Shown: positions 1-32,636 of the stretch, piece by piece
Layout of the letters: the number at the start of each line of letters is the position of its first letter
Numbering within the stretch: the stretch's first letter is position 1
Source of the DNA: an uncultured Bacilli bacterium
Lineage (GTDB): Bacteria; Bacillota_I; Bacilli_A; RF39; UBA660
Reading direction: 5' to 3'
DNA length: 32,636 bases
Assembly (NCBI GenBank): GCA_944359705.1
Contig: CALVSZ010000004.1
Location: 1-32,636 of the forward strand
The notes under the pieces: model-generated
The model's database searches: none
What the model was told of the DNA's origin: nothing
What the model saw: the letters and a program-made list of their open reading frames with translations, nothing else
Position numbers and translations under genes: made by a program

Positions 1-863
1 ATTCCAGTAATTTTACTAGTTAATATTCTATCTATTTTTCTATTTCTTTCTTGATAATTTTTATTATTATAACTTACGCAAGCATCTGTTATATTTTTAG
101 CATTTGTAAGTATTTGAGATACTACTTTCTCATTTATATTTTCTTCTCTCTCTTCATCTAATAACTTAATTAACTCATTATCTTCATATACATTATAATT
201 AAACTCTTTATTTAAAGATTTAATTAATGTTTTATCATCTTCAAGTAGTCTTAAAGATAACCATCTTTTATTTATATTTATTTTTTTATCATCTAAATAT
301 TTACTTAACTTCTCTATAGATAATTCAATATCTTTATCATAAGTAGTTATAAAAGATTCATTAATACTATTTACTGCTAATTTTTCTACTTCTTCCATTA
401 ATTTATTTATTCCAATACCCTTACTTGCATTAGTAATAACTATTGGTACTTTTAAGATATTAGAGAGTCTTTTAACATCTATTTTTATATCATTTTTTAA
501 TGCCTCATCATATAAATTAAGACATACTACTACATTTTTAGTAATTTCTAAAGTTTGCAATACTAAATTTAAGTTTCTTTCTATCAAAGTAGAATCACAT
601 ACCATAATCGTTACTTTACTTTTATTAAAACAAAGAAAATCTCTTGCTACTCTTTCTTCTTCTGAATGAACAAACAAAGAATACGTTCCCGGCAAATCAT
701 ATATTTCATATACTTTATTATTATATTTACATATTCCCATAGCTGTATCTACGGTTTTTCCTGTCCAATTACCAGTATGTTGTTTAAGACCAGTTAATGC
801 ATTAAAAATAGTACTTTTTCCAACATTAGGATTTCCCATTAAGGTTATTTTAATATTTCCCAT
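1..863 (-). CDS. feoB: Ferrous iron transporter FeoB, N-terminal part (cut by left edge)
   Basis: This is the N-terminal ~287 residues of the ferrous iron transporter FeoB, a membrane protein with a cytosolic G domain. I translated the complement of 1-863 myself: it is open to the window edge, so the membrane permease part lies outside. G1 is GNPNVGKST near residues 10-18, the switch I segment reads GNWTGKTVD, G3 is DLPGTYS, and the G4 position reads NLYD where many FeoB proteins have NVVD. The rest of the visible part matches the helical GDI-like region in position. The ATG at 863 overlaps the feoA stop by one base (TAATG), so translation of the two is probably coupled. Family assignment is secure; iron specificity is inferred from the feoA neighbour. 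Confidence 0.93.
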   Translation of the reverse strand, partial: MGNIKITLMGNPNVGKSTIFNALTGLKQHTGNWTGKTVDTAMGICKYNNKVYEIYDLPGTYSLFVHSEEERVARDFLCFNKSKVTIMVCDSTLIERNLNLVLQTLEITKNVVVCLNLYDEALKNDIKIDVKRLSNILKVPIVITNASKGIGINKLMEEVEKLAVNSINESFITTYDKDIELSIEKLSKYLDDKKININKRWLSLRLLEDDKTLIKSLNKEFNYNVYEDNELIKLLDEEREENINEKVVSQILTNAKNITDACVSYNNKNYQERNRKIDRILTSKITG

Positions 864-1090
864 TATATTAATTCGACCTCAACTTTCTTGGCATCTTCTT
901 TCCTAATTACAATAATACTTCTTTTTATTAAGTATGCTGTGGGGTCTCCTAAAGGACTTTTAAATAATACTTCTATTTCAACATTTGGTATTAATCCCAA
1001 ATCATAAAATCTTCTTTTTATATTAATGTCATTATTTATCACTTTTACTATACACCTAGTTCCTATTGGAACATCATTTAATTTACACAT
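863..1090 (-). CDS. feoA: Ferrous iron transport protein FeoA
   Basis: A 75-residue cytosolic protein of the FeoA family, a small SH3-like beta-barrel that works with FeoB in Fe(II) uptake. The family pattern is visible: a start on short loops with IGTRCIV, then RRFYDLGLIPNVEIEVL near residues 26-42, then an SPLGDP-containing turn and a closing strand (IIVIRKEDAKKV). Length is normal for a stand-alone FeoA. The start ATG at 1090 follows a GGAGTG ribosome binding site. The gene is the first of feoAB and overlaps feoB by one base. I see no convincing Fur or DtxR box in the 70 bases between this gene and the trxB terminator, so iron control is likely but not shown. Confidence 0.93.
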   Translation of the reverse strand: MCKLNDVPIGTRCIVKVINNDINIKRRFYDLGLIPNVEIEVLFKSPLGDPTAYLIKRSIIVIRKEDAKKVEVELI

Positions 1091-1157
1091 AGTATCACTC
1101 CATTTTTATATACCTAAAATAATATATGTAAATATGTAGTTTAATGATATAAGTAAA

Positions 1158-1185
1158 GAAAAAATACTGAGATAAAATCAGTATT
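1158..1185 (-). terminator. Rho-independent terminator after trxB
   Basis: On the minus strand a perfect 8-bp stem (AATACTGA / TCAGTATT) with a 7-base loop is followed by a run of T. It lies just past the trxB stop codon and separates the yvlD-like/lgt/trxB operon from feoAB. Confidence 0.85.
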
Positions 1186-1187
1186 CC

Positions 1188-2078
1188 CTATTGTTTAATT
1201 TGCTTTATAATACTATAGCTTACATTAGTGGCTTCGCCAATAGCAGTATATATTTGATATGCATTTTTCTTTATTGCATCCCCACATGCATATATATTTT
1301 TTATTGAAGTTTCATTATTATTATCCACAATAATATAACCATTTTCTTTATCAACATCAATTAAATCGTTTATGGGAACATATCCAATTGCGATAAATAT
1401 ACCATCGCATTTTATCTCTTCACCAGTATCCAAGATAACTGATTTAATTTTATCATCAATAATATTATATTTTTCTACATTTGCTTTAAATTTTATTTCA
1501 ACATTTTTTAAAGTAGAAATAGTTTCTATCATACTATCTTCTGCTGTAAATTTATCTTTTCTATGAACAATAACAACTTTATTACAAATATTTGATAAAT
1601 ATATTGCTTCTTCTAAGGCAGAATTACCTCCACCAATAATAACAACGTCTTTACCTTTATATAAATTACCATCACATAGGGCGCAAAAACTAATTCCTCT
1701 GCCAATAAATTCTTTTTCTCTATCTAAATTTAGTGTTCTAGAAGTTCTTCCGGTTGCAAGAACTACATATTCAGATTCTATTTTATCATGTTTCGTTTGA
1801 ACTATTTTCTTACCGTCTTCATTCTTTACTGATACTACTTCATCAAATAAGTAATCTACTTTTAAATTATTTACTTGCTCATATATTTTATATGATAAAG
1901 AAGGGCCATCAATATTTATAAAACCAGGATAATTTTCAATAACAGATGACTTTAACATTTGACCACCGGGTGCATCCTTTTCAATTACTAAAACATCTAC
2001 ATCATATCTTTTTAAATAAATTGCACATGTCATACCTGCAACCCCCGAACCGATTATTACTACTTTTCTTTTTTGCAT
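1188..2078 (-). CDS. trxB: Thioredoxin reductase-type flavoprotein
   Basis: A 296-residue NAD(P)H-dependent flavin disulfide reductase that probably reduces thioredoxin in the cytosol. The FAD-binding GSGVAG is at residues 10-15, the redox pair is C132-x-x-C135 in CALCDG (usual form CATCDG), the NADPH-binding GGGNSALEEA starts near 149, HRKDKF follows, and YACGDA near the C-terminus is the second FAD motif. It is slightly shorter than the 305-320 residues typical of TrxB. The ATG at 2078 follows AGGAGA, and its ribosome site overlaps the end of lgt, so it is the last gene of a three-gene operon. The CxxC makes a ferredoxin-NADP reductase role unlikely. The stop is TAG. Confidence 0.92.
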   Translation of the reverse strand: MQKRKVVIIGSGVAGMTCAIYLKRYDVDVLVIEKDAPGGQMLKSSVIENYPGFINIDGPSLSYKIYEQVNNLKVDYLFDEVVSVKNEDGKKIVQTKHDKIESEYVVLATGRTSRTLNLDREKEFIGRGISFCALCDGNLYKGKDVVIIGGGNSALEEAIYLSNICNKVVIVHRKDKFTAEDSMIETISTLKNVEIKFKANVEKYNIIDDKIKSVILDTGEEIKCDGIFIAIGYVPINDLIDVDKENGYIIVDNNNETSIKNIYACGDAIKKNAYQIYTAIGEATNVSYSIIKQIKQ

Positions 2079-2088
2079 TTGTTCTCTC

Positions 2089-2868
2089 CTATTCTATATA
2101 TTTTTTATTATTTCTATTTAAAATTAATATAATTAAACCAATTATTACAATAAAACAAGACACTATTACACTTACCTTTAAGCTTCCAATATATAAGCTA
2201 TCACTTCTTAAGAATTCTACAATAAATCTTTCAAATCCATACCATATAAAATAAAATGCAGTTAACGATCCTATTTTTATATTTTTCATATATTTACGCA
2301 TTAACATTAAAATTATAAATCCAATTAAACACCACATTGATTCATATAAAAAAGTAGGCTCATAATAAGTGCCATTAATATGCATACCATCAATTATGAA
2401 CTGGGGAATATGCAATTTTTGTAAAAATTCAAGTGATACTTCTCGGCCATAAGCTTCCCCATTAATAAAATTTCCCCATCTTCCAATTGCTTGTCCTAAT
2501 ATTACACTTGGAGCAAATACATCTAAAACTTTTAATACATTCTTACTGTGCTTTTTACAATAAAAATATATAAATATAATACCTGCAATTATACCTCCAT
2601 AAATAGCAAGACCACCATTCCATATTTTAAAAATACTTAGTAAATCATTTTTATACACTTTAAAATTAAAGATAACATAATATATTCTAGCACCAATTAT
2701 AGCAATTGGAATTGTATAAAATACTAAATCATTAGTAAAATTTGATGATATACCTACCTTATTTGCTTCTTTATTTACTAAATATATTCCTATAATCATA
2801 GCAATTAAAATTAAGACAGCATACCAATAAATATTAAAACCAAATAATGATATAAATACCCTATCCAT
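2089..2868 (-). CDS. lgt: Prolipoprotein diacylglyceryl transferase Lgt
   Basis: An integral membrane enzyme that moves diacylglyceryl from phosphatidylglycerol to the lipobox cysteine of prelipoproteins. About seven hydrophobic helices are visible. Conserved segments include WNGGLAIYGG, the signature GRWGNFINGEAYG, and YEPTFLYES. A longer frame starts at a GTG at 2880, but I prefer the ATG at 2868 (259 residues): AAAGGTGG lies 8 bases upstream of it, whereas the GTG has no good site. With this start the gene overlaps the upstream yvlD-like gene by 8 bases. It sits between that gene and trxB in one operon. Confidence 0.95.
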   Translation of the reverse strand: MDRVFISLFGFNIYWYAVLILIAMIIGIYLVNKEANKVGISSNFTNDLVFYTIPIAIIGARIYYVIFNFKVYKNDLLSIFKIWNGGLAIYGGIIAGIIFIYFYCKKHSKNVLKVLDVFAPSVILGQAIGRWGNFINGEAYGREVSLEFLQKLHIPQFIIDGMHINGTYYEPTFLYESMWCLIGFIILMLMRKYMKNIKIGSLTAFYFIWYGFERFIVEFLRSDSLYIGSLKVSVIVSCFIVIIGLIILILNRNNKKYIE

Positions 2869-3304
2869 TTCTATTTCCACCTTTTATTATTGGTCTAATT
2901 ATCATTCCTTCCATAACAATATTTAATAGAGATATAAATATTGCTATAAAGAAAGGAATTATTATGCCACTTACAACAAATTTATCTCCTAATATAAATG
3001 ATGTTATATACAATATAAGTACGTTTATTAAAGGATAAAATAATCCCATTGTAAGTGCTGTAATAGGAAGAGTTATAAAAAATAATACTGGTTTAATCGT
3101 TTGATTTAAGAAATAAATTATAATTGAAGCTAAAAGTGCATATAAGCCATAATATTCATTACTTATTTTTAATGATTTAAATAAAACTGACATTATAATT
3201 AAAATAATACTATAACAAATTATATATAATACCCATTCAAAAAATTTGTTTTTAATTAATTTTTTTCTATTACTATTATAATTTATAATAAATATTTTAT
3301 TCAT
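2861..3304 (-). CDS. YvlD / phage-holin-4 superfamily membrane protein
   Basis: A small membrane protein (147 residues from the ATG at 3304) with a basic cytosolic N-terminus and four hydrophobic helices. The segment LNQTIKPVLFFITLPITAL followed by GLFYPLINVLIL matches the pattern of the YvlD family (PF04020, named after holins although chromosomal members are not phage genes). Function is unknown; B. subtilis YvlD belongs to an envelope-stress operon. The frame is open to an ATG at 3337, but AAAGAGG is placed correctly only for the ATG at 3304. First gene of the yvlD-like/lgt/trxB operon. Confidence 0.8.
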   Translation of the reverse strand: MNKIFIINYNSNRKKLIKNKFFEWVLYIICYSIILIIMSVLFKSLKISNEYYGLYALLASIIIYFLNQTIKPVLFFITLPITALTMGLFYPLINVLILYITSFILGDKFVVSGIIIPFFIAIFISLLNIVMEGMIIRPIIKGGNRNG

Positions 3305-3327
3305 AATTACCTCTTTTCGATATGTAT

Positions 3328-3336
3328 ATAATAACA
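3328..3336 (-). promoter_or_regulatory. Probable promoter of the yvlD-like/lgt/trxB operon (extended -10)
   Basis: The minus strand reads TGTTATTAT, an extended -10 shape, 24 bases upstream of the start codon. No good -35 is seen. It lies back to back with the promoter of the femX-like gene, about 40 bases away. Confidence 0.5.
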
Positions 3337-3373
3337 TATTTTTTTAATAAATGAAATTATTTAGAAAAAATTA

Positions 3374-3382
3374 TGATATAAT
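3374..3382 (+). promoter_or_regulatory. Promoter of the femX-like gene (extended -10)
   Basis: TGATATAAT, a perfect extended -10, lies 21 bases before the ATG at 3404. The -35 region is only AT-rich, as expected when a TG extension is present. The same 9-mer recurs at other promoters in this window. Confidence 0.7.
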
Positions 3383-3403
3383 TATGTATTGAGGAGTGGT
3401 TCT

Positions 3404-4606
3404 ATGCAGATAATTAGTTTAACAGAAATTCAATTTAAAAATTATTCTAGAATTCATAGTCGTAGAAACTATTTTCAGTCAGTAGAATTTGCTAATTTTC
3501 AAAAAAACAGAGGATATCAAGTTTTATATATAGGACTACTTGACGATAGTGATAATGTAATTGCCGCATCATTAATTCTAGGAAAGACTATACTAGGAAA
3601 ATACTTATACGGATATGTTCCTGGAGGCTATTTGATTAACTATGACGATGTACAAACTTTTAAAAAGTTTAGTGAATTATTAAAAAAATATCTATATAAA
3701 CTTAATTATGTATATATAATCGTAAACTCTTTAATAACTATTAAAGAATATGATAAAAAGGGAAATATTATATCTAATCATAATAAATATATTGAATTAT
3801 TTGAAACATCTGAATATGTAAAAAGCAAACAAAAAGAATTAAACGTATGTGCAAAATTAAATTTAATAAAGAAAGATTCTGTATATAATAACTTTAGTAG
3901 ATTTGTAAAAAGGAATATAAAAGATGCTAAATTTAAAGGCATAAAAATTATAAAAGGGTCAGTTAATGATGTTGAAAAATTCTACTATTTTATTAAGAAA
4001 AAAGATAAACATAATATTAATTATTATAAAGGTTTGTTTAATAATTTAAATACGGAAAATAATAAATTTGAAATATATTTTGCATATATGGATACTAATG
4101 AATATTTAAAAAATTGTCATATAGCATTAAATAAAGAAAAAGCAAAGAACGAAAAATTAAGACAAAAACTATTAAAGAATAATAATGATAATAATATTGT
4201 ATATAAAATGCAATCAGATAAATTAATTGATAAATATGATAATGAATTATCTAAAGCAATACAGTTAAATACGCAATATAAAGATGGAACGATTGTAGCT
4301 ACTGTTGGTATTATAAAAACTAATAATACAATTAATTTTATTGTAGATGGTTATGATAGTAATTTAAAATTTATAAAATCATCTTATTTAATAAAATGGG
4401 AAATTATAAAAGAGTATTTAAAATTAGGATATACAAATTTTAATCTAGGATATTTACCTGATTATCAAGATAAATTTAAAGGGTTATATTTATCTAGAAT
4501 TGGGTTTAATTGTAATATATATATAGAACCCGGACAATACAATTTAATTGTAAATAATATGATATATAAATTTATAAGTATTGCTGACAAAGATAAATAT
4601 AATTAA
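3404..4606 (+). CDS. FemABX-family peptidoglycan bridge peptidyltransferase
   Basis: A 400-residue cytosolic enzyme of the FemA/FemX/MurM type, which adds amino acids from aminoacyl-tRNA to the lipid II stem peptide. Evidence is the two GNAT-like halves: an N-terminal one containing ILGKYLYGYVPGG near residue 70, and a C-terminal one with SYLIKWEIIKEYLKLG, then FNLGYLPDYQDK and GLYLSRIGFN close to the end. Between them a charged helical stretch (near ALNKEKAKNEKLRQK) matches the coiled-coil arm of FemA. I use the ATG at 3404, which follows GAGGAG by 7 bases, rather than a TTG at 3389. It is one of two + strand genes. Which residue is added to which bridge position cannot be told. Confidence 0.85.
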   Translation: MQIISLTEIQFKNYSRIHSRRNYFQSVEFANFQKNRGYQVLYIGLLDDSDNVIAASLILGKTILGKYLYGYVPGGYLINYDDVQTFKKFSELLKKYLYKLNYVYIIVNSLITIKEYDKKGNIISNHNKYIELFETSEYVKSKQKELNVCAKLNLIKKDSVYNNFSRFVKRNIKDAKFKGIKIIKGSVNDVEKFYYFIKKKDKHNINYYKGLFNNLNTENNKFEIYFAYMDTNEYLKNCHIALNKEKAKNEKLRQKLLKNNNDNNIVYKMQSDKLIDKYDNELSKAIQLNTQYKDGTIVATVGIIKTNNTINFIVDGYDSNLKFIKSSYLIKWEIIKEYLKLGYTNFNLGYLPDYQDKFKGLYLSRIGFNCNIYIEPGQYNLIVNNMIYKFISIADKDKYN

Positions 4607-4628
4607 AAAAGCACATAGTGCTTTTTTT
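4605..4628. terminator. Bidirectional terminator between converging genes
   Basis: AAAAAAGCAC, ATA, GTGCTTTTTT: a 10-bp stem with a 3-base loop and T runs on both strands. It ends the femX-like gene on the + strand and the rluB/pilin-like group on the minus strand. Confidence 0.88.
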
Positions 4629-5406
4629 AATTAATACCACAAGTACCCGAATATCCAGTACCTGTTGCATTATTTACTACATTAATAATAAAATTAACAA
4701 GAAGTGGCGAGAACATTATAATAACAGCGATTATTAGTCTTCTTATAAATGTTTTTGTTGCTTTTTTCATTTCATCTTCATTACCTGCGAATACTGCTCT
4801 TCCTATATCAAAACTGCCTAAAGCGATTAATGCAACGGGAACTAGTACTTTAACATAATTAAAGATTGTATTTATAAAATTAACTAACCTAGTTCCCAAA
4901 ATTCCTTCACACGTTGTGTATTCTTCCGGATCAAAAATAACCATATTACCAAGTCCATCTGAACAATTTTCGCATACAAATGTTATTTTTTTATTGAAAT
5001 ATGCTTTATGAATCACACTCCAGGGTAATTTAACATCATTATAATCCATATATAAGTCATAATTGTAAGTACCAAAAATAGGTACGAAAAGAACATCAAG
5101 ATGAAAAGAAGTAACGTAGCCTACTATACGATAAGGGCACTCGTTTTTACTGCTATTTTTATCTATTTTATCCTTAAAACTATTATAATCAAAATTAATC
5201 CATGGAGTATTTTGGTTAATACGAGAATCATCAGATGTACAAATATAATCTAATGTCTCTTTCTCATCATTATATGTAATAACTAATTCAACCATATTTC
5301 CATTGTCATTTAATACATACTTACATTCTATATCTTCTGCTTTAACTACACTAGGAATACACATAAATACAATAGAAAAAATCATAATTATAAATTTTTT
5401 ATTCAT
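4627..5406 (-). CDS. Secreted/anchored pilin-like protein, copy A (most diverged ectodomain)
   Basis: A 259-residue protein I cannot assign to a characterised family. It has a signal peptide (about 23 residues, ending IPSVVKA), an ectodomain of roughly 140 residues with CPY and a CENC pair, then CEGILG and a C-terminal module of two hydrophobic helices. Between the helices is a charged loop (GNEDEMKKATKTFIRR), and the tail ends TGTCGIN-like with a last cysteine. The helix-loop-helix layout recalls VirB2/TrbC-type T4SS pilins, but no other secretion gene is in the window, so this is an inference. The last 75 residues equal those of copies B and C, while the ectodomain is largely different. The ATG follows AAGGAGG that overlaps the stop of copy B. 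Last gene before the terminator. Confidence 0.75.
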   Translation of the reverse strand: MNKKFIIMIFSIVFMCIPSVVKAEDIECKYVLNDNGNMVELVITYNDEKETLDYICTSDDSRINQNTPWINFDYNSFKDKIDKNSSKNECPYRIVGYVTSFHLDVLFVPIFGTYNYDLYMDYNDVKLPWSVIHKAYFNKKITFVCENCSDGLGNMVIFDPEEYTTCEGILGTRLVNFINTIFNYVKVLVPVALIALGSFDIGRAVFAGNEDEMKKATKTFIRRLIIAVIIMFSPLLVNFIINVVNNATGTGYSGTCGIN

Positions 5407-5418
5407 AGATATTCCTCC

Positions 5419-6156
5419 TTAGTTAATACCACATGTTCCTGAATATCCAGTACCTGTTGCATTATTTACCACATTTATAATAAAATTAACAAGAAGTGGC
5501 GAGAACATTATAATAACAGCTATTATTAGTCTTCTTATAAATGTTTTAGTAGCCTTTTTCATTTCATCTTCATTACCTGCAAATACTGCTCTTCCTATAT
5601 CAAAACTGCCTAAAGCAATTAGTGCAACAGGAACTAGTACTTTAACATAATCAAAAATTGTATTTATAAAGCTTATTAATTCAGGCCCTAAAATGCCTTC
5701 ACAATCATCATATTCGCCAGGCTCAAATATAGGCATATCATCAACATCACAATTGGTACATCCAAAAGTAAAATTAGATGTTGCATCATCTTTAACTACA
5801 GCAATTGTATAAGGAAGAGAAACTGCTCCCATAGTTGATCCACCATAAATTATGCCTTTTAAGGTATATGGACACTTAGCAGATCCACTATTGTTTTTAA
5901 CTTTTTCCATAAATTCATCGTATGTCAAATCAAAAGATTTACCATAATCTATTTTTGTTCCTGAATAATCCATTTTATAAGAAAAACTATTTTCATCATA
6001 AACTACTTCTAAATTTACATAAATAGTTTCTTTAAGGAATAATATCCCTTGATCCTTATTTGCTGAATACTCACAAATAACTTCTTCTGCTTTAACTACA
6101 CTAGGAATACACATAAATATAATAGAAAAAATTATAATTACAAATTTTTTATTCAT
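5419..6156 (-). CDS. Secreted/anchored pilin-like protein, copy B
   Basis: 245 residues: a signal peptide nearly identical to that of copy A, a cysteine-containing ectodomain (VICEYS, CPYTL, CTNCDVDDM), then CEGILGPELISFINTIF and the shared two-helix C-terminus. The ectodomain resembles copy C in its framework (EEVICEYSANKD, NSGSAKCPYTL) but differs in the intervening stretches. Six cysteines occur at matching places in all three copies, which suggests structural disulfides outside the cell. The start follows TTAGGAGG, which overlaps the stop of copy C, so the three are surely cotranscribed. Function unknown; a surface fibre subunit or adhesin is possible. Confidence 0.75.
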   Translation of the reverse strand: MNKKFVIIIFSIIFMCIPSVVKAEEVICEYSANKDQGILFLKETIYVNLEVVYDENSFSYKMDYSGTKIDYGKSFDLTYDEFMEKVKNNSGSAKCPYTLKGIIYGGSTMGAVSLPYTIAVVKDDATSNFTFGCTNCDVDDMPIFEPGEYDDCEGILGPELISFINTIFDYVKVLVPVALIALGSFDIGRAVFAGNEDEMKKATKTFIRRLIIAVIIMFSPLLVNFIINVVNNATGTGYSGTCGIN

Positions 6157-6167
6157 AGATATTCCTC

Positions 6168-6887
6168 CTAATTAATACCACATGTTCCAGAATATCCAGT
6201 ACCTGTTGCGTTGTTTACTACATTAATAATAAAATTAACAAGAAGTGGTGAAAACATTATAATAACAGCGATTATTAGTCTTCTTATAAATGTTTTAGTA
6301 GCCTTTTTCATTTCATCTTCATTACCTGCAAATACTGCTCTTCCTATATCAAAACTGCCTAAAGCAATTAGTGCAACAGGAACTAGTACTTTAACATAAT
6401 CAAAAATTGTATTTATAAAGCTTATTAATTCAGGCCCCAAAATACCTTCACAATCATCATATTCACCAGGATTAAATATTGGCATATCATCAACATCACA
6501 ATTGGTACATCCAAATTCCAAATTATCTACTTTAGTTTTACCAACTACAATAACATATCCCCAAGAGCGACCATTTGATATTGCACCTGGTAAAGTATAT
6601 GGACATTTTGCACTTCCTGAATTTAAATTAACCAATTCCATAAAATCTTCATGAGTAAAATCAAATTTAGTATCATAATCTTTTTTTGTTCCTGTATAAC
6701 TAATTACACCTTCTAAATTGTTTTCATCGTAAATTACTTTTACATCTATATAAATAGTTTCTGGGTGCAGAAGATCTCCTATATCCTTATTTGCTGAATA
6801 CTCACAAATAACTTCTTCTGCTTTTACAATATTAGGTATTAGCATAAATACAGTTGTTAAAATTAATATTACATATTTTTTATTCAT
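6168..6887 (-). CDS. Secreted/anchored pilin-like protein, copy C (first of the three)
   Basis: 239 residues from the ATG at 6887. An ATG three codons upstream (6896) abuts the ribosome site AAAGGAAG and is less likely; the chosen start also gives MNKK, as in copies A and B. Signal peptide ending IPNIVKA, ectodomain with VICEYS, CPYTL and CTNCDVDDM, then the shared module CEGILGPELISF and the two-helix C-terminus. Its start is 17 bases past the rluB stop, so the trio is probably read from the rluB promoter. Its ribosome site is weaker than those of B and A, so B and A could be translated more strongly. Stop codon TAG. Confidence 0.75.
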   Translation of the reverse strand: MNKKYVILILTTVFMLIPNIVKAEEVICEYSANKDIGDLLHPETIYIDVKVIYDENNLEGVISYTGTKKDYDTKFDFTHEDFMELVNLNSGSAKCPYTLPGAISNGRSWGYVIVVGKTKVDNLEFGCTNCDVDDMPIFNPGEYDDCEGILGPELISFINTIFDYVKVLVPVALIALGSFDIGRAVFAGNEDEMKKATKTFIRRLIIAVIIMFSPLLVNFIINVVNNATGTGYSGTCGIN

Positions 6888-6903
6888 AAAGATCATCTTC
6901 CTT

Positions 6904-7626
6904 TTATTTTTTATTTACTAGGCTATATAATATTGCAACTTCTTTAAAAGTTAATTTACGATATTCTCCAACTTTCAAATCTTTTACATCAAATATAGCA
7001 TACTTTTCTCTTTTTAATTTTAATACTTTATGGCCAACTGCTTCAAACATATTTTTTACTTGATGATTCTTTCCTTCTGTTATAGTTATTTGTACAATAC
7101 TTTTATTAATTTTTTTATCAATACTTTTTACTTTCACTTTAGCAGGCCTTGTTTTATATCCGTCAATAACTACTCCTTTTTTTAATTTCATTATTGATGT
7201 AGGATTCATTACTCCTTCTATTTTAGCAATATAAGTTTTTTCTATATTTGAACTAGGATGCATTAATTTATTTGCTAAATTACCATCATTAGTAAGAAGC
7301 AATACTCCAGTAGTGTCATAATCCAGTCTTCCTACTGGATAAATTCTATTAGAACTAATTACTAAATCTAAAACTGTTTTTCTACCAAATTCATCGTTAG
7401 TAGTTGTCACTACTCCTCTTGGTTTATTTAGAAGATAATATTCATAATTTTTATTATTATCTAAAATATTTCCTTCAACAGAAATACTATCACTACTTTT
7501 TACTTTAGTACCTAATTCAGTTATAACTTGTCCATTTACTAATACTTTTCCTTCTTTAATTAATTCTTCTGCATGTCTTCTAGAACAATATCCTAAATTA
7601 GCAATAACCTTTTGCAGTCTTTCCAT
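6904..7626 (-). CDS. rluB: 23S rRNA pseudouridine synthase, RluB/RsuA family
   Basis: 240 residues. An N-terminal S4 RNA-binding domain (MERLQKVIANLGYCSRRHAEELI, with VLVNGQV) is followed by the pseudouridine synthase domain with the catalytic Asp in GRLDYDTTGVLLLTNDG near residue 105. It isomerises a uridine in 23S rRNA (U2605 in E. coli RluB; by family). The ATG follows AGAGGTG and an extended -10 promoter lies just upstream. Firmicute members usually neighbour scpAB or spore genes; here it heads a group with three pilin-like genes. RsuA and RluB cannot be cleanly separated by eye. Confidence 0.92.
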   Translation of the reverse strand: MERLQKVIANLGYCSRRHAEELIKEGKVLVNGQVITELGTKVKSSDSISVEGNILDNNKNYEYYLLNKPRGVVTTTNDEFGRKTVLDLVISSNRIYPVGRLDYDTTGVLLLTNDGNLANKLMHPSSNIEKTYIAKIEGVMNPTSIMKLKKGVVIDGYKTRPAKVKVKSIDKKINKSIVQITITEGKNHQVKNMFEAVGHKVLKLKREKYAIFDVKDLKVGEYRKLTFKEVAILYSLVNKK

Positions 7627-7647
7627 ATTACACCTCTTGTTTTGTTA

Positions 7648-7656
7648 ATTATATCA
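7648..7656 (-). promoter_or_regulatory. Promoter of rluB and probably the three pilin-like genes
   Basis: TGATATAAT on the minus strand, 22 bases before the rluB start codon. No terminator is visible between it and 4628, so one transcript could cover four genes. Confidence 0.68.
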
Positions 7657-7667
7657 TAATTTTTAAA

Positions 7668-8288
7668 TTAATTTAATAACTTATTTAATTGCTCTTGATA
7701 ATCTTGATTATTAGTTATATAAGAGCCTACTACTGCTATATCTATATTACTTATTAACTTAATTGTATCATCATTAATCCCGCCATCTACGGCTAATTTA
7801 ATATTTCTATTTCCTATTAAACTTTTAATATCATTTAATCTAGATATTGTGCTAGGCAAAAATTTTTGACCACCATAACCCGGTTCAACACTCATAACTA
7901 ATATTAAATCAATCTTATCTAAATACCTATTTAATACATTAATGTTTGTATTGGGTTTTATTGCTAATCCTACTTTAAAATTACATTCCTTAACTTTATT
8001 TATAATTGATTCTACATCATCTAATTCTACATGAAATGTAAAATTCTCTATTTTTTCTTCTTTTAATTTATCTAAATAATATATAGGATCATTAACCATA
8101 AAATGAGCATCTATTTTTTTATTACATTTTTTTATCATATTTTTTATTTGTGAAATCGAATAAGATGTATTAGAAACAAAATTACCATCCATAACATCTA
8201 AATGAAAATAGCTAGCATTTGTGGTATTTAATTTTTCTATTGCTTCATCTATATTACTTTCTTTTAATAGAGATACTGATATTTCCAT
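7668..8288 (-). CDS. rpe: Ribulose-phosphate 3-epimerase
   Basis: 206 residues, a TIM barrel that interconverts ribulose 5-phosphate and xylulose 5-phosphate in the pentose phosphate pathway. Motifs in order: FHLDVMDGNFV (metal-binding Asp), DAHFMV, VMSVEPGYGGQKF, AVDGGIN and VVGSYI. It is a little shorter than the usual ~215-220 residues, but both ends are intact. The ATG is 2 bases past the rsgA stop with GGAAG inside rsgA, so the two are cotranscribed, as in B. subtilis. No thiN-like gene follows as it does there. Confidence 0.95.
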   Translation of the reverse strand: MEISVSLLKESNIDEAIEKLNTTNASYFHLDVMDGNFVSNTSYSISQIKNMIKKCNKKIDAHFMVNDPIYYLDKLKEEKIENFTFHVELDDVESIINKVKECNFKVGLAIKPNTNINVLNRYLDKIDLILVMSVEPGYGGQKFLPSTISRLNDIKSLIGNRNIKLAVDGGINDDTIKLISNIDIAVVGSYITNNQDYQEQLNKLLN

Positions 8289-8290
8289 AA

Positions 8291-9124
8291 TTACTTCCTT
8301 TCTATAAAACTTTTATAATTATTATATCTACTAATTAGAATCTCCCCATTTTCTACCTTTCTTTTTACTGCACATCCATCTTCTTTTATATGCATGCAAT
8401 CACGATATTTACATTCACTTAAATTTTCATACATTTCAATCATATTATCTCGTATTGCTATATTAGGGATATCTGATAAATCAATTGCCGAAAATCCTGG
8501 AGTATCTACGACTAAACCACCATCTATATTATATAATTCTACATGTCTAGTAGTATGTTTTCCTCTTCCTAATGCTTTAGATATAGCGTTTGTTTTTAAT
8601 TCTAAACTCTTATCTAACATATTTAATAAAGTGCTTTTGCCTGCTCCTGATTGACCTGTTATAACTGTAAGTTTATCCTTTAACAATTCTTTTATTAATT
8701 TTTTATCCTGATTTGATACAACAGTATATCCTAATGATGAATAATATTTTATATACATATCTATTTCTTTTAATTCAGATTCATTTAATAAATCTAATTT
8801 TGTTAAACATATAATTGGTTTTATATTATTATAGGTTACAATTACTAATAATTTATCTAATAAATTGGTACTAAAATTAGGTTCTTTAACACTAGATACA
8901 ATTATTGCTTGATCAATATTAGCAACACTTGGTCTTATTAACATATTTTTTCTTTTTTTTATTTCTAATATATACTTATTATCAGGATCTATTATAACAT
9001 TGTCTCCTACTAGAGGGGTTATTTTATCATTTCGAAATTTTCCTCTTGGTTTACAAGTATATTCACCATTTTTACATAATACAACATAATCATTACTAAT
9101 ATTTTTAATAATAATTCCTTCCAT
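8291..9124 (-). CDS. rsgA: Ribosome small-subunit maturation GTPase RsgA
   Basis: 277 residues of a circularly permuted GTPase that acts on late 30S assembly. An N-terminal OB-fold is followed by G4 TKLD at 108-111, then G1 GQSGAGKST at 157-165, G3 DTPG at 207-210, and a C-terminal zinc site with C238, C243, H245 and C251. The permuted motif order is diagnostic. The start ATG has only a weak GGTGAT-type ribosome site. It has its own extended -10 promoter immediately upstream, behind the prkC terminator, so it can be expressed apart from prpC-prkC. Confidence 0.96.
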   Translation of the reverse strand: MEGIIIKNISNDYVVLCKNGEYTCKPRGKFRNDKITPLVGDNVIIDPDNKYILEIKKRKNMLIRPSVANIDQAIIVSSVKEPNFSTNLLDKLLVIVTYNNIKPIICLTKLDLLNESELKEIDMYIKYYSSLGYTVVSNQDKKLIKELLKDKLTVITGQSGAGKSTLLNMLDKSLELKTNAISKALGRGKHTTRHVELYNIDGGLVVDTPGFSAIDLSDIPNIAIRDNMIEMYENLSECKYRDCMHIKEDGCAVKRKVENGEILISRYNNYKSFIERK

Positions 9125-9145
9125 TCAATCACCATCACTATACTA

Positions 9146-9154
9146 ATTATAACA
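9146..9154 (-). promoter_or_regulatory. Promoter of rsgA-rpe (extended -10)
   Basis: TGTTATAAT on the minus strand lies between the prkC terminator and the rsgA start, 21 bases before the ATG. Confidence 0.65.
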
Positions 9155-9180
9155 TAAAAAGAGAATTATTACATTCTCTT
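9155..9180 (-). terminator. Terminator after prkC
   Basis: On the minus strand AAGAGAAT and ATTCTCTT form an 8-bp stem around a short AT loop, followed by TTTTTA. The stem overlaps the last bases of the prkC stop codon. The rsgA promoter follows at once. Confidence 0.75.
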
Positions 9181-10936
9181 AATTATTATTATCATCTCCA
9201 CCAGGTAGAAGTCCTCCAATAGGACTATCTTCACTCTCATCAATAGCTACTTTTACTTTTAAAGTCATTCCTTCAATAATAGTATCTCCAGCTGGTCTTC
9301 CTTGACCTATTATCGTCCCTGGTTCGGCTTCAGAACTTGGAACTTCTTCAATATCAAGAGTTAATCCATATTCATCTGCAAATGCTTGAGCATCTTCAAT
9401 TGTCCATTTTTCTAAAACCATATCTGGATATACATCAACAATATCTGGAATATATAATATTACTTTATCTCCTTTTTCTAAAATAGTTTCTTCTTCTTTG
9501 TTAAAAGTTGGCGCTTGATCTATTATCTCACTTTCTTTACCTTTATATTCATCAGGATTTTCAACATATTTTTTTTCTACTGAGACATCTATTCCATACA
9601 TTTCTAGTTTTGTCTTTATTTCAATATAATTTTTGCCAGTAAAGTCTTCTAAAGTATAATATTCTCCTCCAATAGATTCAACTATTGTAACAGTACTTCC
9701 TTTTTTTAATTTAGACCCAGCTTTAGGTGAAGAACTAATTACATGCCCTTCTTCTATTTCACTACTATTTTCTTCTTTTGTTGTATAATTAAGTCCTACT
9801 TTTTCTAATTCAAGAATTGCTTCTTCTACAGTCATATTAGTAATATTAGGAACTCTTACATCTTCTACTTTTCTTCCCATTAGGGCAAAAGCAAATGCTA
9901 AGACTAATCCTAAAATAACAACAATTGTAATTACTAAACCAATTATTATTTTGTTTTTTGACTTATCTTCAATTATAATTTCTTCATTTTCTTCCTTTAA
10001 TTCTTCTTCTGTAGGTTTTTCAACAGTTTTCTTTGGTTTAGGTGGTGGTGTTATCACTTTTGTTTCTTCTAAATCATTTTCAGGATAAGGATATACATAT
10101 TTTTTTTCATTTTCTTTATTCATTGCTTCTTTTAAGTCTTCATTCATTTCTCTTACTGAATCATATCTATTTCTAGGATTTTTAGCACATGCTTTTAAAA
10201 CAATGTTTTCCACACTTTGGGGGATTAATGGGTTTTGTTTTCTAATACTAGGAATTTTTTCTTTCATATGTTTTAGGGCTATTTCAACTGCATTATCTCC
10301 TTTAAAGGGAACTGATCCTGTTAATAATTCATACATTAATATTCCTAGAGAATAAATATCACTTTTAATAGTGGCATTTTTACCATTTGCTTGTTCTGGT
10401 GGTAAATAATGAACCGTTCCCATTACTGAATTTGTTTGTGTAAATTGAGTCGAATTAGTTGCTACTGAAATACCAAAGTCAGTTATTTTAATTGTACCAT
10501 TATCTAAAATCATAATATTTTGTGGTTTTATATCACGATGAATTATATATGACTCATGAGCGTGGGCAATACCATCAGTAAGCTGAGTCATTATATCAAT
10601 TACCTCAGGAAGTGTTAAAGCACCTCTTTTATTCAATAATTGTTTCAAAGTCTTACCTTCAACATATTCCATTACAATATAATATTGGCCATCTTCTTCT
10701 CCTACATCGTATACTTCTACAATATTAGGATGGGATAAATTAGATACTGATAAAGCTTCACGTTGAAATCTCCTAATAAATTTTTCATCTTTAGATAAGT
10801 CTCCCCTTAAAACTTTAATTGCTACTTTTCTATCTAAAATTGTATCATTAGCTAAATATACATTAGCCATACCACCTTCGCCAATTGTTTTTATAATCTC
10901 ATACCTGTCATTAATTTTTTGCCCCTTTGATAACAC
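9179..10936 (-). CDS. prkC: PASTA-domain Ser/Thr protein kinase
   Basis: 585 residues of a membrane kinase that senses peptidoglycan fragments or lipid II outside and phosphorylates proteins inside. The kinase domain has the glycine loop GEGGMANVY at 19-27, the ATP lysine in VAIK (K41), the catalytic loop HRDIKPQN, the DFG and a PEQANG segment. A charged linker leads to one transmembrane helix near 330-355, then three PASTA-like repeats (starting about VRVPNIT, YYTLEDFTG and VDVYPDM), and a glycine- and asparagine-rich tail. The GTG start overlaps the prpC stop (TAGTG), so the kinase is coupled to its phosphatase. The usual count is three or four PASTA units. Confidence 0.96.
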   Translation of the reverse strand: MLSKGQKINDRYEIIKTIGEGGMANVYLANDTILDRKVAIKVLRGDLSKDEKFIRRFQREALSVSNLSHPNIVEVYDVGEEDGQYYIVMEYVEGKTLKQLLNKRGALTLPEVIDIMTQLTDGIAHAHESYIIHRDIKPQNIMILDNGTIKITDFGISVATNSTQFTQTNSVMGTVHYLPPEQANGKNATIKSDIYSLGILMYELLTGSVPFKGDNAVEIALKHMKEKIPSIRKQNPLIPQSVENIVLKACAKNPRNRYDSVREMNEDLKEAMNKENEKKYVYPYPENDLEETKVITPPPKPKKTVEKPTEEELKEENEEIIIEDKSKNKIIIGLVITIVVILGLVLAFAFALMGRKVEDVRVPNITNMTVEEAILELEKVGLNYTTKEENSSEIEEGHVISSSPKAGSKLKKGSTVTIVESIGGEYYTLEDFTGKNYIEIKTKLEMYGIDVSVEKKYVENPDEYKGKESEIIDQAPTFNKEEETILEKGDKVILYIPDIVDVYPDMVLEKWTIEDAQAFADEYGLTLDIEEVPSSEAEPGTIIGQGRPAGDTIIEGMTLKVKVAIDESEDSPIGGLLPGGDDNNN

Positions 10937-11676
10937 TATAAATCACCACTTTCTTTTTTTAAATAAGCAATTGATATATTATCAGTTCCTCCACGGGAAT
11001 TACTCTTTTTTATTAATCTAGCTACTGCTTCTTCAATAGATAACTTACTATTTAAGGTTTTTTCTATTTGTTCATCAGTTAACATATTTGTAAGACCATC
11101 ACTACATAAAAATAATCCTTTAACACTAGTATCAACATCAAATATATCAATTTCGATTGGATTATTAGCTCCTAGTGCCCTCATTAACACATTCTTTCTC
11201 GGATGATACTTAGCTTCTTCTTCCGTTAATTCTCCAGTTGATACTAATAAATTAACTAATGTATGATCTTTAGTTATTTTATGTAGCTTTTCATTTTTCA
11301 TAACATATCCAGAACTATCGCCAATATTTCCAAATAAAATATAATCATTTGTTTTTATAGCTACGACTAAAGTAGTACCCATACCTTTACTTTCGGGATG
11401 CTTACTTGTATAATCAAAAATCATATCGTTAATTTCTACAACAATATTTCTAAGCCATTCAATAGCATTTTCTTTGCTACCAAAAGTTTCTAATTTGTCA
11501 AATTCATCATGTAAATGATCAATAGCGATTTGCGATGCTACTTCACCTGCTCTATGTCCTCCCATACCATCTGCCACTGCTAGTAAAAATTCACTATTAT
11601 TATTATTTAAAATGATAACATTATCTTCATTATGTGTTCTTACCTTTCCTGAATCTGTTAAATAAAACGTTTGCAT
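10936..11676 (-). CDS. prpC: PP2C-family Ser/Thr phosphatase PrpC/Stp
   Basis: 246 residues of a metal-dependent PP2C phosphatase that reverses the action of PrkC. The metal-binding motifs are visible: RTHNEDN near residues 13-19, ADGMGGH near 35-41, GDSSG near 120, CSDGLTN near 190, and GGTDNIS near the end. The start follows AGAGGTGAAG, which lies in the end of rlmN. The stop codon is TAG and overlaps the GTG of prkC by one base. Position between rlmN and prkC is the standard one in Firmicutes. Confidence 0.95.
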   Translation of the reverse strand: MQTFYLTDSGKVRTHNEDNVIILNNNNSEFLLAVADGMGGHRAGEVASQIAIDHLHDEFDKLETFGSKENAIEWLRNIVVEINDMIFDYTSKHPESKGMGTTLVVAIKTNDYILFGNIGDSSGYVMKNEKLHKITKDHTLVNLLVSTGELTEEEAKYHPRKNVLMRALGANNPIEIDIFDVDTSVKGLFLCSDGLTNMLTDEQIEKTLNSKLSIEEAVARLIKKSNSRGGTDNISIAYLKKESGDL

Positions 11677-11679
11677 TTA

Positions 11680-12711
11680 TTACTTCACCTCTTTATTAGA
11701 ATTATTGGCACGTAATTGACCGCACGCAGCGTCAACTTTACTTCCAAATTCTTTTCTTATTGTTACATTTATTTTATTTTTCTTAAGTATATCATAAAAT
11801 TTTAATATTTGTTCATTTTTCGTTCTTTTAAATCCTATGTTTTCAGTTTCATTATAAGGTATTAAATTAACATAACAATTAATCCCATGTAGCAGCTTTG
11901 ATAACTCTAAGGCACATTCATTACTATCATTTACATTTTCTAATAAAATATATTCAAAAGTTACCCTTCTATTTGTTTTTTGAATATATTTTTTTACAGT
12001 ATCTAGTAAAGACTTAATATTATATGCTTTATTAATCATCATTATTTTATCTCTTATTACATCATTTGGAGCATGAAGACTAATTGCTAAATTAACTTGC
12101 CCTTCTTCATTCATAAATTTTTCTATTCCTGGGACTATTCCACAAGTAGAAATAGTAATGTGCCTAGAACCAATATCAATTCCTTTTCCTTCATTTATTA
12201 TTTTTATAAATCTAAGAACGTTATCATAATTGTCAAAAGGTTCGCCTATTCCCATTATAACAACGTGTGATATTCTTGTTTTTATGTCTTCTTCTACTAG
12301 TAAAATTTGTTCTACTATTTCATAACTTTCTAGATTCCTAACTTTTTTTAATCTTCCACTTTCACAAAAAGCACATCCCATATTACAACCAATTTGTGAA
12401 GATACACATATGCTTATTCCATAATCATGATACATAACTACAGATTCAATGTAATTTTTATCTTTTAATTCAAATAAATATTTTTTTACGCCTTTATCTT
12501 CTTGCTTTTTTACTATTTTTAATTTAAAAAAGTCAAAATCTTTTTTCAACATCTCTTTAGTAGTTTTCCCAATATTAGACATTTTATCAATATCTGTTTC
12601 TCTTTTTTTATATAAATAGTCATATATTTGGGTTGCTCTAAATTTTTTATCATTATTACTTATAAAATAGTCTTCAAATTCTTTTAATGTTAAATCATAA
12701 ATATTTCTCAT
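11680..12711 (-). CDS. rlmN: Dual-specificity 23S rRNA/tRNA adenine C2 methyltransferase RlmN
   Basis: 343 residues of a radical SAM enzyme that methylates C2 of A2503 in 23S rRNA and of A37 in some tRNAs (by family). The Fe-S motif CNMGCAFC has C109, C113 and C116. The end has the catalytic cysteine in DAACGQL. I start at the ATG at 12711 because TAGGTG precedes it and an extended -10 (12731-12739) lies inside the longer open frame that runs to 12780; the extra 23 residues would contain the promoter. First gene of rlmN-prpC-prkC. Confidence 0.95.
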   Translation of the reverse strand: MRNIYDLTLKEFEDYFISNNDKKFRATQIYDYLYKKRETDIDKMSNIGKTTKEMLKKDFDFFKLKIVKKQEDKGVKKYLFELKDKNYIESVVMYHDYGISICVSSQIGCNMGCAFCESGRLKKVRNLESYEIVEQILLVEEDIKTRISHVVIMGIGEPFDNYDNVLRFIKIINEGKGIDIGSRHITISTCGIVPGIEKFMNEEGQVNLAISLHAPNDVIRDKIMMINKAYNIKSLLDTVKKYIQKTNRRVTFEYILLENVNDSNECALELSKLLHGINCYVNLIPYNETENIGFKRTKNEQILKFYDILKKNKINVTIRKEFGSKVDAACGQLRANNSNKEVK

Positions 12712-12730
12712 TAGACACCTACTCATGTTA

Positions 12731-12739
12731 ATTATATCA
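12731..12739 (-). promoter_or_regulatory. Promoter of rlmN-prpC-prkC (extended -10)
   Basis: TGATATAAT on the minus strand, 19 bases before the chosen rlmN ATG. It decides against the longer rlmN start. Confidence 0.7.
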
Positions 12740-12796
12740 AAAAAAAAACATAATTTAAATATGTTCTTAATTTTTGACACTTTTGGTGTAAAATAC

Positions 12797-13519
12797 CTAA
12801 CTATATGGAGTTGAAAAACTATTAAAATAATATTCGGGTATTTTTCCTTGAATTAATTTTATAACAACAGGAATAGTATTGTCTATAGTTATTTGTTTAG
12901 TTATAAATGGCATTATTATTCTACAGGTTATAGATATATTAATACCTATTTCTAGTAAAGCATTATTAATTCCATATTCTTTTATATTACTACGTACTCC
13001 ACTTTCTACGTCTCCAATTACTTCTAATTTTACTGGTATCTTAGGACCTAAATTATTTAAATACGCATTATTGAATATGGATCCTAACGGAACTTCATAT
13101 ATAATTCCATTTTCTAAATTATCTTCATTTACATATAAATTATTTAAAAGAGAAATCTGAGTAATATTTCCACTTTCAATACCTTCTAAATTTGTTTGAA
13201 TAGAATTAGTTATATTATTTAACACTGTATTTATTTTTACAGAATCATAATTGATAATATTAATTTCACCATTGTCCTTATTTTCAATATCAAAAAAATT
13301 ATCATTATCCATAGTAGTACTAACTTCTTCATCAACAGCACTATTTATTAAAATAGTAATTATTTTACGAACTTCAGATTCTCCATAAGAAATTAAAATG
13401 GAATTAGTTTTTTTAGCAAATATTTCTATTAAAATAATTACACTTATAATAATAAGTATTAATATAATAATAATTTTAGAGCCATTCTTTTTTTTCTTTT
13501 TTAGTTTTAAACGCATCAT
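12797..13519 (-). CDS. yunB: YunB-like sporulation protein
   Basis: 240 residues with one N-terminal transmembrane helix (IIIILILIIISVIILIEIF) after a lysine run, then an extracytoplasmic domain. The C-terminal half carries the recognisable YunB pattern: VPLGSIFNNAYLNNLGPKIPV, IGDVESGV, YGINNALLEI, and NTIPVVIKLIQGKIPEYY. In B. subtilis yunB is a sigma-E gene needed for normal sporulation. Start choice is uncertain: an ATG at 13534 has no ribosome site, and the ATG at 13519 has GTGAT before it. I see no reliable sigma-E promoter. No other spore gene is in the window, so sporulation in this organism is suggested, not shown. Confidence 0.85.
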   Translation of the reverse strand: MMRLKLKKKKKNGSKIIIILILIIISVIILIEIFAKKTNSILISYGESEVRKIITILINSAVDEEVSTTMDNDNFFDIENKDNGEINIINYDSVKINTVLNNITNSIQTNLEGIESGNITQISLLNNLYVNEDNLENGIIYEVPLGSIFNNAYLNNLGPKIPVKLEVIGDVESGVRSNIKEYGINNALLEIGINISITCRIIMPFITKQITIDNTIPVVIKLIQGKIPEYYFNSFSTPYS

Positions 13520-13573
13520 ATTATCACAATACATTTTATGTTTATTTTATTTTGAATATTTTATAAAACATTG

Positions 13574-13595
13574 ATATTACAACGTGTGGTAGTAT
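13574..13595. promoter_or_regulatory. Possible operator between yunB and the HTH gene
   Basis: ATATTAC, 8 bases, GTAGTAT: an imperfect inverted repeat (one G-T pair) in the divergent intergenic region. A small HTH regulator begins 41 bases away, so autoregulation is possible. Inference only. Confidence 0.3.
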
Positions 13596-13636
13596 ATTTT
13601 TTTTCAATTATTAGATAATATATTTAGGTGGTATAA

Positions 13637-13885
13637 GTGAAACCAGATAGAAAAAATGAGGAATATATATACAAAATAGTAAGCAAAAATATCAAGAAAT
13701 ACCGCAAGTTAAAAGGATTAACACAAGAAGGATTAGCAGATTTAATTCCCTATAGTTATTCAACTGTTATATCTATAGAAGGAAATTACCGAAATAATTT
13801 TTCTTTAGCAGTAGTTAATTCAATAGCAAATGCTCTTGATATTAAAGTATATTTATTGTTTATTGATGAAGATGAAAAAAATTAG
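13637..13885 (+). CDS. Small XRE-family HTH regulator
   Basis: 82 residues with one helix-turn-helix of the Cro/C1 (XRE) type. Residues 17-70 have the pattern IKKYRKLKGLTQEGLADL, PYSYSTVISIEGNYRN and SLAVVNSIANALDI, i.e. the five-helix fold. The GTG start follows AGGTGG by 5 bases. There is no sensor domain, so DNA binding is probably all it does; its target is unknown. It is divergent to yunB and converges on the next gene, and it ends in its own terminator. It could be a phage-like or antitoxin-like regulator, but no toxin gene is adjacent. Stop TAG. Confidence 0.85.
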   Translation: MKPDRKNEEYIYKIVSKNIKKYRKLKGLTQEGLADLIPYSYSTVISIEGNYRNNFSLAVVNSIANALDIKVYLLFIDEDEKN

Positions 13886-13902
13886 CAATTGCTAATTTTT
13901 TT
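13876..13902. terminator. Bidirectional terminator between converging genes
   Basis: AAAATTAGC, AATT, GCTAATTTT: a perfect 11-bp stem with a 4-base loop and T runs on both strands. It overlaps the stop of the HTH gene and also serves the 515-residue protein gene from the other side. Confidence 0.87.
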
Positions 13903-13923
13903 ATTGTATGATTATAATATACC

Positions 13924-15471
13924 TTATTTCTTTTTTATTTTAGGATTTGAAGATCCCATCATAAAACCAAATGCATTTTGTGTTACTCTTAATTTCATGT
14001 CATATTTTTCTTTTATTTTATTTATTTCAGTAATAAAAAATTGCATTTGCATAACAAATAAAGGATTACACAGATCTTCTATTTGTTTAAAATAGTTATC
14101 ATCTACTGGTATATCATCTAATTTTCGATGACATAATTCTATATATGTTGCTTCATAAAATCCATTAATGTTTGCAATATAATCGCTCTTATCATTATCA
14201 TTTAACCATTTAGCTAATACGTGATCAACTCTATTTCCATTCTTTTTTAATATATCATCTACAAAATCTGCAATAGATATTTTATCAATTTCACTACATA
14301 ATTGATATATTAATTGATAATCATCATTTTCTATAACGTATTTACCTAATTTTACAAGTTCATCCCTACTTAGTTTATCTTTATAAAATAACATAAACTT
14401 TTTTAAAAATGCGCTACTTCCTTTAGGAATAACTTCAATAAAATCGCTAGGATTAATATAATCACAAGTAAATAATTTATCAATAGGTTTAAGGTCTTTG
14501 GATACAGTACATATTTCCTTTAAGATAGCTATTTTATCATCAACACTAACATCGTTTTTATCTAAAAAAAGTAATAAAATATTAATATACCATTCATCAA
14601 AAGAAATTAATTTTTCTAAAACTTTTTTCATTTTTTCAAAATCATTTAAATATTGTTTTACATAATTAATTATATAATCATTTTCCCAAAAATAAAGTAT
14701 ATTAGATTCTAAAATAGCAATTTTCAAACGGGTTTCTTCATCAAGTGGTATAAAAACTATATTATTGAATTTTGAGCAAAACTTTTTTACTGCCTTTAAG
14801 TCTAAATTTTGTGTAACAATATTTTCATAAAACTTATAAAATACATTTTTACAAGTATCAATAACTCTATCATAGTCAATTTGATTAAATTTGTGTTCTC
14901 TAATAATTTCAACTACATCTTCATTAATAGATAAAACACCCTTTATAATGAATTTATAATATACCTTATCAATCATTTCTCCTTGTAATTTACCATTTTT
15001 ATAAAGGCACTCAATTAAATAACTTGAAGATGTTATTTTTTTCCCTTTTTCTATATAACTATCTACCACCATATTACTAATGTATTCATCATCTAGTATA
15101 GAATAATTTGAAATAACTGTATTAATACCGCTAAGCATAATTAAAAACTTTGTCATCTTATTAATATTTTCTTTATTTATAGGTATATCCGACAATGATC
15201 CTTCCTTTTTTAGTTTCATTATGTATGAAGACCATATATTGTATTGATACTCAATTTCATCATTCATGCGATCTGGATTATAAGTCCTTAAAAACTCACC
15301 ATCTAATTGTAATAATTCATCTAAAAGTTCTCCAATTTCTTTATTTTTAAAATTTACATATAATTTTGGTGCTTCACCATATACCATATCAGAGGTATCT
15401 GCACTAAATGACAATTGATAAATCAGTTGTTGTCTTAAGTATAAGGTTCTTTCATACTTGTTTTCTTCCAT
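13924..15471 (-). CDS. Unrecognised helical protein, 515 residues
   Basis: I do not recognise this protein. It has no signal peptide or transmembrane helix and is rich in Lys, Asp, Asn and Ile, with long predicted helices throughout, much like an alpha-solenoid or HEAT-type scaffold (inference). Only two cysteines near the middle and two towards the end stand out; no catalytic motif is visible. The C-terminus ends in a lysine run after GFMMGSSNP. The start ATG at 15471 follows GGAGG; a longer frame to 15531 would span the promoter and is rejected. It is monocistronic, between two terminators, with a strong promoter. The ends are intact, so it is not a fragment. Confidence 0.7.
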   Translation of the reverse strand: MEENKYERTLYLRQQLIYQLSFSADTSDMVYGEAPKLYVNFKNKEIGELLDELLQLDGEFLRTYNPDRMNDEIEYQYNIWSSYIMKLKKEGSLSDIPINKENINKMTKFLIMLSGINTVISNYSILDDEYISNMVVDSYIEKGKKITSSSYLIECLYKNGKLQGEMIDKVYYKFIIKGVLSINEDVVEIIREHKFNQIDYDRVIDTCKNVFYKFYENIVTQNLDLKAVKKFCSKFNNIVFIPLDEETRLKIAILESNILYFWENDYIINYVKQYLNDFEKMKKVLEKLISFDEWYINILLLFLDKNDVSVDDKIAILKEICTVSKDLKPIDKLFTCDYINPSDFIEVIPKGSSAFLKKFMLFYKDKLSRDELVKLGKYVIENDDYQLIYQLCSEIDKISIADFVDDILKKNGNRVDHVLAKWLNDNDKSDYIANINGFYEATYIELCHRKLDDIPVDDNYFKQIEDLCNPLFVMQMQFFITEINKIKEKYDMKLRVTQNAFGFMMGSSNPKIKKK

Positions 15472-15499
15472 TAAAATCAATCCTCCCTTTGTTGCCTGT

Positions 15500-15528
15500 A
15501 TTATAGCATAATAATTAAGGGAAGTAAA
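15500..15528 (-). promoter_or_regulatory. Promoter of the 515-residue protein gene
   Basis: TTTACT at 15523-15528 and TGCTATAAT (15500-15508) on the minus strand are spaced 17 bases. This is the most complete promoter in the window. Upstream of it are repeats of GTAGTAGTT. Confidence 0.75.
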
Positions 15529-15529
15529 C

Positions 15530-15554
15530 AACTACTACACATAACTACTACTAC
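15530..15554. repeat. Direct repeats of AACTACTAC next to the -35
   Basis: AACTACTAC at 15530-15538 and AACTACTACTAC at 15543-15554, directly upstream of the -35 of the 515-residue gene. A third, similar copy (AACTACTATA) forms the terminator stem at 15577. May be a regulator binding site or just a triplet run. Confidence 0.6.
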
Positions 15555-15572
15555 ATAACTTCCGAGTTTGGC

Positions 15573-15602
15573 AAAAAACTACTATAATTACATATAGTAG
15601 TT
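15573..15602 (-). terminator. Terminator after the NUDIX gene
   Basis: On the minus strand AACTACTATA and TATAGTAGTT form a perfect 10-bp stem with a 6-base loop, then TTTTTT. The stem overlaps the last codons of the NUDIX gene. Confidence 0.88.
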
Positions 15603-15998
15603 TCTAATTCCATAAGGAATAATTTCATTTTTTAAAGCATCTGCTAAATTACTTCGATCATCATCTCTACTTATCCATTTAAAACTTTCTATTTCTGTAG
15701 ATGTTGTAAGTTCTCCTTCAAGTATTCCTTCATATATAAATAAATGCATATGTATTTGCTTATTAGGAAAAGCTGTATTTACTTCAACAAAATCCATAAC
15801 ATATTTAATTTTATCAACATCAAATATTGCTTTATCTCCTAATTCTTCCTTACATTCTCTAATAATTGCTTGAATAGGACTTTCACCTTTTTCTATATGA
15901 CCTCCTACTATTTGATAAGTAGGTCTAAGTCTTGGCTTATTTATAAGTAATTTTTTATCTTTAAAAAACATTATTCCAACAGTACTTATTATTTCCAT
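15588..15998 (-). CDS. NUDIX hydrolase
   Basis: 136 residues of the NUDIX fold. Residues 33-55 hold a complete NUDIX box, GHIEKGE, seven residues, RECKEELGD, with the metal-binding glutamates. The enzyme would hydrolyse a nucleoside diphosphate linked to something; the substrate (8-oxo-dGTP, ADP-ribose or other) cannot be told. The segment with MHLFIYEGILEGELTTSTEIESFKW is like MutT/8-oxo-dGTP-type proteins. The start has AAAGGTAA before it, inside the end of asnB, so the two are cotranscribed. There is a strong terminator after it. Confidence 0.9.
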   Translation of the reverse strand: MEIISTVGIMFFKDKKLLINKPRLRPTYQIVGGHIEKGESPIQAIIRECKEELGDKAIFDVDKIKYVMDFVEVNTAFPNKQIHMHLFIYEGILEGELTTSTEIESFKWISRDDDRSNLADALKNEIIPYGIRNYYM

Positions 15999-16001
15999 AA
16001 T

Positions 16002-17822
16002 TTACCTTTCTATAAAATATTCATCATACCATACTAAGAATGAATATATAGTCCATATTTTACGACTATTATCTTTTTTACCTTCTTTGTGTTCATCTAA
16101 AAGTTTAGTAATTTTATCTACTTTAAAGAATTCTGAACTTCTAGAGAATGTTTCTTTTATTTTTGAATAAATATCATCTTCTTTAATCCATTCTCTAATT
16201 GGAACAGGAAAACCTAATTTCTTTTTGTCTGCAAATTTACTTTCTAGCACTTCATTAGCAACACGTCTGAATGCATATTTAGTTTGACCATTTTTTATTT
16301 TATATTTAGTAGGTAGTTCCCTGGCATAATCAATTAGAATTCTATCTAAATACGGAACTCTTACTTCTAGAGAATTAGCCATACTCATTTTATCTGCTTT
16401 TAGAAGAATATCTCCGATTAGCCAAAAATTAAAATCTATATATTGCATTTTAGATACATCATCATATTTTTTACATTTATTATAAAATGGTTCGGTTAAA
16501 TCTTTATATGTCTTTTTACCTGGTTTATAACTAAGTATTTTCTTTACTTCTACAGGTTCAAACATAAATGCATTACCTATATATCTATCTTCTAAGTGTC
16601 TACTTCTTCTATATAAGAAATTAAATCCACGATGATGTCTGAAAGGATATACACATATACCTATAAATCTTCTTATAAAATACGGAATTTTATAATACCA
16701 AGATACAGAAAATGGTTCATGATAGATATTATAACCTCCAAATATTTCATCAGATCCTTCTCCGGATAATGCTACTTTAACATGCTTACTTGCAATATTA
16801 GCAACAAAGTATAAAGCTACTGCTGAAGGGTCTGCTAGTGGTTCATCCATATAATATTCAATCATTGGGAACTTTTCAAAGTATTCTTCTTTTGATATTT
16901 CCTTACTAATATTTTTTACATTAATTTTCTTGGATAAATCTTTGGCATAATCAATTTCACTATATTTTTTATTGGAGTATCCTACAGTAAATGTTTTATC
17001 TACATTAGATAGGGTTGCAATTAACGAAGAGTCTACTCCACTAGATAAGAAGCTTCCTACTTCTACATCACTTACTTTATGAGCTAAAATACTATCATCT
17101 ATTACTTCTCTAATTCCCTGTTCCCACTCTTCTAAGCTTCTTTTATTATTTGGTTCAAATTTAATTTCATAGTATTTCTTAATATTTAATCTACCATTTC
17201 TATATTTAAAATAATGACCAGGCATTAATTTATATACATTTTTAAAAAACGTATCAGAACCTACACTGTATTGAAATGTTAAATATTGTTCTAACATATC
17301 TCTATTTAATTCTTTTTTAAATTTATGATGAGCTAAAAAACTTTTTATTTCGCTTCCAAACATAAAGCTATCTTTCATTTTAGCATAATATAATGGCTTA
17401 ATTCCATAAAAGTCTCTTGCCCCAAATAATTCTTTGGTATTTAAATCATATATAACAAAAGCAAACATTCCTCTTAACATTAAAAGAAAATCTTCTCTAT
17501 ATTCTTCATATCCATGTAATACAACTTCAGTATCTGTATTAGTACTAATTTTATGTCCCTTTGCAATTAAATCTTCTTTTAAATATTTATAATTATATAT
17601 TTCTCCATTAAAAAATATTAATTTATCTTTTTCTTCATTATATATTGGTTGTGATCCACTTTCTAGGTCAATAATAGAAAGTCTTCTAAATCCAAGTGCT
17701 ATATCATCATCTACATAATATCCATCCGAATCAGGACCTCTATGCTTGATTAAATCAGCCATTTTTTTAATTGTTATATCCTTATTTTTTGTTTTATCTA
17801 CAAAACCGACAAATCCACACAT
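16002..17822 (-). CDS. asnB: Asparagine synthase (glutamine-hydrolysing)
   Basis: 606 residues. Residues 1-~210 form the Ntn glutaminase domain: nucleophile Cys2 in MCGFVGF, RHRGPDSDG-like segment, and NGEIYNY. The C-terminal part is the synthetase with the ATP-binding SSGVDSS near residue 262 and GEGSDEIFGGY. The reaction makes asparagine from aspartate, ATP and glutamine. The gene is full length for the AsnB family. The start follows GGAGG by 7 bases, with a TGGTATACT promoter. It is cotranscribed with a NUDIX hydrolase. Some AsnB-like proteins amidate cell-wall peptides instead; I cannot exclude this. Confidence 0.93.
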   Translation of the reverse strand: MCGFVGFVDKTKNKDITIKKMADLIKHRGPDSDGYYVDDDIALGFRRLSIIDLESGSQPIYNEEKDKLIFFNGEIYNYKYLKEDLIAKGHKISTNTDTEVVLHGYEEYREDFLLMLRGMFAFVIYDLNTKELFGARDFYGIKPLYYAKMKDSFMFGSEIKSFLAHHKFKKELNRDMLEQYLTFQYSVGSDTFFKNVYKLMPGHYFKYRNGRLNIKKYYEIKFEPNNKRSLEEWEQGIREVIDDSILAHKVSDVEVGSFLSSGVDSSLIATLSNVDKTFTVGYSNKKYSEIDYAKDLSKKINVKNISKEISKEEYFEKFPMIEYYMDEPLADPSAVALYFVANIASKHVKVALSGEGSDEIFGGYNIYHEPFSVSWYYKIPYFIRRFIGICVYPFRHHRGFNFLYRRSRHLEDRYIGNAFMFEPVEVKKILSYKPGKKTYKDLTEPFYNKCKKYDDVSKMQYIDFNFWLIGDILLKADKMSMANSLEVRVPYLDRILIDYARELPTKYKIKNGQTKYAFRRVANEVLESKFADKKKLGFPVPIREWIKEDDIYSKIKETFSRSSEFFKVDKITKLLDEHKEGKKDNSRKIWTIYSFLVWYDEYFIER

Positions 17823-17842
17823 ATAAATTCCTCCATATATTT

Positions 17843-17851
17843 AGTATACCA
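17843..17851 (-). promoter_or_regulatory. Promoter of asnB-NUDIX (extended -10)
   Basis: TGGTATACT on the minus strand, 20 bases before the asnB ATG. No T-box or other leader fits in this short region. Confidence 0.6.
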
Positions 17852-17867
17852 CGATTATAAGTTAATT

Positions 17868-17909
17868 AAAATAAAAGAACAATGTATATGTTTATATTTT
17901 ACATTATTC
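17868..17909 (-). terminator. Probable terminator after the fic gene
   Basis: On the minus strand GAATAATGT and ACATTGTTC pair over 9 positions (one T-G wobble) with a 15-base loop, then TTTTATTTT. The loop is long, so this is a weaker call. Confidence 0.5.
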
Positions 17910-18547
17910 TATTCCATCTATACAGTTTTCATATATCCATAATTTTATATCATTTGTTTCGTAATATTTAATTAATTTAGCAAAGTATTCTCCTATTTTC
18001 TCTATTGGCACAGAAATAATACCTTGTCCTGTTCTTATCATTTCTTTATTAGCTACTAGATTTGCAACTCTTTTATTACCATCTAAAAACATTTGTGCTC
18101 TTTGAATAAAACAAAACAGTGTAATACATCTTTCTAATTCACGAGATATAGATAATATTTTCTTTAAGTCATCTTCATAATTACATTCACTAGGTAATTT
18201 AGGTCTCCATGATGTACCTGTTATACCTACGCCTTTATTTCTAAATTCTCCAAGTGGTTCTATATTTTGTCCTTTACATATTTCAAAATGAATTTTCTTT
18301 ATATAATCTATAGTTAATTCTGTGTCAATATTATTTAATGTATATTCCCAAGCATCTTTTAACCCCTTTAACTTTAACATATCATCAATACTAATATTTC
18401 CATTATTAACATTATTCATAAAAGAATATGTATCTGCAAAAGTAACTGCTATTCCTTCTAAAATCGCACTCCTATATATCGTATCTACAAGTTTTCTTTT
18501 AGCAAAAATATATTATCTTCATTCGCCATATTGTATTTATTTTTCAT
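17904..18547 (-). pseudogene. Fic-family protein gene, frameshifted near its start
   Basis: The intact downstream frame (171 residues from 18419) is a Fic domain with AQMFLDGNKRVAN where Fic enzymes have HPFxDGNGR; the catalytic His place holds Gln. Upstream of it, on the minus strand, an ATG at 18547 with AAAGGTGATAG starts a frame that stops after 19 codons (at TAG), while the Fic frame itself continues unbroken upstream as AKRKLVDTIYRSAILEGIAVTFADTYSF. The two join if one base is added in the A5 run at 18504-18508 (TTTTT to TTTTTT on the coding strand), giving 214 residues. The insert looks like a normal Fic N-terminal helix. This is either a sequencing error, a slippage-controlled gene or true decay. 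Fic proteins transfer AMP or other groups to hydroxyls, but Gln makes that doubtful here. Confidence 0.8.
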
Positions 18548-18571
18548 AAACTATCACCTTTTATATATTAC

Positions 18572-18577
18572 ATTATA
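18572..18577 (-). promoter_or_regulatory. Likely promoter of the fic gene
   Basis: TATAAT on the minus strand 25 bases before the ATG at 18547, without the TG extension found at other promoters of this window. No clear -35. Confidence 0.45.
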
Positions 18578-18604
18578 CTATAAAATTTATTTTAAATATA
18601 ATAT

Positions 18605-18627
18605 AAAAAGCCAAGATTACTTGACTT
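18605..18627 (-). terminator. Terminator after the 460-residue protein gene
   Basis: On the minus strand AAGTCAAG, TAAT, CTTGGCTT: an 8-bp stem with one G-T pair, then TTTTTATA. It overlaps the end of the gene. Confidence 0.8.
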
Positions 18628-20008
18628 AAAATTCAATATTGGAATTTACTGCATCTTCTATACGTTTGTTATAATCCATGTATAACTCGTATATCATACT
18701 TCCTTCTAATTGTTTTGATAAATTTTCTTCAATTGTTTTAGTGTCTTCTTCTGTTAATTCATTAACATCAATAGCATTACTATAATCAAATTCATCTATT
18801 TTATCTACTACTTTAGAATTTTGGTTATATTTTATTATTCCAAAAGAAACTCCTTGAATAGATACTCCCAATTCTAAATTTATTTTTATTTCTTCTGTAC
18901 TTACATTCTCATATTTATATTTTAAAGTTATATCCATATCTGATGTATCATCAGTAAAAATTAAAGTGTATTCTCCATTATTATTAGATATTTTTATTGT
19001 ACCCATTGGAGTTCCTTCTATACTATATCTATATGTTAAATTTATATTACCACTAGTATCTTTACTTCCTGATACATATACAGGATCTTCACTTATAGTT
19101 TCAAACATATATAAATCATCTATAGCTATATAAGTAATTTTACTCTCTTCAGATGCATCTTTCGTATTAATAGATAAACCAACGATATCAGTATTATCGG
19201 CATATAATGAAAAATATAGACTGCTTGTAAAAGTGCTTTGATCATCTAATTTAAAATTACTTACTAAATTAACTTCCTCCATACCATATGTATCTTTTAA
19301 TATATTAACTATTTCTTCATTTTTTTCCATTTCTGTTAATACATTTAATATGAAATTATATAATTTTTCATTTTCTAATGTATAACAATATTCATCTAAC
19401 TTAAATGATTTCCCTTCAATATCTACATTAAAATCTTTTTCTACGATATCATCTTTATTAATATTTTTATAAATTATATCTCCGACTAGTTCAATTAATC
19501 TTTGAGTATCATTTAGTGACTTTTTATTGTTTATTATATTATCAAAGAAATTATCTATTTCTGCTTTTGTTTCTTCATCTATTTCTGCTTCTAATATTTT
19601 ATCAAAAATGTCTTTTAAATTTAAATATCCTTTTTGATTATTATATAGTAAATCTATATCAAGATATGCTTTATCCCCCTCTAAATATTTAAAGTTATTA
19701 AATATTTTTTTATTTTGATTATCTAATACCACATTATAATTTAGAGATAGAGAATCTATTCCATATGCTTCTTTAATTTCATTAGATGGTACATAACTAA
19801 TATTATTATCTATACTTATTACTTTATTTTCATAATCAAAGTAATTAATTTGTGTTAATATATCATTGCTCATTTTAGTAAAATTAGATATACTTTTTTG
19901 AAAAATACTTTTAGGGAAATTCATATTTAGATATAATTGAAAGCCTATTGCTCCAGATAATAGTATTACTAACACTATTAACGTAATTATTAAACCTCTT
20001 TTTTTCAT
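18626..20008 (-). CDS. Secreted or membrane-anchored protein of unknown function
   Basis: 460 residues. A single N-terminal hydrophobic helix (IITLIVLVILLSGAIGFQLYL, residues about 6-26) follows MKKRG; the cleavage site is unclear, so it may be a signal anchor. There is no lipobox cysteine. The large extracytoplasmic part is acidic, alternates helices with many beta-like strands, and has several YS- and TYRYS-like segments suggesting beta-rich repeats. I recognise no catalytic motif or named family. It is monocistronic between a terminator and its own TGGTATACT promoter. The start follows AGGAGTGAAG. A substrate-binding or cell-wall stress role is a guess I would not defend. Confidence 0.72.
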   Translation of the reverse strand: MKKRGLIITLIVLVILLSGAIGFQLYLNMNFPKSIFQKSISNFTKMSNDILTQINYFDYENKVISIDNNISYVPSNEIKEAYGIDSLSLNYNVVLDNQNKKIFNNFKYLEGDKAYLDIDLLYNNQKGYLNLKDIFDKILEAEIDEETKAEIDNFFDNIINNKKSLNDTQRLIELVGDIIYKNINKDDIVEKDFNVDIEGKSFKLDEYCYTLENEKLYNFILNVLTEMEKNEEIVNILKDTYGMEEVNLVSNFKLDDQSTFTSSLYFSLYADNTDIVGLSINTKDASEESKITYIAIDDLYMFETISEDPVYVSGSKDTSGNINLTYRYSIEGTPMGTIKISNNNGEYTLIFTDDTSDMDITLKYKYENVSTEEIKINLELGVSIQGVSFGIIKYNQNSKVVDKIDEFDYSNAIDVNELTEEDTKTIEENLSKQLEGSMIYELYMDYNKRIEDAVNSNIEF

Positions 20009-20032
20009 TTTACTTCACTCCTCTACATCTAT

Positions 20033-20041
20033 AGTATACCA
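20033..20041 (-). promoter_or_regulatory. Promoter of the 460-residue protein gene
   Basis: TGGTATACT on the minus strand 25 bases before the ATG; the same 9-mer as the asnB promoter. Confidence 0.58.
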
Positions 20042-20113
20042 CATATTTAGACTATAAAACTAAATATCTTTTATGAAAAAATAAATGTATAAATATGTAA
20101 AACAGATGTACTT

Positions 20114-20142
20114 CTTAATTCCAAAGTTAAAACTTCATTAAG
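20114..20142. repeat. Inverted repeat in the 167-base gap
   Basis: CTTAAT and ATTAAG flank an inner inverted repeat AAGTT-AA-AACTT. No T run follows on either strand, so it is not a typical terminator; it may be a protein site or a structured RNA end. The rest of the gap 20009-20175 holds only the promoter described at 20033. Confidence 0.4.
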
Positions 20143-20175
20143 TTGAAAAAGTAAGAACATACGTTTTGTTTTTAA

Positions 20176-20658
20176 TTATATAAAGAATATAATAATTCCA
20201 CCCACAATAAAACTCACTCCAACAATTATAGGAACATTATCGTTAAACAAAGTTATTTTAGGGTTATCTTTTTTATAATAAACTTTAATATTTTTTTCTT
20301 TTAAAAGAAAATTAAATATTCCATTAACTCCAAAATTAGCAGTCGTTTCATAATTTTTTCCATCCACAACGTAGGAAACAACAGGTGCTTTTATCCAATT
20401 AAAATTAAGAAGTTTAAATTTTGTACCTTTTATTACACCATTACAAACTTCATAATTAATTCTTTCAATTTTTCTACTTTTTAATTCACCATATATTGTT
20501 ATTAATCCCATTATTATACATTCAATTGGAATAATAGTAGTAGCAAATACTCCTATAAAATCTTGATTTAAAAAATACAATAATATTATAACTGGCACAT
20601 TAAGGCAAATAATACTAAGCCCTACTATAAAAGGTATAAATTCTTTTTTTATATTCAT
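20176..20658 (-). CDS. DUF3592-like membrane protein
   Basis: 160 residues with two N-terminal hydrophobic helices (about 10-30 and 37-55), a soluble domain, and a last helix (VPIIVGVSFIVGGIIIFFI). The soluble part holds VVSYVVDGKNYET followed by KNIKVYYKKDNPKITLF, the layout of DUF3592 proteins. Function of that family is unknown. The start follows GAGAGGAAGG. A TATAAT at 20705 serves as its promoter, so it is a separate unit from the sortase operon upstream of it. Confidence 0.7.
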   Translation of the reverse strand: MNIKKEFIPFIVGLSIICLNVPVIILLYFLNQDFIGVFATTIIPIECIIMGLITIYGELKSRKIERINYEVCNGVIKGTKFKLLNFNWIKAPVVSYVVDGKNYETTANFGVNGIFNFLLKEKNIKVYYKKDNPKITLFNDNVPIIVGVSFIVGGIIIFFI

Positions 20659-20704
20659 GACTAAATCCTTCCTCTCATAAAAAGATCACTAATTTAGAGT
20701 TAAA

Positions 20705-20710
20705 ATTATA
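20705..20710 (-). promoter_or_regulatory. Likely promoter of the DUF3592-like gene
   Basis: TATAAT on the minus strand; no TG extension and no good -35. The leader is about 40 bases. Confidence 0.45.
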
Positions 20711-20733
20711 CTATATTTATAAGCTAATATTAC

Positions 20734-20749
20734 TCATAAAATTTTATGA
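20734..20749. repeat. Perfect 16-base palindrome at the end of the sortase operon
   Basis: TCATAAAATTTTATGA overlaps the stop codon of the membrane protein gene. It lacks a T run, so it is a poor terminator, and could be an operator for the downstream DUF3592-like gene. Confidence 0.5.
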
Positions 20750-21574
20750 CATTTTCTTTACTTTTTTATATCTTAACATATTCCCTATAACAATTATTAA
20801 TATACCTAGTATAGTAAAAATAGATCCATTAATTAAAAATTTAATTACTATTCCATTTAATATATAGTGAACTGCTATAGATATGGCATCATTTAATATA
20901 ACAATATTATTAATATCTATATTTAATATTATATATAGATATATTGTTATAAGAAGTAATCCTAATGCTAGTAAAGGTATACCGAAAATAGATAATTTAC
21001 GTCTTTTTTTCTTAATATTAAGAAGAATTAAAGATAATATACTTATTATTACAAGAATAATCATTATTATATTAATCATATTAATTTTATTATTTATACT
21101 TGAAATTCCAGTATTTATTTTACTACTATAATCAGTATTCATAATAGTATCTTCGTATTCATTTATAATAATATCTATAAATTTATTAATTGCTTTCTTA
21201 TTTTCTTCTGATAAATATCTATCTTCTAATGATTTATCAATATTAGTAGATAAATTATTTCTAACTACTTCTAAATCAATAACTTTATTATTTCCATCAT
21301 ATATGTTAGATATAATAATATTAGTATCTTCTTTAATTTTATCTCTACTTACAATATTTTCAAGAACAATAGGATCTAATCCTGATTGATAAATATAATT
21401 TTCAAAATTATTTTCTACTTCTGTATATATATTATTATAATAATTACTTTCTTCTAATTTATTTAATATATATTCTTTACTTAAAATAGTGCTATTTAAT
21501 ATATTTATAAGTACTACTATAGTTAAAGATAAATATAATATTATTGCAAATATATACTTTAATAATTTATTCAT
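20744..21574 (-). CDS. Polytopic membrane protein of the sortase cassette
   Basis: 276 residues. One N-terminal hydrophobic helix (YIFAIILYLSLTIVVLINIL), a long extracellular helical loop (about 30-165), then three hydrophobic helices near 167-187, 197-220 and 240-265, with a basic tail. The first segment after the helix (ILSKEYILNKLEESNYYNNIY, and SGLDPIVLENIVS) is a pattern I have seen in undescribed sortase-linked membrane proteins, but I know no function. Its ATG overlaps the sortase stop (TAATG), so it is translated with the sortase. Possible roles are a partner or chaperone of the sortase or substrate; this is inference. Confidence 0.7.
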   Translation of the reverse strand: MNKLLKYIFAIILYLSLTIVVLINILNSTILSKEYILNKLEESNYYNNIYTEVENNFENYIYQSGLDPIVLENIVSRDKIKEDTNIIISNIYDGNNKVIDLEVVRNNLSTNIDKSLEDRYLSEENKKAINKFIDIIINEYEDTIMNTDYSSKINTGISSINNKINMINIIMIILVIISILSLILLNIKKKRRKLSIFGIPLLALGLLLITIYLYIILNIDINNIVILNDAISIAVHYILNGIVIKFLINGSIFTILGILIIVIGNMLRYKKVKKMS

Positions 21575-22197
21575 TATGCTTCTTCCCCACTTACTAATTT
21601 TGAATATACAACATACCTATTAGTAGTATGCCCTAAGGCATTAAATGGATAGCAAGTATATATCATAAGAATTTCTTCTTCTCTTTGAATTGGTAATTTA
21701 TCTTTATCAGTTTCATCTATAACTTGCATATCGTATATTTTATAATTAAATGTTCCATAACTAGTTTTTACAGTAATTATATCTCCAATTTCTAGTTCAG
21801 AGAATCTTCTAAACATATCAGGAGTATTATGCCCTAAATAAACAATACTTCCTCCTTCACTAGGAAAATAACTACCGGCATTATGTCCTACCCCATTTTT
21901 AAGTATTTCATAGGTATCTCCAAAATAAACATCTTTATTTAAATCAATTTTATCTATTTCTAAAGTAGCATACTTTTCTCCATAACTAGGATACGAAGAC
22001 AAATAATTAGTAATTTTATCTACTTCAATTACTTTTTCTTCTTTATTTTCTGCTTCTACTACGGTAATTTTATCTATAAGTGATATATTATTTTTTATGT
22101 CTCGCCCTAAACATAAAAAAATACCTCCTATAGTAAATATAAAAATAAACAAAGCAACTATTATATTACTAACAGTTGCTTTTATAACTTTCTTCAT
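21574..22197 (-). CDS. Sortase (class D/E-like)
   Basis: 207 residues of a membrane-anchored transpeptidase that cleaves a sorting signal and links the substrate to peptidoglycan. N-terminal hydrophobic helix near 10-30, then the beta-barrel with catalytic H123 in YLGHN, C182 in IYTCYPF and R194 in TNRYVVY. The TCYPF and the short form match class D or E. The adjacent substrate has LAYTG, which favours a class E-type specificity, but sequence alone does not settle it. It is 6 bases after the substrate gene stop with no clear ribosome site, so translation probably reinitiates. It is followed by an overlapping membrane protein gene. Confidence 0.9.
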   Translation of the reverse strand: MKKVIKATVSNIIVALFIFIFTIGGIFLCLGRDIKNNISLIDKITVVEAENKEEKVIEVDKITNYLSSYPSYGEKYATLEIDKIDLNKDVYFGDTYEILKNGVGHNAGSYFPSEGGSIVYLGHNTPDMFRRFSELEIGDIITVKTSYGTFNYKIYDMQVIDETDKDKLPIQREEEILMIYTCYPFNALGHTTNRYVVYSKLVSGEEA

Positions 22198-22203
22198 TTC
22201 TAA

Positions 22204-22719
22204 TTAATTAGCACGAACTGTTTTTTTAAATACAACAGCTAAGGCGATTAATGCAGTAAGTGATACAACACCAATTACTGTACCCATATTACTTCCTGTA
22301 TAAGCAAGTGTACCATTATTACTAGAAATTGTTAAAATGTTTTCACCATTTTTGTATATTTCTACTGTTTTTGTTTTAAATACTAAAGAAACATCTAATT
22401 CAGTTGCAGCTTCATTAGCAATATCTTTTAGTTCTTCTTTCTTAGCAGTAGATAAATCATCATATTTTGTAACACCTTCTGCTTCCATGATTGTAGCAGC
22501 TTCGTTTACTTTTTCTAATAATTTTTCTGCTTGTGCTTCAGTTACTTCATTTTCTCTTAAGAATCTGTCTAATTGAACTTTATCACTATCAGTCATTCCA
22601 TATTTCTTTCCTACTTCATAAATCTTATCAGCAGATTCTTCTACTGTTGCAGCTTTTGATACTGGAGCAAATACTACTAGCATTAAAGCTACTACTAATA
22701 CATAACTTAATTTCTTCAT
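22204..22719 (-). CDS. LAYTG-anchored acidic surface protein, likely sortase substrate
   Basis: 171 residues: signal peptide of about 23 residues (ending PVSKA), an acidic helical region (about 25-105), a small beta-like stretch (FKTKTVEIYKNGENILTI), then LAYTG at 138-142, a hydrophobic helix and a KKTVR tail. This is a complete sortase sorting signal with Ala at the second place. The Asp/Glu-rich ectodomain recalls the processed acidic surface proteins that pair with sortases in Bacillus, but I did not establish homology. The start follows GGAAGGG. It is the first gene of a substrate-sortase-membrane protein cassette with its own strong promoter, so it is likely the dedicated substrate. Confidence 0.85.
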   Translation of the reverse strand: MKKLSYVLVVALMLVVFAPVSKAATVEESADKIYEVGKKYGMTDSDKVQLDRFLRENEVTEAQAEKLLEKVNEAATIMEAEGVTKYDDLSTAKKEELKDIANEAATELDVSLVFKTKTVEIYKNGENILTISSNNGTLAYTGSNMGTVIGVVSLTALIALAVVFKKTVRAN

Positions 22720-22743
22720 TATCTCATCCCTTCCTATGATAGC

Positions 22744-22773
22744 ATTATATCATTAATCAATAATAAATTTCAA
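22744..22773 (-). promoter_or_regulatory. Promoter of the sortase cassette
   Basis: TTGAAA at 22768-22773 and TGATATAAT (22744-22752) on the minus strand, spaced 18 bases. A near-consensus promoter 24 bases before the ATG of the LAYTG gene. No terminator separates it from the upstream operon. Confidence 0.78.
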
Positions 22774-22788
22774 TACTTTTATTAAAAT

Positions 22789-22905
22789 TTATTCATTTAT
22801 ATTACTACATTTTTCATCACTTTTTGATATTATTAAACTACAATGAAGAAAAAGAGTTAAAAAAGAGCCAATAATTATACCTAATATCATTCCTAATATA
22901 AACAT
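22789..22905 (-). CDS. Small single-helix membrane peptide, 38 residues
   Basis: I found this frame by hand. The complement of 22789-22905 encodes MFILGMILGIIIGSFLTLFL followed by HCSLI, a charged SKSDEKCSNINE tail and TAA. It is one hydrophobic helix with two later cysteines. The ATG has AGGTGATAAT before it, the same ribosome site type as vanZ and fic. The layout is like DUF3789 peptides, which is a weak match. It is 30 bases past the vanZ stop and is probably cotranscribed. Function unknown. Confidence 0.55.
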   Translation of the reverse strand: MFILGMILGIIIGSFLTLFLHCSLIISKSDEKCSNINE

Positions 22906-22935
22906 ATTATCACCTATAATATTAATATGTTATAT

Positions 22936-23415
22936 TTACTTATATTTATGTCTATTAATAATATAAAAGATAAATGTTCCAATAATACTTCCTGAAAAAT
23001 CTATTAAAACATCACTAAACAGTCCTGTTCTTCCATTCACAAATGTTTGGTGATACTCATCTGTGCATGCAAAGATAAAACAAATAATAAGTGATAGAAT
23101 TATATTTTTATTTATTATTAATTCTTTATGTTTAAAAGCGATTAAAAGAAGAAATGCTAATATAAAATATACACTTGCATGCATAACTTTTCTAAGTGGG
23201 TAATTAAGTTTATTAGCAAGTTCTAGTTTTTCATTATTAGATAAATCTATATTTGTTATTCCAACTTTGTTAGTTATTTTAACACTTATTTCTATAACTT
23301 TACTTATAATACCTATACTCTTACTATTAGACTCATTAGTATCCATAGCAGAAAAGTTAAATATAATTAATGCCCAAAGAACAACTAATATATAACTTAT
23401 TATTTTTTTAGTCAT
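22936..23415 (-). CDS. VanZ-family membrane protein
   Basis: 159 residues with about four hydrophobic helices. The C-terminal segment ACTDEYHQTFVNGRTGLFSD is the VanZ signature; an NxP-type and LRKVMHASVYFILAF segment comes before it. VanZ of vancomycin operons gives low teicoplanin resistance, but most members, like this one, have no resistance genes nearby; the biochemical role is not known. The ATG follows AAAGGTGATAAC. It is near the 3' end of the polysaccharide operon, 28 bases past the Fe-S protein. Confidence 0.88.
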   Translation of the reverse strand: MTKKIISYILVVLWALIIFNFSAMDTNESNSKSIGIISKVIEISVKITNKVGITNIDLSNNEKLELANKLNYPLRKVMHASVYFILAFLLLIAFKHKELIINKNIILSLIICFIFACTDEYHQTFVNGRTGLFSDVLIDFSGSIIGTFIFYIINRHKYK

Positions 23416-23443
23416 GTTATCACCTTTAATAAAACAATTTTAT

Positions 23444-24591
23444 TTATATTATTTTTTTAATAATTTGTTTAAATTTTTTTATCACTCTTTTATGTAATGG
23501 CAAATTGTGTACATATTTCTTTACCAAATAATTAATTGGTTTTTCTTCTAAATCATTAAAAAAATCTTTTCTTTTTTTAGGATAGTTACCAGAATACAAT
23601 AGCGAAGGATTGTGGCATGTTATTTCTTCTAAATTACATTCTTTATATTTTATTTTATCACTTATTTTTTTTAATATTTCATTTCCTTTATTACTATTGA
23701 TAATAATTGCTGACACTCCCTTGTTATCGTACATTTCAGGATAAAAGTTTTTTATTCCCCAAAAATCTCCTAAAGTAATATCTGAATATTTATTCCCCAA
23801 TTTAAAATTACAATTGTAGCAACTCTCTCTTAATGCAATATCTGACAAAAATAATTTCATGTAATCATTCTTACGTGCTAAATTAGATATTTTTTTATTT
23901 TTAAATATTAGAGTATTAGAATATGTATCCCACCCTGTAATTTTATCTCTAAAATTATAATTAATTAATGTGTCGTTATATTTTTTTCCATTTCTTTTAT
24001 ATATTTTCCGAACAATTTAGGGCTAGGAACGCCATGGCAAAATAGATCTAAACATATAAGATTATCATTATTATATTTTAAAAAACTTTTTAACCCAGCA
24101 ACTTGACAAGGTGTTCCAACAAACAATATTTTCTTTGACTTTATATTAGATCTTATAAATTTAAAAATATCATTTAAATCACTTTCTAAATATTTGGAAC
24201 CTTTTAATTTATTTATATCACTTATGTTATTAATATACTTATGAATAAGTTTGTTTTGATTATTAAAACAAGCACCAATTACTATACCATTTTGATTAAT
24301 TACTTCTTCTGCTATTAATTCAAATATACTACCTGATGATGCATTATTCATTCTTGATATATCACTTTTGTTATAACCAACATAACACTTATTAATTGAA
24401 TAATTTTCTGTTGAATTTAATACAGGGCAATTTTTTTTGCACAAACCACAATTTACACATTTATCTTCATCTATAATTGGACGTTTAAATCCTTCTTCGT
24501 CTAAAACCATTGATATAGCATTTTTAGGACAAATATTATAACATGCTGTACATCCGCAGCAATTATTTTTATTTTCTAAAATATTTTTCAT
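23444..24591 (-). pseudogene. F420-hydrogenase-beta-like Fe-S protein of polysaccharide clusters, frameshifted
   Basis: Two frames make one gene. The first (from the ATG at 24591) has two 4Fe-4S motifs, CCGCTACYNICP and CVNCGLCKKNCPV, then VGTPCQVAGLKSFL and FCHGVPSP, and stops at 23965 (TAA). The second frame covers 23444-23860 and reads back without stop to about 23987 as YNDTLINYNFRDKITGWDTYS, ending with SCYNCNFKLGNKYSDITLGDFWG. The family has KYG..VNFRDK.TGW at that place. Adding one base to the T7 run at 23981-23987 (A7 on the coding strand) restores a single 382-residue protein. Such proteins (FrhB-like) accompany polysaccharide pyruvyl transferases, and one is next but one upstream here. 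The role may be reductive modification; it is not known. Either real decay, slippage control or an assembly error. Confidence 0.85.
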
Positions 24592-24593
24592 AT

Positions 24594-26117
24594 TTAACCT
24601 CTTAATAATTTTAATTTTTTTAATGTATTAATAACTAACTTTTTTTCATAATTATTCATTGAAAAGTTATATGCAATTATAGTATAAATAATTGTATATA
24701 AGAGTGCATATATAATTATATTAATAAAACTATTATAACCATACAAATTCATTACAATTAATATTATTATAATTGGAATAATTAAAGGTAGTATGAGTTT
24801 AACAATTTCTTTCCAAAATTTAAATATATTTATTTTAACTTTTTTATAATAATATATATTCATAATTATTATGTTTCCTAATATTAATGATATAGAAGTT
24901 CCTATTGCGCTTCCAATTCCATCATATAATTTTGCTAAAGGAATACTTACCACTATATTTAGAATTGCAATAAAAACTAATAATACTGCTCTAAATTTAT
25001 GCATATTTTTAGCTTGCATAATACTTAATCCCAAGTTTTGAATTAAAGGTATGGATAACGGAATAATTAAAATTAGTGCAATGTAATAAGCTTCTTCAAA
25101 ATTATTCCCAGCCCACCACATTATAAATTCTTTACCAAATAATACTAATCCACTAACCATCAAAAATATTACAAAGCATTGCATTCTACCTACTTTAATC
25201 ATTTCATTTGTAAGTTCATCAGGAGAGGCATTTTTGGCTACCATTTTACTCATTTTTGGCAATAAAACACTACTTATTGCCGTTGATAGATTTACAAATA
25301 ATTGATTAAGTTGACTTGCCACTGCATATACTGATACCGCAATTGTTCCAGATACAGCACCTAAAATAAATTGATCTAAACTCCAATTAATTTTATCTAC
25401 GATTACTCCTAAACAAATAAAGAATGAATAACTAAATATAGTTATAAATAATTTTTTATCAAATCCTTGGAATTTAATTTTAAGTTTAATTTTTTTCTTG
25501 CAATATATATAATTTGAAATTAATACAAAAATATTAGCACAAGTTATTACAATACACATTGTTATTGATCTATATCCTAAAAATAATAAAGGAATCATTA
25601 ATAAAGGCTTTAAAATAGTATTTAATATAGACATTATTTTTTGAAAAGTAAATTGTTCATATGCACTGATTATTGAAGAAAAAATGCTAAATGGGAAAGT
25701 TATGGCCAAATTAAAAGACAATATTAATAACATTATTTTCATCTTAATCAATTCAATGTTGGTCATAGTATCACCAAAAAGACTTGTTGATGAAAAAAAT
25801 AAAACTAATCCCAAACTTCCAGCAATTAAACCTATTATACAAAATATAGCAAAAAACATACCATGAAGTTTTTGTTCTTCTTTATATTTTTTTTGTTCCC
25901 GATATTTTGCAGTATATACTATTATAGCATTCCCAAATCCTAAATCTAAGACTGTTAAGTACCCTATTATTGAAGAAACTAGAGAATATAATCCATATTC
26001 ACTTTGACCTAACATTCTTATTAATAATGGTGTATATAATAATTGTACTATAGTACTTATTATTATAGATACATATGATAATATAGCCCCCCTTTTTCTT
26101 TCAATACTGTCATTCAT
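24594..26117 (-). CDS. Wzx-type polysaccharide flippase
   Basis: 507 residues with 12-14 hydrophobic helices, of the MATE-like polysaccharide transporter (MOP) superfamily. The N-terminus (RGAILSYVSIIISTIVQLLYTPLLIRMLGQ-like, then SEYGLYSLV) is typical of Wzx/RfbX proteins, as is the later SSVLLPKMSKMV. It would flip the undecaprenyl-linked repeat unit outward. The start has only a weak AGTGATT site and is 2 bases from the pyruvyl transferase stop. It lies between that gene and the Fe-S protein gene. Substrate specificity cannot be read from sequence. Confidence 0.9.
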   Translation of the reverse strand: MNDSIERKRGAILSYVSIIISTIVQLLYTPLLIRMLGQSEYGLYSLVSSIIGYLTVLDLGFGNAIIVYTAKYREQKKYKEEQKLHGMFFAIFCIIGLIAGSLGLVLFFSSTSLFGDTMTNIELIKMKIMLLILSFNLAITFPFSIFSSIISAYEQFTFQKIMSILNTILKPLLMIPLLFLGYRSITMCIVITCANIFVLISNYIYCKKKIKLKIKFQGFDKKLFITIFSYSFFICLGVIVDKINWSLDQFILGAVSGTIAVSVYAVASQLNQLFVNLSTAISSVLLPKMSKMVAKNASPDELTNEMIKVGRMQCFVIFLMVSGLVLFGKEFIMWWAGNNFEEAYYIALILIIPLSIPLIQNLGLSIMQAKNMHKFRAVLLVFIAILNIVVSIPLAKLYDGIGSAIGTSISLILGNIIIMNIYYYKKVKINIFKFWKEIVKLILPLIIPIIIILIVMNLYGYNSFINIIIYALLYTIIYTIIAYNFSMNNYEKKLVINTLKKLKLLRG

Positions 26118-26119
26118 TA

Positions 26120-27199
26120 CTAATCACTATCCTTAATATCTAATGCTTTTTCCAAAAATTCAAATGCCTTTTTCCTTTCTTGCTCTAATATTTTGAAAGC
26201 CTCTATATAATTACATTTCAAATCATTTTTAGTTATTTTTCCTTTATATTTTCTTTCTTCTAATTTAAATTTAGAAAGTAATGTGTCAATTCTAGAATTC
26301 ATACTTACATTATTATCTTCTCTATCATATACTAAAAAAGGTGTATTATATAAAATTGCAAATACGGAAGAATGAAAAGAGTCTGTACAAATTAGAAATG
26401 CGTTTTTTTCTAAAAATAAAAATTCACTAGGACCGCATTCAAAAAAAGGATCATTTTTATCCAAAAGATTTATAACATCACAATTATTTTCTTTTGCTAC
26501 TTTATTTATTATTTTTTTTCTTTCATCTGAAAGCGCCCCTAAAAAATAAGTTAATATATATTTATTAGATTTTAACATTCTTGGTCTTTTAGATACCTTA
26601 TCCCACTCTTCAGCTGTCAATAACATTGTAGGATCTACTAATACTTCTATATCTTTTCTTCCTGTTAATTCTTCTACTATTTCCTTACCACGTTCTTCTC
26701 TTACTGAAATATAATTTAATTTTTTTAATCCTTTTGTATATTCTGCATGTGTTTCATTTGGGACATTTTCAACTCCAAAACTTGCTGCAAATGCTATTTT
26801 TGTTTTATTAATCACAAAATCTAGGTATTTAAAGTTTCCAACTAAGCCAAAATTTGGGTTCCACACTTGATCACTCCCAACTATAAAATAATTGTATTTT
26901 TTTAATAAATTAATATTTTTTTGAAATGGGCAATAATATTTTCTGGTTACTTTTAATTTTTTTTCAAACTTTTTAAAATTATTATTTAAATAATTAGGAT
27001 TAGGAAAAACAAACCTAAAAATTTTTTTTATAATATTAATTAAATTCTTGGGTTTCTTCTTTTTAGAATTAGAATTCCTTATTATTTTTACATATAAGCC
27101 TAAATTAGTGCATATATATTGAATTGCATAAACTTGTAATTTATTTCCAAAGTTAAAATTAGAATATAAACTAAAAACACTTACTTTTTTTGTTTCCAT
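26120..27199 (-). CDS. Polysaccharide pyruvyl transferase family protein
   Basis: 359 residues of the WcaK/CsaB/PS_pyruv_trans family. The N-terminal SLYSNFNFGNKLQVYAIQ matches the family start (GNxGNxLQ), then VGSDQVWNP, and AASFGVENVP, and later ICTDSFHSSVFAILYNTPF with the substrate-side His. Such enzymes add ketal pyruvate from PEP to a sugar. The start follows AAGGTGAA and overlaps the upstream GT2 gene by 19 bases. The C-terminus (EERKYKGKITKNDL) is normal. Stop TAG. The recipient sugar is unknown. Confidence 0.9.
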   Translation of the reverse strand: METKKVSVFSLYSNFNFGNKLQVYAIQYICTNLGLYVKIIRNSNSKKKKPKNLINIIKKIFRFVFPNPNYLNNNFKKFEKKLKVTRKYYCPFQKNINLLKKYNYFIVGSDQVWNPNFGLVGNFKYLDFVINKTKIAFAASFGVENVPNETHAEYTKGLKKLNYISVREERGKEIVEELTGRKDIEVLVDPTMLLTAEEWDKVSKRPRMLKSNKYILTYFLGALSDERKKIINKVAKENNCDVINLLDKNDPFFECGPSEFLFLEKNAFLICTDSFHSSVFAILYNTPFLVYDREDNNVSMNSRIDTLLSKFKLEERKYKGKITKNDLKCNYIEAFKILEQERKKAFEFLEKALDIKDSD

Positions 27200-28206
27200 T
27201 TTTTCACCTTAATCTTTTTTAGTTTGAATATAATTAATAATAAATAGGGATGACATTTTTTTATAAAATATAATTGCAATTTTATATGAAATGATAAATT
27301 AAATTTATTTAAGTTTATTAAAACATCATTATCATTAATAATGGAACTAATATTTCTTACATATTCGACAAATTCTTTTCTATTTTTATTAATTGTGTAT
27401 ATTAAATTAACATAATTAAGAACGATAATAGAATGCGAACAATTCACATCATCTATTAAATTTTTTAAATTTTTTGACAATAGAATATCTCTTAATTTTA
27501 AATTTGCTTTTAATATATCATTAATATTTCTTTTATAATATATATGAGATTTTGTTACGCTAAATTCATTTTGATAATAATTATACGTAGGTATATCTAT
27601 TAACAAAATCTTATCAATTTCTAACAGCAATTTTATAAAAAAACATTCGTCTTCAAGCATTCCTATATCAGTATCAAAAACAATTTCATTAATTTTGGAT
27701 TTATTTATTAGTAACAAACAAACAAAATTGTTTTCAATTCCATTTATTAGTGATGGTATTAAACTATTTAAAATATCAGACTTATTGTATAAACCAGTCT
27801 TAATTTGATATTTTCTAAATATTCTACTGTTATCCATAGCAATGTAGTAAGTAGTCCTAACTACATCAACATTATTTTTTTCCAAGCTATTGACCATTGT
27901 TTCAATAGCATTTTCTTCTAACCAATCGTCAGAGTCGACAAACGTTATATATTTTCCATTTGATTTCTCTATTCCATAATTTCTACTATCAGATACTCCA
28001 GTATTTTTTTTATGATAAATTTTTATTCTTTTATCTTTATTAGCAACTTTATCATATGATTTTTTATATTCATTTTTAGAACCATCATTAATTAATAATA
28101 TTTCTATATTATTATAAGTTTGTTTTAATAGCGATGATACACATCTTTCTAAATATTCACTATTTTGATTATAAATTGGAACAATTATTGAAACCTTATT
28201 CTCCAT
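27181..28206 (-). CDS. Family 2 glycosyltransferase
   Basis: 341 residues. The N-terminal GT-A domain is clear: VSIIVPIYNQN, LLINDGSKN, KNTGVSDSRNYGIE and the DxD-type FVDSDDW. The C-terminal half is more variable and ends in a basic KLKKIKVKKWKQKK stretch that could associate with the membrane. It transfers a sugar from a nucleotide sugar to the growing lipid-linked unit. I start at the ATG at 28206 (AAAGGTGA before it); an in-frame GTG three codons earlier is less likely. It overlaps the GT4 gene by 11 bases. Confidence 0.92.
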   Translation of the reverse strand: MENKVSIIVPIYNQNSEYLERCVSSLLKQTYNNIEILLINDGSKNEYKKSYDKVANKDKRIKIYHKKNTGVSDSRNYGIEKSNGKYITFVDSDDWLEENAIETMVNSLEKNNVDVVRTTYYIAMDNSRIFRKYQIKTGLYNKSDILNSLIPSLINGIENNFVCLLLINKSKINEIVFDTDIGMLEDECFFIKLLLEIDKILLIDIPTYNYYQNEFSVTKSHIYYKRNINDILKANLKLRDILLSKNLKNLIDDVNCSHSIIVLNYVNLIYTINKNRKEFVEYVRNISSIINDNDVLINLNKFNLSFHIKLQLYFIKKCHPYLLLIIFKLKKIKVKKWKQKK

Positions 28207-29293
28207 CACATTCACCTTTATATATTTTTACTAATTTTGATATTACATTATCAATGTTATATTTACTATCTTCTAAAATTAACTTAGAATTTTTTCTTTT
28301 GTTATTTAAACTGATTGCTGTTTTTGCCCATTTTAAAGCTCCGTCTTTCAAAGATAAAAAATGTATATATTCTGTAAGTTGTATCTCCTTAGATACATTA
28401 TTACTTACTAATATTGGAACACCATTAGCTTGAACTTCAACTAAAGTTAGAGGCAAACCTTCATATAATGATGGAAATATAAAAACATCAAATGCATTTA
28501 AAATCTTATTAACATCTCTACGATTCCCCAAAAAAATTACTTTGTTTTCTAAATTCTTTTTTACTGTGATTTTCTTTATTTCATCTTGCAAATCGCCACT
28601 ACCAACTAAAATTAACTTAGAATCTTGCCTAATAGTTAAAATTTTTTCAAAAATTTCTAACAAGAAAGTATGATTTTTGGGATAATCAAATCTACCGATA
28701 TGACCAATAACAAATTCATCTTTATTTAATTTAAGTTTCTCTCTATATATTTTTCTAACTTTATTATCGTAATAAAATTCTTTAACATTTATTCCGTTTT
28801 CAATAATTTCAAAACATTTATTACCAAATAAAGATTTACCAGCTTCAGTACTACATGCAATTCTTTTAGTTGATAAATTATTTATTAATATTCTAGAAAT
28901 GTTCCATTTTATTCTTTTAAAAACATTATCTTTTTTTAACCCATAAGTAGTATGAGAATGAACAATTCTTATTTTTACCTTCGCCATTTTAGCCGCTATC
29001 ATAACATAAGCAGAATTAAAATAAGTATGACAATGAACAACATCTATTTTTTCTTCTTTTATTACTTTATATATTTCATTTATATGCTTAAATAAATTAA
29101 CTTTATTAGGATTAGAAATTTTTATAATCTTATAATTCATCTTCAATAGTTCGTCTTCATAATCAAATTTATAGTTATTATAAGTTAGAAATATGAATTG
29201 GACATCTTTTTCTTTTATATTTCGGCATATATTCATTAAAAAATTTTCTATTCCCCCAATATCCATTTTATAATTAACTTGTAAAACTCGCAT
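28196..29293 (-). CDS. Family 4 glycosyltransferase (GT-B)
   Basis: 365 residues. The N-terminal half has GGIENFLMNICRNI and the VVHCHTYFNSAYV patch; the C-terminal half has FVIGHIGRFDYPKNHTFLLE and the nucleotide-sugar motif FPSLYEGLPLTLVEVQANG with the E-x7-E pair. This matches capsule/exopolysaccharide GT4 enzymes such as EpsF. It adds a sugar to the lipid-linked intermediate in the cytosol. The start follows TAGGTT, 8 bases past the polymerase stop. It overlaps the GT2 gene. Confidence 0.92.
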   Translation of the reverse strand: MRVLQVNYKMDIGGIENFLMNICRNIKEKDVQFIFLTYNNYKFDYEDELLKMNYKIIKISNPNKVNLFKHINEIYKVIKEEKIDVVHCHTYFNSAYVMIAAKMAKVKIRIVHSHTTYGLKKDNVFKRIKWNISRILINNLSTKRIACSTEAGKSLFGNKCFEIIENGINVKEFYYDNKVRKIYREKLKLNKDEFVIGHIGRFDYPKNHTFLLEIFEKILTIRQDSKLILVGSGDLQDEIKKITVKKNLENKVIFLGNRRDVNKILNAFDVFIFPSLYEGLPLTLVEVQANGVPILVSNNVSKEIQLTEYIHFLSLKDGALKWAKTAISLNNKRKNSKLILEDSKYNIDNVISKLVKIYKGECDGE

Positions 29294-29301
29294 CTTTTAA
29301 C

Positions 29302-30462
29302 CTACTTTCTAAAAATTGTTATAATATTTTTGAAAATGCCATAATTAAACAAAGTACCAAAATCTTGATTTTTAAACAACATATACATATACACAAAATA
29401 TATTAAAGTTAAAATAATAATTCCAAATATAATTAATAATCTTAATTTTGTAAATTTTTTAAAAGCATCTATCATTGGCACAATTCCAATAAATTGCAAA
29501 AGCATAATAAACCTTATCATTACTATAGATTGTGGTAATACGCTTAATATACAAGTCGATAATAAAATTATAAAGCCATTAATATTATCTATTTTATTTC
29601 GTTCTTTTTGAATTAATAAACAAACTATTATAACTATTAATTTAGTAATTTCTATAAGGAGTGGTGTGCCTCCATAAAAATTATACATATAATTATTTTG
29701 AAAATATGCGTTGTATAATTGTTCTATTTTTTGAAAAAATTGTATATTTACTAGTGAATTTATTAAAGTTAATAAAAATGATGGCGCTATGCAAATTAAA
29801 ATCGAAATAATAATACTTTTTAAATTTAGTTTATTTTTAAATATTTTATATATTATTAATATTATTGTAGGAAATATCATTGAATTATGAAACAATAGTG
29901 CAATAAAATATAGTAAATAGCATATCTTTTTATTATATTTTTTAATGTAATCCAAGTAAAGTGATAATGAAAATAATATAATTGCAATATAATTCCAAAG
30001 TCCACTTATAAAATTTAATGCATTAAATCCAAAAAAAGTAAATAAAGTAATAATTATAAAAGGAAATATATTAATACTTGTATTTTTTCTATAATCATGA
30101 ATAATATAAAATATTATAGTATAACCAATTGCAGTTATAAAAAATTGCAAAATATCTACATTTTTTGTGAAAGAAATAATATAACTAATTAATAATGGCA
30201 AAAATTCACGATCAATTAATTTTAATGAAGAAATAAAATATGTTAAGTCTTTACCAATATAATTTTCTACTATTAAATGATGCCTATATAAATCATAATC
30301 CTGAGGAGGAATAAAATAATATGCAATAATACCTAAAGCTATACCTAATAATAAAGAATATAGCACACTATTTTTTTTGGCATCAAATAAGTAAAAAAAC
30401 AGTACAAACGCAACCCCAACTATTGGTAAAAGGGAAAATATTCCCAATGTAATTATTACCAT
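29302..30462 (-). CDS. EpsG/Wzy-like polysaccharide polymerase
   Basis: 386 residues with about ten hydrophobic helices. A large extracellular stretch near YYFIPPQDYDLYRHHLIVEN and the segment ALLFHNSMIFPTIILIIYK match the EpsG family of O-antigen/capsule polymerases. It would link flipped repeat units outside the membrane. The start has GGAGTGAT before it. It is between the acyltransferase and the GT4 gene. Polymerases vary so much that only context plus the FHNSM pattern support it. Stop TAG. Confidence 0.82.
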   Translation of the reverse strand: MVIITLGIFSLLPIVGVAFVLFFYLFDAKKNSVLYSLLLGIALGIIAYYFIPPQDYDLYRHHLIVENYIGKDLTYFISSLKLIDREFLPLLISYIISFTKNVDILQFFITAIGYTIIFYIIHDYRKNTSINIFPFIIITLFTFFGFNALNFISGLWNYIAIILFSLSLYLDYIKKYNKKICYLLYFIALLFHNSMIFPTIILIIYKIFKNKLNLKSIIISILICIAPSFLLTLINSLVNIQFFQKIEQLYNAYFQNNYMYNFYGGTPLLIEITKLIVIIVCLLIQKERNKIDNINGFIILLSTCILSVLPQSIVMIRFIMLLQFIGIVPMIDAFKKFTKLRLLIIFGIIILTLIYFVYMYMLFKNQDFGTLFNYGIFKNIITIFRK

Positions 30463-30477
30463 AATATCACTCCAATT

Positions 30478-31530
30478 TTATATAAATTTATTATTTATTT
30501 TACTAACAATAACAGAATTTAGTTTTATTTTTTGATATATACATTTCATAATTTTGTCAATCAACGTACAACAAATATATATAATTAATAGTACCACTAT
30601 CATGTATATATATCCATACTTAAAATAAAATTTTGAAGTATTTAACATTTCATTCCATAATAAATTCCTAACAAATGGATTTTCATGAATAATATAAACT
30701 GCAAACGTTGATGACGAAAAAAACATAATTATTTTTTTTATTTTATCATTTACTTTAAAATCTGTATTTAACACTATCAAAAATAACAAAACGGAAGATA
30801 TATATGCAAATGGAAGATTATATTTCAATATATACATAAGTTTAGAAACACCACCAATTTTAAAAACAATAATTGAAATAATAATATATAAAACATTAAT
30901 AGCAATATATCCATATACAAAACAATTCTTCTTAAAGTTTATTTTATTAATTCTTATATAGCTACCCATTAAATATAAATTTAAAAACCAATATAAATAA
31001 TTAGCAGAATTCAAACTTACTGAATTATTAATTCCAATAGGTAATATGGAATTTATAATAAACAATATAATTAACAATAATTTAAATTTTTCTTTTGAAA
31101 TATTATTTATTAAAACATTCAAGAATGGAAATAACAAAATTAATAATATATATGCATTAAAAAACCAATATCTCTGAGTTATAAAAGGGAAAAATATGTA
31201 TATTAAATTTTTAATATTTAGTTCTATTTTATTTGTCAATAATAATATAAAACCAATAATTAATGAATAAACAAATATTTCTCCATATAGTTTTATTATT
31301 TTATTAATATCAAATTTACTTTTACATAAAAAATAACCACTTATTAAAATAAAAATATTTACTGCTACAATACACAAAACTTCTACCGAAATTGTTGAAA
31401 CACATAATAAATTTATTTTTTTAGGCATTTCATTTAATATATTGCCATGATAAAAAAAATGTAATATTAATATCATAATCATTGATACTATTCTTAATAT
31501 TTCTATGTTAACATTTTTTTCTTTTTTCAT
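30478..31530 (-). CDS. Acyltransferase 3 family membrane protein
   Basis: 350 residues with about ten hydrophobic helices. The N-terminus NVNIEILRIVSMIMILILHFFYH carries the family's R (in LRI) and H (in LHF), which bind the acyl donor side; TQRYWFFNAYILLILLFPF is another family patch. It would add an acetyl or similar group to a surface glycan. The start follows TTGGTGAA, shortly after the TagF-like gene. The acyl group and acceptor are unknown. Confidence 0.9.
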   Translation of the reverse strand: MKKEKNVNIEILRIVSMIMILILHFFYHGNILNEMPKKINLLCVSTISVEVLCIVAVNIFILISGYFLCKSKFDINKIIKLYGEIFVYSLIIGFILLLTNKIELNIKNLIYIFFPFITQRYWFFNAYILLILLFPFLNVLINNISKEKFKLLLIILFIINSILPIGINNSVSLNSANYLYWFLNLYLMGSYIRINKINFKKNCFVYGYIAINVLYIIISIIVFKIGGVSKLMYILKYNLPFAYISSVLLFLIVLNTDFKVNDKIKKIIMFFSSSTFAVYIIHENPFVRNLLWNEMLNTSKFYFKYGYIYMIVVLLIIYICCTLIDKIMKCIYQKIKLNSVIVSKINNKFI

Positions 31531-31545
31531 TTTTTCACCAACATT

Positions 31546-32636
31546 CTAATTGTTTTTCCTTGTTAGTTTTTCATAAATACGTTTACAATTATTATTATCT
31601 CTTAATTCAAAAAAAGAATTTGACCTTTGTATATATTTATTTTCTACTTTATAATTATTTTCTTTATATTGTATTATATTTTTAACTAAATTTTTTTCAT
31701 CTAAAACGACAGGTCCAAATCCATCATTCTCGTACGAAAAATAACCTTTTTCAAGATGACTTTTTCTAAACCTTTCTATGTCAAACTGATAATATATTAT
31801 AGGTTTTTGCATAAAAGCTCCATCTATTGAAATACTAGAATAATCTGTTATCAAAATTGAAGACTCGCTAATCAAACTTAAAATCATGTCCATATTTGAT
31901 TTTACAATTATAATATTACTACATTTTGTAGTAAATAATGGGGCGAATTTCTCTACATTCTTATGTAAATAAAAGAATAATTTTATGTTATTATCTTTTA
32001 AAAATTTTATCAATATTTCATTATTTAGTAAAGATTGATATTTTTTATAATATTCACTGCTTTTAAACTGTCCAATGTTTTTTATATCCTTTAACCAAGT
32101 CCTCCATGTTGGCATAATTGCTATAATGTTTTTATTTGGTACAGCATTATAAAGTCTATCAAATCTTGGGAAACCCAAATAGCAAACATTATTTAAAGGA
32201 TAGCCAAAATTAGATTTTATATATTCGTATTCTGGTTTAGCACCACATATAAACAATTCAAAATTTGTTTCTTTATATGTTAAATATTTAACATAGTTCA
32301 TAGTCACTCCATGTTGTAAAAAAACTCTATGGCCATTAAACAGCCTATAATAATGCAGTACATAAAATATTTTTTCATTGGGATTTGCTGCTTTATGTAT
32401 CGTTATATTTTTATTAGCATTTAAATAATAAATCCAATGCTTCAAGCCACCATAATTAATTACGTTTCCTAATTTGTTAACTTTTTCATATGATTCACAT
32501 TTTTTATTTATTGCATAATAAACATAATCTTCTGGATGATTTTTTCTTACGTATTCAAAAAAAACATAACCATTATCCCTCGCATCATTCTTTCCTTCAG
32601 AAATTAACCATATTTTTCTTTTTTTTATTTTTAAGT
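31546..32636 (-). CDS. CDP-glycerol glycerophosphotransferase family (TagF-like), cut by right edge
   Basis: The frame runs unbroken from the TAG stop at 31546 to the right edge, so the N-terminus is outside. The visible part (363 residues) has KIWLISEGKNDARDNGYVFFEYVR near its start, the LQHGVTM patch, MPTWRTW and LITDYSSISIDGAFMQKPI, all hallmarks of Glyphos_transf (PF04464). Such enzymes move glycerol phosphate or ribitol phosphate from CDP-alditol. A TTG at 32445 could look like a start but it lies within the family domain. In a glycan cluster it may add one phospho-alditol side group rather than build teichoic acid. Confidence 0.9.
   Translation of the reverse strand, partial: LKIKKRKIWLISEGKNDARDNGYVFFEYVRKNHPEDYVYYAINKKCESYEKVNKLGNVINYGGLKHWIYYLNANKNITIHKAANPNEKIFYVLHYYRLFNGHRVFLQHGVTMNYVKYLTYKETNFELFICGAKPEYEYIKSNFGYPLNNVCYLGFPRFDRLYNAVPNKNIIAIMPTWRTWLKDIKNIGQFKSSEYYKKYQSLLNNEILIKFLKDNNIKLFFYLHKNVEKFAPLFTTKCSNIIIVKSNMDMILSLISESSILITDYSSISIDGAFMQKPIIYYQFDIERFRKSHLEKGYFSYENDGFGPVVLDEKNLVKNIIQYKENNYKVENKYIQRSNSFFELRDNNNCKRIYEKLTRKNN

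Follow-up and report, generated by a model that had tools for sequence, protein, structure and literature searches.

Three tandem genes in the window, a stretch of 32,636 nucleotides that makes up the whole of contig C4 in a draft genome of 1.23 Mb and 92% completeness, encode secreted proteins in which a variable N-terminal ectodomain (head) is joined to an identical C-terminal hairpin of the type IV secretion system (T4SS) pilin family. We propose, with a probability of roughly 0.6, that the three proteins, VirB2-like and of the T4SS_pilin kind, serve a chromosomal and vertically kept T4SS as minor or tip pilins. We take the host to belong to the GTDB family UBA660 of the order RF39. Database entries of its relatives are labelled uncultured Bacilli, Tenericutes, Mollicutes or Candidatus Faecisoma, the last being placed in Mycoplasmatota by NCBI.

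The genes (A, B and C) are intact and follow one another in the same orientation (minus strand), with an rluB-type gene on one side and a terminator-like hairpin on the other. Behind its signal peptide, each product has a head (about 140-160 residues) and then a 76-residue C-terminus with two hydrophobic helices. Gene A (4627..5406, 259 aa; assigned from the ORF list, a PF18895 search and head comparison) comprises a signal peptide of residues 1-23 (5338..5406, predicted cleavage between VKA and E), the ectodomain (4858..5337) and the invariant pilin hairpin with its C-terminal Cys (4630..4857). The corresponding parts of gene B (5419..6156, 245 aa) are at 6088..6156, 5650..6087 and 5422..5649, and those of gene C (6168..6887, 239 aa) at 6819..6887, 6399..6818 and 6171..6398; both genes were assigned from the ORF list and the PF18895 search. 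The length of C assumes a start at the ATG at 6887; its longest ORF begins at 6896. Signal peptides were assigned from cleavage sites predicted from the sequence, ectodomains by sequence comparison, and hairpins by PF18895 matching together with alignment and, for B, an AF2 model. The three tandem secreted paralogues described in the first-pass annotation are thus borne out by the ORFs and their Sec-type signal peptides. Each gene has its own ribosome-binding site, which is AGGAGG for A (5407..5419, minus strand) and the same sequence for B (6157-6168, minus strand). The rluB-type gene (6904..7626, minus strand), a pseudouridine synthase gene by sequence type only, lies 16 bp upstream of C and is probably co-transcribed with the trio. 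At the other end, the terminator-like hairpin AAAAAAGCACATAGTGCTTTTTTT (4605..4628, read by eye) separates A from a convergent femX-like gene. Elsewhere in the window, the ORFs at 23444-32445 look like a polysaccharide or capsule-type cluster (flippase, glycosyltransferases, acyltransferase).

The last 76 residues are identical in A, B and C (Y184-N259 of A), one residue more than the 75 reported previously, and hydropathy indicates two membrane helices. A resemblance to T4SS pilins had been suggested for this segment, and an HMM search agreed, matching PF18895 (T4SS_pilin) with E-values of 7.5e-7 (A), 7.1e-6 (B) and 3.1e-6 (C). Because of this match, the pattern in the trio is not attributed to chance. 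The scores of A (29.6 bits) and C (27.6 bits) pass the curated cut-off of 26.6, and B (26.5 bits) falls 0.1 bit short; when the whole genome was searched with PF18895, all three exceeded the cut-off. The VirB2/TrbC family PF04956 gave no match to the trio at E-values up to 1, and a search with 38 plain pilins, which lack a head, listed 25 families without it. The AF2 model of B, built with five homologs, has helices at residues 158-193 and 196-234 (pLDDT about 57-76) and a head without a confident fold (pLDDT below 50); that of the plain pilin is a two-helix hairpin with a mean pLDDT of 83. A Foldseek search of the PDB with the plain-pilin model returned nothing better than E 2.0 and no solved VirB2 or TraA pilin, as is unsurprising for a bare hairpin. 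Sequence searches of the PDB with profiles of the plain pilin and of the ParA-like protein described below (u320) gave no relevant match, and no Pfam match was found outside the hairpin in ten other headed pilins.

Nearly all pilins have a Cys before and a Cys after the hairpin (96 of 97 headed, 116 of 117 plain). A disulfide between the Cys before helix 1 and the Cys after helix 2 probably closes the hairpin. An even number of cysteines is present in 63 of the 97 headed pilins (p 0.004, for sequences that are not independent), which may hint at full disulfide pairing. Both termini of the hairpin would lie outside the membrane, since signal peptides occur at one end and, in relatives, cell-wall enzymes at the other.

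The heads of the trio are far less alike. B and C share 63% identity in this part, A and B 35%, and A and C 29%, so that A is the most diverged copy, as had been noted. Alignment also confirmed six cysteines in fixed places (28, 90, 145, 148, 166 and 256 in A), and A has two more, at 16 (in the signal peptide) and 56. Over the last 76 codons, pairs of genes differ at 9-14 synonymous and 0 non-synonymous sites (dS 0.18-0.31, dN 0), whereas the heads have dS of 0.40-1.11 and dN of 0.30-0.68 (dN/dS about 0.6-0.75). Silent-site divergence is 0.16-0.26 in the hairpins versus 0.33-0.54 in the heads (p 0.04 and 0.003), about half. In three other lineages with tandem headed pilins (loci L203, L049 and L055), hairpins are 99-100% identical and heads 31-43% identical, against a between-locus baseline of 36 ± 9% for hairpins and 27 ± 5% for heads. 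Silent-site divergence in these lineages is 0.04-0.11 in hairpins versus 0.45-0.59 in heads (Fisher 2e-5 to 7e-13), which is 4-15 times lower. The signal peptides of A and B are nearly identical in DNA, silent sites included, while their heads differ, which gives A the look of a mosaic. Judged from these substitution patterns, the hairpins are common to the copies through recombination, given their low silent-site divergence, and in the trio are also held by purifying selection, given the absence of amino-acid change despite 9-14 silent changes. The first-pass annotation had credited selection on the protein; that part stands, with recombination contributing as well. The overall pattern indicates replacement of heads combined with recombination.

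No secretion genes were seen among the ORFs of the window, in line with the earlier statement that none are present; that statement does not extend to the genome, which has them on contigs C27 and C26. C27 encodes, in one direction, a plain pilin (108 residues), a virB6-like protein (814-aa ORF), a prgI-like protein (110 residues), a VirB4 split into 204 and 594 aa (TraG P-loop match, 9.6e-15), a glucosaminidase/C39-type cell-wall enzyme and a 295-aa protein. VirD4 is encoded on C26 in ordinary chromosomal surroundings (PF02534, 1.2e-55; NCBIfam conju_CD1115, 7.1e-91). The genome contains both the VirB4 ATPase and the VirD4 coupling protein expected of a monoderm conjugation-type T4SS. The virB6-like assignment is based on position, topology and weak NCBIfam matches in relatives, and the prgI-like one on position and topology, with a sole match (TcpE, 3.4e-4) in one relative. 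C45 carries a TadA/VirB11-like ATPase, whose top NCBIfam matches are VirB11 and TadA with similar scores, together with two proteins named tadB and tadC by position and a ParA-like protein recognized by its P-loop motif. The 260- and 300-aa neighbors of the ATPase had no convincing Pfam match. A search of the genome, at its 92% completeness, for the relaxase family PF03432 found no member of that family.

The system recurs throughout the family. The 594-aa part of VirB4 is encoded by 251 of the 291 genomes sampled in the family, which cover 142 of 150 genera. Most have a single copy with roughly 63-80% identity; the copies seen in the remainder of the class show 35% identity or less. VirD4 is present in 128 of 144 genera, usually as one close copy. 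In a bounded sample of the phylum searched at E 1e-6, the plain-pilin profile matched 18 of 392 genomes, all within this family, a sample that does not prove absence elsewhere. The operon order in relatives is TadA/VirB11-like ATPase, plain pilin, headed pilin, virB6, prgI, virB4, the TadA/VirB11-like cluster lying directly upstream of the pilins in many of them. A pilin gene is next upstream of virB6 at 90 of 97 surveyed VirB4 loci (median gap 18 bp), so that virB4, virB6 and prgI neighbors are seen for the pilins of the genus and of family relatives; the trio itself is away from the C27 operon. Among these 90 virB6-adjacent pilins, at least 100 residues precede the hairpin in 57, 60-100 in 13 and under 60 in 20; heads are thus common but not obligatory.

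Several further features of these loci were observed. The split of VirB4 into about 200 and 594 aa is found throughout the family (L038 3731-6126 and relatives), like the TrsD plus VirB4 of pGO1-type and Patescibacteria systems. In many genera, the TadA/VirB11-like ATPase, two further proteins and the ParA-like protein u320 are encoded upstream of the pilins (L039 11488-15235, L250 81-5160). A gene of about 370-390 aa without the hairpin stands between the plain and the next pilin at L046 6662-7801, and also at L056, L071, L102, L103, L124 and L136. Near one T4SS operon, two tandem secreted-looking proteins appear TasA/camelysin-like by eye (L038 12354-13476).

A variable-headed protein on a fixed module, as first proposed for the trio, is also what the family shows, with 1-4 headed copies per locus and varied heads at the compared loci where a single constant copy would have counted against display. 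By blastp, 75 heads fell into 49 groups, and heads of different loci mostly had no detectable similarity. Headed and plain pilins formed two clades (support 99/98) in a tree built from 40 hairpins, and the trio lay within the headed clade, beside same-genus virB6-adjacent headed pilins that carry the trio's six cysteines. An initial contig scan with pilin B had found no relatives, probably because the heads are private to the genus and the hairpins too diverged for a pattern scan. In this genome, the headed-pilin slot just upstream of virB6 is empty. The link of the trio to rluB holds as an adjacency and is lineage-specific, as no pilin was found within 1.5 kb of rluB in five same-genus genomes. 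Since the slot is empty here and the trio stands at rluB where relatives have no pilin, the simplest reading, with the draft assembly as a caveat, is that a headed pilin was relocated to rluB and triplicated. A headed-clade pilin of only 135 aa that still adjoins virB6 (L045 416-823, genome G052) is a probable head loss.

The hairpin also occurs in proteins of a different build. Some proteins of relatives begin with it and continue through a linker into a CHAP, YkuD, D-Ala-D-Ala carboxypeptidase (S11) or GDSL domain. N-terminal hairpin fusions, several with cell-wall-type enzymes, are located at L233 3255-8936, L234 4840-8330, L235 4348-5466, L236 10227-12347, L237 2959-4982, L239 3584-4582 and L241 4127-5446. 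They are often tandem, with the hairpin conserved and the remainder divergent; at L234, hairpins are 97% identical and passengers 31%. Hairpin proteins with a C-terminal domain bearing SGNH/GDSL-like motifs by eye were also seen in the same genus and in relatives (L064 263-1333, L051 18011-18997, L244 4641-5768).

In the mechanism that we propose, Sec exports each trio protein, in keeping with its signal peptide, and the shared hairpin would sit in the membrane with both ends outside, probably disulfide-closed. The hairpin may then be taken up by the VirB6/PrgI/VirB4 platform along with the plain pilin, or remain beside it, and the head would be exposed at the tip or the surface to serve in attachment, a role which by analogy would be that of VirB5 or LPxTG adhesins elsewhere. 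Heads appear to be replaced, while purifying selection maintains the hairpin and recombination spreads it among copies. In this genome, the operon lacks the headed pilin expected there, and three versions with different heads stand at rluB instead. A broader proposal, which we advance only tentatively and at somewhat below even odds, is that these gut-type Bacilli, as an entire family of at least 142 genera, possess a core chromosomal T4SS that builds a conjugative-type pilus with dedicated headed pilins. The disulfide-closed hairpin would then be a universal chassis on which N-terminal contact heads and C-terminal cell-wall enzymes can be swapped, with recombination at the conserved hairpin as the source of variation.

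The headed proteins could instead be membrane-anchored surface adhesins or receptors that borrow the hairpin as an anchor, outside the T4SS structure. Heads of 100-590 aa would seem too large for every subunit of a packed pilus, the trio and other arrays of hairpin proteins lie away from the T4SS operon, and fusions of the hairpin to C-terminal enzymes exist. A generic anchor, however, should not require the hairpin to be near-invariant, to have a charged loop and to be flanked by paired cysteines, and in most genera a headed pilin is encoded directly upstream of virB6 inside the operon; we consider this explanation unlikely. The joining of the hairpin to varied peptidoglycan-type enzymes (CHAP, YkuD, S11, GDSL), the tandem arrays with divergent passengers and the core status of the VirD4 coupling protein would all suit a system in which the trio are T4SS substrates. 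In that case the hairpin would direct export or insertion, and the delivered effector would be the head or C-terminal domain. We judge this explanation improbable, because the trio has signal peptides, its cysteine-rich heads have no Pfam domains, the place in the operon is that of a structural subunit, and the C-terminal enzymes could equally be local tools of cell-wall remodelling.

Tandem duplication with functionless variety, under relaxed selection on the heads, would account for the array and for a head dN/dS of about 0.6-0.75, but hardly for three intact ORFs with their own ribosome-binding sites, six retained cysteines, a tail dN of 0 despite 9-14 silent changes and the same pattern in three other lineages, and we think it very improbable. 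As a two-helix membrane hairpin, the shared C-terminus also resembles a holin or other phage-derived protein, a match that the first-pass annotation had named as damaging to the display idea. The trio had no PHROG match below E 0.05 and no relatives in phage and plasmid collections; a phage origin was rejected on the PHROG and phage-collection results, and the PF18895 match and the T4SS operon context leave the holin reading with almost no weight.

Headed pilins share with the conjugative pilins VirB2, TrbC and TraA the two-helix hairpin and gene positions near VirB3, VirB4 and VirB6; those classical pilins have no ectodomain, whereas the trio has heads and no PF04956 match. TrbC and VirB2 pilins are cyclised through a peptide bond, whereas here a Cys pair flanks the hairpin and would close it. 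In the R64 PilV shufflon and PilE antigenic variation, the exposed part of a pilin is exchanged by recombination while another part stays fixed, the same plan as in headed pilins, but these are type IV pili and not T4SS. Gram-positive T4SSs are said to lack VirB2 pilins, with Patescibacteria excepted (PMC12857230, PMC12102498). The Patescibacteria have arrays of 2-11 VirB2-like pilins, found, as here, with profiles including PF18895, in tandem, near PrgI, VirB6 and VirB4 and with a separate VirB4-N-like protein (TrsD), in small genomes with a monoderm-type T4SS and no relaxase in most clusters (PMC12102498). Those arrays average 25% identity with a maximum of 54%, whereas the hairpin is identical here; the passages on them do not mention an identical hairpin bearing large, variable ectodomains at its N-terminus (PMC12102498), and the host here is a family of Bacilli. 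Contrary to the stated Gram-positive rule, a large Bacilli family has VirB2-like pilins within a near-universal chromosomal T4SS, and to these pilins are fused ectodomains that vary on a constant pilin part. A literature search, its scope excluding most subscription papers and all bioRxiv preprints, found no description of such a system in these Bacilli. If the heads are contact domains, they would make it possible to test how gut bacteria with reduced genomes, known chiefly from metagenomes, recognize their partners; they would also be a natural case of exchangeable display on a T4SS pilin.

The role proposed for the head also resembles that of VirB5 in the R388 model, as a contact domain nucleating on the VirB6 platform (PMC12857230), but VirB5 is a separate protein, whereas the contact domain here would be fused to the pilin. 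Tandem variable VirB2 paralogs with a proposed role in surface variation occur in Bartonella and Anaplasma; there, the variation is inside the short pilin itself and the hosts are Gram-negative (cited in PMC12102498). The virB6-like and VirB4-N proteins found here weakly match the NCBIfam families Mbov_0396 and Mbov_0397 of the Mycoplasma ICE T4SS, which is ICE-borne, whereas the present locus is a core chromosomal one with VirB2-type pilins.
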